DNA from: Solemya velum gill symbiont
GTDB taxonomy: Bacteria > Pseudomonadota > Gammaproteobacteria > Chromatiales > Chromatiaceae
DNA: 64,000 bases
NCBI RefSeq assembly: GCF_000787395.1
Contig: NZ_JRAA01000001.1
Coordinates: 434,001 to 498,000, forward strand
Reading direction: 5' to 3'
Shown here in pieces: positions 1-64,000 of this stretch. A model generated the notes under the pieces. The model was given only the letters and a program-made list of their open reading frames with translations. It was not told where the DNA came from and ran no database searches. The position numbers and the translations under genes were made by a program. Every line of letters begins with the position of its first letter. The stretch's first letter is position 1.

Positions 1-69
1 AGTGGCAGAGTGGTTATGCAGCGGATTGCAAATCCGTGGACCTCGGTTCGATTCCGGGCTCAGCCTCCA
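1..69 (+). tRNA. tRNA-Cys (GCA), 5' end outside window
   Basis: The anticodon arm reads ggatt-GCA-aatcc with the anticodon GCA, followed by a T arm (ggttcgattcc) and an encoded CCA at 67-69. The first bases of the acceptor stem lie before the window. It sits 20 bases ahead of tRNA-Leu, so the two are probably cut from one transcript. Confidence 0.93.
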
Positions 70-89
70 TATTTTTTCGATATCAATCT

Positions 90-177
90 GCCCGGGTGGC
101 GAAATTGGTAGACGCAACGGACTTAAAATCCGTCGGCCATTGCGGCCGTGCCGGTTCGAGTCCGGCCCCGGGCACCA
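90..177 (+). tRNA. tRNA-Leu (TAA)
   Basis: Full class II tRNA of 88 bases with the long variable arm typical of leucine tRNAs. The anticodon stem acgga/tccgt encloses the loop cttaaaa with anticodon TAA at 124-126. The T arm is ccggttcgagtccgg and CCA is encoded at the 3' end. Acceptor stem gcccggg pairs with cccgggc. Confidence 0.96.
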
Positions 178-201
178 TAATTAAATACATAAATTAAATA
201 C

Positions 202-238
202 CTGCAGACCGGTGCTAAATAATAAACATAGTCTGCAG
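202..238. repeat. Inverted repeat between tRNA-Leu and tpiA
   Basis: CTGCAGAC at 202-209 is repeated exactly in inverse as GTCTGCAG at 231-238, with 21 AT-rich bases between. It lies in the 78-base gap before tpiA. It could be an operator, an RNA hairpin that separates the tRNA transcript from tpiA, or a processing signal. No T-run follows, so it is not a classical terminator. Confidence 0.5.
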
Positions 239-255
239 CAGAGTGGAGAAGAGTT

Positions 256-1014
256 ATGCGTAAGCCGCTGATTGCCGGTAACTGGAAGATGAATGGTTCT
301 CGCGAGAGTATCGCGACCCTGCTGGATGGTCTCAAAACAGGTATGGGCGATGTGAACACTGCTGAAGTTGCAGTTTGTGCACCATCTATTTATATCGCCG
401 ACGTCCAGTCGAGCCTGGAAGGCAGTGCTGTAACCTGGGGTGGACAGGATGTATCTGTTCAGGACTCTGGTGCATACACAGGTGAAACCGCGGCATCCAT
501 GTTGCTGGATTTTGGCTGCAAGTACGCAATCATCGGACACTCTGAGCGTCGTACCTATCACGCAGAGAGTGATGCACTGGTAGCCGAGAAGTTTGAACAG
601 GCAATCAACAATGGCCTGGTTCCACTCTTCTGTATTGGTGAAACGCTTGAAGAGCGCGAGCAGGGCATCACTGAAGATGTTGTTGCACGCCAGATTGATG
701 CAGTACTTGAGCGTGTTGGTGCCGAAGGCATGGCCAAGGGCGTTATTGCCTATGAGCCGGTTTGGGCGATTGGTACCGGTAAAACGGCATCACCTGAACA
801 GGCGCAGGATGTACACGCCTTTATTCGTGGTCGTGTTGCTGCCGCAGATGCGGCTGTAGCTGAAAAGGTACAGATTCTTTACGGTGGCAGCATGAATGCC
901 GGTAATGCAGCAGAGTTGCTGTCACAGCCGGATATTGACGGCGGCTTGATTGGTGGTGCATCACTCAAGGCGGATGATTTTCTTACTATTGCCCGGGCTG
1001 CAAACCAGGGCTGA
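256..1014 (+). CDS. tpiA: Triosephosphate isomerase
   Basis: Cytosolic enzyme interconverting dihydroxyacetone phosphate and glyceraldehyde 3-phosphate in glycolysis and gluconeogenesis. The 252-residue length is normal for the family. Visible active-site features are GNWKMNG with the catalytic Lys11, GHSERR with His95, and AYEPVWAIGTGK with the general base Glu167; YGGS near residue 215 belongs to the phosphate-binding end. The ATG is preceded by a purine-rich stretch (gagtggagaagag). secG follows 22 bases downstream, a pairing seen in many gammaproteobacteria, so both are probably one transcript. Confidence 0.98.
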   Translation: MRKPLIAGNWKMNGSRESIATLLDGLKTGMGDVNTAEVAVCAPSIYIADVQSSLEGSAVTWGGQDVSVQDSGAYTGETAASMLLDFGCKYAIIGHSERRTYHAESDALVAEKFEQAINNGLVPLFCIGETLEEREQGITEDVVARQIDAVLERVGAEGMAKGVIAYEPVWAIGTGKTASPEQAQDVHAFIRGRVAAADAAVAEKVQILYGGSMNAGNAAELLSQPDIDGGLIGGASLKADDFLTIARAANQG

Positions 1015-1036
1015 ATGAACCAAAAACGGTAAATCC

Positions 1037-1498
1037 ATGGGTCTCGAAAGTATACTGATTGTTGTTTTTCTATTTGTCTCGCTTGGCGTAGTCGGCCTTG
1101 TGCTGATTCAGCACGGCAAGGGTGCTGATATGGGTGCTGCGTTTGGAAGCGGCGCCTCCGCGACTGTTTTCGGATCCCAGGGCTCTGCAAACTTTCTAAG
1201 TCGTGCAACTGCCATTCTTGCTGCATTCTGGTTCGTGCTGGCAATGACACTGGCCTGGTTTGCTATTCAGGCGACTGACACCACCAACCTCATGGATGAC
1301 TCTGTCATGACAGAGGAAAGCGGTGGTGAGGCAGCAATTCCTGCTGCACCAGCAGCACCTGTATCACCTGTACCTGCGCCTGTTGTTGAATCGCCTGTTT
1401 CTGCTGCCGATACTATCCCTGCAGCAGAAATTGAAGTGCCGGCTGCAGCAGTTGAGACCGAGATGCCTGCAGTCCCTGAAGAAAAGCCCGGTCAATAA
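1037..1498 (+). CDS. secG: Protein translocase subunit SecG
   Basis: Inner-membrane subunit of the SecYEG translocon that assists SecA-driven export. The 153-residue protein has two membrane helices (about residues 3-22 and 52-74) joined by the conserved glycine-rich loop with HGKGADMGAAFGSGAS, the SecG signature. The C-terminal 60 residues are an Ala/Pro/Glu-rich low-complexity tail, longer than in E. coli SecG, as often seen in gammaproteobacterial SecG. The gene lies between tpiA and a tRNA-Leu, its usual neighbourhood. Confidence 0.95.
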   Translation: MGLESILIVVFLFVSLGVVGLVLIQHGKGADMGAAFGSGASATVFGSQGSANFLSRATAILAAFWFVLAMTLAWFAIQATDTTNLMDDSVMTEESGGEAAIPAAPAAPVSPVPAPVVESPVSAADTIPAAEIEVPAAAVETEMPAVPEEKPGQ

Positions 1499-1559
1499 CA
1501 ATTATTTAGTTTTTAGCTCTTTCTATCTTTCACAGAATCACATAGAATGCGCTCCTCTT

Positions 1560-1644
1560 GCCGAAGTGGTGGAATTGGTAGACACGCTATCTTGAGGGGG
1601 TAGTGGCGTGAGCCGTGCCGGTTCGAGTCCGGCCTTCGGCACCA
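1560..1644 (+). tRNA. tRNA-Leu (GAG)
   Basis: Class II tRNA of 85 bases. Acceptor stem gccgaag pairs with cttcggc, the anticodon arm ctatc/ggtag carries the loop ttgaggg with anticodon GAG, the variable arm is long, the T arm is ccggttcgagtccgg and CCA is encoded. It follows secG by 61 bases and is followed at once by a strong terminator. Confidence 0.95.
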
Positions 1645-1651
1645 TCTTCAG

Positions 1652-1685
1652 AAAAGGTCGTCCAGTGGACGACCTTTTTTGTTTT
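1652..1685 (+). terminator. Intrinsic terminator after tRNA-Leu(GAG)
   Basis: A perfect 12-bp stem, AAAAGGTCGTCC (1652-1663) with GGACGACCTTTT (1667-1678), closes a three-base loop and runs into a T-rich tail. It ends the tpiA-secG-tRNA transcript. The stem starts with an A-run, so it could also stop the convergent hydrolase transcript. Confidence 0.9.
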
Positions 1686-1714
1686 CCGGAATTGCTCCTT
1701 TGCTTCAAATCACT

Positions 1715-2551
1715 TCACTCAATTGTCGCCCTGGCAAGACGAGGCCATTCATTCACCCAACAGCAGTGGTGACCAAATTCTGGCAGTAACTGAATGCTCG
1801 GCTTACTGGATGAAGGGAAGCGTGAGCGATACGCGTTAGCAACCAGTGGCGGCACACTCTTATCCTTGCCTCCGACAAAATGTATTTGCGGTATCGCTTG
1901 TAAATCCTGCCATGCGTCAGCGGCATTCAATGAGCCTCTGAGAGGCGTTAAACGATGATGTTTACTCCATGTCTTATGATCAAGATTTCCTGCAACTGTG
2001 ATCAGCATGGAAACATCATTTCTCTGTGCAGCCAGCAGGGCCGCGACGGCACCGCCACCTGAGAACCCGACCAGTCTCAGCCTGCTTGCACCTGACTGCT
2101 GTTTTAACTGGTCGATAGCCTGGCTGGATGCATTGATCACCTGGCGGGAAAAGCGCCTGTTGGTCCATGCACTCTGCTTGCAGCGTTTATCATTGTTTAC
2201 ATACTGACATGGTCGACCCAGGTAGGCGACCGGATCGCCAAGCGGATCTGCAAGAGCCAGTTTCAGTGCCAGGTGATTAATTGGCGTGGGATTACTGGAT
2301 GGTTGAGATGATGATATCCATGCAAAGCCATCACCCTCGATATAGACGGTCAGGATTTCACCAGCAGGCATTGGCATTGGGGAAAACGCGACAAGATCAT
2401 ACTCATTCGTCTTCAGGAGTTGTGATTTCCAACCGTGAGATGCTACCAGCTGCTCTGCAGATTGTGTTCGTTCAGCTGGTGTCGGAATGCTGATACAGGC
2501 TGATAGAAACAGGCACAGGAGCAGGGCAGGTAAGCGCATCCTATTTCCCAT
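1715..2551 (-). CDS. Predicted alpha/beta hydrolase lipoprotein
   Basis: Probably an envelope-anchored serine hydrolase of unknown substrate. An N-terminal signal (MRLPALLLCLFLSAC) ends in a lipobox-type cysteine. The alpha/beta hydrolase fold is shown by the nucleophile elbow GFSGGG, a later GGKDKSVPP carrying the likely acidic residue, and FGHHCC near the C-terminus with the likely catalytic His. The ATG at 2551 (MGNRMRL) was chosen; the ATG at 2539 (MRLP) gives an equally good signal peptide. It is the last gene of a minus-strand run with the methyltransferase and TPR genes and converges on the tRNA terminator. Confidence 0.75.
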   Translation of the reverse strand: MGNRMRLPALLLCLFLSACISIPTPAERTQSAEQLVASHGWKSQLLKTNEYDLVAFSPMPMPAGEILTVYIEGDGFAWISSSQPSSNPTPINHLALKLALADPLGDPVAYLGRPCQYVNNDKRCKQSAWTNRRFSRQVINASSQAIDQLKQQSGASRLRLVGFSGGGAVAALLAAQRNDVSMLITVAGNLDHKTWSKHHRLTPLRGSLNAADAWQDLQAIPQIHFVGGKDKSVPPLVANAYRSRFPSSSKPSIQLLPEFGHHCCWVNEWPRLARATIE

Positions 2552-2589
2552 GAGGGCAGGTCCCGAAAAGCATGAGGAATAGATTCCGT

Positions 2590-3153
2590 TCAATCACCTT
2601 GAAGGCTCTCGCTTTTCTCAACAGGAAGCATTTTTCTCATGACTGTTTCGAGGTGAATGCCATTTTTGGCTCGCGTCTGTTTTTCTATGTGAAAGTAACC
2701 GTTGAATCCATACATACTGGCCCAGCGTTTTTCGTCATCGAAATACATGAGGAATGTCTCATCTGTGATGATGTTGACATGTGTTGGATCTCTCCACGCA
2801 GCCGAGGCCGGATAAGCCGGGGTAAAGGAGTAAAACAGTCCTCCCGGTTTAAGCACCCTGTAAATTTCATTCATTAACTCAACAAAACAGAATCTTCTTT
2901 CAGGTGCATAGATTATCCTGGGAATATGTTCGATTAAGTCAAATGCAGTGACAAAATCGAAGCTGTCACTTTCAAATGGAATAGCCTCAATCGCAAGGTC
3001 TGCAGAGACGATTGTTCCATCTTCTGATTCACGTATGTCCACTCCCATGACGGCATCCGCTTTGAAAGGGTTTCTCGGCTCAAGACCTGATCCGAGATCA
3101 AGACTTACGCTGCCGTCATTTTGTACGGGTCTGTATTGTGTGGTCCGGGCCAT
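2590..3153 (-). CDS. Class I SAM-dependent methyltransferase
   Basis: Probably a soluble methyltransferase; the substrate cannot be told. The SAM-binding motif I is DLGSGLEPRNPF, followed by VMGVDIRES (acidic end of strand 2), FDFVTAFDLIEHIPR (motif post-II) and VLKPGGLFYSFTP (motif III). The frame is open further upstream, but that part overlaps the TPR gene, so the ATG at 3153 was chosen, giving 187 residues. No ATG, GTG or TTG start lies in frame between it and the TPR stop. It follows the TPR gene by 52 bases and precedes the hydrolase by 38, suggesting one transcript. Confidence 0.8.
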   Translation of the reverse strand: MARTTQYRPVQNDGSVSLDLGSGLEPRNPFKADAVMGVDIRESEDGTIVSADLAIEAIPFESDSFDFVTAFDLIEHIPRIIYAPERRFCFVELMNEIYRVLKPGGLFYSFTPAYPASAAWRDPTHVNIITDETFLMYFDDEKRWASMYGFNGYFHIEKQTRAKNGIHLETVMRKMLPVEKSESLQGD

Positions 3154-3205
3154 TAATTTACCACCGGCTTGTGGGAGAATCGCCTGGTACGTCTGGCTGT
3201 CATAT

Positions 3206-4252
3206 TTATACCCTCTGCTGCTGATGTTTCTGAGCCAGTATCCGTGCTTTCTCAAGCGCCTCTTGGGCAGCCTCTTCTTGACCTGTATTAAGCAACAGAA
3301 TCCCAAGAATTTTCCAAGCGTAATGATGTTGAGGATTGAGCTTCAATGCACTCTGGTAACTGGAAATTGCCGCTGCCGTCCTGCCGGTTTCAGCCAGCGA
3401 CAGGGCAAGATTGAAATAGGCGTCAGCGTTATTTGGCAGCAGTTTGACTGCCTTTTTGGCACTTTGTAACGATTTATGTAGCTCACCCATGTGTCGCTGG
3501 ATAGTTGCAAGATTGGTATAACAGGCTCCATTGTCGGGATCTATCAGGAGTGTTTTCTGCATCAGGGTTTCAGCATCCATGTATCGCTTCTCCTGAACTG
3601 CCTGGTGCGCGAGTTCATTCCATGTTTCAGCTGCCTCGTTGCTTGTTTCATTGATCAGCTGCGTGAGTTTTTCAGCTCTGTCCGGATCGCTGGCAATGAT
3701 TTTACCGAGCACATCGTCGAACTTACGTTCATGCTCCTCACGTTCTTTTCCAAGCAGGCCTGTCGGTCTTTGACTTTTTTCGTCAGGGAAATCGAGAAAT
3801 GTCATCCTGATGCGATTGGAACGTATCGCATAAACCATAACGTAGAGATCAAGCAGCAGGTAGAGAAGGATGGGTAACACCATTCCTTGGCTTGATCTGT
3901 CAATGATCTGCATGCCTGATTGCAGGCTGTCCATGATCAATTGTATTGCCAGCGTTACTATCAATATCAACCTGCCATGTTGCCAGATTGAACGCCATAG
4001 CTGATGTGCCCCCGGCTGTCGCATGACAAGGGTGACAAGCAAAAGTATTGCAGGTATATCGGCAACCATGGCCTGAAGCGAGATGAATTCCTTGATAAAT
4101 GTGCCGTCACCGCCACCTCGCATCAGGGGGAAATAGGCCAGAAAAATCAGGAAGACGTGACGGATGGCATAGAGTAGGACAAGGAGCATGCCGGTTGAAG
4201 GTTTCAGCTTGAGCTGTTCGTCATAGGCGTCAGGCGGGAATTGTATCTTCAT
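3206..4252 (-). CDS. DUF2919-like membrane protein with C-terminal TPR domain
   Basis: A 348-residue inner-membrane protein of unknown function. The N-terminus (FPPDAYDEQLKLKPS, then about four hydrophobic segments within residues 20-150) resembles the DUF2919 family. After a charged linker, residues from about 205 form tandem TPR units, for example YMDAETLMQKTLLIDPDNGACYTNLA-type helices and ADAYFNLALSLAETGRTAAA. TPRs usually bind protein partners, so a membrane scaffold is plausible. The gene is divergent from nuoA and heads the minus-strand run with the methyltransferase and hydrolase. Confidence 0.75.
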   Translation of the reverse strand: MKIQFPPDAYDEQLKLKPSTGMLLVLLYAIRHVFLIFLAYFPLMRGGGDGTFIKEFISLQAMVADIPAILLLVTLVMRQPGAHQLWRSIWQHGRLILIVTLAIQLIMDSLQSGMQIIDRSSQGMVLPILLYLLLDLYVMVYAIRSNRIRMTFLDFPDEKSQRPTGLLGKEREEHERKFDDVLGKIIASDPDRAEKLTQLINETSNEAAETWNELAHQAVQEKRYMDAETLMQKTLLIDPDNGACYTNLATIQRHMGELHKSLQSAKKAVKLLPNNADAYFNLALSLAETGRTAAAISSYQSALKLNPQHHYAWKILGILLLNTGQEEAAQEALEKARILAQKHQQQRV

Positions 4253-4540
4253 ATACCATTCTCATCATTAGTCATCTGCCGCGGTTTGTTAGCTGCGCTC
4301 AAAAAACAGTCCTTCTCTATGTGCTGCATCATGTTGATTCATGTGCACAGTATCTGAACGAAGAAGAAAATTAAAGGTTGCCGTTTCAGGACGGCTGTAA
4401 GGCATCAACTCAATTGCTGATTACATCTCGTGATACCAATTTTTTATGCGCGCAATAAAAATCATATTAATTTTTGCGAATATTCTGTAACCAATTGAAA
4501 TTAATCTATTTAAGGCCTAATTGGCACTAATCACTCTGGT

Positions 4541-4570
4541 TTGACACACACTCGGCAAGCAGATTAGACT
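4541..4570 (+). promoter_or_regulatory. Candidate sigma-70 promoter of the nuo operon
   Basis: A consensus -35 box TTGACA (4541-4546) is followed after 18 bases by TAGACT (4565-4570, four of six -10 matches). Transcription would start near 4577, giving a leader of about 80 bases before nuoA. The -35 is perfect; the -10 is weaker, which would suit an activated promoter. Confidence 0.55.
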
Positions 4571-4606
4571 GGTTCAGGTTTAAAAAGTGGTATTACGGAT
4601 GGGGTT

Positions 4607-4626
4607 TTATCACCTTTTCGTGATAA
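4607..4626. promoter_or_regulatory. Hairpin or operator in the nuo leader
   Basis: TTATCAC (4607-4613) and GTGATAA (4620-4626) form a perfect 7-bp inverted repeat around cttttc, 32 bases before the nuoA ATG. As RNA it is a 5' leader hairpin; as DNA it has the shape of a dimeric regulator site downstream of the candidate promoter. The sequence does not tell which. Confidence 0.5.
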
Positions 4627-4658
4627 CAGAGTCAGAAAAATAAAGGGGACAACTCCCG

Positions 4659-5015
4659 ATGTTGGAGAATTATCTGCCCATCCTGGTGTTTATCACTCTC
4701 GGTGGCATTATTGGTGCCGTTGTTGTTGGATTGGGTTTTTTGCTGGGGCCACACAAGCCTGACAGCGAAAAGCGATCACCTTTTGAATGCGGCTTCGAGG
4801 CCTTCGAAGACAGCCGTATGAAATTTGACGTGCGTTACTACCTCGTCGCCATCCTTTTTATTATTTTCGATCTTGAGATTGCCTTCCTGTTTCCGTGGGC
4901 GGTTGCTCTTGACCAGATCGGACTTGTCGGTTTCTGGGCCATGGTGCTGTTTCTCGGCATTCTTGTTGTTGGCTTTATATATGAATGGAAGAAAGGAGCA
5001 CTCGAATGGGAGTAG
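4659..5015 (+). CDS. nuoA: NADH-quinone oxidoreductase subunit A
   Basis: Small membrane subunit of proton-pumping complex I, placed at the junction of the peripheral and membrane arms. The 118 residues show three hydrophobic helices and the conserved loop [44 protein letters not shown]-type region, including the cysteine near residue 46 and the acidic FDLEIAF segment. A Shine-Dalgarno run (aaagggga) precedes the ATG. It is first in the 14-gene nuo operon and overlaps nuoB by 10 bases. Confidence 0.98.
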
Positions 5016-5482
5016 AGGGCCTGCTCAAGGAAGGATTTGTTACCACTTCCGCAGATAAACTGATCAACTGGGCGCGCACCGGTTCCATGTGGCCGATGAC
5101 ATTCGGGCTTGCATGTTGTGCTGTCGAAATGATGCACGCAGCTGCAGCGCGCTACGACATGGACCGCTTCGGTATTGTTTTCCGTCCAAGCCCGCGCCAG
5201 TCGGACGTTATGATCGTTGCCGGCACCCTGGTCAACAAGATGGCACCTGCATTGCGCAAGGTCTATGACCAGATGGCAGAACCACGCTGGGTTATCTCAA
5301 TGGGTTCCTGCGCCAATGGCGGCGGTTATTACCATTACTCCTATTCCGTGGTACGCGGATGTGACAGGGTGGTTCCCGTGGATGTTTATGTACCAGGCTG
5401 CCCGCCAACTGCGGAAGCCTTGCTATACGGCATATTGCAGTTACAGAACAAAATACGACGTACGAATACCATCGCACGTTAA
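5006..5482 (+). CDS. nuoB: NADH-quinone oxidoreductase subunit B
   Basis: Peripheral-arm subunit carrying cluster N2, the last iron-sulfur cluster before quinone. The ligands are visible: the adjacent pair in [11 protein letters not shown], the cysteine in [19 protein letters not shown] and the one in [15 protein letters not shown]. The start is the ATG at 5006, because gaaaggagcac lies just upstream and the protein then begins MGVEGLL as in the family. An ATG seven codons earlier is in frame but lacks a better ribosome site. Length 158. Confidence 0.97.
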
Positions 5483-5511
5483 ACAGAATTGGATACAGGA
5501 CGATTTGAATC

Positions 5512-6222
5512 ATGACGCTTGCTGAGCGCCTCGACGAACTTGCCGACGAACTCGAAGAAATCTTCGAGGAAGAGGAAGATGTCTCCTTTCACCGTGAGCT
5601 TGAGGAGATTACCCTCGAAGTCCCGCGTGACAAGCTGTTCGAGACCATGAAAACACTGCGCAATGCGCGCCCCCTGCAGTTTGATACCTGTATGGATATA
5701 TGCGGTGTCGATCTCTCTGCCTATGGCATGAGCGAGTGGACAACAGACAATGACGGTTTCTGCCGCGGTGTCGACCGCCGTATGTTCAACCCGGAACCTG
5801 CATCACGTTTCGCCGTTGTCTATCACCTCTTGTCTGTGGTCAAGAATCATCGCATCCGCGTCAAAACGCTGCTCGACTCCGACTACCCGGTTGTCCCATC
5901 TGTCGTCGACCTGTGGGCGGTGGCTGACTGGTTCGAACGCGAGGCATTCGATATGTTTGGCATTCTCTTCCAGGGGCATCCTGATCTGCGTCGAATTCTT
6001 ACCGATTACGGCTTTATCGGCCATCCACTGCGCAAGGATTTCCCACTCGAGGGCGAAGTCGAAATGCGCTACGACCCGGAACAGAAGCGAGTTGTTTACG
6101 AGCCGGTCAGTATTGAAATGCGCACCCTGGTACCGCGCGTGATTCGTCACGACAATCGCTACGAGGAAGGCTGGAAACCCGAAGAACCGGCAGTAGAGGA
6201 AGAGGGTGAAGCCGATGTCTGA
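5512..6222 (+). CDS. nuoC: NADH-quinone oxidoreductase subunit C
   Basis: Peripheral-arm subunit of complex I (30-kDa family) lying against NuoD. Family hallmarks are the segment [22 protein letters not shown] and the signature [38 protein letters not shown]. It is a separate protein of 236 residues, not the NuoCD fusion of E. coli. The N-terminal 30 residues are strongly acidic. It starts 29 bases after nuoB and overlaps nuoD by 8 bases. Confidence 0.97.
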
Positions 6223-7468
6223 GATTCGTAACTACACGGTCAACCTGGGCCCCCAGCATCCGGCCGCGCATGGTGTACTGCGCCTGATACTTGAGCTGGA
6301 TGGTGAGGTTGTTGAACGCGCCGATCCACATGTTGGCCTGCTGCATCGCGGTACTGAAAAACTCGCCGAGACCAAGCCTTATAACCAAAGCATCGGTTAC
6401 ATGGATCGTCTCGACTATGTATCAATGATGTGTAACGAGCACGGCTACGTGCTGGCAATTGAAAAACTTCTCGGTATCCAGGCACCGGAACGTGCTCTCT
6501 ATATCCGTTCCATGTTTGACGAGATCACACGCATTCTGAACCACCTGATGTGGATCGGTACCCATGGTTTCGATCTCGGTGCCATGACTGTATTTCTTTA
6601 CGCTTTCCGTGAGCGCGAGGATTTGATGGACTGCTACGAGGCGGTATCCGGAGCGCGTATGCATGCGACCTATTATCGTCCCGGTGGCGTCTACCGCGAT
6701 TTGCCTGAGCAGATGCCGAAGTACGAGGCGAACAAGTGGCTCAAGCAGAAAGATGCCGATTACCGCAATAGTGCACGTGAAGGCTCACTGCTCGATTTCA
6801 TCGACGATTTCGCCGACCGTTTTCCACACTGCATCGATGAGTACGAAACACTGCTAACCGATAACCGTATCTGGAAACAGCGTACCGTTGGAATCGGCGT
6901 GGTGTCGCCTGAAGATGCAAAGAACATGGGATTTACCGGCCCTATGCTGCGCGGTTCAGGCGTTGCCTGGGATCTGCGCAAGAAGCAGCCGTACGCTGCC
7001 TACAGCAAGCTTGATTTTGATATTCCGGTCGGTACCAACGGCGATTGCTACGACCGTTACGTGGTGCGTGTTGAAGAGATGCGCCAGTCAGCTCGTATCA
7101 TCAAGCAGTGCGTTCAGTGGCTGCGCGACAATCCGGGCCCGGTCATGATTAATGATCACAAGGTTGCGCCGCCAAAGCGCGCCGAAATGAAGGATGATAT
7201 GGAATCCCTGATTCATCACTTCAAACTCTTTACAGAAGGTTACTGTCCGCCAGAAGGCGAGGTCTATGCAGCTGTCGAGGCGCCCAAGGGTGAATTTGGC
7301 TGCTATATCGTTTCCGACGGTGCCAACAAGCCTTACAGACTGAAGGTACGTGCGCCAGGTTTTGCACACCTCTCTGCGATGCAGACGATGGCCAAGGGAC
7401 ACATGCTGGCCGACGTGGTTGCCATTATCGGCACCATGGATATTGTTTTCGGTGAGATAGACAGATAG
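6215..7468 (+). CDS. nuoD: NADH-quinone oxidoreductase subunit D
   Basis: The 49-kDa-type subunit that forms the quinone site with NuoB and is related to the large subunit of NiFe hydrogenases. Conserved pieces include [14 protein letters not shown] at the N-terminus (quinone-binding histidines), [31 protein letters not shown] and the C-terminal [19 protein letters not shown]-like stretch. The ATG at 6215 ([10 protein letters not shown]) fits the family better than one three codons earlier. The protein has 417 residues, normal for a stand-alone NuoD. Confidence 0.97.
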
Positions 7469-7470
7469 AG

Positions 7471-7965
7471 ATGAAAATAGATAAAACATCACTCTTCACC
7501 GACGAAGTTCGGGCGGAAATCGACAAGCACATTGCCAAGTATCCGGCAGATTGGAAACAGTCTGCCTGCATGCCGGCGCTGACTGCTGTGCAGGAGATGA
7601 ACGGTGGTTGGCTGACACGTGAACTGATGGACCAGGTGGCGGCTTATCTCGATATGCCTGCAATTGCCGTCTACGAGGTCGCAACCTTCTACTCCATGTA
7701 TGAACACAAGGAGGTTGGTCGTCACAAGATCTGTCTTTGCACCAATATTTCATGCATGGTGAATAACTCGGATTCAATTCTCGAACATCTCAACAAGCGT
7801 CTCGGCATCAGTTTTGGTGAAGTGACCGACGACGGCAAGTTCAGCATCAAGGAAGTCGAATGCCTCGGTGCCTGTGGTGGCGCCCCGATGATGCAGATCG
7901 GCGACCATTACTACGAGAATCTCACACCGGAGAAAATCGATTCGATCCTGGAGGAGCTTGAGTAA
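7471..7965 (+). CDS. nuoE: NADH-quinone oxidoreductase subunit E
   Basis: Peripheral-arm subunit (24-kDa family) holding binuclear cluster N1a. The thioredoxin-like domain carries the four ligands in CLCTNISC and CLGACGGAP. The upstream helical part contains the family segment [25 protein letters not shown] and VATFYSMY. Length 164. The start lies two bases after the nuoD stop; the stop overlaps the nuoF ATG by one base (taATGg), so the two are probably translationally coupled. Confidence 0.97.
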
Positions 7966-9230
7966 TGGCTAACGAAGTCTGTTTTCGCACCCTGCACCGT
8001 GATGCTCCCTGGACGATTGAGCAGTATCGGCAAGAGGGTGGTTACAAGGTTCTCGAGAAGATTCTGCGCGAGAAGACCTCGCCTGACGAAATTATCGAAG
8101 AGGTCAAGCTCTCGAATCTGCGTGGCCGCGGCGGCGCTGGTTTTCCGACTGGCCTGAAGTGGAGCTTTATCAATCGCACCACGCCCGTCGAAAAATACGT
8201 GGTATGTAATTCGGACGAGGGCGAGCCCGGTACATTCAAAGACCGCGACATCCTCAGGTATAACCCGCACCAGCTGATCGAAGGTATGATTATCTGTGGT
8301 TACGTGATTGGCGGTACTGCCGGTTACAACTATATTCGCGGCGAATTTCGAGAGCCCTATTTCCGTTTTGAAGAGGCGCTTGAAGAGGCGCGTGCTGCTG
8401 GTTACCTTGGCGAGAACATTCTCGGTTCGGGTTTTGATTTCGATATACACAGCCACCTTGGTGGCGGTGCTTATATCTGCGGTGAAGAGACTGCACTGCT
8501 CGAGTCAATCGAAGGCAAAAAAGGCCAGCCAAGATTCAAGCCGCCATTTCCGGCGATGTTTGGCCTGTTCGGCAAGCCGACCGTTATCAATAATACTGAA
8601 TCATTCGCTTCGATTCCGGTCATTCTCGACAAGGGCGGCCAGTGGTTTTCAGATATTGGCGTGCCTAACAGCGGCGGTGCAAAACTCTTTTCTATCTCGG
8701 GGAACGTCAACCGCCCCGGTAACTATGAAATCCCCATGGGAACACCGTTTCGCGAGTTGCTGGAACTTGCCGGCGGTATGAAGGATGGTCGCAATATCAA
8801 GGCGGTCATTCCCGGCGGATCATCATCACCGGTTATTCCCGGCGACCAGATGATGGAACTGAATATGGATTACGATAGTATCGCCAGCGCCGACTCAATG
8901 CTCGGTTCAGGTGCCGTTATCGTAATGGACGACACCAACTGCATGGTCAAGGTTCTCGACCGCATCTCCTACTTCTATTACGAGGAGTCGTGCGGGCAGT
9001 GTACGCCATGCCGTGAAGGTACCGGCTGGATGCATCGTGTGATCCACAGAATCGAAAACGGGCAGGGCAGGCAGGTAGACCTCGACTTGCTTGATGATGT
9101 CGCAGCAAAAATTGCAGGGCGCACGATCTGCGCACTGGGTGATGCAGCAGCAATGCCTGTTGCAGGCTTTCTCAAACACTATCGAGATGAATTCCAGTTT
9201 CATATCGATCACGGAAAATGCATGGTGTAA
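7965..9230 (+). CDS. nuoF: NADH-quinone oxidoreductase subunit F
   Basis: NADH-binding flavoprotein where electrons enter complex I. The glycine-rich NADH site is [16 protein letters not shown] contacts lie in [14 protein letters not shown] and [15 protein letters not shown], and cluster N3 ligands are in [12 protein letters not shown] plus a distal cysteine in [14 protein letters not shown]. Length 421 is typical. It begins on the last base of the nuoE stop and its own stop overlaps the nuoG start in the same way. Confidence 0.98.
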
Positions 9231-11578
9231 TGGCAATGAGTGAAGAACAGACCATTACAATAGAAGTAGACGGCAACCAGTTGCCTGCAAAGCCTGGTCA
9301 GATGCTGATCGAGGTAACAGATGCTGCCGGTATCACGGTTCCGCGTTTCTGCTATCACAAGAACCTGTCGATTTCGGCGAACTGCCGTATGTGCCTTGTC
9401 GAAGTAGAGAACGCACCCAAGCCGTTGCCTGCCTGTGCAACACCTTGTGCCGATGGTATGAAGGTGTTTACCAAGTCACCGCTGGCTCGTGCAGCCCAGA
9501 AAGGAACCATGGAGTTCCTGCTGATCAACCATCCGCTTGATTGTCCGATCTGTGACCAGGGTGGTGAGTGTGAGCTGCAGGACGTTGCGATCGGCTACGG
9601 CAATGACGTTTCACGTTTCGCAGAGAACAAGCGCGTGGTTGCGGATCCGGATATCGGTCCACTTGTTGCTACCGAGATGACGCGCTGTATCCATTGCACG
9701 CGCTGTGTGCGTTTTGGCGACGAGATTGCCGGACTGCGCGAACTGGGTGCAACAGGACGTGGTGAACACACCAAGATTGGCACCTATGTCAAACATGCGA
9801 TGACATCCGAGCTATCGGGCAACGTCATTGATCTCTGCCCGGTTGGCGCACTGACTTCAAAACCATTCCGCTATACCGCACGAGCCTGGGAAGTGACCCA
9901 GCAAGAGACAATTGCACCACATGACTCTGTTGGCTCGAACCTCTATGCACATGTGCGTCGTGGCAAGGTGATGCGTATTGTGCCGCGCGAGAATGATGCG
10001 ATAAACCAGTCATGGATCTCTGATCGTGACCGTTTCGGCTACGAAGGTCTTGATCACGAAGAGCGTCTCACCCAGCCGATGGTTCGCGAAGGCGGTTCCC
10101 TTAAAACGGTTTCGTGGGATGATGCGCTAACAAAGGCTGCAGAATCTCTCGCCAAGGTGAAAACACAACCTGACGAGGTGATGACACTGGTATCACCATC
10201 TGCCACGCTTGAAGAGATGTATCTTGCGCAGAAGCTGGTGCGGGATATGGGCAGTAACAATATTGATCATCGTTTGCGCCAGATCGATTTCCGTGGAGAT
10301 TCCGCAGACCCGCAGGTAAGCTGGCTCGGCGTTACTCTTGACGACCTTGAAAATTCCGATGCAGTTCTGCTGGTCGGATCGAACGTGCGCAAGGAACAGC
10401 CGATGATCAATCATCGCCTGCGACTCGCTGCCAATCGTGGCGCAAGCGTCATGTCGATCAATCCGCTTTCAACTAATGCGAATTACACCGCTGGACCGTC
10501 ACTGGTGGTCAAGCCATCCGAGATGGTCAAGACCTTGCAGGCACTTGCCAGTGCAGTTGGTGCCGGCGACGAAGATATGCCGGTCAGTGATGAGATACGT
10601 GCAATTGCAGAGAATCTCCGTTCAGCTGCAGATGCAGTTGTGCTGCTGGGTAATATTGCTGTTTCACACCCTGATTATTCAATCGTTCGCGATACTGCAG
10701 CTCGTGTTGCCGAGGCAACGGGCTGTGCCCTGGGTATTATTCCCGAGGCTGCCAACAGTGTTGGTGCCTGGATTGCAGGAGCTGTACCAAACAGGTTACC
10801 TGGCGGTAAACCTGTCTCAGCATCAGGTCGCTCGGTTAACGAGATGATGACGCCACCACCGCAATGTGCATTGCTGATAGGTGTTGAACCGATGGCCGAT
10901 GTGGCACGTGGTCGTGCACTGGTGAATTCACTGCGAGGAACCGAATCTGTTATTGCCGTTTCCGCCTATATGTCTGATGCGTTGATGGAAGTGGCAGATG
11001 TCGTGCTGCCGATGACACCTTTTAGTGAAACATCCGGAACCTATGTTAACGCGCAACGTGATATGCAGAGTTTCAACGGCCTGGTGAAGCCCAAGGGTGA
11101 ATCACGACCCGGCTGGAAGATTCTTCGCGTGCTCGGCAATTTCCTCGATCTGGAAGGATTTGATTACGAAAGCTCTGAAGATGTTTGCAACGAGCTCATA
11201 CAACAGTGTGATGACAGCCTGCCAGAGATGAAGGTGGGTCAGTCTGGCGCAAGCGAGAGTAAGACCGAGGCGGGTGGAGTAGAGGCAACGCCCTACGTTC
11301 CAGCTTACAGTGTTGACGCGGTTGTACGCCGCAGCGAACCGCTTCAGTCAACCGAAGATGCACGTTGCGTGTTCAGAATGCATCCGCAAACGGCATCTGC
11401 ACATGGTTTGTCTGATGGCAACTGGGCAATACTCAAGCAGGGTGAAAACCACTGCAGCGCAAAGGTCGTTACAGATGATGAGTTGTGTGAAGATGTACTG
11501 GTTTACGCCTCCCAGTCAGGTGATTTAATTTGGGGAAACAGTATGATCGAGAAGGCTGATACAGGAGTGATCGTATGA
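9230..11578 (+). CDS. nuoG: NADH-quinone oxidoreductase subunit G
   Basis: Large iron-sulfur subunit of the NADH module. A ferredoxin domain ([20 protein letters not shown], later CATPC) is followed by the N5 motif in [18 protein letters not shown], then two four-cysteine motifs ([10 protein letters not shown] and the cysteine in IDLCPVGAL) for N4, and a long molybdopterin-oxidoreductase-like domain without a cofactor role. The ATG at 9230 was chosen because it overlaps the nuoF stop by one base, as at the previous junction; another ATG lies two codons on. Length 782. Confidence 0.97.
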
Positions 11579-12633
11579 TTGAATCAATGATCGCACTGTG
11601 GGAGTCACTACCGGTTATCGTTCAGATCCTGGTCAAAATCGTTGTCATCGTAGTACCGCTAATGATTGCCGTTGCCTATTACACCTGGCTAGAGCGTCGT
11701 GTTATCGGTGCCATGCAGGTGCGTATCGGTCCTAACCGCGTCGGTTTCTTCGGCTTCAAGCTTCAGGGTCTGGGGCAGCCGATTGCAGATGCCATGAAGC
11801 TGATGTTTAAAGAGATCGTCATTCCGACAAGGGCGAATCCTTTTCTGTTTGTTATTGCGCCGATGCTGACCCTGGGTCCGGCTCTTGCAGCCTGGGCCGT
11901 GTTCCCGTTTGATGAGAACCTTGTCCTTGCAGACATCAATGCAGGATTGCTCTACATTCTTGCACTGACATCACTGGCTGTTTACGGTGTTATCATCGCC
12001 GGCTGGTCTTCAAATTCCAAGTACGCATTCCTCGGCGCGATGCGTTCCGCTGCACAAATCGTATCTTACGAAATCGCCATGGGTTTTGCCCTTGTCGGCG
12101 TGCTGGTCGCTGCAGGCTCTTTGAACCTGGGTGATATCGTACAGGCACAGGCGGGTAGTGCAGTTCACTGGTTCTGGTTGCCGCTGTTTCCGCTCTTCAT
12201 GGTCTACATGATTGCGGGTGTGGCTGAAACCAACCGTGCACCTTTCGACGTTGCCGAGGGTGAATCTGAAATCGTCGCCGGTTTCCATGTTGAATACTCG
12301 GGCATGACCTTTGCTGCATTCTTCCTCGCCGAATATGCCAACATGATCCTGATTTCGGCCCTTACCGCGTTGATGTTCTGGGGCGGCTGGCTGTCACCGT
12401 TTGAGGGAACCTTTTTCCAGCAATATTTTGAATGGGTACCGGGAATTGTATGGTTGCTCGCCAAGACCTTTGTCTTCATGGTGCTGCTGCTGTGGTTCCG
12501 TGCAACTTTCCCACGCTATCGTTATGACCAGATCATGCGTCTTGGCTGGAAAGTTTTTATACCGATTACGATTGTCTGGATCCTGGTCGTCGGACTGGCG
12601 GTCGTCTACGAAATGCCATGGTGGTTTGACTGA
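11575..12633 (+). CDS. nuoH: NADH-quinone oxidoreductase subunit H
   Basis: Membrane subunit linking the quinone chamber to the proton channels. Family signatures are [23 protein letters not shown] near the N-terminus and [31 protein letters not shown] in the middle, with about eight hydrophobic helices overall. Length 352. Its ATG overlaps the nuoG stop by four bases (ATGA), and its stop abuts the nuoI start by one base. Confidence 0.98.
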
Positions 12634-13121
12634 TGAAAGCCGTGACCAACTATGTAAAAAGCCTGTTCCTGTTTGAACTGCTGAAAGGCATGAAGCTGAC
12701 GGGCAAATACTTCTTTCGCAAGAAGTTTACCGTCCTCTATCCCGAGCAGAAGGCACCGGTATCGCCGCGTTTTCGCGGACTGCATGCGCAGCGTCGCTAT
12801 CCTAACGGTGAGGAGCGTTGTATCGCGTGTAAATTGTGTGAGGCTGTCTGTCCTGCGCTGGCCATTACCATCGAGGCAGAACCGCGCGAAGATGGACAGA
12901 GACGCACAACCCGTTATGACATCGATCTCTTCAAGTGTATTTTCTGTGGCTTCTGCGAAGAATCCTGTCCGGTTGATGCGATTGTCGAAACCCGACTCTA
13001 TGAGTATCACTTCGAGAGCCGCGAGGGGAGTGTCATCAATAAGCAGAAACTGCTTGAAAATGGTGAACGCTTTGAAGAACAGATTGCTGCTGACCGTGCG
13101 GCACAGGCACAGTACAGGTAA
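12633..13121 (+). CDS. nuoI: NADH-quinone oxidoreductase subunit I
   Basis: Two-cluster ferredoxin-type subunit carrying N6a and N6b between NuoG and NuoB. The two motifs are [12 protein letters not shown] and [12 protein letters not shown]. The N-terminal helix ([19 protein letters not shown]) is the membrane-contacting part known from the family, and [18 protein letters not shown] leads into the first motif. Length 162. The A of its ATG is the last base of the nuoH stop (tgATGa). Confidence 0.98.
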
Positions 13122-13133
13122 GTGGAAAGCATC

Positions 13134-13733
13134 ATGAGTGTTGAAAAATTTCTCTTCTACGTTTTTGCCGCGATGCTGATATTTGCATCAGTCATGGTAA
13201 TTACACGCAGGAACCCGGTTCACTCGGTACTCTTCCTGGTGCTGGCATTCTTTAATGCTGCTGCACTGTGGATGCTGGCAGAGGCAGAGTTCCTCGCCAT
13301 TGCACTGGTACTGGTCTACGTCGGTGCCGTGATGGTGCTGTTCCTGTTTGTTGTCATGATGCTGGATATCGATCTTTCCGAGATGCGTGCCGGTTTTATG
13401 AAGTATCTTCCACTTGGCATCGGTATATCGGCTGTCATGGTGGTGGAACTACTGATGGTTGTCGGTCCTGCCTATTTTGGTCTCGACAAGTATGCGGCAC
13501 CGGCAGCAAAGGCTGCTGACTACAGCAATACCGAGGCTCTCGGTACGCTGCTTTATACCGAGTATCTCTATCCATTCGAGATTGCCGCCGTCATTCTGCT
13601 GGTTGCGATTATCGCAGCGATCAGCCTGACACTCAGAAAGCGTCCTGAAACCAAGTATCAGGATCCTTCAAAGCAGGTCACGGTGAAAAAAGAGCACCGA
13701 CTGCGCGTTATCAAGATGGAGGCAGAAGAGTGA
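13134..13733 (+). CDS. nuoJ: NADH-quinone oxidoreductase subunit J
   Basis: Membrane-arm subunit of complex I with five predicted helices. Typical segments are [53 protein letters not shown]-like sequence, containing the pi-bulge helix region of the family. The ATG at 13134 is preceded by gtggaaag at good spacing; a GTG four codons upstream is in frame but unlikely. Length 199, with a charged C-terminal tail. It overlaps nuoK by four bases. Confidence 0.96.
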
Positions 13734-14035
13734 TTGCATTATCTGACTACCTGATCGTCAGTGCCATACTCTTTTCGCTGAGTGTGGCCGGTATCTTTAT
13801 TAACCGCAAAAACCTGATCCTGCTGCTGATGTGCATCGAACTGATGCTGCTCGCAGTCAATATCAACTTTGTTGCCTTTTCGTACTTTCTTGACGATATG
13901 GCTGGACAGGTTTTTGTTTTCTTCATTCTCACCGTTGCCGCCGCCGAGGCTGCAATCGGGCTTGCCATACTGGTGGTGCTGTTCAGAAACAGGCACACCA
14001 TTAATGTGCAGGATCTGGATACGCTGAAGGGGTGA
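13730..14035 (+). CDS. nuoK: NADH-quinone oxidoreductase subunit K
   Basis: Small antiporter-like membrane subunit with three helices. The middle helix [23 protein letters not shown] carries the conserved glutamate used in proton transfer, and a second conserved glutamate lies in [19 protein letters not shown]. Length 101 is exact for the family. It starts with GTG at 13730, overlapping the nuoJ stop (GTGA), and its own end overlaps the GTG start of nuoL. Confidence 0.97.
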
Positions 14036-15993
14036 TCGTGGAGACTATCTATCTGACAATTGTTCTTGCCCCGCTGATTGGCGCCATCATTGCCGGTTTG
14101 TGGAGAAACCAGGTTGGCAAGGCAGGCGCACACTGGGTAACAATTATTGGTGTCGGCATCTCGTGTGTGCTGTCAATTTACGTGCTGCTTGGTTTCACCC
14201 ATGGTGATGCCGAATCACAGAACCTCAGCCTCTATACCTGGATGGTGAGTGATGGCCTGCGCTTCGAGATCGGTTTTCTTGTAGACCAGCTGACAGCGAT
14301 GATGATGGCGGTTGTGACTTTCGTCTCGCTGATGGTGCATATCTATACAGTTGGTTACATGGCGCATGAGGAGGGCTATCAGCGCTTCTTCAGCTATATC
14401 GCCCTGTTTACCTTCTCGATGCTGATGCTGGTCATGTCGAACAACTTCATGCAGCTCTTTTTCGGCTGGGAAGCGGTCGGACTTGTCTCTTACCTGTTGA
14501 TCGGTTTCTATTTCAAGAAAGAGACAGCCATTTTTGCAAACCTCAAGGCGTTCCTGGTCAACCGTGTTGGTGACTTCGGCTTTATTCTCGGTATCGCAGC
14601 AATTGCCATGTATACCAACAGCCTCGATTACGCCGAGGTGTTCGAGAAATCTGCCGGTCTCGCAAATGAACAGATCACTGTTTTCCCGGGGACAAGCTGG
14701 TCGCTGATGACAGTGATCTGTGTCCTGCTGTTTATCGGTGCAATGGGTAAGTCGGCACAGATGCCGCTGCATGTGTGGCTGCCGGACTCAATGGAAGGCC
14801 CGACGCCGATCTCCGCACTGATCCACGCCGCAACCATGGTTACCGCTGGTATCTTCATGGTGGCTCGTATGTCTCCGCTTTACGAGCTCTCCGAAACCGC
14901 TCTCAGCTTTGTTCTAATTATTGGTGCCACCACGGCATTCTTTACCGGACTGATCGGTATCGTGCAGAACGACATCAAGCGCGTGGTTGCCTATTCGACC
15001 CTGTCGCAGCTTGGCTACATGATTGCTGCACTGGGTGCCTCGGCCTATGCTGCTGGTGTTTTCCACCTTATGACCCACGCCTTCTTCAAGGCGCTGCTGT
15101 TCCTCGCAGCCGGTTCCGTCATTATTGGTATGCACCATGACCAGGATATCCGCAACATGGGTGGCATCAGGAAGTACATGCCAATCACCTGGATTACATC
15201 CCTGCTTGGATCACTGGCACTGATTGGTACGCCGTTCTTCTCAGGCTTCTTCTCAAAAGATGCGATTATCGAATCTGTCCATCTTGCTGATCGCTTCGGT
15301 ACGAATTACGCATACTACCTGCTGGTGGCGGGCGTCTTTGTCACTGCTCTCTACAGCTTCCGTATGTTCTTCCTCGTTTTCCACGGTAATGGACCACGCG
15401 ATGAGCATGCAAAGGCGCATCTGCATGAATCACCGTGGGTTGTGACTGTGCCACTGGTGCTACTGGCGATTCCGTCAGTGGTTATCGGCTGGTTCACAAT
15501 TGAACCAATGCTGTTTGGTGAGTTCTTCAAGGATGCGATCTATGTCGATTCGGCTAATGATGTGCTCGCACACATGGGCGAGGGTTATCATGGTGCGCTT
15601 GGCTTTGTCGTTCACGGCGTGATGCAAGCACCTTTCTGGCTCGCACTGGGTGGCTTCCTGACGGCCTGGTACATCTACATGATGAAGCCTTCGATCGCAC
15701 TCGATATCAAGGTACGTTTCGATTGGCTCTACACGATTCTCGATCGCAAGTACGGTTTTGATGAACTCTTCCAGTTTGTATTTGCCGGCGGCAGTCGCAT
15801 GCTGGGCAAGATCTTCTGGAAGGGCGGTGACCAGTTCCTGATCGACGGTGTGGCTGTAAATGGCTCAGCGCATGGTGTTGGTTGGCTCGCAAGTGTTGCG
15901 CGCTACCTGCAGACAGGTTTTCTCAATCACTATGCAATTGCGATGATTCTCGGATTGATTGGCCTTGTCGGCTGGTTCGTGATTCTTCAATGA
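14032..15993 (+). CDS. nuoL: NADH-quinone oxidoreductase subunit L
   Basis: Distal Mrp-antiporter-like proton channel of complex I, with the long lateral helix at its C-terminus. Signature stretches are [64 protein letters not shown] and [17 protein letters not shown], including the key lysine and glutamate residues. Length 653. The start is GTG at 14032, overlapping the nuoK stop; another GTG two codons later would also serve. Confidence 0.97.
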
Positions 15994-16025
15994 TTATCTA
16001 CAGAATAGAAGGAATAGGTTAGGGC

Positions 16026-17546
16026 ATGTTTGCAGATTTTCCGATACTGAGCACCGTCATCTGGCTGCCGATTATAGGCGGTTTGCTGGTGCTCGGCAGT
16101 GGTGACAAAGCCCCGAACGTCTCTCGTTGGCTGGCTCTCGTGGTTGCTGTTCTGACCTTTTTACTTAGCATTCCGCTGTGGAGCGGTTTTGACGTCACGA
16201 CTGCAGATATGCAGTTTGTCGAAAATACTCCATGGATCGCGGCATACGATATCAACTACCATCTCGGTATTGATGGCATCTCCATGCCACTGATCCTGTT
16301 GACGACATTTATTACAATTCTTGTTGTCATTGCCGGATGGGAAGTGATCCAGTACAAGCCGGCGAGTTACATGGCTGCATTCCTGATCATGGAAGGCGTC
16401 ATGGTTGGTGTATTCGCTGCACTTGATGCAATGCTTTTCTATGTTTTCTGGGAAGCGATGCTGATTCCGATGTTTCTGATTATCGGTATCTGGGGCGGAC
16501 CGAACCGCGTCTATGCGACGATCAAGTTCTTCCTCTACACATTCCTTGGCTCTGTTTTCATGCTGGTCGCACTGATCTACATGTACTTCCAGTCAGGCAG
16601 CATGGGGATTCTCGATTATCATGTGCTCGAACTGGGCCTTAAAGAGCAAATACTGATCTTCATCGCTTTCTTCCTTGCCTTTGCGGTCAAGGTGCCGATG
16701 TTCCCGGTTCACACCTGGCTGCCCGATGCACACGTTGAGGCGCCTACCGGCGGTTCCGTCATCCTGGCAGCGATCATGCTGAAGATTGGTGGATACGGTT
16801 TTCTGCGTTTCAGCCTGCCGATCACTCCGGATGCCAGTAACGAACTCGACTGGATTATTATCCTGCTTTCACTGATTGCGGTGGTCTATATCGGTTTCGT
16901 TGCCCTTGTACAGAGCGACATGAAGAAGCTGATTGCCTACTCGTCGATCTCGCACATGGGTTTTGTCACCCTGGGCTTCTTCATTGTCTTCATGATCGCG
17001 CAGAACTCTGCTGCCGATTCCGGTGCTGTGCTTGGCCTTGAAGGCGGCATGGTGCAGATGGTATCGCACGGTTTTATCTCGGCGGCCATGTTCCTGTGTG
17101 TCGGTGTCCTGTATGACAGGTTGCATTCGAGGGAGATCTCCTCTTATGGCGGCGTCGTCAACGTGATGCCCTGGTTTGCTGCATTCATGGTCTTTTTTGC
17201 CATGTCGAATGCGGGTCTGCCAGGTACCTCCGGTTTCGTAGGTGAACTCATGGTGATTCTTGCCAGTTTCCGTGCCAACTTCTGGTTTGCACTGCTTGCA
17301 GCAACGACCCTGATTGTCGGTGCAGCCTATACCTTGTGGATGGTGAAGCGCGTCGTCTTTGGCGATGTCACCAAGGAGAGCGTAGCGAGCCTGCAGGATA
17401 TCAATGCTCGCGAGGCACTGGTTCTCGGTACACTCGCTTTCATGGTATTGCTGCTGGGTGTTTGGCCTGCGCCACTGATCGAGGTGATGGACGTGAGTGT
17501 CACGAACCTGCTGCAACATATTCTTGTATCCAAGGTAGGAGGCTGA
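16026..17546 (+). CDS. nuoM: NADH-quinone oxidoreductase subunit M
   Basis: Second antiporter-like proton channel of the membrane arm. Conserved motifs are DAMLFYVFWEAMLIPMFLIIGIWGG, FAVKVPMFPVHTWLPDAHVEAPTGGSVILAAIMLKIGGYG and KKLIAYSSISHMGFVTLG. About fourteen hydrophobic helices over 506 residues. The gap of 32 bases after nuoL holds a purine-rich ribosome site (aaggaataggttaggg). nuoN follows after four bases. Confidence 0.97.
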   Translation: MFADFPILSTVIWLPIIGGLLVLGSGDKAPNVSRWLALVVAVLTFLLSIPLWSGFDVTTADMQFVENTPWIAAYDINYHLGIDGISMPLILLTTFITILVVIAGWEVIQYKPASYMAAFLIMEGVMVGVFAALDAMLFYVFWEAMLIPMFLIIGIWGGPNRVYATIKFFLYTFLGSVFMLVALIYMYFQSGSMGILDYHVLELGLKEQILIFIAFFLAFAVKVPMFPVHTWLPDAHVEAPTGGSVILAAIMLKIGGYGFLRFSLPITPDASNELDWIIILLSLIAVVYIGFVALVQSDMKKLIAYSSISHMGFVTLGFFIVFMIAQNSAADSGAVLGLEGGMVQMVSHGFISAAMFLCVGVLYDRLHSREISSYGGVVNVMPWFAAFMVFFAMSNAGLPGTSGFVGELMVILASFRANFWFALLAATTLIVGAAYTLWMVKRVVFGDVTKESVASLQDINAREALVLGTLAFMVLLLGVWPAPLIEVMDVSVTNLLQHILVSKVGG

Positions 17547-17550
17547 TCTG

Positions 17551-18969
17551 ATGGCATTTGATACAACACAGCTGATTCCTCTGTTACCTGAAATCATTCT
17601 GCTGGTGGGTGTCTCCCTGGTTCTGGTTATTGACCTGATGGTCACTGACAAAGAACGCACCTGGCCTTTCATGCTCACCCTGTTTACCTTGCTGGCAGCT
17701 GGCTGCACTACCGTGATGCTTGCTGACGGGACCACGCAGGTGGTGTTTGATGGCACCTATATCCGTGATCCCATGAGTGACATTCTGAAGGCGTCGCTGC
17801 TCTTTCTTGCTGTGCCTGTGTTCATATATGCACGTGAAGGCCTGATGAAGAGTGGTCAGTGGCGCGGCGAGTTCATGACTCTGACGCTGTTTGCGATCCT
17901 GGGCATGATGGTGATGATCTCTTCCAACGGTTTCATCAGCCTCTATCTCGGTCTTGAGCTGCTTTCACTGTGCCTCTACGCACTGGTCGCTTTCAATCGT
18001 GATTCATCCAAGAGTGCTGAAGCGGCGATGAAATACTTCATCCTCGGTGCACTGGCATCCGGCCTGCTGCTCTATGGTATCTCGATGCTGTACGGTGCGA
18101 CAGGCAAACTCGACTTTCCTTCAATCGCACAGGCAGTCGTTGGTAAAGAGAGTGACATCGTTCTGGTTTTCGGTCTCGTATTCGTCGTTATTGGCCTTGC
18201 ATTCAAATTCGGTGCAGTACCGTTCCACATGTGGGTGCCTGATGTATACGACGGCGCCACAACGCCTGTGACACTGCTGGTTGGTTCACTGCCAAAAATT
18301 GCAGCCCTTGGTCTTGCCATGCGCATACTGGTCGACGGTCTGGGTGAATTGCAGGAATCATGGCAGATGATGCTGATCATCCTCGCTTTACTGTCGATGG
18401 CTCTTGGTAATCTCGTTGCGATTGCGCAGGAGAATATCAAGCGCATGCTGGCCTACTCGACAATCTCACACGTTGGTTTCATCTTTCTGGGCATTCTCGC
18501 CGGTTCTGATGAAGGCTATCGTGCAGCGATTTTCTATGTCATCGCCTATGCAGCCATGGCTGCCGGTGCCTTTGGTGTCCTGATTGCCCTGGACAGAAAA
18601 GGGCTTGAGGTTGACCAGTTGCACCAGCTCAAGGGACTCAATGAAAAACACCCCTGGCTGGCAGGAACCATGCTGTTGCTGATGTTCTCTATGGCGGGTG
18701 TTCCACCGACTGTCGGTTTCTTTGCCAAGCTGTTCGTACTGGAAGCAATCGTCTCGGTCGGCTTGACCTGGCTGGCACTGGTTGCAGTGTTCTTCTCGAT
18801 CATTGGTGCCTTCTACTACATCCGTGTTGTCAAACACGTCTACTTCGATAAACCGACTGATGATGTCGAGGTTGAAGTTGGTGGAGCAGCACAGGTGATG
18901 CTGGCAATCAATGGTCTGGCGATGCTCGCCCTGGGACTCTTCCCGGCCATTTTGATGAACCTGATCTAG
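17551..18969 (+). CDS. nuoN: NADH-quinone oxidoreductase subunit N
   Basis: Third antiporter-like subunit and last gene of the nuo operon. Family hallmarks are FISLYLGLELLSLCLYALVAFNRDS, GLAFKFGAVPFHMWVPDVYDGATTPVTLLVGSLPKIAALG and KRMLAYSTISHVGFIFLGILAG. Length 472 with about fourteen helices. Ribosome site ggtaggagg lies at good distance. No T-tailed terminator is seen behind it; instead a dispersed palindromic repeat starts 22 bases after the stop. Confidence 0.97.
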   Translation: MAFDTTQLIPLLPEIILLVGVSLVLVIDLMVTDKERTWPFMLTLFTLLAAGCTTVMLADGTTQVVFDGTYIRDPMSDILKASLLFLAVPVFIYAREGLMKSGQWRGEFMTLTLFAILGMMVMISSNGFISLYLGLELLSLCLYALVAFNRDSSKSAEAAMKYFILGALASGLLLYGISMLYGATGKLDFPSIAQAVVGKESDIVLVFGLVFVVIGLAFKFGAVPFHMWVPDVYDGATTPVTLLVGSLPKIAALGLAMRILVDGLGELQESWQMMLIILALLSMALGNLVAIAQENIKRMLAYSTISHVGFIFLGILAGSDEGYRAAIFYVIAYAAMAAGAFGVLIALDRKGLEVDQLHQLKGLNEKHPWLAGTMLLLMFSMAGVPPTVGFFAKLFVLEAIVSVGLTWLALVAVFFSIIGAFYYIRVVKHVYFDKPTDDVEVEVGGAAQVMLAINGLAMLALGLFPAILMNLI

Positions 18970-18991
18970 AGATCTCCGGTACCGTAATACC

Positions 18992-19067
18992 GTCACCCCG
19001 GGCTTGACCCGGGGTCCACCGTGAATTGCAAACTTACTCATGGATGCTGGTTCAAGGCCGGTATGAC
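18992..19067. repeat. Dispersed palindromic repeat, copy 1
   Basis: Starts GTCACC and contains the palindrome CCCCGGGCTTGACCCGGGG, then about 22 variable bases, then a second palindromic block ggatgctggttcaaggccgg ending tatgac. The outer ends gtca/tgac are inverted. The same layout recurs at 33352-33425. Similar REP-like elements with this core are widespread between genes in Proteobacteria; here it follows nuoN and may act in transcript ends or stability. Confidence 0.8.
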
Positions 19068-19119
19068 AACAGAGATATCAGTCCAAATCTTGGGGTGATA
19101 GAATCTATCCCGGAGACTG

Positions 19120-19812
19120 TTGCAGAATCAATCTACTTCCATGAATCGTCAAATTTTGCATTCGATTATTCTTATTTCCACAGTATTGCTTTCATTTCGC
19201 GTGATAGCCGATGCTCCACTCGATGATGAGTTATCCCAGGCAATGCAGTTATCTCCTGATGTTGCTAAAGGTGAAATCCTGTTCAAAGAAAACTGTTCTC
19301 AGTGTCATGGTGATGATGGGTGGGGCACCACTGACGGAAGGTTTCCCCAGATTGCTGGACAACACAACAGTGTAATTATCAAGCAGCTGGCTGATATTCG
19401 TGCCGGAAACCGTGATAACCCCGAGATGTATCCATTTGCTCGGGAATCGGTACTGGGTGGCCCACAATCTATTTCAGATGTCGCTGCTTACATATCAACC
19501 TTACCAATGGAGCCATATCCTGAATACGGTGAAAGCGATGACATTGAAAACGCTGAACGTCTTTATAAGGAAAAATGCGCAGCTTGTCATGGTGCAAATG
19601 GTGAAGGCAATGCCTTGAAATTTTATCCTCTTATTCAGGGGCAGCATTACGAGTATCTATTACGGCAACTGATATGGATTCGTGATGGTAAACGCAGGAA
19701 TGCTTACCCGGAAATGATGGAGAGTGTTAAAACATTGAGTGACACCCAATTTCAGGCGCTTGCTGACTACGTATCTCAGCTTCTGCCGCCAGATGATAAA
19801 TTAGCAAACTAG
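19120..19812 (+). CDS. Periplasmic diheme cytochrome c (c4-like)
   Basis: Exported electron carrier with two class I cytochrome domains. A signal peptide (hydrophobic ILHSIILISTVLLSF, cut near VIADA) is followed by heme motifs CSQCH (Cys59, Cys62, His63) and CAACH (Cys153, Cys156, His157). Candidate axial methionines are in PEMYPFA and PEMMESV. The TTG at 19120 has ggag four bases upstream; the ATG at 19141 gives a normal signal peptide but no ribosome site, so the start is uncertain. It stands alone between the repeat and convergent genes. Confidence 0.85.
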   Translation: MQNQSTSMNRQILHSIILISTVLLSFRVIADAPLDDELSQAMQLSPDVAKGEILFKENCSQCHGDDGWGTTDGRFPQIAGQHNSVIIKQLADIRAGNRDNPEMYPFARESVLGGPQSISDVAAYISTLPMEPYPEYGESDDIENAERLYKEKCAACHGANGEGNALKFYPLIQGQHYEYLLRQLIWIRDGKRRNAYPEMMESVKTLSDTQFQALADYVSQLLPPDDKLAN

Positions 19813-19877
19813 TAGTGAGACTTGGGGGAGATTAGGGGGCAGAGGAATATGACTGGTGTTGCCGTATAAACGCGTAA

Positions 19878-19949
19878 CGCCCACTTCACAACAGAATACC
19901 CGTATGCGGACTCCCGTTGCGCCGTGGGCGCTGAAATCTGTTCTGTTGT
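19878..19949. repeat. Interlocked inverted repeats
   Basis: CGCCCAC (19878-19884) is complementary to GTGGGCG (19924-19930), and ACAACAGAA (19888-19896) to TTCTGTTGT (19941-19949). The two pairs interleave instead of nesting, so as RNA they could form a pseudoknot, or one of two exclusive hairpins. The stretch lies between the ends of two convergent genes. Confidence 0.45.
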
Positions 19950-19955
19950 CTGTTA

Positions 19956-20195
19956 TTACTTGTGAATCAGCTGATTAATCTGCATTGATTCACGGATCTC
20001 CCTGAAAATGGCCACTGCAAGTGGTATTCCCAGGCTGATGACTATCGCGATGACTACCGCAACAAGAAATCCCGGTTCATCAAACAGACTGGCTGACTCG
20101 AGCCTTACGGAAGAGCCTTCCGACTGTGCAGCGAGTAGTGGTGTACTGAACATCAGTAGCATCAGTGCTGTGGTTGTTTCGATCTGTTTTCTCAT
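19956..20195 (-). CDS. Small membrane protein of unknown function
   Basis: I do not recognise this 79-residue protein. It has an N-terminal signal-like segment (ALMLLMFSTPLLAAQ), a short acidic/serine linker, and one strong membrane helix (FLVAVVIAIVISLGIPLAVAIF) followed by a charged cytoplasmic-type tail (REIRESMQINQLIHK). A ribosome site agaggg stands nine bases before the ATG, which supports real translation. It lies between the diheme cytochrome and the CBS protein; a small accessory subunit of a membrane complex is one possibility. Confidence 0.65.
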   Translation of the reverse strand: MRKQIETTTALMLLMFSTPLLAAQSEGSSVRLESASLFDEPGFLVAVVIAIVISLGIPLAVAIFREIRESMQINQLIHK

Positions 20196-20360
20196 TTGAA
20201 AACCCTCTTAGAGTATTTGCGTACCAGTCTAGTAATATTAGATAGTGCAATAAAGATGCCAATACTGAGGATTTTACTAGGTAATTATTAAGTTATTGTT
20301 ACAGTAGGAAAAAAAGATTTCCCTTGAGTTTATAGTTAAATGACCTTGAGATAGAAAAGC

Positions 20361-20427
20361 GAGTAATTCCGCACTGGAATGGTGCGGAATGGTCAAAACG
20401 GGCACATTGCCTGTATAAGAATTACTC
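20361..20427. repeat. Overlapping inverted repeats downstream of the CBS gene
   Basis: ATTCCGCAC (20366-20374) pairs perfectly with GTGCGGAAT (20382-20390). A second pair, GAGTAATT (20361-20368) and AATTACTC (20420-20427), shares three bases with the first, so the two hairpins compete. No T-run follows on either strand. It lies just beyond the 3' end of the minus-strand CBS gene. Confidence 0.45.
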
Positions 20428-20443
20428 TAATAGCCAGTCATCG

Positions 20444-20851
20444 TTACCAGATCTTTTCAAGTGCACGCAGGACATCGCGGCGACTGATCTGGCCGACCAG
20501 TGAGTTGTCATCAACCACCGGAAAGCGCCTCACAGGAGAGGAGTTGAACATTTCAGCAGCTTCAACAATGCTGGTTTCCGCCTCGATTGCCTGTACATCT
20601 GTTTTCATATATTCGGAGACTTTACCGCCGAGCTCCTCGTGATAGCAGGCGTTGAGCATTACTTGCATACAATCCTTCTCGGAAAGAATACCGACAACAT
20701 TGCCATGATCATCTACAACCGGTGCACCTGAAACACGACGTGTAATCAGAGTATGGATGGCATCCATCACGCCGGTATCGGGCTTGAAGGTGACAATGTC
20801 ACGTGCCATGTACTGTTTTACTGTCAGTGCGCGTAATACTTCTTTAGCCAT
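20444..20851 (-). CDS. CBS-domain protein
   Basis: Cytosolic 135-residue protein made of a tandem CBS pair and little else. The first repeat runs through YMARDIVTFKPDTGVMDAIHTLITRRVSGAPVVDDHGNVVGILSEKDC, the second through YMKTDVQAIEAETSIVEAAEMFNSSPVRRFPVVDDNSLVGQISRRDVL. Such pairs usually sense adenine nucleotides and regulate a partner. No catalytic domain is fused. The ribosome site ggagga is well placed. It precedes nqrM on the same strand, separated by an 82-base gap. Confidence 0.88.
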   Translation of the reverse strand: MAKEVLRALTVKQYMARDIVTFKPDTGVMDAIHTLITRRVSGAPVVDDHGNVVGILSEKDCMQVMLNACYHEELGGKVSEYMKTDVQAIEAETSIVEAAEMFNSSPVRRFPVVDDNSLVGQISRRDVLRALEKIW

Positions 20852-20933
20852 CCTGTGATCCTCCGCAAGTACTCTATTTTCTATTTATTCAGATACTATT
20901 GCCTGCCAGAATTGGCAAGTCAAAATATATATA

Positions 20934-21143
20934 TCAGCTTGTTTCTGCATGCCTGTCAGCAGCCTCTGCTTCACGTGCAAGACGTTTTTCACAGGGCGAA
21001 TCGCAACTGCAGGCACTCTTGAGGCCTGTAATGGTGTTGAGGCCACCACAGGAGCCCTTGATCTGTTTGTTCTGCAGTAATCCTATAGCCATGATTGCGA
21101 CAACAATGAGCATGACGATGAATGTGACCAGAAATATTTCCAT
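20934..21143 (-). CDS. nqrM: Na+-NQR maturation factor NqrM
   Basis: Small membrane protein (DUF539 family) needed to assemble iron into the sodium-pumping NADH:quinone oxidoreductase. One N-terminal helix (FLVTFIVMLIVVAIMAIGLL) is followed by KGSCGGLN and a cysteine-rich segment; the four conserved cysteines are Cys32, Cys45, Cys47 and Cys51. Length 69. Its ATG overlaps the apbE stop, and this order after nqrF-apbE is the usual one, which makes the call firm. Confidence 0.93.
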   Translation of the reverse strand: MEIFLVTFIVMLIVVAIMAIGLLQNKQIKGSCGGLNTITGLKSACSCDSPCEKRLAREAEAADRHAETS

Positions 21144-22207
21144 TATTGTTCCTCGCCGTGAATATATTTTGCGAATGCTGATGTCGCTTCAGTGTGTAAC
21201 TCTTTTCCATTCCGAATAATGAAATAGGCAGCAATTCTGTTTTTCTCTGCCAACTCCATCGCCTTGTCCGGGCCCAGTGCCATCAGGGCGGTGGCATAGC
21301 CGTCAGCTAACATGACGCTTGGCATGATGACTGTCACTGAAGCCATTCTGTTTTTTACCGGTAGTCCAGTGATCGGGTCGATGGTGTGTGAGAAACGCAT
21401 GCCTGCATCATCTTCAAAGTAGTTGCGGTAGTCACCGGATGTCGCAACGCCCATGTTGTCGGGACTAATCACCAGTTGCACGCTTTGCATGCCATCGACC
21501 GGCTTTTCGATCGCGATGCGCCATGCATTGCCACGGTGGCTTCGTCCCATGGTGATGAGTTCACCACCAACCTCCAGCATATAATTCGGGATGCCCAGCG
21601 CATTGAGCTGTTGTGCAACGCGATCGACCGCGTATCCCTTGGCAATCGACGAGAGATCGATGGAGAGATCAGCATTTGATTTTCTGAGTTGTGAGAGATT
21701 CTGATTGACAGAAAGTTTACGGTAGCCGACTTTTCTCAGAGCCAGATCAATCTCCTCGACAGAGGGTTTCTTGCCATTTGTTTCTACAGGCCCGAATCCC
21801 CACAGCTCAACCAGTGGCTCAACCGTGATGTCATAGGCACCATCAGTCAGGGCAGAGATTTCCAGCGCTGCAGAAGTCACTTCCGCCAGTTCTGCTGGTA
21901 CTTGTTGCCATTCAACTGAATTGCTGTGATTGAACTGTGTTATGTCGGAGTCAGCTCGATATGTCGACATCATCTGCTCAAAGCTGTTGAGTTGAGACTG
22001 GATAGATTGCTGTACCTGCATCTTGTCGGGCAGGGTTTCGTCAGACCAGTACTTGACTGACCAACCGGTTCCCATTGTGCTGCCGCTGAGTTTAATCGCC
22101 TGACGCTCACTACTGCAGGACGCAAGCAGAAACAGGCTGACCACTGCCAGCATGATCCTGCCGGTAGTGGTCAGGGTGATGCGATGCCGCTTATCCGCCA
22201 AAATCAT
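21143..22207 (-). CDS. apbE: FAD:protein FMN transferase, lipoprotein
   Basis: Attaches FMN covalently to threonines of NqrB and NqrC on the periplasmic side. A lipoprotein signal ends in LLASC (Cys31), followed by the ApbE domain: [41 protein letters not shown], and the C-terminal [13 protein letters not shown] with the metal-binding [23 protein letters not shown] region. The ATG at 22207 overlaps nqrF by 17 bases and gives a basic n-region; the ATG at 22153 would leave no positive charge. Length 355. Confidence 0.94.
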
Positions 22208-23411
22208 CGAGCAGGATGTTTTCATCTTCGACACCGAGGTCTTTAAGCATCTGGATAACAGCAGCATTCATGACGGGTGGTCCACACATATAGTATTCAC
22301 AATCTTCCGGTGCAGGGTGATCCTTGAGATATTCATTATAGAGCACCTCGTGAATGAATCCCTGGTAACCATCCCAGTTATCTTCCGGCTGTGGATCAGA
22401 GAGGGCCACGTGCCACTGGAAGTTGCTGTTCTCTGCCGCGAGCATGTCGAAATCTTCAACGTAGAACATTTCACGTTTCGAACGGGCACCATACCAGAAG
22501 CTCATCTTGCGCTTCGAGTTGAGACGGCGCAGCTGATCGAAGATATGCGAACGCATTGGCGCCATGCCGGCTCCGCCACCGATAAAGACCATCTCTGCAT
22601 CAGTCTCCTTGGCAAAGAACTCTCCGAACGGCCCGGAGATCATCACCTTGTCACCTGGCTTGAGGTTGAAGATGTAGGAGGACATGATACCGGGAGGAGC
22701 ATCTGGTACATGCGGCGGAGGCGTGGCGATACGTACATTGAGCATAATGATGCCTTGTTCTTCAGGGTAGTTCGCCATTGAGTAGGCGCGCATCGACTCC
22801 TCTTTGAAGTTGGCTTCGTACTGCCACAGGTTATAGCGGTCCCAGTCCTCGCGATACTCTTCATCAATATCAAAATCGGTGATTTTTGCATGGTAGGGAG
22901 GCGATTCGATCTGAATATAACCGCCGGCTCGGAAGTCGACAGCTTCACCATCCGGCAGTTCCAGTACAAGCTCCTTGATGAAGGTGGCGACATTGTCATT
23001 AGAACGCACGGTGCATTCCCATTTCTTGACGCCGAATACCTCCTCGGGTACTTCGATCTTCATTGGCTGCTTGACGGCTACCTGGCAGGAGAGACGTTCA
23101 CCTGACGCAGCTTCACGCTTGGAGATATGCGACTCTTCTGTCGGCAGGATAGATCCACCACCTTCAAATACCTTGCAGCGGCATTGTGCACAGGTTCCAC
23201 CACCGCCACATGCAGAAGGCACGAAGATACCTGCATCGGCCAGTGCCTGTAGCAGCTTGCCGCCGGGGCTGGTATGGATCTCCTTTTCGCCGTTAATCAG
23301 GATTGCGATGTCACCGCTGGGGACGAGTTTTGATTTTGCTGCCAGGATGACGAATACCAGGGCAATAACGATGACAGTAAAAAGGACGACACCAAGTGAA
23401 ATTTCTAACAT
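22191..23411 (-). CDS. nqrF: Na+-translocating NADH:quinone oxidoreductase subunit F
   Basis: Electron entry subunit: a membrane helix (residues 4-25), a 2Fe-2S ferredoxin domain with Cys68, Cys74, Cys77 and Cys109, then a ferredoxin-NADP reductase-type domain with FAD ([11 protein letters not shown]) and NADH ([19 protein letters not shown]) sites. The C-terminal [17 protein letters not shown] is typical. Length 406. It is the sixth gene of the nqrABCDEF operon, 15 bases after nqrE, and overlaps apbE. Confidence 0.97.
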
Positions 23412-23426
23412 TGTGATTATCCTCCC

Positions 23427-24035
23427 TTACAACTGAATGCCGGAGAAAGCCATGAAGCCGAGAGACATCAGACCAACCGTGATAAATGTAATGCCAAGAC
23501 CTTGCAGGCCGGCAGGCACATCCGAATACTTGAGTTTCTCGCGCACACCGGCAAGCGCCGTGATTGCCAATGCCCAGCCAATACCTGAACTGAGACCGTA
23601 AGTAACAGACTCTGCGAAGTTGTAGTCACGTTCCACCATGAACAGCGAGCCGCCCAAGATGGCACAGTTGACTGTGATCAGCGGCAGGAAAACACCGAGA
23701 GCGTTGTAGAGTGCAGGGAAGTACTTGTCCAGTAGCATCTCCAGAATCTGCACCAGTGCAGCGATGACGCCGATGTAACTGATGAGACCGAGGAAGCTCA
23801 GGTCGACTTCAGGAAGTCCGGCCCATGCGAGTGCGCCATCTTTTAACAAGAACTGGAACAGTAGGTTGTTGACCGGGACCGTGATCGCCTGTACCACGGC
23901 CACGGCAATACCTAGGCCAAGAGCCGTTTCAATTTTTTTTGAGACCGCAAGGAAGGTGCACATCCCGAGGAAGAAGGAGAGTGCCAGGTTTTCGACGAAG
24001 ACCGCCTTCAGAAAAAGGGAAATGTAATGTTCCAT
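23427..24035 (-). CDS. nqrE: Na+-translocating NADH:quinone oxidoreductase subunit E
   Basis: Integral membrane subunit, homologous to NqrD with inverted topology; together they hold an intramembrane iron centre. The conserved cysteine motif [11 protein letters not shown] and the N-terminal [10 protein letters not shown] segment with a second cysteine are visible. Six hydrophobic helices over 202 residues. Its ATG overlaps the nqrD stop by one base. Confidence 0.97.
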
Positions 24036-24700
24036 TATTTCGCCTCCTCGTGGTTTGGATCATGGATGTTGAAATCAGGCTCCTCGAGTTGATCCTTTTT
24101 GAATGTGCGAACACCCCAGATAAAGAGGCCAATCAGGAAAAATGCAGAAGGCGGCAGCAGCATGATGCCTGCGGGCTCATACCAACCTCCATTGTTGACC
24201 AGTGGCAGGATCTCGTAACCGAGTAGTGATCCTGAGCCGAGCAGTTCACGAAAGATGCCGACGACAATCAGGATAAGGCTATAGCCGAGGCCGTTACCGA
24301 TACCATCTATAAATGACAGCATTGGTGGATTCTTCATTGCAAATGCCTCGGCACGACCAAGCACGATACAGTTGGTGATAATCAGGCCAACGAAGACCGA
24401 CATCTGCTTGGAAATCTCGTAGACATATGCCTTGAGTATCTGGTCAACCACGATTACCAGAGACGCAATAATGGTCATTTGTACGATGATACGAATCGAT
24501 GAAGGGATATGGTTACGGATCATCGAGATCGAGAGGTTCGAAAATGCCGTGACCGAAGTCAGGGCAAGCGACATGATCAGTGCAGCAGCCAGCGTGGTTG
24601 TTACCGCCAGTGCCGAGCAGATACCGAGGATCTGCAGTGTGATCGGGTTGGTGTTGATCAGCGGATCAAACAGGACCTGGCGTGCAGTGGATTTAGACAT
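24035..24700 (-). CDS. nqrD: Na+-translocating NADH:quinone oxidoreductase subunit D
   Basis: Integral membrane partner of NqrE. Cysteine motifs are [10 protein letters not shown] near the N-terminus and [18 protein letters not shown] in the middle, the pair that binds iron with those of NqrE. Six helices over 221 residues, with a charged C-terminal tail ending NHEEAK. Two bases separate it from nqrC. Confidence 0.97.
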
Positions 24701-24702
24701 GA

Positions 24703-25527
24703 TCAGGCTCCTCCGTTCTTGAACTTGGTAAGGTAGGGGCCGAAACCGTTGGCGCCTGTCCAGAAACGCACCAGGTTGCTGACACCACGACTGGTGAGGG
24801 TTGCGCCTGCGAGTCCATCGATCTCGTGCTGAAAGAATTTACTATCAGGTGAGACATTCCCTTTAAGCACGTTGAGCGCCTGCTTGCCGTTGGCATCAAA
24901 CAGCTGTTTTCCATTCCACTTGGCCTGCCACTTGGGATTATCAACTTCACCACCAAGACCTGGAGTTTCAGCATGATCATAGAACTTGAGTCCGTAGACC
25001 GAGTTGCCATCCGGTTCGATAGCCAGAAAGCCGTAGAGCGTCGACCACAGGCCATAACCGTGGACTGGCAGAATCACGCGCGTGATTGTGTCGCCATTCT
25101 TGACCAGGTAGATACTTGCGATTTTTGCGCGGGCCTTGATTGAAGCAATATCGACATCCGACGAGAGAGTGAGGTTCTGTTGCGGGTCTTTTGCAGCCTT
25201 GCGCTGGTCATAACCTGCTGCGTCCATCTCTTCGACATAATCACCTGAGGCTAGGTCAACAAGACGTGTCTCGATGCTCTGATCGAAAGTTGCCTGGATA
25301 TTGCCGCTTATATCCAGCCCGGCAACGGAGAGGATATAACGTTGCTTGTCGAGTGCCTTGTTTGCCTCTTGCAAGGGACGCAATCCGACGGCAGCAGCCG
25401 CAACGATAATCGAGCACACCAGGCACAAGGCCAGAGCAACCACGATAGTCTTGGTCTGCGAGTCATTCGGCATCGCGAGGATGCGACCGATCGGTCCGCC
25501 AATGGTTTGTGCTGTATCCTGGCTCAT
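24703..25527 (-). CDS. nqrC: Na+-translocating NADH:quinone oxidoreductase subunit C
   Basis: Single-helix subunit with a periplasmic domain carrying covalent FMN. The helix spans about residues 26-48 ([22 protein letters not shown]). The FMN site is [13 protein letters not shown], where the second threonine is the expected attachment residue; the motif has alanine where SGAT-type sites often have serine. [14 protein letters not shown] and [12 protein letters not shown] are family landmarks. Length 274. It overlaps nqrB by four bases. Confidence 0.96.
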
Positions 25528-26738
25528 GATGCGATCCTCTTTTGACGGCGCTTGATATTGGCCTGGACAATGAAGTGGTCGATTAACGGAGCAAAGATGT
25601 TTCCGAACAAGATGGCGAGCATCATGCCTTCAGGAAACGCAGGATTGATGACGCGGATCAGCACGGCCATGAATCCGATCAGTCCGCCGTACCACCAGCG
25701 CCCCCTGTTGGTCATTGCCGCCGAAACCGGATCTGTCGCCATGAAGATCATGCCGAAAGCGAAGCCGCCAAGTACCATGTGCCAGTAGAAAGGCAGGGCA
25801 AACATGGGATTGCTGTCTGAGCCGATCAGGTTGAGTAAGAGTGTTGTCGCAGTCATACCAACGAAAACACCACCGACGACACGCCACGAGGCAATCTTCG
25901 TATACAGCAGGAAAACACCGCCAAGCAGAATGGCGAAAGTTGATACCTCGCCAATCGACCCTTGGATATTGCCGAAGAAGGCATCCCACCATGTGAGGTT
26001 GGATGCGATGATATTTTCCACACCACCTGCAGCACTCAGCGACAGGGGAGTTGCACCTGAGAAGCCGTCCACTGCTGTCCACACGGCATCGCCTGACATG
26101 GCAGCCGGGTAGGTAAAGAAGAGAAATGCACGGCCCGTCAGTGCCGGGTTGAGGAAGTTCTTGCCGGTTCCACCAAAAACTTCTTTACCAATGACGACAC
26201 CAAAGCTGATGCCGAGCGCAACCTGCCAGAGTGGAATCGATGGCGGCAACGTCAGAGAGAAGAGCATTGAGGTTACAAGAAAGCCCTCGTTGACCTCGTG
26301 TTTGCGTATGACTGCAAACAGCACCTCCCAAAAGCCACCGACCGCCAGGGTGACGATATAGATGGGTAACCAGTAAGTAAGGCCATGTACAAAGCTGGCA
26401 AATATCGAGTCGGCAGAGTAACCGATCCCGAGACCTTCAAGAACATCGGCACGCCAGCCGCCTGCAGATTCGATACCCATTGCAGCCATCGCACTGTTGG
26501 CCTGGAAGCCGGTATTGTAGAGCCCCCACAGAAGTGCAGGCATAACTGCAACAACAACCAGTGACATGACACGCTTAAGATCAATTACATCACGAACATG
26601 CGGTGAGCTGCGTGTGACATCTGGAGGTGTATAGAGGAATGTATCGACCATCTCGTAGAGGGCATACATTTTTTCGAATCGCCCACCCGGTAGAAAATCG
26701 GGTTCGATCCGGTCAAGAAAACGACGTGTACGTGACAT
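25524..26738 (-). CDS. nqrB: Na+-translocating NADH:quinone oxidoreductase subunit B
   Basis: Largest membrane subunit, with ten or so helices; it holds riboflavin and a covalent FMN and forms the sodium path. The FMN attachment motif is [37 protein letters not shown] and [17 protein letters not shown] are conserved. The N-terminal cytosolic part begins with [33 protein letters not shown]-like sequence, as in the family. Length 404. Its ATG overlaps the nqrA stop by one base. Confidence 0.97.
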
Positions 26739-28090
26739 TATCCTTCCCTCTCTATCTGTTCCAGGCAGGCACGCAGTGCAAGGCCATAGTCAAATTTGGA
26801 TGAGGAGACATAACTGCAAAGCGCAAGATCCTCCTCGTCGAGTTCCAGGCAACCGAGTTGCTGTGCAAGATCCGTGTCTCTTGTAACAAGAGCCCGCAGC
26901 AGTTGCGTTGGCAAAATGTCGAGCGGCATAACGGATTCGTAATTACCGATCGGCACCATCGCTCTCGGACTGCCATTGGTTGAAGTGGTAAATCGAAACA
27001 GGCGATTCCTCGGCAAGAGGGAACTCAAGTGCGAGTTGATTGCGGAGAACTTGTTCCTGCCGGGCTTGATCCATCCCAGTAGTTCGCGTTCGCGACCTTC
27101 AGGCAGAATGCTGATCTGGTTATGGAAGCGGCCAAGGAACTGTCCCCAGCCGGCTGCTTTCTTACCTGCCAGAACAGAGCCGGAGATAATGCGGCACTCA
27201 CCGGCTTCGAGTTCATCTTTCAACAACTCTTCTGTATTTGCTCCCATGCGTGTCCTCAACAGGCGAGGGTTTTTCACCATTGGGCCGCCGATTGCAACAA
27301 CACGATCAACCGGCAGGCGACCGCTCTTTAAGAAGCGTGCAAAGGCAATCACGTCCTGGTGATTGATATGCCAGAGCGTTTTGCCTGCGTGCGCAGGCTC
27401 AAGCATATGCATATGTGTTCCTGGCAGACCCGCAGGATGGGGACCCTGGAAGCAGGTATTTACGACCCGCTCAAGGTGAGTTGGCAGTTCATACGGTTCT
27501 GCTGTATTGACGTAGACATTACCGTGCGTCATCACGGTCAGCAGTGCCAATCCCTGGTTGAACTCCTCACGAGCATCATTGATGACCACCATCGGGTCTG
27601 CCGCGAGAGGTCGGGTATCTACAGAAGTGACGAAAATGGCGGATGGAACCGAGCCTGTTTCAGGTGCCTTGCTGTATGGGCGAGTTCTGAAGGCGTTCCA
27701 GAGTCCCGAGTGGCGCAGCTGTTCGCAAACAGTGTCATGATCGATGCTGGTAAATTCTGCCGGATCATAACGCTGGAACTCTTCTGCCTCATCGCCATCA
27801 AGTTCGATCACAACTGAACGCAATACGCGACGCGCACCACGATGAATCGCCTTGATGGTACCGCATCCGGGTGATGTCACCATCACGCCCGGATTTTTCT
27901 TGTCTTCCAGCAATGCCTGTCCGAGTTTGACGCGTTCGCCTTCCTTCACCAGCATGGTGGGTTTCATGCCTACATAGTCGTGCCCGAGAATGGCGACAGT
28001 CTCAACCTTGTTACCATCCTCGATAACCTGGCTAGGTCTACCCTCGACAGGCAGGTCCAGGCCCTTTTTGAGTTTGAATGTATGGCTCAT
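26738..28090 (-). CDS. nqrA: Na+-translocating NADH:quinone oxidoreductase subunit A
   Basis: Soluble cytoplasmic subunit and first gene of the operon. The family opening [12 protein letters not shown] is present, followed by the Rnf/Nqr barrel-sandwich part ([32 protein letters not shown]) and [27 protein letters not shown]. Length 450 is normal. It is preceded by a good minus-strand promoter candidate at 28108-28136 with a very short leader, and faces ribBX divergently. Confidence 0.97.
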
Positions 28091-28107
28091 TGGGGTCGTA
28101 TCCAGTT

Positions 28108-28136
28108 TTTATAATCATCCGTAAACAGGGTGGGAA
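28108..28136 (-). promoter_or_regulatory. Candidate sigma-70 promoter of the nqr operon
   Basis: Read on the minus strand, TTCCCA (28136-28131) and TATAAA (28113-28108) are 17 bases apart. The -10 matches five of six, the -35 four of six. The distance to the nqrA ATG is about 18 bases, so the leader would be only about ten bases long. Confidence 0.5.
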
Positions 28137-28376
28137 ATCATCTGAATCTGATGATGTTCACCTCCCCAGTTATCAATACTGCTTATGCTGCAACGCAGTA
28201 TTTCTTATTATTGCGGCGCAACATAGCAAAAAGGAGATACGAATTGCAAGTTCAAATTCTGTTTTGAAGGAAATGGCTTTAGATAAGCGGGGAAATGGAG
28301 AGGATATTTTCCAGCTCGAAGCCGTTTTCCGTTAGAATGTGCTGCTATTTTTTCAGATCTGGGCAATTAGAGAGTT

Positions 28377-29495
28377 ATGGCGCTGAATTCGATCGACGAG
28401 ATTATCGAGGATATCCGTCAGGGCAAAATGGTCATCATCATGGATGACGAGGATCGCGAAAACGAGGGTGACCTGTTGATGGCTGCCGAGGCGGTTACGC
28501 CTGATGCAATCAACTTCATGGCAACCCACGGACGTGGTCTTATCTGCCTGACACTGACCGACAAGCGCTGCAAGCAGCTGCGTCTTCCACTGATGGTTTC
28601 TGGTGAGGATCTGCTTCAGTCGACTAACTTTACTGTCTCTATCGAGGCGGCTGAAGGCGTGACAACAGGTATTTCTGCTGGTGACCGCGCGACAACCGTG
28701 CTGGCAGCAGTTGCCGAGGATGCCACGCCACAGGATCTTGTGCAGCCGGGCCATATCTTCCCACTGATGGCACAGCCGGGTGGAACCCTGGTGCGCGCTG
28801 GACACACCGAGGCTGGCTGCGACCTGGCACGACTGGCCGGCTATAATCCTGCAGGTGTGATTGTCGAGATCCTCAATGAGGACGGCACCATGGCACGGCG
28901 CCCCGATCTTGAAAGCTTTGCTGAAGAGCACGATCTCAAGATCGGCACGATCGAGGACCTGATTCAGTATCGCATCAGAAATGAAAAGACGGTTGAGCGC
29001 ATCAATAGCTGCGACTTGCCGACAGATCACGGCGATTTCAAGCTTTATGCCTATGAGGATACTGTTGACCGTGATGTTCACATGGCTCTGGTCATGGGCG
29101 AACCGTCACCTGACAAGCCCGTGCTGGTTCGTGTCCATGTGCAAAATTCAATCCACGACCTGTTCGATGCCAATATATCAGGCAGCGGTTGGCCGCTACG
29201 CAGCGCGATGGAGCAGATTGCCCGTGAGGGTGAAGGTGTAATTGTCGTACTGCGTAACCATGACAGCCCCAAGGAACTCGTACAGCGTATTGAGGTAGCG
29301 GCAGGCAGGGCGTCTGCACCCGCAAAAGCGTCTGGCGATGCAGATAGTCGCAAGGAGTTGCGCACGCTTGGTGCCGGTGCACAGATCCTGGCTGACCTCG
29401 GTGTTGGCAAGATGCGTGTCATGAGCGCACCAATCAACTTGCACGGTCTGCATGGATTCAACCTCGAAGTTGTTGAGTTTGTTGAAAGCGAGTAA
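28377..29495 (+). CDS. ribB: 3,4-dihydroxy-2-butanone-4-phosphate synthase with degenerate RibA-like domain (RibBX type)
   Basis: Makes dihydroxybutanone phosphate from ribulose 5-phosphate for riboflavin synthesis. The N-terminal RibB domain (residues 1-200) has [17 protein letters not shown], the catalytic region [32 protein letters not shown]. The C-terminal 165 residues align with GTP cyclohydrolase II but lack the zinc cysteines: the place of the family's C-GD-CDC pattern reads [19 protein letters not shown]. That activity is therefore probably absent, as known for RibBX proteins of Proteobacteria. ribH follows after 71 bases; no FMN riboswitch is seen upstream. Confidence 0.95.
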
Positions 29496-29566
29496 AAGGT
29501 CAATATAGACTTGATCTAAAAAGTATTTATAATTAACTGAAATCAAAGAGTAAAAAGGTTAGTCAA

Positions 29567-30034
29567 ATGAGCATCAAAACGATCGAAGGCGGCATGACAG
29601 TCTCGGGCGCTAAATTCTGCGTCGTGGTAACTCGCTGGAACAGCTTTGTCGTGGAAAGTCTTGAGAAAGGCGCAATCGATACACTGTTGCGACATGGTGC
29701 GAGCGAAGACGAAATTACTGTTGTGCGTCTGCCCGGAGCCTTTGAACTGCCTGTAGCACTGGACAAGATCGCGGCCAAGGGTGAGTACGATGCCATTATC
29801 GCACTCGGCGCTGTTATTCGCGGCGGCACTCCGCATTTCGAATATGTTGCCGGTGAAGCAGTCAAGGGAATGTCACAGGTCAGCCTCAATCGCGGCGTAC
29901 CAATCAGTTTCGGCGTTCTTACTGTCGACACGATTGAACAGGCCATTGAGCGTGCCGGTACCAAGGCAGGCAACAAGGGCGGTGAAGCGGCTGCTACAGC
30001 CATCGAGATGGTTAACCTCCTCAGGCAAATCTGA
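29567..30034 (+). CDS. ribH: 6,7-dimethyl-8-ribityllumazine synthase
   Basis: Condenses the butanone phosphate made by the preceding gene with the ribitylamino-uracil intermediate, the penultimate step to riboflavin. Motifs include [58 protein letters not shown] with the catalytic histidine, and [30 protein letters not shown] for phosphate binding. Length 155 is normal. It is followed by nusB after five bases, the usual gammaproteobacterial order. Confidence 0.97.
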
Positions 30035-30039
30035 TTTCA

Positions 30040-30465
30040 ATGTCAAATAAACGTCACAAGGCCCGGCAGCTCGCTATGCAGGGCCTTTATCAATGGCAGG
30101 TCAATGAACAGAACGTTGCCGAGATCATCAACCAGTTTCTTGGCGACGAGGATATGGGCACTTTTGACGTTCCCTATTTTCGTGACCTGCTGGCTGGAGT
30201 CCCTTCACATCTCGACTCCATTGATGAAAAGATCAAGCCCCTGATTAATCGTTCCATCGAACAGGTTGATCCGGTGGAGCGCGCGATACTGCGGCTAGGG
30301 GTTTATGAAATGATGCAACACCCTGAAATTCCTTTTCGGGTTGTCATTAACGAAGGCGTGGAGTTGGCCAAGACATACGGTGCCGACCAGGGACACAGAT
30401 ACATCAATGGTGTTCTCGACAAGCTTGCGCCGGAGTTACGCCCATTTGAAGCGAAAAAGAAGTGA
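30040..30465 (+). CDS. nusB: Transcription antitermination factor NusB
   Basis: RNA-binding protein that joins NusE (S10) on boxA of rRNA operons. The all-helical 141-residue protein starts KRHKARQLAMQGLYQWQVNEQN and carries the signature VERAILRLGVYEMMQHPEIPFRVVINEGVELAKTYGADQGHRYINGVLDKLA. It sits in the conserved ribH-nusB-thiL-pgpA order and is almost certainly cotranscribed with ribH. Confidence 0.97.
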   Translation: MSNKRHKARQLAMQGLYQWQVNEQNVAEIINQFLGDEDMGTFDVPYFRDLLAGVPSHLDSIDEKIKPLINRSIEQVDPVERAILRLGVYEMMQHPEIPFRVVINEGVELAKTYGADQGHRYINGVLDKLAPELRPFEAKKK

Positions 30466-30486
30466 AAGCCTGCAGGCTGAAGCACA

Positions 30487-31449
30487 GTGAGCAGTTCCGA
30501 ATTTGATCTGATCGAATCTATTCTCAGGTCGCAATCTCTGCGACGTGATGATGTGACGCTCGGTATCGGCGATGACTGTGCCTTGCTCGATGTCCCGCAA
30601 GGAATGGAACTGGCGGTTTCTCTCGATACACTCGTTAGCGGGCGCCATTTTTTCCCGGATGCCGCTCCCGAACTCATTGGCCACAAGGTGCTGGCTGTTA
30701 ACCTCAGTGATCTTGCCGCCATGGGTGCAGAACCTGCATGGGTAACCATGGGATTGACTCTGCCCGATGCGGATGAAGAGTGGCTGGCAGGTTTCATGCG
30801 TGGTTTCTCGGCACTTTCATCAAACTATGGTGTACAGCTTGTTGGTGGTGACACGACCAGTGGCCCACTCACTGTCAGCTTGCAGGTACATGGTCTTGTT
30901 CCAGCAGGGAAGGCGATCAGGCGTAGTGGTGCCAGGCCGGGTGATCTTGTCTTTGTCAGTCATACAATTGGTGATGCAGGTCTTGCACTGGCAATGCTTC
31001 AGGGACGAATCACACCGACTGATGAACTGCAGACACTCAGGCAACGCCTTGAATCCCCGCAGCCCAGAATTGAACTCGGTATTGCCCTGAGAGAGGTGGC
31101 AACTGCTGCCATCGATCTTTCCGACGGGCTTGCCAGTGACCTTGGACATATTTGCGAACGCTCACAATGTGGTGCTGTAATAGAGACGCACGAACTGCCG
31201 CTCTCGGATGCAGTTAGAACATTGTCTGACTGGCGTCTGGCTGTCAGTGCTGGTGATGATTACGAACTCTGTTTTACTATTGATTCATCACGGCAAGAGA
31301 GAGTCACACAGTTATCAAAGGAACTTGACTTGCGCCTGACCTGTATTGGCAAGATACGACAGCAGCCGGGTATCGACTTTTTGTCTTCTGGTGGTTCATG
31401 CGAGTCTAACCTGCAGGGTTATGACCATTTTCCGGAAAGCGACTCATGA
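30487..31449 (+). CDS. thiL: Thiamine-monophosphate kinase
   Basis: Phosphorylates thiamine monophosphate to the active diphosphate. Conserved stretches are the N-terminal SEFDLIESIL, GIGDDCALLD (ATP and Mg binding), NLSDLAAMGAEPAWVTMGLTLP, GGDTTSGPLTVSLQVHG and AIDLSDGLASDLGHICERSQCGA. Length 320. The start is GTG at 30487, within a short gap after nusB; the stop overlaps the pgpA ATG by four bases. Confidence 0.96.
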   Translation: MSSSEFDLIESILRSQSLRRDDVTLGIGDDCALLDVPQGMELAVSLDTLVSGRHFFPDAAPELIGHKVLAVNLSDLAAMGAEPAWVTMGLTLPDADEEWLAGFMRGFSALSSNYGVQLVGGDTTSGPLTVSLQVHGLVPAGKAIRRSGARPGDLVFVSHTIGDAGLALAMLQGRITPTDELQTLRQRLESPQPRIELGIALREVATAAIDLSDGLASDLGHICERSQCGAVIETHELPLSDAVRTLSDWRLAVSAGDDYELCFTIDSSRQERVTQLSKELDLRLTCIGKIRQQPGIDFLSSGGSCESNLQGYDHFPESDS

Positions 31450-31913
31450 ATAGCTTCGATATGAAAAATCCCGTGCATATTCTTGCTGTCGGTTTCGGTT
31501 CGGGTCTCTCTCCATTTGCGCCCGGCACCATGGGCACACTGGTTGCGATCCCTCTCTATCTGCTGATTGCGGGACTACCTCTGCTTGCTTATCTCGCGAT
31601 ATGCCTGGTCACTTTTGTTATTGGCATTTGGTTGTGCGAACAGACCTCAAAAGATCTTGGCGTTCACGACCATGGCGGTATCGTGTGGGACGAGATCGTC
31701 GGCTACCTGGTGACAATGGCCGGAGCACCATTCGGTTGGCCATGGATTCTTGCCGGTTTCATCCTCTTCCGTATTTTCGATATCCTCAAACCATGGCCGA
31801 TTCGCTGGCTCGACAAGTATGTCAGTGGCGGCTTCGGCATTATGATTGACGATATAGTCGCCGGCCTCTTTTCGGCAGCTATCTTGCAGTTGGCATACCA
31901 TTTTCTGCTGTGA
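31446..31913 (+). CDS. pgpA: Phosphatidylglycerophosphatase A
   Basis: Inner-membrane phosphatase completing phosphatidylglycerol synthesis. Family pieces are FGSGLSPFAPGTMGTLVAIPLYLL, DHGGIVWDEIVGYLVTM and FRIFDILKPWPIRWLDKYVSGGFGIMIDDIVAGLFSA, which carry the acidic active-site residues. Length 155 with about four helices. It overlaps thiL and pabB by four bases on each side, so translation is probably coupled. Confidence 0.96.
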   Translation: MNSFDMKNPVHILAVGFGSGLSPFAPGTMGTLVAIPLYLLIAGLPLLAYLAICLVTFVIGIWLCEQTSKDLGVHDHGGIVWDEIVGYLVTMAGAPFGWPWILAGFILFRIFDILKPWPIRWLDKYVSGGFGIMIDDIVAGLFSAAILQLAYHFLL

Positions 31914-33280
31914 ACTTTCCACGCATAGAAGAGATTCCCTACACAGTTGACTCGGCGCTGCTGTTTGAGCAGATTTCCGACATGCAGTGGCCAGTGTTTC
32001 TCGACAGTGGCGGTAGCAATCGCCGCGGCAGGTTTGATCTGCTCGCAGCGAATCCTTTTAAAACACTGGTGACTCGTGCCGGTGAGACAGTCATCAGCCA
32101 AGATGGAAAGCGTCATAGATCGATGGATGATCCATTCAATCTGCTCAGGCAGGCGATGGGTGAACAGCAGCAAGCTCTCGGCTCATTGCCGTTTGAAGGT
32201 GGTGCCATCGGCTATTTTGGTTACGACCTTGCACGCTCAATCGAAAAGCTGCCCGAGAAGGCTCAGGATATAGACCAGTTGCCGGAAATGATGGTTGGTA
32301 TTTATGACTGGGCAGTCATCGTCGATCATGAACTGGGCAGAAGCTGGCTGGTCGGGCAGGGAAGAGATGACAAGATTGCTGCCGAGTGGCCACAGTTGCT
32401 GGAACTCCTCTCTGCTCCCGGACTACAGGAAAAGAGCAGGGCGGCTGCACTAAGGGCATTACAGCCTTTTGAGTCATCCGTCACCAAGGCTGAGTATCTT
32501 CAGGCACTGAAACATATTCATGACTATATCCATGCAGGTGACTGCTACCAGGTCAACTATACGCAACGTTTTGCTGCCCCGGTCGAGGGTGACGCCTGGC
32601 AAGCCTATGTCGATATTCGCAAACAGAACGCAATACCTTATGCGGCTTTCATGCGTCTCGATGAAATCGAGATTTTGAGCTTCTCACCAGAACGTTTTCT
32701 GCGTCTCTCTGGTAATCGCGTTACAACTGAGCCTATCAAGGGAACACGCCCACGCGGCAAGTCGGCAAGCGCTGATCTGGCCCTGCAGGATGAACTCTAT
32801 AATAGCAGCAAGGACCGCGCCGAGAACCTGATGATTGTTGACCTGCTTCGCAATGACCTCGGGCGCGTGTGTCAGCCGGGCACAATCCATGTCAAAGACC
32901 TCTTTCATCTCGAAAGCTTTCCAACAGTTCATCATCTCGTCAGTCGCATAGGCGGAGAGTTACGTGAAGACGAAGATGCACTGAGCTTGTTACGAGCCTC
33001 CTTTCCAGGTGGTTCGATTACCGGTGCGCCCAAGATACGTGCGATGGAGATTATCGAGGAGCTGGAACCATACAGGCGGGGTATCTACTGTGGTTCGATT
33101 GGCTATATCGGATTTAACGGCAACATGGATACCAGCATCACGATTAGAACCCTGGTACACAGGGCAGGGCAGGCGCATTACTGGGTTGGTGGCGGGATTG
33201 TTGCTGATTCAGATCCTGATGAAGAGTACCAGGAGTGCTTGGATAAGGCAGCGGTGTTCAGGCGTTTTTTCGATTCCTGA
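31910..33280 (+). CDS. pabB: Aminodeoxychorismate synthase component I
   Basis: Cytosolic chorismate-using enzyme that makes aminodeoxychorismate for folate with a PabA amidotransferase. The C-terminal chorismate domain has GDCYQVNYTQRF, LSFSPERFLRL, TTEPIKGTRPRG, DRAENLMIVDLLRNDLGRVC and SFPGGSITGAPKIRAMEIIEELEP. TEPIKGTRPRG with lysine is typical of PabB; anthranilate synthase TrpE has alanine there. Length 456, starting with GTG at 31910 on the end of pgpA. The operon probably ends here; a dispersed repeat follows. Confidence 0.93.
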   Translation: MNFPRIEEIPYTVDSALLFEQISDMQWPVFLDSGGSNRRGRFDLLAANPFKTLVTRAGETVISQDGKRHRSMDDPFNLLRQAMGEQQQALGSLPFEGGAIGYFGYDLARSIEKLPEKAQDIDQLPEMMVGIYDWAVIVDHELGRSWLVGQGRDDKIAAEWPQLLELLSAPGLQEKSRAAALRALQPFESSVTKAEYLQALKHIHDYIHAGDCYQVNYTQRFAAPVEGDAWQAYVDIRKQNAIPYAAFMRLDEIEILSFSPERFLRLSGNRVTTEPIKGTRPRGKSASADLALQDELYNSSKDRAENLMIVDLLRNDLGRVCQPGTIHVKDLFHLESFPTVHHLVSRIGGELREDEDALSLLRASFPGGSITGAPKIRAMEIIEELEPYRRGIYCGSIGYIGFNGNMDTSITIRTLVHRAGQAHYWVGGGIVADSDPDEEYQECLDKAAVFRRFFDS

Positions 33281-33351
33281 CTTACGCTTTATAGGCTCTC
33301 AAACTCGTCAGCCTGGACTCCCTGATTCGCCACCTCTGGCTCTGAAAATCA

Positions 33352-33425
33352 TCACCCCGGGCTTGACCCGGGGTCCATTATTAACAGTACATGTATCCAT
33401 GGATACCGGCGCAAGACCGGTAGAC
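33352..33425. repeat. Dispersed palindromic repeat, copy 2
   Basis: The first 24 bases after the initial t are identical to copy 1 (18992-19067), including CCCCGGGCTTGACCCGGGG and the following tcca. The middle differs, then ggataccggcgcaagaccgg matches the second palindrome with a few changes, ending tagac. The spacing of the two blocks is conserved. It lies between the convergent ends of pabB and the PCuAC gene. Confidence 0.78.
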
Positions 33426-33441
33426 GATCCCAGGGGAGAAA

Positions 33442-33948
33442 TTACTTGTGCTGCATATGTTTTGAGTGATCCATTTTTGAATGGTCCATCGCAGGCATCA
33501 TCATTTTCTTAACCGGTGCTTCAACCTGCTTGGTGCTGCCATCTCTGAACTTAAGCGTTACAGTCACCATGTCGCCTGCTTTTAACGGATTATGCAGATC
33601 AATCAGCATGACGTGATAGCTCATTGGTTTCAGCATTGTCTTGCCATTGGCTGGGATGATGATTTTCTCTACCTCGAACATGCGGTGAACACCCTTGTCA
33701 TCTGTTTCATGGGTGTGCAGTTCTACCAGTTTGGAGACATCACCGCTGGCACTGACCAGGGCCGCTTCCTTGTCACTGGTATTTGTCAGTGTCATGAAGA
33801 GAGCTGATGTTTGAGAAACTGGTGGTACTTCACGTACCCATGCATCGGAAACAGTGACCCTTTCGGCACAAGTTTCAGCATATGCAGAGGTGATACCTGC
33901 GAGCATGATCAGGGCTGAAACAAAAATTCGGTTCGTGAGTTTTTTCAT
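33442..33948 (-). CDS. Periplasmic copper chaperone PCu(A)C
   Basis: Exported copper carrier that in other bacteria delivers Cu(I) to the CuA or CuB sites of cytochrome oxidases. A signal peptide (FVSALIMLAGITSAYA) is followed by the cupredoxin-like domain with SDAWVREVPPVSQTSALFMTLTN, HRMFEVEKIIIPANGKTMLKPMSYHVMLIDL (the His/Met copper site) and a C-terminal extension MMMPAMDHSKMDHSKHMQHK rich in Met and His. That tail is longer than the minimal domain and could bind a second copper. Length 168; it stands alone. Confidence 0.9.
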   Translation of the reverse strand: MKKLTNRIFVSALIMLAGITSAYAETCAERVTVSDAWVREVPPVSQTSALFMTLTNTSDKEAALVSASGDVSKLVELHTHETDDKGVHRMFEVEKIIIPANGKTMLKPMSYHVMLIDLHNPLKAGDMVTVTLKFRDGSTKQVEAPVKKMMMPAMDHSKMDHSKHMQHK

Positions 33949-34114
33949 AACTATTTCCTGTATTCCATATTTTAAGAATGTAACCTTGGCGATTATATGA
34001 TGATTTAGTGATTTTCGACTTGCTAAATATCAATTATTTACTGTCATGTACATGGGTTGTTACTGGCAGGTAGAATAGGCTTCAATTTATTCCACCGCCC
34101 GGAAAATCTTCACA

Positions 34115-34744
34115 ATGAGATACATCTCCATCCCGGTCACACCGTTTGAACAGAACTGCTCCATTGCATGGTGTGATGCGACTAAAGAATCAGTCTTTAT
34201 TGACCCGGGTGGTGACGCCGACGAGTTGATCAGGGCATCCGATGCCAAGGGACTCAAGCCGGTCGCCATCTATCTGACCCACGGACACCTCGACCATGTT
34301 GGTGGGACGACTGAATTGGCAGATCATTATTATATCCCGGTTTGGGGACCTCACAAGGAGGATGCCTACTGGCTGGAAGCGCTGCACAAGCAGGCGCAGA
34401 TGTTCGGGCTGCCTGAATGCAGGGAGTTAGTGCCGGATCACTGGCTGGATAACGGTGATCAACTGCTCTTTGGTAATGAGAAAATGGAAGTTCTGTTCAC
34501 GCCTGGACATACCCCGGGGCACATTGTGCTCTTCCACCGGAAATCGAATGTTGTATTCAGTGGTGACCTGCTGTTTCGAGGCTCAATTGGCCGTAGTGAT
34601 TTTCCCGGCGGTGACCACCAGCAACTGATCGATTCTATTAAAAATCAACTTTTTCCGCTCGGGGATGATGTTCGGGTCGTTCCGGGCCACGGGCCTGAGA
34701 CTACAATTGGTGAAGAGAAGCTTACAAACCCGTTCGTGCGTTAA
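34115..34744 (+). CDS. Metallo-beta-lactamase-fold hydrolase (glyoxalase II-like)
   Basis: Cytosolic dinuclear metal hydrolase. The metal motif is YLTHGHLDHVGG; further ligands lie in FTPGHTPGHIVLF, VFSGDLLFRGSIGRSD and VVPGHGPETTIGEE. The size (209 residues) and sequence match the YcbL-like branch, shorter than true glyoxalase II, which has a C-terminal substrate-binding domain missing here. The substrate is therefore open. It converges with the small cytochrome gene, overlapping its 3' end by four bases. Confidence 0.85.
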   Translation: MRYISIPVTPFEQNCSIAWCDATKESVFIDPGGDADELIRASDAKGLKPVAIYLTHGHLDHVGGTTELADHYYIPVWGPHKEDAYWLEALHKQAQMFGLPECRELVPDHWLDNGDQLLFGNEKMEVLFTPGHTPGHIVLFHRKSNVVFSGDLLFRGSIGRSDFPGGDHQQLIDSIKNQLFPLGDDVRVVPGHGPETTIGEEKLTNPFVR

Positions 34745-35010
34745 AGCGTAGAGAGATAAGTGGCAAGTGCGTCCTCTTCTTCAAGGGTCAGCACGTTCTG
34801 AAAAGAGGGCATGTCACGGCCACCATCATGGACTGCCCGCTTGAGGAAGTCCTTGGGTTCCCGGAGGTCGTCTGCATAACGATGGCAACGCTGGCAGTTA
34901 TCCTCGAAAAGCGTTGCTCCATCAATGGGTTGTTTTGATTCGTTTGTAGCACATGAGGCAAGCACTGCCGATAACAGGGTGGCTGGCAGGAGGAGAAAAA
35001 TTGTCTTCAT
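34741..35010 (-). CDS. Small monoheme cytochrome c lipoprotein
   Basis: An 89-residue class I cytochrome c. The N-terminal signal KTIFLLLPATLLSAVLASC ends in a lipobox cysteine, so membrane anchoring in the periplasm is likely. The heme motif is CQRCH, and MPSFQNVLTLEEEDALATYLSTL has the expected axial methionine and C-terminal helix. The ATG at 35010 was chosen over one six codons upstream because it gives a normal signal peptide. Redox partner unknown. Confidence 0.83.
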   Translation of the reverse strand: MKTIFLLLPATLLSAVLASCATNESKQPIDGATLFEDNCQRCHRYADDLREPKDFLKRAVHDGGRDMPSFQNVLTLEEEDALATYLSTL

Positions 35011-35070
35011 CTGGTACAAATCTATCATTATTTTTAGCTACATTAACATAGTTGCTAGCGGGCATAGAAG

Positions 35071-35592
35071 ATGAAACAGAAATTGATTCTAGGGGTAAGC
35101 AGTTGCCTGCTCGGCAACCCGGTTCGATACGACGGAAATCATAAACGCAACCCGTACATAGCCGATATCCTGTCAGATTATTTTGATTTTGAAGTTTTCT
35201 GCCCTGAAACCGCAATCGGGCTTGGTGTTCCAAGACCGCCAATGCAGCTCTATCTTGACGGCAACAACACGCGATTGGCGCAAGTGGCTGATAGCAGTAT
35301 AGATTTAACACAACAGATGCAGGCGATGGCTGCCGAGCAGTGTAAACAACTGGGCCACCTGAATGGTTTCATTCTGAAAAGCAGGTCTCCCAGTTGCGGC
35401 AAGCAGGGTGTCACTCTATTTGATTACAGCGGGGAGATCGTCGGTAGTGGAGCGGGCCTGTTTGCGGCAACCCTGGTGAGGGCTTTTCCATCCCTTCCGG
35501 TTGAAGAGGAGACAATGCTTGAAGATGCAGCTCTTAGAGAGGATTTTATCGAGCGTGTTATCGCATACGCAGCAAGCAAGCCCCCCATATAG
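35071..35592 (+). CDS. DUF523 family protein (TudS-like)
   Basis: Cytosolic 173-residue protein of the DUF523 family. It has the three conserved cysteines expected for an iron-sulfur cluster: SSCLLG near the N-terminus, FCPE near residue 50 and RSPSCG near residue 110. The related enzyme TudS removes sulfur from thiouracil, so desulfuration of a thio-compound is a reasonable guess, not proven. The second domain (DUF1722) found in some relatives is absent. It stands alone before the rpsF operon. Confidence 0.82.
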   Translation: MKQKLILGVSSCLLGNPVRYDGNHKRNPYIADILSDYFDFEVFCPETAIGLGVPRPPMQLYLDGNNTRLAQVADSSIDLTQQMQAMAAEQCKQLGHLNGFILKSRSPSCGKQGVTLFDYSGEIVGSGAGLFAATLVRAFPSLPVEEETMLEDAALREDFIERVIAYAASKPPI

Positions 35593-35636
35593 CTGGATTT
35601 CTTCCCTTGGAGGGGCTCGAGCCTTCCCTGCGTAAC

Positions 35637-35664
35637 TTGCATTTTCCTGAAAAGTCGTTAAACT
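35637..35664 (+). promoter_or_regulatory. Candidate promoter of the rpsF operon
   Basis: TTGCAT (35637-35642), 16 bases, TAAACT (35659-35664), followed directly by the GC-rich gcgcgcc. Both boxes are imperfect, but a GC-rich discriminator is common at growth-rate-controlled ribosomal promoters. The leader would be about 85 bases and includes a small CCGC/GCGG hairpin at 35717-35728. Confidence 0.4.
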
Positions 35665-35755
35665 GCGCGCCTTTACGTGGTTTTGTGCATGTCATGAAAT
35701 CACACTCCTTGCTTCACCGCACTAGCGGGAGGCTACTAACTCATAGGGAGCTACA

Positions 35756-36112
35756 ATGCGTCATTATGAAATCGTGTTCCTGGTCCATCCAGACCAGAGT
35801 GAGCAGGTTCCTTCAATGATTGAGCGTTATCGCACAATGATCGAGGGAAATAGCGGCAAGATCCATCGTCTTGAAGACTGGGGACGTCGTCAGCTTGCAT
35901 ACCCAATCAACAAAATTCACAAGGCACACTACGTGCTGATGAACATCGAGTGTGACAGCGATACTCTTGCTGAAATCGAGAGCAATTTCCGTTTCAACGA
36001 TGCCATCCTGCGTAACCTCGTCATCCGTCGTGATGAAGCTGTTACCGATGCCTCGCTTCTTGCCAGGCAGGATACTCGTGAAGAACCCGCCGCAGCTGAA
36101 TCTGCTGCCTGA
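35756..36112 (+). CDS. rpsF: 30S ribosomal protein S6
   Basis: Binds the platform of the 30S subunit as a heterodimer with S18. The start [25 protein letters not shown] and the motif [28 protein letters not shown] are family signatures. Length 118, with an acidic/alanine-rich tail. A ribosome site (tagggagct) precedes the ATG. Order rpsF-rpsR-DUF2232-rplI follows. S6-S18 autoregulation through a leader hairpin is known in other bacteria; only a weak candidate hairpin is visible here. Confidence 0.98.
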
Positions 36113-36135
36113 TTCTGAAACAGGAGATATAAGAG

Positions 36136-36363
36136 ATGTCACGTTTTTTTCGTCGTAGAAAATTCTGCCGTTTCACCGCTGAAGGTACCAAGGAGATCGA
36201 TTACAAAGATCTCGATACCCTGAAGCAATACATTGGTGAGAATGGCAAAATCGTACCAAGCCGTATTACAGGCACCAAGGCAAAGTACCAGCGTCAGCTG
36301 GCAACAGCCGTCAAGCGCGCTCGTTTCATTGCGCTGCTGCCTTATACGGATCAGCACAAATAA
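36136..36363 (+). CDS. rpsR: 30S ribosomal protein S18
   Basis: Partner of S6 in the 30S platform. The 75-residue basic protein begins [33 protein letters not shown] and contains [32 protein letters not shown], the diagnostic S18 region. A good ribosome site (aggagata) lies upstream in the 23-base gap from rpsF. Confidence 0.98.
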
Positions 36364-36396
36364 TTAGTAAACAGTTGAATTAACCGGTTTCCTGTC

Positions 36397-37302
36397 ATGC
36401 AGTGGTTAGCCAGACAAGTCATGCTGGACAGGTACAGGGCGGTAATGGTGATTGCCACGACCGCCATACTGGCAGTGTTATTACCGCCGGTCGGTGTATT
36501 GAGTGCAGCAGCTGTTGCACTCGTGGTAATGGCTAACGGCGTCAGGGAGTCCCTGTTTGTTGTTGCCATCGCACTGCTTGCAGTGTGGGGCCTGGGAGAG
36601 TTCATCCTGCAGGCGGGAGTAGTTGTCGGAATTTCGGCACTGGTTCTGTGGCTGCCAATGATCCTTCTCGGTGGACTGCAACGCTGGTCACAGTACCTGC
36701 CGTGGTCTGTAGAGGCAGCATTGTTGGTCGCCCTGGTTGCACTGGGCTTGCAGTATGTCGTTTTTGACGACCCGGTCGCTTACTGGAGCGAGTTGCTCTT
36801 GCCGGTGATTGAAGAGATTGCAAAAGGCGGTGCCTTTGAGGCAAGTGGTGGTACGGCAGAGAGTGTCGTTGCCGATATTGCACAAGTACTGCCGACAATG
36901 CTGACAGTAGGTTTTTTTCTGCAGCTGGTGATTGCACTCTTTATTGGTCGCTGGTGGCAGTCACTGCTCTACAATCCGGGCGGTTTCCGAGAGGAATTTT
37001 ATTCCCTCAGGTTAAGCCGGATACTGGCACTGGCAGTCATACCACTGATGTTGGTGGGCATTATTTCATCAGAAGCTATGATGCTTGATGGTGTAGTGAT
37101 GCTGGTAATGGCCGCGTTTGCGATACAGGGGCTTGCAGTAGCACATGCAAGCCTGAATGGTATGAACGCAGGTGGCTGGTTGATAGCTGTTTACGTGTTG
37201 TTGCTTTTTGCAGGACCCTGGATGCTGATGCTACTGGGTTTTGCTGGATATGCGGATGTCTGGATGGATTTCAGGCAACGTTTTTTGAATAAACAAGATT
37301 GA
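36397..37302 (+). CDS. DUF2232 family inner-membrane protein
   Basis: A 301-residue protein with about eight hydrophobic helices and few charged residues, of unknown function. Its position between rpsR and rplI and its composition match the DUF2232 (YybS-like) family found at this place in many gammaproteobacteria. Helices run through most of the chain, with short charged loops such as GGLQRWSQYLPWS and GRWWQSLLYNPGGFREEFYSLRLSR. The latter loop, with its conserved NPGGF, is the most recognisable part. rplI follows after 21 bases. Confidence 0.8.
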   Translation: MQWLARQVMLDRYRAVMVIATTAILAVLLPPVGVLSAAAVALVVMANGVRESLFVVAIALLAVWGLGEFILQAGVVVGISALVLWLPMILLGGLQRWSQYLPWSVEAALLVALVALGLQYVVFDDPVAYWSELLLPVIEEIAKGGAFEASGGTAESVVADIAQVLPTMLTVGFFLQLVIALFIGRWWQSLLYNPGGFREEFYSLRLSRILALAVIPLMLVGIISSEAMMLDGVVMLVMAAFAIQGLAVAHASLNGMNAGGWLIAVYVLLLFAGPWMLMLLGFAGYADVWMDFRQRFLNKQD

Positions 37303-37323
37303 CCGATTCGGGGGTTCCTGAAG

Positions 37324-37773
37324 ATGGAAGTAATACTGCTTGAGAAAGTAAATAACCTGGGTGATCTGGGTGAGAAAGTTAACGTTAAATCTGGCTATGG
37401 CCGCAATTTCCTGATTCCATCAGGACGTGCACTGCCTGCAACAGATGCGAATGTTGAAGAGTTTGAAAAGCGCCGTGCCGAACTTGAAAAGTCGGCTGCC
37501 GAGAAGCTGACTGCTGCTGAAGCACGCAAGGCAGAACTCGACGGTGCAACTGTCACCATCACACAGAAGGCCGGTGAAGAAGGCAAACTGTTCGGCTCAG
37601 TCGGAACCACCGACATTGCTGAAGCACTGACTGCAGCCGGCAAGCCTGTCGATAAGGCTGAAGTTCGTCTGCCTGAGGGTGTTTTCCGTGTCACTGGTGG
37701 TTACGAGGTAACGATTCACCTGCACACCGATGTTGATGCGATCGTCAACGTTCTGGTTGAAGGCGAAGAGTAA
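37324..37773 (+). CDS. rplI: 50S ribosomal protein L9
   Basis: Binds 23S rRNA at the base of the L1 stalk. Starts [36 protein letters not shown], the N-terminal L9 signature, followed by the long connecting helix and the C-terminal domain with [16 protein letters not shown]. Length 149 is standard. It closes the operon and is followed by a strong terminator. Confidence 0.98.
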
Positions 37774-37800
37774 TCTGGTTTAACTGATCAGAATGTGAAG

Positions 37801-37825
37801 CCCCCGCACCCTTGCGGGGGTTTTT
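37801..37825 (+). terminator. Intrinsic terminator after rplI
   Basis: CCCCCGCA (37801-37808) pairs with TGCGGGGG (37813-37820) around a four-base loop and runs into five T. It lies 27 bases after the rplI stop. Confidence 0.93.
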
Positions 37826-37910
37826 ACGTTATAAGGTTGACGCACTGACTGGATATTCCTGCTAAAATCACAGCAGTTTTTTCCAGGATTCCTGCCGTTG
37901 ACCGAGACTC

Positions 37911-39089
37911 ATGCCTGAATTTCTCATACTGCTGTTGCCTATCGCTGCCGCCTCTGGCTGGTGGGCTGCGAAGCGTTCTGTTCGTAAAGAGCGAGAGAAA
38001 CTGCGCAATGCTGAAATTGATCCGGCCTATTTCCGCGGTCTTAACTATCTCGTTAACGAACAGCCTGACAAGGCAATTGATGTCTTCGTGCGCATGCTCG
38101 AGGTCAACAGTGAAACGGTTGAGATGCACCTTGCACTCGGCAGCCTGTTCCGCCGGCGTGGCGAGACAGACCGCGCAATCCGTATACACCAGAACCTGAT
38201 AGCACGTCCGACGCTCTCCTCAGAGCAACGCTCGCAAGCCCTGATGGAACTGGGCCTCGATTATATGAATGCAGGCCTGCTTGATCGTGCAGAGGCACTC
38301 TTTTCAGAACTGATCGACAACAATGCGCTTATCAACACATCCCTGGGCAACCTGAAGATCATCTACCAGCATGAAAAAGACTGGCAGAAGGCACTGGATG
38401 TTACCCGGCGTCTTGAGGAGATCGGTGAAGAGGACCAGTCCGGGGATCGTTCCCATTTTCTCTGCGAACTGGCTGATATCGCTCTGCAGGAAGGGCGTGA
38501 CGAAGATGCAAAAAATTATCTGAAGGAAGCGGGTGAGACTGCACCGGAGGCTATGCGTCCGCTGTTGACCCAGGCCACGCTTTCCCTGCAGCAGCAGGAT
38601 TACACGACTGCACTGCGTCTCTACCAGCGAGTTGCTGAGACACATCCGGCTTTCATCGGCGAATTTGTCAACCAGATGGCTGAATGTCACAGAGCAACTG
38701 GCCAGGAGCAGGCATGGCTCGAATGGCTCAAGGCACTATACCAGCGACGCAGAAGCCTCTACGTGATGCTGGCGATTGCAGACGAGATTGAACACAGTGA
38801 GGACGGTGACGAGGCTATTCGCTTTCTTAACGATGAACTCGCTGCCAATCCCTCGCTTCTCGGTGTACAGCGACTCATACGCATGCGCCTGACACAGCAG
38901 GGAAGTGGCAAGACGACATTTCTCGAAACCCTTGATGCATTGGTCCAGAGCATGACCGATACTCAGTCTGCCTACCAATGTCATCGCTGCGGCTTTACCA
39001 CGCGTACCCTTCACTGGCAGTGCCCAGGGTGCCGCACGTGGGGCACAATGCTGCCTACCTCTGAAAACAACGGGAGATACTCTGAATGA
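37911..39089 (+). CDS. lapB: Lipopolysaccharide assembly protein LapB
   Basis: Inner-membrane-anchored TPR protein that controls LpxC turnover and LPS output in E. coli. One N-terminal helix ([16 protein letters not shown]) is followed by [12 protein letters not shown], about nine TPR units beginning [24 protein letters not shown], and a C-terminal rubredoxin-like metal site, CHRCGF and CPGC. Length 392 is typical. It overlaps pyrF by four bases, the standard neighbour, but lapA is not upstream; rplI is. Confidence 0.95.
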
Positions 39090-39778
39090 CGTCACCGATT
39101 ATTGTCGCTGTCGACTATCCGCAACTTGAACCGGCGCAGGATTTGCTTGAACAGCTTGATCCGGCGCTTTGCCGTGTCAAGATCGGCAAGGAGATGTTTA
39201 CCCGTTTTGGCCCATCTGCAGCAGAAATGTGCATGAAAAAGGGCTTCGAGGTGTTTCTCGATCTCAAGTTTCATGACATTCCGAACACCGTAGCCGGTGC
39301 TTGCCGTTCAGCTGCAGAGCTGGGCGTATGGATGATGAATGTGCACGCATCAGGCGGACGCCGCATGATGGAAGCTGCACGTGAATCTTTGGATAAGGCC
39401 AATTCGGACACACTGCTGATTGCCGTGACCATTCTGACGAGCTTGTCACAAGAGGAGATTCACGAAATCGGCTATTCGGGCACCCCTGAAGAGAATGTCA
39501 GTCGCCTCGCTGCGCTTGCGAAATCAAGCGGCATGCACGGCGTCGTCTGTTCACCCAAAGAGGCTGAACGCCTGCGCGCTGAAAACGGCAATGATTTTCT
39601 GCTTGTCACTCCCGGTGTACGCCCGGCCGGCAGTGATACCGGTGACCAGCGCCGTGTAATGACACCTGCAGACGCCATGCAGGCCGGTTCCAGCTACCTG
39701 GTAGTCGGCAGGCCGATAACAGGTGCTGAAGAGCCGAACGAGGCGCTCACATCGATTCTTGCATCAATTGAAGATTAG
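39086..39778 (+). CDS. pyrF: Orotidine 5'-phosphate decarboxylase
   Basis: Last step of UMP synthesis. The (beta/alpha)8 barrel shows [35 protein letters not shown], and the catalytic [16 protein letters not shown] with the charge network Asp-Lys-Asp. [46 protein letters not shown] is the phosphate-binding end. Length 230. Its ATG overlaps the lapB stop. Confidence 0.97.
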
Positions 39779-39913
39779 CCCAAATCCTTCTTGAAATGTC
39801 TGGTCTAGGCTTGAATTTTTAATCACTGATCTCCACATTTCTTCAAATTCCGGTGGCATTGTCGTGTCACCGGTACTATTTTTCCAATTTCTTGAATACT
39901 GGAGCATGTTTAC

Positions 39914-41803
39914 ATGTCTGCTGAAGCTCACAAAGAGACGCTTGAATTCAAAACAGAAGTGTCTGAAGTCCTCAACCTTGTCATCCGTTCACTCTATTCG
40001 AACAAGGAGATTTTCCTGCGTGAACTCGTCTCGAACGCATCTGACGCAGCCGAAAAGCTGCGCTTTGAAGCGCTCGGTGATGATGAGTTATATGAATCTG
40101 ATCCTGATCTGAGGATTCGTGTCTCACTCGATAAAGATGCACGCACTGTCACGGTCACCGACAACGGTATCGGCATGAGCCGCCAGGAAGTGATGGAGAC
40201 GATTGGAACCATTGCCAGTTCGGGCACGAAAAAATTCGTTGAAGCAATAACCGGTGATGAGTCTGAGGACAATCGCCTGATCGGACAGTTTGGTGTCGGT
40301 TTCTATTCGTCCTACATTGTTGCTGACAAGGTCACTATCGAGACCCGTCGCGCTGGCCTGACCAGCGAGCACGGTGTGCGCTGGGAGTCGACCGGTGAAG
40401 CCGAGTATTCAATTGAGAACATTGAACGTCCGGAACGTGGCACTTCAATCACGCTTCATCTGCGTGAAGAGGAAGACGAGTTTCTTGACAGCTGGCGCCT
40501 GCGCAGCATCATCAGCAAGTTCTCTGACCATGTCGCTCTGCCGATTCAGATGCTTTCCGAGCCAACTGAAGAGGATGCAGAGCCGGAGTGGGAGCAGGTT
40601 AACAAAGGTACAGCCCTGTGGATGCGTCCAAAGAACGAAATCACTGAAGAGGAGTACAACACCTTCTACCAGCATGTCTCGCATGACTTCAGCGAGCCGC
40701 TGGCACACGTACATAACCGTGTAGAGGGGAACAACGAATACAGCTCGCTGCTCTACGTGCCATCACAGGCGCCTTATGATCTCTACGATCCGAATCAGAA
40801 ACATGGCGTCAAACTCTATGTGAAACGTGTTTTCATCATGGATGAGGCCGACAAGCTGATGCCGCGCTTCCTGCGTTTCGTCAAGGGTGTGGTCGATTCT
40901 GATGATCTGCCACTCAATGTCTCCCGTGAAATTCTCCAGCACAACCGCAAGATCGACTCGATTCGCGGAGCTAACGTCAAGCGCATCCTCGGTCTGCTCG
41001 AGAAGATGGCAAAAAATGATGCCGAAAAGTACCAGAAGTTCTGGGAAGTGTTCGGTACCGTCCTCAAGGAAGGTCCTGCTGAAGATTCGGCCAATGCCCA
41101 GCGCATTGCCGGCCTGTTGCGATTTGCGACCACCGCTTCAGACTCCAGTGAGCAGACAACCTCATTTGCTGACTACATCGAACGCATGCAGGAAGGTCAG
41201 GATAAGATCTATTACCTGACAGCCGAAACCTGGCAGGCATCCAAAAACAGTCCGCACCTGGAGATTTTCCGTAAGAAGGGCATCGAGGTCTTGCTGCTGA
41301 CTGATCGTGTTGATGAGTGGCTGGTTTCAAACCTGGCTGATTTTGATGGCAAAGCACTGACCTCGGTCGCGCGTGGAGACATCGATCTCGAAGGTGACAA
41401 AGAATCAGACGATAGTGAAGAGAAAAAGGACGAGAAGGAGAATGCAGTAGTTCTCGAGCGTCTGAAAGAGATGCTCGGTGACAAGGTCAAGGAAGTTCGA
41501 GCCAGTTCACGACTGGTTGATTCACCCGCCTGCCTGGTCGCTGATGAGAATGATATGAGCCAGAACCTGGCGCGTATCCTCAAGCAGATGGGCCAGGATG
41601 CACCTGAGTCACCACCGATTCTTGAAGTCAATCTTGATCACTTGCTGGTCAAGCGCGTGGCGGATGAAGAGGATGAGACTGCATTTGAAGACCTTGCATC
41701 CATCCTGTTTGACCAGGCGCTGTTGGCAGAGGGTGGACGTCTTGAAGACCCGGGTTCGTTCGTCAAGCGACTCAACCAGTTGTTACTGTCGCTCGGTTCC
41801 TGA
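39914..41803 (+). CDS. htpG: Molecular chaperone HtpG (Hsp90)
   Basis: Cytosolic ATP-dependent chaperone of 629 residues. The N-terminal GHKL ATPase domain shows IRSLYSNKEIFLRELVSNASDAAEKLRFEA, VTDNGIGMSRQEV, GTIASSGTKKFVEAI and GQFGVGFYSSYIVADKV. The middle domain has LYVKRVFIMDEADKLMPRFLRFVKGVVDSDDLPLNVSREILQ, the usual Hsp90 signature. Monocistronic: 135 bases after pyrF and closed by a terminator. No clear heat-shock promoter could be fixed in the gap by eye. Confidence 0.97.
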   Translation: MSAEAHKETLEFKTEVSEVLNLVIRSLYSNKEIFLRELVSNASDAAEKLRFEALGDDELYESDPDLRIRVSLDKDARTVTVTDNGIGMSRQEVMETIGTIASSGTKKFVEAITGDESEDNRLIGQFGVGFYSSYIVADKVTIETRRAGLTSEHGVRWESTGEAEYSIENIERPERGTSITLHLREEEDEFLDSWRLRSIISKFSDHVALPIQMLSEPTEEDAEPEWEQVNKGTALWMRPKNEITEEEYNTFYQHVSHDFSEPLAHVHNRVEGNNEYSSLLYVPSQAPYDLYDPNQKHGVKLYVKRVFIMDEADKLMPRFLRFVKGVVDSDDLPLNVSREILQHNRKIDSIRGANVKRILGLLEKMAKNDAEKYQKFWEVFGTVLKEGPAEDSANAQRIAGLLRFATTASDSSEQTTSFADYIERMQEGQDKIYYLTAETWQASKNSPHLEIFRKKGIEVLLLTDRVDEWLVSNLADFDGKALTSVARGDIDLEGDKESDDSEEKKDEKENAVVLERLKEMLGDKVKEVRASSRLVDSPACLVADENDMSQNLARILKQMGQDAPESPPILEVNLDHLLVKRVADEEDETAFEDLASILFDQALLAEGGRLEDPGSFVKRLNQLLLSLGS

Positions 41804-41815
41804 ATGAGGTTACAG

Positions 41816-41845
41816 ATCCCCGGTATTATTTACCGGGGATTTTAT
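41816..41845 (+). terminator. Intrinsic terminator after htpG
   Basis: ATCCCCGGTA (41816-41825) and TACCGGGGAT (41831-41840) form a perfect 10-bp stem with a five-base loop, followed by tttatt. It begins 12 bases after the htpG stop. Confidence 0.92.
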
Positions 41846-41940
41846 TATGCATATCAGTTAACTATGAGATATCCATCAAATTCCTTATGATTGGCGCTTG
41901 TCACTAACCGACTCATCCGGTATATTACGCACCTCGTTGA

Positions 41941-42017
<77 letters not shown>

Positions 42018-42060
42018 ATTTCAGAAGCAAGTTACTCTGCTCATAACTTGTTAAAATTTA

Positions 42061-42094
42061 AAAGGCCTGATCGGTTCTCGATCAGGCCTTTTTT
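42061..42094 (+). terminator. Intrinsic terminator after tRNA-fMet
   Basis: AAAGGCCTGATCG (42061-42073) pairs perfectly with CGATCAGGCCTTT (42079-42091) around gttct and ends in a T-run. The remaining stretch to 42271 shows no gene or clear promoter. Confidence 0.93.
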
Positions 42095-42271
42095 ATTGCC
42101 TGTGAATGATGCCGAGCTGACTGTTGTCCAGAAGCTCGATTATTCAGGGCGCCCAATTCTAATCAGCTTGTCGCGGCAATGGAATCTCTGCAACAATGTC
42201 TGAACTCTTTACTTGGATAATGGCGTGACTTCAAAATAGAGTCACCACGACTAATGGCCTGGAAATCTTAA

Positions 42272-44176
42272 ATGCCCGGTAATACATCTGCCATGCAAAA
42301 TAAACAAGACGAAACCAACTTAAATTGGGTCTCTCCTGAAGTACGTTTGCAGAGTGATCGTGACCTCGCTAACAGATCGATAACGGGTATCTTCATATAC
42401 CTGTTTGGATGGCTCCTTGTTGTCATTTCCACTGATATCGTGCCTTACAGTCCCACCCTGGTTTACGGCGCAGGAATTTTCCTGCTGGTTATCGGTTTAG
42501 GTCGGCTGATTCTGGCCATAGGTTTCGATGCAATCTACAGCAAGAATGTAGAGGTCTGGCAGCTACTCTTCGGAATCGGCATGTTCGTCTCTGCCACTAT
42601 CTATGGGCTATTCTCAGCCTGGAGTGCCTACAGGCTCGGGATGACAATAGAATTACTGATTATCGTGATTTCAATTGTCATGCTTGTTTCAGATGGCTCC
42701 ATTAGCCTGTCACCCGGAAAGCGCCTGTTCGTGCTCTTCTCTGGTTTGCTGATTCTACCCATGGTGGGTGTTTTAATCAGTTTCAGACAGACAGACAGTT
42801 ACATGATCGCTTTTATGTTGATCCTGTTTCAAATCATCCTCTCTCTTTATGCAATGAGTGTTTACAACAGTTATTGGAGAGAACTGTTCCACAAGGAATT
42901 ACTCGATCTCAAACTGATAGAGCTTGAAGCATCAAAGACAGAAACAGACAGGGCCAATGCAAGCCTGGAGGCAGCGATCAAGGAAGCAGCGATTGCCAAT
43001 TCTGCCAAGAGTCAGTTTCTTGTAAATATAAGCCATGAAATTCGCACGCCAATGAATGCCATTATCGGCATGTCACACCTGGCATTACAGACAAATCTCG
43101 ATGACATACAGTCAAATTACATCAACAAGATTCATCTGTCGGCGGAGAACTTACTTGGCGTTCTCAACGACATTCTCGATTTTTCCAAGATTGAGTCAGG
43201 CAACCTGGAAATGGAACATATCGACTTCCGCCTGGAAGACCTGATCGATAATGTGAGCAATATTCTTCGCCTCAAAAGTGAAGAGAAGGAGGTTCAGTTT
43301 GATGTCACGATTGAACAGAATATACCTACGGCACTGGTCGGCGATTCGTTGCGCCTCGGACAGGTCCTGCTGAACCTGTGTAATAACGCGGTCAATTTCA
43401 CTGGCAGTGGAGGTTCAGTCACACTGGGTGCTGAACTGGTTGATAGAGAAAGTGGCCTGGTTACGCTGCATTTTTCGGTGAAGGACACTGGAATTGGCTT
43501 AAATCCGGAGCAACAGAAAACTCTTTTTCAACCGTTTAAAAAGGCGGATACATCAAGCAATCGCGAGTATGGTGGAACTGGCCTTGGACTATCTATCTGC
43601 AAGCAACTGATTGAACTGATGGAGGGCGATATCTGGATAGAGAGCGAGTTGGATAAGGGCAGTACCTTCCATTTCACGGTGAGACTGAAGGAGCAACAGG
43701 GTGAGCCCTCACTGCGCCGTTCGGAACAGGGTATTGATAATTCCGGTCAGAATACTGCTATTGAACGACTCAAGGGAGCCAAGCTGCTGCTTGTAGAAGA
43801 CAACCTGTTTAACATGGAAATTGTAAGAGAAGTGCTGGTCAGCAATGGCCTCGTTGTGGAGGAAGCAACCAACGGCAAAGAAGCTGTTGAACTCATAAGT
43901 TCGTCTGGGGAAGATTTTGATGGCGTACTGATGGACTGCCAGATGCCTGTCATGGATGGTTACATGGCCACACGAAAAATTCGTGAAATGGACAAATACC
44001 TTGACCTGCCGATCCTTGCGTTGACTGCGAATGTGATGCAGGAGGATCGAAAAAAAGCGTTAGATGCAGGAATGAACGACCTGATTGGCAAGCCCTTTAA
44101 TATCAACGAGTTACTTTCTACCATGGCGAAATGGATAACGCCGGCCAATAGACCCGGCAAGACTCGGCCAGAGTGA
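42272..44176 (+). CDS. Membrane-bound hybrid sensor histidine kinase with receiver domain
   Basis: Two-component sensor of 634 residues. Six hydrophobic segments lie between about residues 38 and 198, with no large periplasmic loop, so it probably senses something in or near the membrane. A short coiled coil leads to HisKA with SHEIRTPMN (phosphorylated His255), then HATPase_c with the N box [15 protein letters not shown] and [12 protein letters not shown]. The C-terminal receiver has phospho-acceptor Asp555 ([11 protein letters not shown]) and a lysine in GKPF. No HPt domain follows and no response regulator is adjacent, so the phosphorelay partner lies elsewhere. A second ATG lies at codon 8. 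Confidence 0.92.
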
Positions 44177-44198
44177 GTCGATAATTCCGCAGAAACAG

Positions 44199-44228
44199 TT
44201 GATTTTCTTCAGTTGAAGGGTGTATAGT
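44199..44228 (+). promoter_or_regulatory. Candidate promoter of the rimP-nusA-infB operon
   Basis: TTGATT (44199-44204), 18 bases, TATAGT (44223-44228, five of six). A GC-rich tgcgcccc follows the -10, as at stringently controlled promoters. The transcript would have a leader of about 185 bases before rimP. Confidence 0.6.
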
Positions 44229-44229
44229 T

Positions 44230-44299
44230 GCGCCCCAATGGTGTTGGTACGGGATGTATTGCCAATTGGGCGCAGGTTAACAGCCTGCCTCGTTACCAA
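44230..44299 (+). promoter_or_regulatory. Structured 5' leader with competing hairpins
   Basis: GCGCCCCAAT (44230-44239) pairs, with one bulge, with ATTGGGCGC (44265-44273). GCAGG (44272-44276) pairs with CCTGC (44284-44288) and shares two bases with the first stem. TTGGTA (44244-44249) is complementary to TACCAA (44294-44299). These pairings are partly exclusive, so the leader could switch between folds ahead of the terminator at 44311. Confidence 0.5.
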
Positions 44300-44310
44300 A
44301 TAAGAACAAT

Positions 44311-44333
44311 AAACCCCGTTATCGGGGTTTTTT
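44311..44333 (+). terminator. First leader terminator before rimP
   Basis: AAACCCCG (44311-44318) and CGGGGTTT (44323-44330) enclose ttat and run into more T. It lies about 85 bases after the candidate promoter and about 90 bases before the rimP start, so it looks like a leader attenuator. Confidence 0.8.
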
Positions 44334-44379
44334 GTTATGCAGCGCCACACCGATCATGGATTGGTTGATGGCGAGGAAT

Positions 44380-44406
44380 ATGGGCCACTGGGCCCATTTT
44401 TTATTT
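44380..44406 (+). terminator. Second leader terminator before rimP
   Basis: ATGGGCC (44380-44386) and GGCCCAT (44391-44397) enclose actg, followed by a T-rich tail (ttttttattt). It ends only 16 bases before the proposed rimP start. If functional, it blocks most reading into rimP-nusA-infB unless antitermination occurs. Confidence 0.78.
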
Positions 44407-44421
44407 GTCCGGGATCTTGAT

Positions 44422-44901
44422 TTGAAACAGGCACCGCAAAACCTGGTTGATCTGGCACGCACCACTGCCGAAGCAATGGGCTACGAACTGGTGGGTGTGC
44501 AATTGATCAGCCGTGGAAACTACGGCAAGACGCTCAGGGTTTACATTGACCATGAGAATGGCATCACTGTGGATGATTGTGCGTCGTTAAGCCATCAGTT
44601 CAGCGGCGTGCTGGATGTTGAAGATCCGGTCAAGGGCAACTATGAGCTTGAAGTGTCGTCTCCGGGTCTTGATCGGCCACTGTTTGAGATGGCCCATTTC
44701 GAACGATTTATCGGTCAGCCGGTAAATATTCGTATGGCAGACATGATTGAGGGTCGCCGCAAGTTTGAAGGCGTCATTCAGAGTGCTGCAGAGAATGTAG
44801 TAACGATAGAAGTTGAAGATGGCAGCAAAATAGAACTGCCGTTTGATGAAATTGACATGGCACGGCTGGTTCCCGTGTTCGAAAAACAGGCGAAGAGATA
44901 A
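44422..44901 (+). CDS. rimP: Ribosome maturation factor RimP
   Basis: Needed for 30S subunit maturation. The sequence LARTTAEAMGYELVGVQLISRGNYGKTLRVYIDHENGITVDDCASLSHQFSGVLDVEDPVKGNYELEVSSPGLDRPLF is diagnostic. The frame is open 30 codons upstream, but that part lies across an intrinsic terminator, so the TTG at 44422 was chosen; it has ggga seven bases upstream and gives 159 residues, close to family length. nusA follows after 24 bases. Confidence 0.92.
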   Translation: MKQAPQNLVDLARTTAEAMGYELVGVQLISRGNYGKTLRVYIDHENGITVDDCASLSHQFSGVLDVEDPVKGNYELEVSSPGLDRPLFEMAHFERFIGQPVNIRMADMIEGRRKFEGVIQSAAENVVTIEVEDGSKIELPFDEIDMARLVPVFEKQAKR

Positions 44902-44925
44902 CCACTGCTTCCAGGAAATGCACAG

Positions 44926-46437
44926 ATGAGCAAAGAAATTTTACTTGTTGTTGATGCTGTCTCGAATGAGAAAGATGTCGAGCGTGATGTAATTTTTAGT
45001 GCGATCGAAACGGCATTGGCCACCGCCACGCGAAAAAAGCATGGTGGCGAGATAGATGCACGTGTCGATGTCGATCGTGAGGATGGCAGTTACAGGACCT
45101 ATCGTCGCTGGGAAGTGGTCGATCCACAGGAAGACGGCAGCCTTGAATTCCCGATTCGTCAAATTACCCGCGATGCAGCCGAGGCGCTGGCAGAGCAGGG
45201 CGAGGAAGTAACGGATTTCATCGAGGAAGAGATCGAATCAGTCGAGTTCGGTCGAATTGCTGCACAGATTGCCAAGCAGGTCATCAAGCAGGTACTGCGT
45301 GACGCAGAACGCAACAAGGTCATGGAAGCGTACAAGGATCGTGTCGGTGAGCTTGTTTCCGGCGTGGTCAAACGCCTCAGCAAGGGTGCCGTGATCATGG
45401 ACCTGGGCGGCAATGCAGAAGCTGAAATTCCGAAGAACGAACTGGTTCCTCGTGAATCTGTACGTATCGGTGATCGCCTGCGTGGTTTTCTCTACGAGAT
45501 TGACCCCGAGAATCGCGGCCCACAGCTGATGGTAACGCGCACACGTCCAGAGTTCCTGATTGAACTCTTCCGGCTTGAAGTGCCTGAAATCGGCGAAGGC
45601 CTGATTGAGCTGCTTGGAGCAGCACGCGATCCTGGTTCACGTGCAAAAATCGCGGTACATACACGTGATGCACGTATCGACCCGGTCGGTGCCTGCGTCG
45701 GCATGCGTGGTTCCCGCGTACAGGCGGTATCTAATGAGCTGTCAGGAGAACGTGTCGATATTATTTTATGGAACGAGAATGCAGCACAGTTCGTCATCAA
45801 CGCGATGGCGCCTGCTGACGTTGTTTCAATTGTTGTAGACGAAGATGCACACAGCATGGATGTTGCCGTCAAGGAAGATAACCTGTCACAGGCAATCGGC
45901 CGTGGCGGGCAGAATGTCCGTCTTGCCAGCCAGCTGACAGGCTGGGAGCTCAATGTTATGGGCGAGGAAGACGCTGCACGCAAGAGCGATGAAGAGGCGT
46001 CCAAGTATGTTGAACGTTTCATGTCGGAACTCGATGTGGACGAAGAGGTTGCCACCATCCTTGTACAGGAAGGTTTCACCTCGCTCGACGAGATCGCCTA
46101 CGTGCCTCTTGAAGAGATGCTCCAGATCGAAGAGTTTGACGAGGACATCGTCAATGAGCTGCGCGATCGTGCAAACGACATGCTGTTGACGCGAGCTATT
46201 GCTAAAGAAGAGATACTCGAGCAGCCACCTGCTGAAGATCTTCTCGGCATGGAAGGTATGGACGAGCAGACTGCCAACAAGCTGGCTGCAAAAGGAATAA
46301 TAACCATGGAAGACCTTGCGGAGCAGGGTGTCGATGATCTTCTCGAGATCGAGGGGATCGACCAGGAGCGTGCAGGAGAATTGATCATGACGGCTCGCGC
46401 ACCATGGTTTGAAGAAGCAGAAGAGACTAACGAATAA
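44926..46437 (+). CDS. nusA: Transcription termination/antitermination protein NusA
   Basis: RNA polymerase-bound regulator of pausing, termination and antitermination. Domains in order: N-terminal polymerase-binding (residues 1-130), S1 (about 135-200, [29 protein letters not shown]), two KH domains (about 205-345, with [27 protein letters not shown] and [20 protein letters not shown]), and two acidic helix-hairpin-helix repeats at the C-terminus as in gammaproteobacteria. Length 503. It could act on the two terminators in its own operon leader. Confidence 0.97.
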
Positions 46438-46448
46438 GGGGTGTGGCA

Positions 46449-49073
46449 ATGAGTGAAGTTACAGTAGCGCAGTTAGCTGCGGATGTCGGCATTCCGGTTG
46501 ATCGTCTGCTCACCCAGCTTGGTGAAGCAGGGATCAAAAAATCCAGTGATGCAGATATCATCACCGAAGATGAAAAACGCGATCTGCTCACTTTCCTGCG
46601 CCAGGCGCACGGCAAGAAGAGCACTGCCACGCAGACTACTTCTGCACCGGCAGAACGCAAACTGACTCTCAAGCGAAAAACTGTCAGTGAATTGAAGCAG
46701 CCTGCTGCAACGCGCAGCGTGGCATCACGTGGCACACCGTCTTCCGGTAAAACTGTCAGTGTCGAGGTGCGCCGCAAGCGTGCCGTGATCAAGACTGCAG
46801 AAAGTGCCGAAGAGAAGAGTGCACTGCTCAAGGAAGCTGAAGAGGCACGCAAGGCGCTTGCCGAACAGGAAGCTGAGAGAAAGGCGCAGGCTGAACAGGA
46901 AGAGGCGCGTCGTGCTGCTGCTGATGAGCTGCGCAAGCAGGAAGAGGATAACCGTCGCAGCAAGGAAGAGAAGCTGCGTGCACGTGAAGAGGAAGAGCGT
47001 CAGCGCGAAGTGGCAGAGCGTTTCAAGAAAGAAGAGGAAGAGCGCGAGCGCCTCGAGGAAGAGAAACGCAAACTCGCCGAAGCTGAGTCTGCCAAGAAAG
47101 CTGTTGCCAAGGCCAAGGCCAACAAGGCTGCAGCCGAGGAAGCACGTAAAAAACGTACGTCTGACAAGGGCGGACGCAAGGAGCTGCATGTTGCTGCAAA
47201 TGCACCACGCGGTAGACGCAAGAAAAAAGACCGTTCTCGTGCCGCACAGCGCGACCAGAACATTAATGTACCAGGCAGTGGTGAGCATGGATTCCAGATG
47301 CCGACCGAACCGGTTGTGCATGACGTGGAAGTGCCAGATACCATCTCCCTTGGCGATCTTGCCCAGCGTATGTCAGTCAAGGCACCTGAGGTCATCAAGA
47401 CCCTGATGAATATGGGCATGATGGTTACCATCAACGAAGTTCTCGACCAGGATACTGCTGCACTTGTCGTCGAGGAGATGGGGCACAATGTCGTCTTCAA
47501 GAAAGCTGACGACGAAGAACAGGATATTCTGACTGCAGTCGATATCGAGATTGAAGGTGAGACTCAGCCACGTGCACCGGTTGTTACCATCATGGGTCAT
47601 GTTGACCACGGTAAGACATCGCTGCTCGATTACATCCGTACCTCACGTGTAGCAGCAGGCGAGGCGGGTGGTATTACCCAGCATATCGGTGCTTACAGTG
47701 TCGATACAGACCATGGGAAAATCACATTCCTCGATACCCCGGGACACGCCGCTTTCTCTGCAATGCGTGCTCGTGGTGCCAAGGTGACTGATATTGTCAT
47801 CATCGTCGTGGCAGCAGATGACGGTGTGATGCCGCAGACAAAAGAGGCAATCCAGCACGCACGTGCGGGTGATGTACCGATTATCATTGCCATCAACAAG
47901 ATGGACAAGCCGGAAGCGAACCCGGACCGCGTTATGCAGGAACTGGTTGCCGAAGAGGTGGTTCCGGAAGATTGGGGTGGTGATACCCAGTTCATCAAGG
48001 TCTCCGCACACTCTGGTGAAGGCGTTAACGAACTGCTTGAGTCCATCCTGCTGCAATCCGAGGTTCTGGAACTGAAAGCTGTTGCTGAAGGTCCGGCTCG
48101 CGGTGCAATTATCGAATCCAGTCTCGACAAGGGACGTGGTGCCGTAGCAACTGTTCTTGTTCAGAACGGTACCCTGCGTAAAGGCGATCCGATCGTCTGT
48201 GGAACCGAGTTTGGACGTGTACGTGCCATGTTCGACGAGAGTGGTGCAGAGGTAGACAGCGCCGGTCCATCAGTGCCTGTTGCTGTACTCGGCCTCTCAG
48301 GTGCACCGAATGCGGGTGACGATGCTGTTGCCATGCCTGACGAGCGCCGTGCACGTGAACTGGCTGAAGTCCGTCACCAGAAGGTGCGTGACTCACGCCT
48401 TGCAGAACAGAAGGCGGCCAAGCTCAACGAGCTCTTCTCTCAGATGGGTGATGGCGAAGTGCTACAGGTCAACCTTGTGGTTAAGGCTGACGTTCAGGGT
48501 AGTGTTGAGGCACTCAAGGATTCACTCGAGAATATCTCCACTGACGAAATCAGGGTCAAGGTCGTTGCATCCGGTGTCGGTGGTATCAACGAATCCGATG
48601 CCAACCTTGCCGCTGCATCCAGCGCCATCGTCGTCGGCTTCAATGTTCGTGCGGACTCAACTGCTCGACGTATTCTTGAAGAACGCGGTCTTGAACTGCG
48701 TTACTACAGCATCATCTATGAAGTCATCGATGATGTGAAAAAAGCTGCCAGCGGTATGCTCTCTCCGGAAATCCGCGAGTCCATCATCGGTCTTGCCGAG
48801 GTTCGCGATGTATTCCGTTCATCACGCCTTGGCGCGATTGCAGGCTGCATGGTCGTTGACGGAGTCGTCAAGCGTAACAACCCGATTCGTGTTCTGCGTG
48901 ATAACGTGGTTGTTTTCGAAGGCGAACTCGAATCACTGCGCCGCTTCAAGGACGACGTTCAGGAAGTCAAGTCCGGCACCGAATGTGGTATCGGAGTGAA
49001 GAGCTACAACGACGTAAAGGCTGGTGACCAGATCGAGTGTTTTGAACGCACCGAAGTTGCAAGGGAGCTCTAA
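46449..49073 (+). CDS. infB: Translation initiation factor IF-2
   Basis: GTPase that brings initiator tRNA to the 30S subunit. The N-terminal IF2-N domain ([23 protein letters not shown]) is followed by a long charged Lys/Glu/Arg/Ala stretch (about residues 110-260), then a second IF2-N-like part and the G domain: [12 protein letters not shown] (G1), DTPGHAAF (G3) and NKMDKPEAN (G4). The ATG at 46449 has aagggg at proper distance; the in-frame GTG at 46443 lies too close to it. Length 874. Confidence 0.97.
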
Positions 49074-49084
49074 GAGAGACCTGC

Positions 49085-49468
49085 ATGAGCGATTTCAAAC
49101 GTTCTGACCGCATCGGTCCGGCAATTCAGCGTTTACTCTCTGAATTTCTGCCACGACTCAAGATGCCGCCTCCCGGCCTGGTAACATTCCAGGAGGTGCG
49201 CGTTGCCAGCGACCTGTCGCATGCAAAGGTGTACTACACAGTACTCGGCGCAGAAGTAGAAGATGCGCAGGAGAACCTCAAGCACAATGCCGGTAGCCTG
49301 CGTCACATGCTCTCAAAAGAGATGAAGCTGCGAACCGTTCCCGAACTCCATTTTGTTCATGATGCGACCCTCGAGGAGGGTAATCGTCTGCAAGGGCTGA
49401 TCGAAAAGGCCGTTGAATCAGACCGTCATGCTGATGAGCAATCCCCGGAAGAGACAGAAGACAGGTAA
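49085..49468 (+). CDS. rbfA: Ribosome-binding factor A
   Basis: Assists late 30S maturation and 16S 5'-end processing. The KH-like fold has the family segments RSDRIGPAIQRLLSEFLPR-like start, TFQEVRVASDLSHAKVYYTVLG and LRHMLSKEMKLRTVPELHFVHDATLEEGNRL. Length 127 with an acidic tail. It lies 11 bases after infB and 7 before truB. Confidence 0.96.
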   Translation: MSDFKRSDRIGPAIQRLLSEFLPRLKMPPPGLVTFQEVRVASDLSHAKVYYTVLGAEVEDAQENLKHNAGSLRHMLSKEMKLRTVPELHFVHDATLEEGNRLQGLIEKAVESDRHADEQSPEETEDR

Positions 49469-49475
49469 CAAAACT

Positions 49476-50393
49476 ATGGCAAAACGCCGTCGTAAAGGGC
49501 GTCCGGTCAGCGGAATCCTGCTGCTGGACAAGCCTGTGGGCATCACATCGAATGCTGCCCTGCAAAAGGTCAAGTGGATCTACAAGGCAGCCAAGGCCGG
49601 CCATACGGGAAGTCTTGATCCGTTGGCTGAAGGCTTGTTGCCGATCTGCCTCGGTGAGGCGACCAAGATATCTGCCTATCTACTCGATGCAGACAAGCGC
49701 TATACCACCACCGTTAAACTCGGCGAAAAGACCACCACTGCGGATGCAGAGGGTGAAGTCATAGAAAGTCGTCCGGTTGAAAATATCAGCGCACAGCGAG
49801 TGACTGAAGTGCTGCAGAATTTTCTCGGTGAGCAGGAACAGATTCCACCCATGTACTCGGCAGTCAAGCACGAGGGAAAACGCCTGTATGATCTTGCGCG
49901 TGAAGGCAAGGAAGTTGAGCGTAAATCCCGCAAAATCACCATTTATTCCCTTGAACTGACCAGTATCAACGCTGATGAACTGGTACTCGATGTACACTGC
50001 TCGAAAGGCACCTATATTCGTACACTGGCAGAGGATATCGGTGAGATGCTTGGCTGCGGCGGACATGTATCCGCTCTGCGCCGAACAAGTGTTGGCCCGT
50101 TCGATGAAAGCAATTGCATGACACTTGCTTCACTTGAGGAACAGGCAGACGCTCCATTTGCAGAACTTGATGCGCTGCTCCTTCCGATAGACAATGGACT
50201 TAACCACTGGCCCGAAGTTCGACTGGATGCCAACAGCAGCCACTACCTGAAGCAGGGTCAACCGGTTCTGGTGCCCAAGGCGCCGACAGAAGGGTGGGTC
50301 AGGGTATACGACGCATCCGATAATTTCATCGGTGTGGGCGAGGTGGATGACGATGGTCTGATCGCTCCACGCCGCCTGATGATTGCCTCTTGA
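49476..50393 (+). CDS. truB: tRNA pseudouridine-55 synthase
   Basis: Makes pseudouridine 55 in the T loop of tRNAs. Motifs are GILLLDKPVGITSN, AGHTGSLDPLAEGLLPICLGEATK with the catalytic aspartate, and GTYIRTLAEDIGEMLGCGGHVSALRRTSVGPF. The C-terminal PUA-like part includes GWVRVYDASDNFIGVGEVDDDGLIAPRRLM. The ATG at 49476 (MAKRRRKGRPVSG) was chosen; the frame extends upstream only inside rbfA. Length 305. Confidence 0.97.
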   Translation: MAKRRRKGRPVSGILLLDKPVGITSNAALQKVKWIYKAAKAGHTGSLDPLAEGLLPICLGEATKISAYLLDADKRYTTTVKLGEKTTTADAEGEVIESRPVENISAQRVTEVLQNFLGEQEQIPPMYSAVKHEGKRLYDLAREGKEVERKSRKITIYSLELTSINADELVLDVHCSKGTYIRTLAEDIGEMLGCGGHVSALRRTSVGPFDESNCMTLASLEEQADAPFAELDALLLPIDNGLNHWPEVRLDANSSHYLKQGQPVLVPKAPTEGWVRVYDASDNFIGVGEVDDDGLIAPRRLMIAS

Positions 50394-50527
50394 AGGGGCG
50401 TTTAGCCTGATCGAATCAGGTGATACAGATTTGTGCGTATTCATGTTATGATGCGCCCGATTTTCGTGCGGTATCTGGACTCATTGCCGGAACCGCTATT
50501 TTCAACATTTCCTAACTGGAGAAGACA

Positions 50528-50797
50528 ATGACAATGAGCGCAGAAGCCAAACAGGCTGTAATCGATCAATACAAGCGTGCTGACAACGACACAGGTTCGC
50601 CCGAGGTGCAGGTTGCACTTCTGACCTCACGCATCGTTGAGCTCACCGAGCACTTCAAAACACACAAGAAAGACAACCACTCGCGCCGTGGCCTGGTACG
50701 CCTGGTCAACTCGCGCCGTAAACTTCTGGATTACCTGAAGAACAAGGACATCGACCGTTACCGTGAGCTGATCACCAGCCTCGGCCTGCGTCGATAA
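50528..50797 (+). CDS. rpsO: 30S ribosomal protein S15
   Basis: Primary 16S rRNA-binding protein. The 89-residue sequence contains [54 protein letters not shown], the full S15 signature. A ribosome site (ctggagaag) precedes the ATG. It lies 134 bases after truB, a gap with a CCTGAT/ATCAGG mini-hairpin and a TATGAT -10-like box at 50447, and 44 bases before pnp. Confidence 0.98.
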
Positions 50798-50841
50798 ACA
50801 ACGTCGTTTATTTCTAATCCTAAGCCATCGAGGATGATCAA

Positions 50842-52938
50842 GTGATACCCACTCCTATTAGCAAAAGTTTTCAATATGGTGACCACACAGTAACACTGGA
50901 AACGGCAGAAATTGCCCGCCAGGCAAATGCAGCTGTCATGGTTAACATGGGTGACACCGTTGTCCTCGTGACAGTGGTTGCAGACACTGGATCAAGCGTT
51001 GAGCGTGATTTTTTCCCGCTCACGGTTGATTACCAGGAAAAAACCTATGCCGCCGGCAAGATTCCCGGCGGTTTTTTTCGTCGTGAAGGGCGCCCAAGTG
51101 AGAAAGAGATTCTCACCTGTCGCCTGATCGACCGTCCGATTCGTCCGCTGTTCCCTAAAGGATTTGTCTGTGAAACCCAGGTTATCGCTACCGTCGTTTC
51201 CCTGAATCCTGAAATTGATCCGGAAATCCCGACTCTTATCGGCACTTCTGCAGCGCTTGCTGTTTCCGGTCTGCCTTTTCAGGGCCCGGTTGGTGCAGCA
51301 CGTGTTGGTTATAAGGATGGTGAGTACATCCTAAACCAGTCAAAAATCGGTATCAGTGACGAGTCTGATCTCGATCTGATTGTTGCTGGTACCTCAGAAG
51401 CTGTTCTGATGGTTGAATCAGAAGCTAATGAGCTCTCGGAAGAGATCATGCTCGGCGCTGTTCTTTTTGGCCATGAGCAGATGCAGACTGTCATCAGCGA
51501 AATCAATACATTTGCTGCCGAAGTCAATACACCTGCGATTGACTGGACTGCACCTGAAACAGACGACGAACTGATTTCGACAGTAGACAAGGCCTGTGCA
51601 GAAGCTGTCGGCGAAGCCTACACCTTGGCAGACAAGATGGAGCGCTACGGTCGCCTGAGCGCAATCAAGGCTGACCTGATGGACCTGCTGTCCAGCGGTG
51701 ACGAGCCAAAGTGGAGCAGCAATCAGATCGAAGGTGCCCTCGACAAGGTCAAGAAAAAGACTGTTCGCAGCCGCATCATCGCTGGTGAGCCACGTATCGA
51801 CGGTCGTGACACCAAGACTGTTCGTCCTATCACCATTCGCACCGGCGTTCTGCCGCGTACCCATGGTTCAGCTCTCTTTACTCGTGGTGAAACCCAGGCA
51901 CTGGTCATTACCACCCTCGGTACAGAGCGTGATTCACAAATTATTGATGCACTCGACGGTAGCTATAAAGAACCCTTTATGCTGCACTACAACTTCCCTC
52001 CGTTCTGCGTAGGCGAAACTGGTCGTGTTGGTAGCCCCAAGCGTCGTGAAATCGGCCACGGCCGTCTCGCCAAGCGTGGTGTTCTGGCAAGCATGCCGAA
52101 CATGGAAGAATTTCCGTACTCTATTCGTGTTGTTTCCGAGATCACTGAATCCAACGGTTCATCATCAATGGCTTCCGTATGTGGTACCAGCCTGTCACTG
52201 ATGGATGCCGGTGTTCCGGTCAAGTCACCAGTTGCCGGTGTTGCAATGGGCCTTATCAAGGAAGACAACGCATTTGCAGTTCTCACCGATATCCTCGGTG
52301 ACGAAGATCACCTCGGCGACATGGACTTCAAAGTTGCTGGTACTGCTACCGGTATCAACGCCCTGCAGATGGACATCAAGATCAACGGTATTACCCGTGA
52401 GATCATGGAAGTTGCTCTCGACCAGGCAAAAGCCGGCCGTCTGCACATCCTCGAGGAGATGAACAAGGCGATCGATGCACCTCGCAGCGAAATGTCTGAG
52501 CACGCTCCACGTATTACCACTTTCAAGATCAATCCGGACAAGATCCGCGATGTTATCGGTAAAGGTGGTGCAACTATCCGTATGCTGACTGAAGAGACAG
52601 GCACCTCGATCGACTTGACCGATGACGGTCTCGTCAAGATTGCATCTGCCGATAAGGAAGCGTCTGACAACGCACGCAAGCGTATCGAACAGATCACGGC
52701 TGATGTCGAAGTTGGTACCATCTATGAAGGCAAGGTCGCACGCCTGATGGACTTCGGTGCATTCATTACTATCCTGCCTGGCAAGGACGGTCTCGTTCAC
52801 ATCTCGCAGATCTCAAATGAACGTGTTGAGAAGGTGAGTGATAAACTTGCTGAAGGTGACACTGTCAAGGTCAAGGTTCTTGAACTTGATAAACAGGGTC
52901 GTATCCGTCTCAGTATGAAGGCTGTTGACGAAGAGTAA
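50842..52938 (+). CDS. pnp: Polyribonucleotide nucleotidyltransferase (PNPase)
   Basis: Phosphorolytic 3'-5' exoribonuclease of the degradosome. Two RNase PH domains ([33 protein letters not shown] and the second with [29 protein letters not shown]), then KH ([30 protein letters not shown]) and S1 ([33 protein letters not shown]). The start is GTG at 50842 with gagg eight bases upstream. Length 698. Confidence 0.98.
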
Positions 52939-52963
52939 TCGAAACAATTACTCAAATTGATTG

Positions 52964-52985
52964 AAGGGGCGGAAACGCCCCTTTA
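52964..52985 (+). terminator. Intrinsic terminator after pnp
   Basis: AAGGGGCG (52964-52971) and CGCCCCTT (52976-52983) close a stable GAAA tetraloop, followed by a short tail tatc. The weak T-run makes it less classical, but the stem is strong and sits 25 bases after pnp. Confidence 0.75.
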
Positions 52986-53028
52986 TCACGTTTGGAATAA
53001 CCATGATTTCTCCATAAGGGTTTTATTC

Positions 53029-54633
53029 ATGACAGAGTCACTTCTTCGACAGGATCTACTCATTGCCCTCGGCAAAGTGGGCGTGTCGGAAATTCTGAAC
53101 AAGAGCCTGACAGGCATCGAGAAAGAGAGCCTGCGCGTGTCGCCGGATGGTTCACTTTCACAAAGCGAGCACCCGCAGTCACTCGGCTCCGCACTGAAAC
53201 ACCTGTGGATCACCACTGACTACTCGGAGGCGATGCTTGAGCTGATCACGCCACCGATGGAAGGAATTCCCCAAACACTCGATTTCCTGCGCGACCTGCA
53301 TCTCTATGTCTATGCAAAGCTGAGAGAACAGGATGAATTTCTGTGGGCGACATCGATGCCATGTGTGCTTGCCGGTGAGACCAATATTCCGATCGCCGAG
53401 TACGGCACATCGAATCCCGGTCGCATGAAAAATCTCTACCGCGTCGGACTCGGTCATCGCTACGGTAAAGTGATGCAGGTTATCTCCGGTGTGCATTTTA
53501 ATTTCTCCTTTGAGGAGTCACTGTGGCCGCTTTATGCAGATGCAATCGGCGAGTCTTTCAGTGGACAGGCCTTTATCGACAAGCACATGATGGGCATGGT
53601 GCGGAATATCCAGCGATTTGGCTGGCTGATCCCATACCTTTTTGGTGCTTCTCCCGCGGTATGCCGCTCATTCTTTGGTGAACACCAACCCTCCAATCTG
53701 GAGAGTTTCGACGAGGGAACTTACTACCTGCCTTACGCGACTTCGCTGCGCATGAGTGATATCGGCTATCAGAACCAGAAAGAGGAGCTTGTCGGAATCA
53801 AGGCGAATTATGACTCGCTCGAGAGCTATATCGATTCACTGGCACATGCCATTGCCACTCCTGCCGAACCCTGGAAGGAGCTCGGCCTGCGCGATGAAAA
53901 TGGAGAGTATCTGCAGCTCAATACCAACATTCTTCAGATCGAGAATGAGTACTACAGTACCGTCAGACCCAAACAGCTGCTGCAGAATATGGAGATGCCG
54001 ACAGTAGCACTAAAGCAGCGCGGTATTCGCTACGTCGAATTGCGTTCTCTGGATGTCAACGCATTTGAACCGCTCGGCATCAATGAGTCGCAATTACGCT
54101 TCCTGCAAACATTTTTTCTCTTTTGCCTGTTGCACGAGAGTCCTGTTATCAGCCCGAGTGAGCGCCAGGAAATTGACGAGAACCTGTTGATCACATCGCG
54201 CAACGGCAGGGATCCTGAGTGTAAGTTGCAACAGAATGGGAAGGAGATACCGTTACGTGAGTGGGGCATGGAACTGCTCGATGCCATGCGTCCGGTTGCC
54301 GCTCTTGCTGACAGTGAGGATGAAGGGTTATTTACGGCCGCACTTGAAAAGCAGGTGGACAGGATGCTGGACGCTGATTTGACGCCTTCTGCACGCATGC
54401 TTGCCGAGATGCGTGAGTACAGTGAGAGCTTCTACGCATTTGCACACGCAAAATCACATGAGTACTACCTCAGCTATGAGGAACAGAAACTGGATGAGGC
54501 TCGTGCAGCTGAATTTGAGCAGGAGACAGCAGACTCACTACGCAGGCAACTGGAGCTCGAAACGGTAAAACAGGAAGATTTCGACCAGTTTCTGGAAGCC
54601 TATTTTTCCACTGGCCTGGTTTCAAACACATAG
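53029..54633 (+). CDS. gshA: Glutamate-cysteine ligase
   Basis: First step of glutathione synthesis, cytosolic. The sequence matches the gammaproteobacterial class: GIEKESLRVSPDGSLSQSEHP, ITTDYSEAMLELITPP, FLWATSMPCVLAGETNIPIAEYG, RVGLGHRYGKVMQVISGVHFNFSF and GIRYVELRSLDVNAFEPLGI. Length 534. The ATG at 53029 (MTESLLRQDLL) follows taaggg; the frame extends upstream across the pnp terminator and was not used. Monocistronic by appearance. Confidence 0.96.
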   Translation: MTESLLRQDLLIALGKVGVSEILNKSLTGIEKESLRVSPDGSLSQSEHPQSLGSALKHLWITTDYSEAMLELITPPMEGIPQTLDFLRDLHLYVYAKLREQDEFLWATSMPCVLAGETNIPIAEYGTSNPGRMKNLYRVGLGHRYGKVMQVISGVHFNFSFEESLWPLYADAIGESFSGQAFIDKHMMGMVRNIQRFGWLIPYLFGASPAVCRSFFGEHQPSNLESFDEGTYYLPYATSLRMSDIGYQNQKEELVGIKANYDSLESYIDSLAHAIATPAEPWKELGLRDENGEYLQLNTNILQIENEYYSTVRPKQLLQNMEMPTVALKQRGIRYVELRSLDVNAFEPLGINESQLRFLQTFFLFCLLHESPVISPSERQEIDENLLITSRNGRDPECKLQQNGKEIPLREWGMELLDAMRPVAALADSEDEGLFTAALEKQVDRMLDADLTPSARMLAEMREYSESFYAFAHAKSHEYYLSYEEQKLDEARAAEFEQETADSLRRQLELETVKQEDFDQFLEAYFSTGLVSNT

Positions 54634-54726
54634 CCGATACTTGTTACTTGCCACCGAATCGGTACAATTCCCTTAACGGTCAACACATGAGTGACCGAAT
54701 TCCCATTACAAGGAGAGGGATCGCGA

Positions 54727-55269
54727 TTGCACCAGATTCCCAATATCATCACTATTCTGCGCATTTTTCTGGTTGTACCGATTGTATTGGCGCTTCTTGA
54801 CCAGCGATATGAGCTGGGACTGATTCTTTTTGCCGTGGCCGGTATTTCTGATGGTGTAGATGGCTTTCTTGCCAAGCACTACCACTGGGAGAGCTGGTTT
54901 GGCAGCATGCTGGACCCGATCGCGGACAAGCTGCTGCTGGTCGCCACCTATATCACTCTAAGCTATCTTGGACTGCTCCCGCTGTGGGTGGTTGCTCTTG
55001 TCCTGCTGCGTGACTTTATCATCGTCGCAGGTGCAACCTACTATTATCACCGTATCAAGCATTTCACCGGTGAACCGACTCTCGTGAGCAAGATCAATAC
55101 TTTCACACAGATTTTGCTCGCCCTGCTGATTGTCCTGGCACAGGTCACAAACTGGGTCCCAGCATCGTCGATAACTATTCTGATCGGAATTGTCGCTGGA
55201 ACAACCATCGCCAGTGGTGCAGATTATGTTGTCGAATGGGTGCGCAGGGCACAACAACATGGCAAGTGA
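54727..55269 (+). CDS. pgsA: CDP-diacylglycerol-glycerol-3-phosphate 3-phosphatidyltransferase
   Basis: Makes phosphatidylglycerophosphate, substrate of the PgpA phosphatase encoded at 31446. The CDP-alcohol phosphatidyltransferase motif is DGVDGFLAKHYHWESWFGSMLDPIADK. The start IPNIITILRIFLVVPIVLALL is typical. The TTG at 54727 was chosen since aggagaggga stands ten bases upstream and the protein then matches family length (180). Four to five membrane helices. It overlaps the next gene by 11 bases. Confidence 0.93.
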   Translation: MHQIPNIITILRIFLVVPIVLALLDQRYELGLILFAVAGISDGVDGFLAKHYHWESWFGSMLDPIADKLLLVATYITLSYLGLLPLWVVALVLLRDFIIVAGATYYYHRIKHFTGEPTLVSKINTFTQILLALLIVLAQVTNWVPASSITILIGIVAGTTIASGADYVVEWVRRAQQHGK

Positions 55270-56338
55270 AACACGCCTGTTCTGGCTGATTATCGCATTA
55301 CTTGGAGGTGGCCTGATTTACCTGCTGTCGCCGGTGCTCGCGCCATTTATCGCAGCGGCATTCTTTGCCTATATCGGTGACCCGCTGGTCAACAAGCTGG
55401 AAGTGAAGAAATCGATTTCCCGCAACCTGGCGGTCACAATTGTATTCACTATCACTTTTCTCATCCTGGTACTACTGACAGCTGTCCTGCTGCCACTGAT
55501 CGAAAGTCAGATCAGTACGCTAATTTCAAATATGCCCGAATATATCAAGTGGCTGGGCACAACTCTGATCCCAATTCTGAAAGAGTACCTTGGCTTTGAG
55601 ATGGAGATCATCGACCTGGCTGAGATCCAGAGCATGTTGAGCAAGCACTGGAAAGATGCCGGAGGCATACTGTCATCACTGTTTGGACAGGTCTCCCGTT
55701 CAGGATTTGCCCTTGTTGGCCTGCTGATCAATCTTCTCCTGATTCCGGTACTGACTTTTTACCTATTACGTGACTGGGACAGCATCATCGAAAGCATTGA
55801 TGGCCTGCTGCCTCTGAAACAGCAGCCGATAATCCGCAAACTGGCGAGACAATCTGATGAAATGCTCAGCGCTTTTCTGCGAGGTCAGTTGCTGGTAATG
55901 CTGGCGCTGGGCATAATCTATACCCTGGGTCTGTGGATGGTAGGGCTCGATTTTGCACTGCTGATTGGTGTCTTTGCCGGAGTCGTCAGTTTTGTTCCTT
56001 ATCTAGGCCTGATCCTCGGCATGCTGTTTGCCGTTATCTCCGCGATACTCCAATTCAAGGGATTTGATGTGGTGCACTGGGTTGCGCTGGTCTTTATTGT
56101 CGCCCAATTATTGGAAGGTATGCTCCTGACACCTAAATTACTCGGTGACCGTATTGGTCTGCATCCTGTAGCGGTGATTTTTTCGGTGATGGCAGGCGGA
56201 ACCCTGTATGGCTTTTACGGCATTCTGCTGGCATTGCCGGTCGCCTCTGTGCTACTGGTTCTGATTCGATACGGCTTACAACAATATCGTGAAAGTGCTT
56301 TCTATCACGGCGAAGTCGAACTCGAAGCCGAAGAGTGA
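55259..56338 (+). CDS. PerM/AI-2E family transporter-like membrane protein
   Basis: Inner-membrane protein of 359 residues with about seven helices, belonging to the AI-2E/PerM family; transport substrate unknown. Family features are an N-terminal LFWLIIALLGGGLIYLLSPVLAPFIAAAFFAYIGDPLV, the central FYLLRDWDSII segment, and the C-terminal GVVSFVPYLGLILGMLFAVI and LGDRIGLHPVAVIFSVMAGGTLYGFYGILLALPVASV. The ATG at 55259 begins inside pgsA. The 3' end converges on hda with a gap of nine bases. Confidence 0.9.
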   Translation: MASETRLFWLIIALLGGGLIYLLSPVLAPFIAAAFFAYIGDPLVNKLEVKKSISRNLAVTIVFTITFLILVLLTAVLLPLIESQISTLISNMPEYIKWLGTTLIPILKEYLGFEMEIIDLAEIQSMLSKHWKDAGGILSSLFGQVSRSGFALVGLLINLLLIPVLTFYLLRDWDSIIESIDGLLPLKQQPIIRKLARQSDEMLSAFLRGQLLVMLALGIIYTLGLWMVGLDFALLIGVFAGVVSFVPYLGLILGMLFAVISAILQFKGFDVVHWVALVFIVAQLLEGMLLTPKLLGDRIGLHPVAVIFSVMAGGTLYGFYGILLALPVASVLLVLIRYGLQQYRESAFYHGEVELEAEE

Positions 56339-56347
56339 CGCCTGCTA

Positions 56348-57043
56348 TTAAAGCGCCTGGTTGTGCTGCAACCATTCGCTTAGCAACGGAATCGTCAGCT
56401 TGCGCTGACGCGCCAGTGAGTAACGGTCCAGTTGTTCAATGCTCTCAACCAGGTAACCAGTATCACGAGCACAGCGCTTGATCAGGTAAGCGGCAGCATC
56501 GGTATGCAGTTGCATGCCACGCTCGGCTGCTAGTTGCATCAGCAATGCAGCTTTCTCTTCATCCTCAAGCGACTGTAACTGGTAGACAGCGCCCCACATC
56601 AGTCTCGATTTCAGATCTTCAAGCCCGAGATTAACACCACGTGGTGCAGAGGTGGCACTGACGACGAGATAACCATTTTTTTCGCGAATACGATTATATA
56701 AATGGAAGAGGCTCTCTTCCCAACTCTGCTCACCACAGATATTGTCTATATCGTCAATGCACACCAGTCGAAACTGTTCCAGTCCCTTGAGTATCTCGGG
56801 TGAGAGTGATTCGGATTCGGCCAGTGGCAGGTAAAAACTCTCCCCGGCATGTAATTCGCACAACGCCATTAGCAGGTGTGATTTACCTGTACCTGTCTCA
56901 CCCCACAGATACAGAAAGCCAGGCGCTTCACCCTGCGTCAGACCCTGCATGGCGTCGACAGCGAGTCGATTGCGTTCATTAAAGTAGTTATCGAATGCCG
57001 GCTTGCGATTGAGTGCCAGCTTGAGAGGAAACTGGAGCTGCAT
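56348..57043 (-). CDS. hda: DnaA-related regulator Hda
   Basis: AAA+ protein that with the sliding clamp stimulates ATP hydrolysis by DnaA, preventing re-initiation. Near the N-terminus MQLQFPLKL contains a clamp-binding-like QLQFPL. Walker A is LWGETGTGKSHLL, Walker B is CIDDIDNICG, and sensor-type residues lie in SATSAPRGVNLGLEDLKSRLMWGAVYQL. Length 231; the DNA-binding domain of DnaA is missing, as expected for Hda. It follows the DUF2069 gene by one base. Confidence 0.95.
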   Translation of the reverse strand: MQLQFPLKLALNRKPAFDNYFNERNRLAVDAMQGLTQGEAPGFLYLWGETGTGKSHLLMALCELHAGESFYLPLAESESLSPEILKGLEQFRLVCIDDIDNICGEQSWEESLFHLYNRIREKNGYLVVSATSAPRGVNLGLEDLKSRLMWGAVYQLQSLEDEEKAALLMQLAAERGMQLHTDAAAYLIKRCARDTGYLVESIEQLDRYSLARQRKLTIPLLSEWLQHNQAL

Positions 57044-57044
57044 T

Positions 57045-58320
<1,276 letters not shown>

Positions 58321-58412
58321 GGCGTTCTCCTCTGGATGACAGTCCTAAACTTGGGTAGGCCCTATTCTAACGTGTCAGGAGCGGTGAGTCTCTGTCCATA
58401 TCATGTGGGATT

Positions 58413-58645
58413 TAAGGAGTCTCTGATCTAGTCATGAATGTTGACCTTGCCGCCAGAATACGCCATTTCTTCGTTGCAAATCTTTGCATAAAGAACGCCT
58501 GGAGCGTTCTTCGCGCTAGCCCAGAAGGGGTGAGGCGCAGGGATGCGCTGAACAATAGCTCTCTGCTATTACATGCGATTTACGCCTCAAACTGACGCAT
58601 TCTGATCAGCAATCTCTTTATCCAGACTTAATCAGAGGCTCCTTA
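58413..58645. mobile_element. MITE-like element with 21-bp terminal inverted repeats
   Basis: The first 21 bases (58413-58433, starting TAAGGAGTCTCTGAT) match the inverse of the last 21 (58625-58645, ending ATCAGAGGCTCCTTA) with three mismatches, and similarity extends inward (CAGAATACGCCATTT versus CAGAATGCGTCAGTTT). The element is 233 bases, carries no ORF of note, and contains internal hairpins GAACGC/GCGTTC and AATAGC/GCTATT. TA at both outer ends would fit insertion at a TA target. It fills most of the gap between divergent arsC and the thioredoxin gene. Confidence 0.72.
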
Positions 58646-58708
58646 GCTATATCACCACTTCTCTTAACAGATGTATGATATCGGCTCACGACAAGCGGAA
58701 AAGAGTCA

Positions 58709-59185
58709 TTGAACAGAATTAACGCGTACTTCTCAACTCTTATGGTACTGGCGGCACTGTTACTGTCGCCAGTTGCAGCGGCTGAGCCGATAGAGTTTGA
58801 AATGGAAGATATTGATGGTAAGCAGCACAAACTCTCCAGCTACAGGGGCAAGTGGGTTTTGCTCAATTACTGGGCCACCTGGTGCGGGCCATGCAGGCAG
58901 GAGATGCCAGACCTGGACGAACTTCACGAAACAAACGAGGATGTCGTTGTACTCGGTATCAACCTGGAAGATGCCAGTAGTCGAAAATTGAAAATGTTTC
59001 GTGAACAGTACTCTATCTCTTTTCCCTTGCTGAAAAGCTCAGCTGATGCTGATGGAATCAATGGTCCCATTCAGAAACTGCCGACTTCTTACTTACTTAG
59101 CCCGGACGGCGAAATCGCCGGATACCAGGTTGGCACAATTACAAGAGAAGCGATAGAATCCTACATCGATAAACAGGCAAAATAA
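58709..59185 (+). CDS. Periplasmic TlpA-like thioredoxin
   Basis: Exported thiol-disulfide protein of 158 residues. A signal peptide (TLMVLAALLLSPVAAA) precedes a TlpA/ResA-type domain: FEMEDIDGKQHKLSSYRGKWVLLNYWATWCGPCRQEMPDL with active-site Cys59 and Cys62, and cis-proline region LPTSYLLSPDGEI. The TTG at 58709 has ggaaaagag upstream and yields the complete signal peptide. Likely roles are reduction in cytochrome c maturation or repair of periplasmic thiols. First gene of a packed six-gene run ending with oxyR. Confidence 0.88.
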   Translation: MNRINAYFSTLMVLAALLLSPVAAAEPIEFEMEDIDGKQHKLSSYRGKWVLLNYWATWCGPCRQEMPDLDELHETNEDVVVLGINLEDASSRKLKMFREQYSISFPLLKSSADADGINGPIQKLPTSYLLSPDGEIAGYQVGTITREAIESYIDKQAK

Positions 59186-59203
59186 CAAATAGCCAACGGA
59201 GCG

Positions 59204-59755
59204 ATGCAAATGCGACTGATCAAAACATTTCTCTTTCTACTCGCCATCTCTCCTGCTGTTGTTTTTGCAGCAGATTACAAAGATTTCTTTGATGAGGGTT
59301 TCGGTGATTTTCAGGAGGAGCTGGAAAACGCGGTAGATGAAGGAAAAAAAGGCATCTTGCTGATGTTTGAGATGGATGAGTGTCCGTTCTGCCATCGTAT
59401 GAAAAGAACAGTGCTCAACCAGCCCGAAGCACAGGACTTTTTCCATGAGCATTTCAAGATTTTCACAGTAGATGTCGAGGGAGACCTGGAGATTGTCGAC
59501 TTCAACGGCGAAGATACAACTCAAAAAGAGATGTCCCTGAAACAGTTCAGGGTTCGTGCAACACCTGTTTTCCAATTTGTCGATCTTGAAGGTAAACCGG
59601 CAAAACGAGGACGTTACACAGGTGCAACATCAGGTATCGATGAGTTCATGCTGTTCGGCAAATTTCTTGTCGAAGGCGTCTATGAAGAGATGCGTTTCAG
59701 CAAATACAAGAAAGCTGTTGCCGCCGAGAAGAAGGCCGAAGCACCAAAGGGGTAG
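59204..59755 (+). CDS. Periplasmic thioredoxin-fold protein (SoxW-like)
   Basis: Exported protein of 183 residues. The signal (LIKTFLFLLAISPAVVFA) is followed by a thioredoxin-fold domain with active site DECPFCHRMKR (Cys60, Cys63) and RVRATPVFQFVDLEGKPAKRGRYTG containing the cis-proline. The CPFC site and overall form resemble SoxW and DUF255-like thioredoxins, which keep sulfur or heme proteins reduced. The C-terminus is lysine-rich. It lies 18 bases after the TlpA-like gene and four before the TolC-like gene. Confidence 0.85.
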   Translation: MQMRLIKTFLFLLAISPAVVFAADYKDFFDEGFGDFQEELENAVDEGKKGILLMFEMDECPFCHRMKRTVLNQPEAQDFFHEHFKIFTVDVEGDLEIVDFNGEDTTQKEMSLKQFRVRATPVFQFVDLEGKPAKRGRYTGATSGIDEFMLFGKFLVEGVYEEMRFSKYKKAVAAEKKAEAPKG

Positions 59756-59759
59756 GGAA

Positions 59760-60749
59760 TTGCACCGGATAACCAGCAGGATCTCCACAAGATATGGTCT
59801 CGTTAGCGGTGTGCTTCTCATGCTGTCATCTCTTTCCCCGTCGCCTCTATATGCTCAAGAGTTAACATTTGAACAGGCTCTGTCAGCTGTAGATGAATCC
59901 AGTGCCGCAGTTCGCTTCGGTATGCAGCAAGATGATGACTTCAGACAACGCAAGGTATCCGAGTGCCAGGAGAGAATGCTCAAGCCATTGATCTTTGATG
60001 CGCCCAACCTGAGCTGTTCAGTTGATCACCTGTTAACTCCACTGCAGCGACAGAAACTGCTTGTACTCAGGCGTTTTCTTGACGTTTTACTTGCTGATGG
60101 TCGTGCCGGTCTTGAAAACGAGGCATTGGCTATCGCCTTTATCGATTTTGATCGAACCCAGACACGCATGCAGCTTGGCCAAAGGTCAGAGCTGGATGTA
60201 AGCCAGTTTCAATCACTCTATCAACCTGTGAGGGTGCGATTTACTGAAGGTGAGAAGTCGCAGAGACTGAGCCGTGAACTACTTGCTCTTGCACAGGGAA
60301 AACCGGGTGAGCTTTCTGCAGATGTTGAGATACCCGATTTCAATGCCTGGCTGCAACTGCCTGAAACAGAAACCAAGGAAATGATTGCGCGTGCACTTCA
60401 ATCAAATCCGGTGTTGCAGAAGGTCACGAACGAAACACCCTTACATGAAATGATGCGAGATCAACTGCGCTATTCAATCATCGAGATTATGCAGGCACTG
60501 GATGTGATGCAAATCGAAATGGAATCTGCACAGGCGCTTATCGATTACAGGGACCTCTACCTGGACAGAAGCCGCACTCTATATGAGCTGGAGGTTAAGG
60601 CAGACCTGGGTGATTCAATGGTCGAACAGACTGGTGCACGCCTGGCGTATCATGAAACCCTCTACCAACTCGTTATGCTACGCGCAACACTCAATGCCCT
60701 GCAGGGATATCCACTCGATAAAGGCCTTAAACAGGACAAAGAAGAATGA
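59760..60749 (+). CDS. TolC-like outer membrane channel protein (divergent)
   Basis: Exported protein of 329 residues with a signal peptide (GLVSGVLLMLSSLSPSPLYA) and a mostly alpha-helical body with QELTFEQALSAV at the mature start and SQFQSLYQPVRVRF and DLYLDRSRTLYELEVKADLGDSMVEQTGARLAYHETLYQLVMLRATLNALQGYP late, typical of the TolC family. It is about 100 residues shorter than usual and may lack part of one repeat. The TTG at 59760 follows aagggg at good spacing. It overlaps the HlyD-like gene by four bases, but no pump gene is nearby. Confidence 0.72.
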   Translation: MHRITSRISTRYGLVSGVLLMLSSLSPSPLYAQELTFEQALSAVDESSAAVRFGMQQDDDFRQRKVSECQERMLKPLIFDAPNLSCSVDHLLTPLQRQKLLVLRRFLDVLLADGRAGLENEALAIAFIDFDRTQTRMQLGQRSELDVSQFQSLYQPVRVRFTEGEKSQRLSRELLALAQGKPGELSADVEIPDFNAWLQLPETETKEMIARALQSNPVLQKVTNETPLHEMMRDQLRYSIIEIMQALDVMQIEMESAQALIDYRDLYLDRSRTLYELEVKADLGDSMVEQTGARLAYHETLYQLVMLRATLNALQGYPLDKGLKQDKEE

Positions 60750-61537
60750 GAATGAATAAAAACAGACTGATTTCTGTATCAACATTGCTGCTGTTCCTGA
60801 TTTCATCACCCGTCACAGCAGAGGTTTTCAAGGCACGACTGGAATGGGCACACACTGTCGACTTGCGTGTTCTGGAGAGCGGAGTTGTTGATAAAGTGGC
60901 AGTTCTCGAAGGCCAACGAGTTAATAGCGACGCCTTGCTACTTGAACTGGATCAGCGTGATTTCGACCTGGCAATTTCATCGGCCCGAGCAGCTCTGACA
61001 AAGGCAGAAGTCGAACTCGATCATGCGCAACGCAAGTTTGACTGGAACAGTGAGCTCTATGACCAGGGACTGATATCTGAAAATGAGCAGCATGAGGGCG
61101 AAATTGCCAGGCTTGCAGCCGAAGCGTCGGTAGCAGCTGCAAAATCGACTCTTGACCAGAAGAAGATCGCAAAAGAGCGTTCTAAACTGACTGCGCCTTT
61201 TGACGGTATTCTCATTTTGGTGGATAGCTGGAAGGGGCAGGTCATTCTGCCAAATCTGCAAAAAGATCCGCTGATCCGTCTTGCTTCAGCCAACGAAATG
61301 GTTGCACGTGCACGTGTTTCTGCCGATAGAGTGGGTGACTTTGAACCAGGGCAGGAGGCCATGATCTCGGTCGGCAATCAGACTCGTCCGGGCAAGATTT
61401 ATCGTATAGGTGCAGTTTCGGAAGGGATTCTTGAACGCGGCGTTGCCTATGCGGTCGATGTTATCTTTTCTGTTGCTGACGGGGAACGCCTCAGGCCTGG
61501 ACAGTTCAGTAAAATCGATTTTTCCGCGGGTCAATGA
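60746..61537 (+). CDS. HlyD/RND-type periplasmic adaptor protein
   Basis: Membrane-fusion-type protein of 263 residues. A signal peptide or anchor (LISVSTLLLFLISSPVTA) precedes a biotinyl-lipoyl-like half (VLESGVVDKVAVLEGQRVNSDALLLELDQRDFDLAI), an alpha-hairpin (about residues 75-140), the second half (SKLTAPFDGILILVDSWKGQVI) and a beta-barrel with PGQEAMISVG. It pairs with the TolC-like gene it overlaps. The inner-membrane transporter normally encoded with such pairs is absent. It also overlaps acyP by four bases. Confidence 0.85.
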   Translation: MRMNKNRLISVSTLLLFLISSPVTAEVFKARLEWAHTVDLRVLESGVVDKVAVLEGQRVNSDALLLELDQRDFDLAISSARAALTKAEVELDHAQRKFDWNSELYDQGLISENEQHEGEIARLAAEASVAAAKSTLDQKKIAKERSKLTAPFDGILILVDSWKGQVILPNLQKDPLIRLASANEMVARARVSADRVGDFEPGQEAMISVGNQTRPGKIYRIGAVSEGILERGVAYAVDVIFSVADGERLRPGQFSKIDFSAGQ

Positions 61538-61836
61538 AAAGCTCTATTCGTTGTATCGTAATTGGACAGGTTCAGGGCGTATTTTTCCGTGCTTCAACAC
61601 AACAGGTTGCTCAGCAACTGGGAATTAGCGGATACGCTGTTAACCTGCCTGATGGCTCAGTTGAGGTCGTGGCTCATGGTGAAACAGACAATCTCGATAA
61701 GTTGAAGCAGTTCCTCGGCACAGGACCAAAAGCTGCCGCTGTCTATTCCCTTGTGTGCGAATCTGTCGAAATGGATGAAGAAGCAGTTAAGTCAGGCTTC
61801 AGAGTCGGTTCAAGGTTAGCTGATGACGCTGACTGA
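61534..61836 (+). CDS. acyP: Acylphosphatase
   Basis: Small cytosolic hydrolase of carboxyl-phosphate bonds. The signature CIVIGQVQGVFFRASTQQVAQQLGISGYAVNLPDGSVEVVAHGE includes the phosphate-binding arginine (FFRAST) and catalytic asparagine (GYAVNLPDG). Length 100. It overlaps the HlyD-like gene by four bases and oxyR by fourteen, so it sits inside a translationally coupled run. Confidence 0.94.
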   Translation: MKSSIRCIVIGQVQGVFFRASTQQVAQQLGISGYAVNLPDGSVEVVAHGETDNLDKLKQFLGTGPKAAAVYSLVCESVEMDEEAVKSGFRVGSRLADDAD

Positions 61837-62746
61837 ACTCAGGTATATCGTCGCCGTCGCCAGGGAGCGCCATTTCGGACGCGCAGCTGAAACCTGTTTT
61901 GTCAGTCAGCCAACGCTCAGCGTAGCAATCAAGAAACTTGAGCAAGAGCTGGGGGTAACGCTATTCGAACGTGGCGCGGGTGATATTACCGTCACCGCTG
62001 TTGGAGAACTGGTTGTTGCACAGGCACAGCACGTGATCGAGGAGGCCTCGAAAATACAGGAGATTTCCTCGCAGCAGTCCGACCAGTTGAGTGGTCCGCT
62101 ACGTATCGGTGCCATCTATACCATCGGCCCTTATCTTTTTCCTGAAATGATTCCTAGAATCACTTCTAAAGCTCCAGATCTGCGCATGGCAATCGAGGAA
62201 AATTACACATCTGTTCTGACAGCCAGGCTCAAACAGGGTGACCTGGATGTCGTGATCATCTCCTTGCCATATGAAGAGAGCGGTATTATGACAATGCCTC
62301 TCTACAGCGAACCTTTCGTACTCCTATTACCATCTTCACACCCTTTGAATCAGCCCAAACATGATATCAAGCGTAAGGAAATTGCCTCTGAATCAGTGTT
62401 GTTACTCGGTAAGGGCCACTGTTTTCGTGACCAGGTACTGGAATATTGTCCGGAGTGTCATCAGACGGCAGATACTACTGACCCGATCAGGAATATCGAG
62501 GGTGGTTCACTGGAGACAATACGCTATATGGTTGCCTCGGGTCTTGGTATAACAGTACTGCCATGTACGGCTGCTGGTGCTGACCGTTTCTCACAAAGAC
62601 TTGTCAGTATCAGGCGATTCGCCGGCGAGCCACCAAACAGAACGGTTGCTCTTGCATGGCGGAAAAGTTTTCCTCGCCCGGATGTGATCGCCTTATTAAA
62701 AGCTTCCATTCTCTCCAGTCTGCCAAGTTGTGTTGCAGGCGTATAA
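61823..62746 (+). CDS. oxyR: Peroxide-sensing LysR-family regulator OxyR
   Basis: Cytosolic transcription factor that turns on antioxidant genes after disulfide formation. The N-terminal winged helix ([48 protein letters not shown]) is followed by the effector domain. The sensing pair is Cys200 and Cys209 in [12 protein letters not shown], the same spacing as Cys199/Cys208 of E. coli OxyR, and the threonine in YTIGPYLFP matches the peroxide pocket. Length 307. It is the last of the run that starts with the periplasmic thioredoxins, with no own promoter space. Confidence 0.95.
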   Translation: [307 protein letters not shown]

Positions 62747-62826
62747 ATCTTTACTATCAAGCATTATATTAAACTTCAGGTTTCTTTATAACAGTGTTGA
62801 TATAGAGCCCTGTAGTAATAAACCCC

Positions 62827-62855
62827 TTGCGATATAAATATATTAAAGATAGAAT
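62827..62855 (+). promoter_or_regulatory. Candidate promoter of the coiled-coil protein gene
   Basis: TTGCGA (62827-62832), 17 AT-rich bases, TAGAAT (62850-62855, five of six). The leader would be about 86 bases and contains an aaggagc ribosome site just before the start at 62948. The surrounding 200 bases are strongly AT-rich. Confidence 0.55.
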
Positions 62856-62947
62856 CCTCGCCCACATGATTAATCTATCAAGACTATAGTTAAATATTAA
62901 TCATGACTTTGACAAGTGTTTTATAAACAAGGAGCAGGTTTAATATC

Positions 62948-63355
62948 ATGGCGAAGAAAAATATTAACAATTTGACTGCAGATGAACTCTACGAGCTTGC
63001 CGAAGCGCGCAAGAAAGAGGAGATGCAAAAAGAAAAAGAGGAACTGAAATCACAGGTAGCTGATCTCAGGGCAAAGAAAAAGGATCTTGAACGCGAACAT
63101 AAAAAGACAATGGCTGCCATTGATGCTGAAATTTCGCAACTCACCGGCAGAAAGAGCAGGTCTGGAGGCCGTGCAGGTGGCACCAGCGCTTCAATACTCG
63201 ATTTCCTCGCATCAGGAGAGTCAGACACAGGTTCAATCCGTGCTCATCTCGAAGCACAGGGTTTCCCGGTTGCTAATTTGCCACAGACCATGGCCTACCT
63301 GAAGCGTACAGGCCGTGTTGTTTCTACCGGAAGGGGACGTTACAAGGCTGCGTAA
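62948..63355 (+). CDS. Predicted DNA-binding protein: coiled coil plus winged-helix-like domain
   Basis: A basic 135-residue protein that I cannot assign to a named family. Residues 1-65 form a highly charged coiled coil (AEARKKEEMQKEKEELKSQVADLRAKKKDLEREHKK), like the dimerisation half of H-NS/MvaT-type proteins. After a basic glycine-rich linker (GRKSRSGGRAGG), residues 78-135 look like a small winged helix: ILDFLASGESDTGSIRAHLEAQGF, LPQTMAYLKRTGRVVSTGRGRYKAA. A nucleoid-associated protein or regulator is inferred. It is monocistronic, with its own promoter candidate and a strong terminator. Confidence 0.75.
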   Translation: MAKKNINNLTADELYELAEARKKEEMQKEKEELKSQVADLRAKKKDLEREHKKTMAAIDAEISQLTGRKSRSGGRAGGTSASILDFLASGESDTGSIRAHLEAQGFPVANLPQTMAYLKRTGRVVSTGRGRYKAA

Positions 63356-63392
63356 CAGGCATTTGCCCCAAGGGACGTAAAACCCAAGTAAT

Positions 63393-63422
63393 AAAAAGCC
63401 CCATCAAACGATGGGGCTTTTT
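63393..63422. terminator. Bidirectional intrinsic terminator
   Basis: AAAAGCCCCAT (63394-63404) and ATGGGGCTTTT (63411-63421) form an 11-bp stem with T-runs on both strands. It lies 38 bases after the coiled-coil gene and 20 bases beyond the 3' end of the minus-strand rhodanese gene, so it serves both. Confidence 0.92.
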
Positions 63423-63441
63423 GCATCAGTCTGAAACCGGA

Positions 63442-64000
63442 TCAGGGCTTGACTGTACTCAGACCGAGGATTTCCCAGTCCTGCATACCGCCACGGTACC
63501 ACTTGATCTTATCTGCAGGGTAACCGAACTTGAGCAGGTTCATGATGTTATTCGGTGACTGACCACACCACATGCCATTACAGAACATGACGAGTGTCTT
63601 GGCATTGCTGAAATCGAATACCTTGCTGGTATCACCTGCAGCAATCGCCTCGTCAACGGCAAACTCATCCGCATCGCCAGCAAGGCCGACATTAAAGCTT
63701 TCCTGCATGATCTTCATGATGCCTTCGGTCTTGGCACCTTTCTTGGGATTCAGGCCAGTCCATGGAAGGTTAACAGCGCCCGGGATAGTTCCCTTGGCAA
63801 CCCAGTCAGGCGTTCTTGAGTCAACAACAAGAATAGAGCTATCGCCAGAAGCCATCTTCTCAATATAGTTAATGACCTCGACTTCACCGAGTGTCTCTAC
63901 GCCTGGTGCGAGAGAGATAGGCTGGATACAGAATGGAGGGCACTTGCGTGAGGTTTTGGCGAAATCTGCCTTGACGGTATTCTTTTGATCCTGATTACGA
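63442..64000 (-). CDS. Rhodanese-domain protein with CPPFC motif, 5' end outside window
   Basis: Partial gene; the frame stays open to the window edge, so the ATG at 63855 is only an internal methionine. The visible 185 residues contain a basic lead, KCPPFCIQPI (a CxxxC motif), GVETLGEVEVINYIEKM, and a rhodanese domain: ILVVDSRTPDWVAKGTIPGAVNLPWTGL, the active-site loop MFCNGMWCGQS and the C-terminal YRGGMQDWEILG. Rhodaneses move sulfane sulfur through the loop cysteine. The missing N-terminus may hold a signal peptide. Its 3' end converges on the shared terminator. Confidence 0.87.
   Translation of the reverse strand, partial: RNQDQKNTVKADFAKTSRKCPPFCIQPISLAPGVETLGEVEVINYIEKMASGDSSILVVDSRTPDWVAKGTIPGAVNLPWTGLNPKKGAKTEGIMKIMQESFNVGLAGDADEFAVDEAIAAGDTSKVFDFSNAKTLVMFCNGMWCGQSPNNIMNLLKFGYPADKIKWYRGGMQDWEILGLSTVKP

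Follow-up and report, generated by a model that had tools for sequence, protein, structure and literature searches.

The tandem-terminator leader of the rimP-nusA-infB operon in the Solemya velum gill symbiont

Described rimP leaders and the locus of the symbiont

The genes for RimP, NusA and IF2 are preceded in many bacteria by a leader element whose mechanism is still largely a proposal. In the description by Naville and Gautheret (2010), a GGGc...gCCC hairpin stands next to rimP, and several Gammaproteobacteria add a CCCg...cGGG terminator upstream of it (PMC2965389). The authors propose that the leader acts by attenuation with NusA as the effector, and they see in the tandem arrangement a clear candidate for an antiterminator. 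For Escherichia coli, another study describes two terminators, t1 and t2, before rimP, with transcripts becoming more abundant once NusA-dependent termination is weakened (PMC6511841). In an E. coli 3'-end mapping paper, the single passage on rimP concerns Rho (PMC7815308), and a further report mentions that the rimP leader gives rise to a small RNA associated with ProQ (PMC5391140). In Bacillus subtilis, according to a review, NusA regulates its own expression by stimulating termination within its leader (PMC12288461).

The leader analysed here lies in a stretch of 64,000 nucleotides, hereafter the window, which covers positions 434001-498000 of contig C1 (1,213,831 bases) in the genome of the Solemya velum gill symbiont (G000; 2,702,377 bases in 10 contigs). 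The features are collected in Table 1. The genes follow the order htpG (Hsp90 family), tRNA-Met, a terminator-like repeat recognized by eye, a gene for a hybrid histidine kinase (Pfam HisKA, HATPase_c and Response_reg) and the rimP leader. Among the named relatives found, the Solemya elarraichensis gill symbiont (L031; genome G001) is the closest, its NusA being 98% identical; it is referred to below as the sister symbiont.

Table 1. Features in and around the rimP leader of the window
Feature	Position	Strand	Description and basis
tRNA-Met (CAT), intact, initiator type	41941..42017	+	ARAGORN; comparison with relatives; "initiator" follows the annotation of E. coli metY
Candidate promoter TTGATT-18-TATAGT	44199..44228	+	9 of 12 matches; RNA start expected near 44235
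5' leader fold, long stem with inner hairpin	44244..44299	+	Minimum-energy fold
Probable decayed 3' fragment of an initiator tRNA gene	44268..44299	+	25 of 33 columns match the 3' end of tRNA-Met
Terminator T1	44311..44333	+	CCCCG...CGGGG stem 44311-44330, T-run to 44333; RF01770 alignment
Hairpin between T1 and T2	44343..44373	+	Folds at -15.3 kcal/mol
Terminator T2	44380..44406	+	TGGGCC-loop-GGCCCA stem 44380-44397, T6 A TTT tail to 44406
rimP	44422..44901	+	TTG start; Pfam RimP_N and DUF150_C; start column common to relatives
nusA	44926..46437	+	Pfam NusA_N, KH_5 and S1
infB	46443..49073	+	Pfam IF-2 and IF2_N

The leader of the window is a well-conserved member of this known element, and its mechanism has already been proposed in print. 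It shares with the rimP leader family RF01770 the position directly upstream of rimP in rimP-nusA-infB, the GGGC...GCCC hairpin with a T-run next to rimP, and the tandem CCCG...CGGG terminator upstream. Unlike the described form, it scores below the cut-off of the family and no antiterminator was found in it. Over its full length, RF01770 aligns with 44284-44402 at 35.8 bits, short of the cut-off of 47; of the 26 matches in the genome this one scores highest, followed by one of 26.8 bits. At E <=0.05, 20 of 55 related genomes give a match, just before rimP in 14 of them and only elsewhere in 6. The cut-off is reached in none of the 55, which indicates that the model fits this branch poorly. 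Weak matches mean little, since 12 of 14 control genomes also hold some at E <=10 (4 of 14 at E <=0.05). Other Rfam matches in the leader (E 0.39 or worse) were taken as chance.

The metY-rimP leader of E. coli K-12 (L077), with its t1 and t2 (PMC6511841), has in common with the window the succession of T1, TTTTTTGTTAT, T2 and a TTG start codon of rimP, as its sequence shows. The two differ in that metY lies 206 bases upstream of rimP in E. coli, whereas the tRNA gene of the window is 2.2 kb away with the kinase gene in between, and in that the E. coli T2 has a shorter stem, GGGC...GCCC, with a UUUAG-type loop. The likeness to the B. subtilis attenuator, drawn from its published description, consists of intrinsic termination in the leader of an operon encoding NusA; for B. 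subtilis a response to NusA is reported, and for the window one is predicted.

Folding of the leader and its proposed role in attenuation

T1 and T2 are real terminators of a described element, the gammaproteobacterial rimP leader, and termination at both is predicted for the symbiont. As the first-pass annotation had stated, two well-formed terminators stand at 44311-44333 and 44380-44406; they are conserved, and the stem of each folds at -11.8 kcal/mol. A simple scan of 2 kb returned 3 terminator-like sites against 1.9 expected, so that the scan alone proves no terminator and it is conservation across relatives that does. None of 200 shuffles folds as well as the whole leader (44235-44424; z -3.83), and the segment 44235-44333 surpasses 198 of 200. 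Between the window and the sister symbiont, 231 of 245 positions are identical over 44177-44421, against 136 of 159 third codon positions of rimP (Fisher p 0.004), and the block 44380-44408 containing T2 is unchanged (29 of 29). The leader, being better kept than these codon positions, is probably under constraint.

The preferred reading, to which a probability of roughly 0.6 is assigned, is that the rimP leader attenuates transcription with no recognizable RNA sensor of its own, NusA most likely setting the degree of read-through. Transcription would begin near 44235 and meet first T1 and then T2, both of which would fold by default, and only polymerases reading through the two would yield the rimP-nusA-infB mRNA. 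The production of RimP, NusA and IF2 would thus probably depend on RNA polymerase running past T1 and T2. How often termination occurs would be set by a factor, most likely NusA, so that abundant NusA would lead to less NusA being made. NusA is the obvious candidate, because the operon encodes it and because of what is reported for E. coli and B. subtilis (PMC6511841, PMC12288461); its role as effector is suggested by this analogy, and the position of the RNA start is putative. Counted against the attenuator are a candidate promoter at chance level, the 18 of 85 upstream regions without T2 (see below) and the RF01770 score under the cut-off. A strong intrinsic hairpin, moreover, may need no factor.

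Feedback attenuation by NusA had been suggested for this locus together with several partly exclusive pairings in the leader. The feedback fits the anatomy of the leader and the proposal published for this element (PMC2965389), but the competing pairings found no support. The 5' part without the 3' arm of T1 (44235-44318) is equalled in folding by 40 of 200 shuffles (z -0.84), and its longest inverted repeat (44230-44241 with 44262-44273) begins ahead of the probable RNA start and is disrupted in the sister species. When T1 or T2 is forbidden in the folding of the window leader, the cost is 12.3 and 13.3 kcal/mol, respectively, and the freed arms gain essentially no partner. Pairing of the arms with upstream RNA is likewise not above that of shuffles, neither in the window (T1 0.06, shuffles 0.38; T2 0.38, shuffles 0.65) nor across relatives (T1 0.41 against 0.46 in 55 loci; T2 0.60 against 0.70 in 68 loci; E. 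coli included in both).

By these two approaches, forbidden-hairpin folding and arm pairing, no antiterminator was found in the leader of the window. An RNA switch, in which pairings of the 5' leader compete with T1 or T2 until a signal flips the fold, was therefore rejected for it, and is considered very improbable as an explanation of the element, even with the potential antiterminator that Naville and Gautheret report for tandem leaders (PMC2965389). The antiterminator to T1 lies outside the consensus structure of RF01770. The exception in the arm test is the 5' arm of the E. coli T2, whose upstream pairing (0.95 against 0.67) exceeds that of 30 of 30 shuffles, and given this case the form of the leader in other species may differ. 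Since removing T1 or T2 is costly and leaves no rival partner, control, if any, would be exerted through the polymerase or a factor. That an antiterminator is not seen in this branch is one of two usable facts from this comparison, and points to a protein effector; the other is the tie between the sequence of T2 and rimP.

Conservation of T2 and the start of rimP

The strict pattern TGGGCC-N(2-5)-GGCCCA-N-TTTTT was searched in 55 related genomes, that of the symbiont included. It occurs in 24 of them, exactly once in each and in all 24 just before the start of rimP, while its reversed form, used as a control, gave no match in the 55 genomes. The placement follows from coordinates for 23 of the 24; the remaining match, on a separate contig of G017 (C235, L098), precedes a frame beginning like the rimP of Ectothiorhodospira (cf. 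L042). In raw counts that ignore kinship, as do all counts over relatives given here, a looser form of T2 is present in 67 of 85 rimP upstream regions and absent, in the form searched, from 18. Three short regions (178, 259 and 232 nt upstream) are among the 85, from which L002 (same locus as L031), L099 and L100 (5' end of rimP outside the stretch) and L054, L059 and L067 (no rimP match) had been dropped.

The looser search demanded GGG, CCC and four T, whose presence is consequently uninformative, and allowed hairpins of 10 to 16 nt. Among the 67 loci the hairpin is nevertheless always 13 nt (58 loci) or 14 nt (9 loci) long. A T precedes GGGC in 65 and an A follows GCCC in 56. The position after the four required T is again T in 65, a purine (G or A) comes directly after the T-run in 62, the next base is T in 66, and the further RTTT holds too. 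From the 3' arm of T2 to the start of rimP the median distance is 27 nt. Judged from these sequences, T2 is a dedicated, sequence-conserved part of the leader tied to rimP, and this tie is worth carrying on with, as is the evolutionary connection of T1 to the initiator tRNA.

The closeness of T2 to the start codon in most loci would also suit an action mainly at the RNA level, be it on the start of rimP translation, on RNA decay or in the form of a stable leader RNA, and the ProQ-associated small RNA mentioned in PMC5391140 could be seen in the same light. The T-run, however, belongs to the conserved block, and a released leader RNA is equally expected from termination, which leaves this reading with little probability.

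A second start of rimP in the draft genome G017 (contig C235, L098), preceded by a leader of the Ectothiorhodospira type, is probably a contamination.

The TTG start codon of rimP at 44422 lies downstream of T2, in agreement with the first-pass annotation, and its column holds ATG, GTG or TTG in 51 of 64 loci of relatives. Because only 15 bases separate the T2 tail from this codon, the rimP mRNA almost certainly crosses T2. A promoter downstream of T2 was rejected for want of room in these 15 bases, and transcription from a promoter after 44406, the case named in advance as speaking against attenuation, is practically excluded. Earlier in-frame starts (ATG at 44356, 44368 and 44380) are disfavoured by the start codons found at the 44422 column. 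ATG 44380 has a better Shine-Dalgarno-like pairing than TTG 44422 (-5.8 against -4.1 kcal/mol), but sits inside T2, and its GAGGA is GAGTA in the sister species. The TTG is hence preferred, and the earlier starts are less probable. Of the promoter that had been annotated upstream, the site itself is well kept in the sister symbiont (27 of 30 identical, both hexamers intact), while the quality of its match is at the level of shuffles, where 1.9 such sites are expected and 2 were found.

T1 and the initiator tRNA gene

A T1-type terminator lies at most 200 nt before T2 in 50 of the 67 T2 loci, compared with 43 of the 1340 regions obtained by shuffling. Many relatives have the initiator tRNA gene directly before T1, which then takes the position of the terminator of that gene. 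T1 is kept in 33 of 41 T2 loci without the tRNA gene and in 17 of 26 with it, a difference that is not significant (p 0.25), the tRNA being judged within a stretch of about 400-450 nt that is shorter at contig ends; T1 is therefore not simply a tRNA terminator lost along with its tRNA. The window is a local case of this kind, where the tandem form persists though the initiator tRNA gene has left its side.

Promoter-like sites between the two terminators were scanned in the 46 of 67 loci retained by a stricter rule for T1. They appear in 11 of the 46, with about 7% expected from shuffles, and all 11 fall among the 25 gaps of at least 70 nt (none in 21 shorter gaps), which is partly a matter of room. 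The window has a gap of 51, and the same rule finds no promoter there. With this gap, and with the tRNA gene so far upstream, both terminators probably act on one transcript.

The association with the tRNA gene, and the internal promoter-like sites that suit T1 as a tRNA terminator in those loci, favour a plainer function, in which T1 and T2 would merely end transcripts coming from upstream (formerly from the tRNA, now from the kinase gene) and rimP would live on constant read-through. A pure end signal, however, needs no fixed sequence exclusive to rimP, nor a site so near the start codon (median 27 nt) that the transcript of rimP itself crosses it. Such insulation is accordingly considered unlikely, though less so than the alternatives discussed above, and attenuation is preferred.

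Within the attenuator reading, a further suggestion is offered tentatively and with less than even confidence. T2, with its hairpin of 13-14 nt and T6-R-TTT tail found at rimP only, might, instead of being a generic terminator, be a sequence that NusA (or RimP) recognizes directly in a paused complex, by which cells would measure their own termination factor. T1 would then be inherited from the initiator tRNA, whose terminator stayed on as a second gate when the tRNA gene was parted from the operon by integrative elements.

The interval between the tRNA and rimP is unstable, as seen by eye in the comparison of the window with the sister locus (L031). The 5' part of the histidine kinase gene (window 42272-44176) is missing there, and other DNA follows a tRNA fragment, also by eye. 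Integrative elements that enter a tRNA gene usually leave behind an integrase gene together with a duplicate 3' tRNA fragment. Both are found in the sister genome G001, which by its sequence carries the traces of such an element in the initiator tRNA gene. On C327:7903-8873 (L101, L103) a phage-type integrase gene, truncated at the end of the contig (PF00589, 2.3e-12, profile positions 2-72 of 172), comes after an intact initiator tRNA, and on C328:5723-5767 (L102) the rimP leader is preceded by a 3' tRNA fragment that is identical over its 45 bases.

The same tRNA site is free of the G001 element in the window, where the segment 44268-44299 appears, with moderate confidence, to be a decayed 3' tRNA fragment. 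Its alignment to the tRNA 3' end is the best of 1553 tiles, and 3 of 5000 shuffles did as well, one of them reaching 34 against 24. BLAST with tRNA-Met did not report it, and for the copy of the sister taken alone 14-15 of 300 shuffles were as good. The fragment could be an older remnant, left by an integrative element or by a duplication. Other lineages, too, have 3' pieces of the initiator tRNA before rimP, clearly so in L032, L038 and G044 (L083) and weakly in L058; the initiator tRNA gene may be a recurrent insertion site adjoining the operon.

In five loci without the tRNA gene (L007, L013, L021, L022 and L027), a GCTTAA(GGA)-like word was noticed by eye shortly after a promoter-like TATA box and before T1, and is possibly a further element of the leader.
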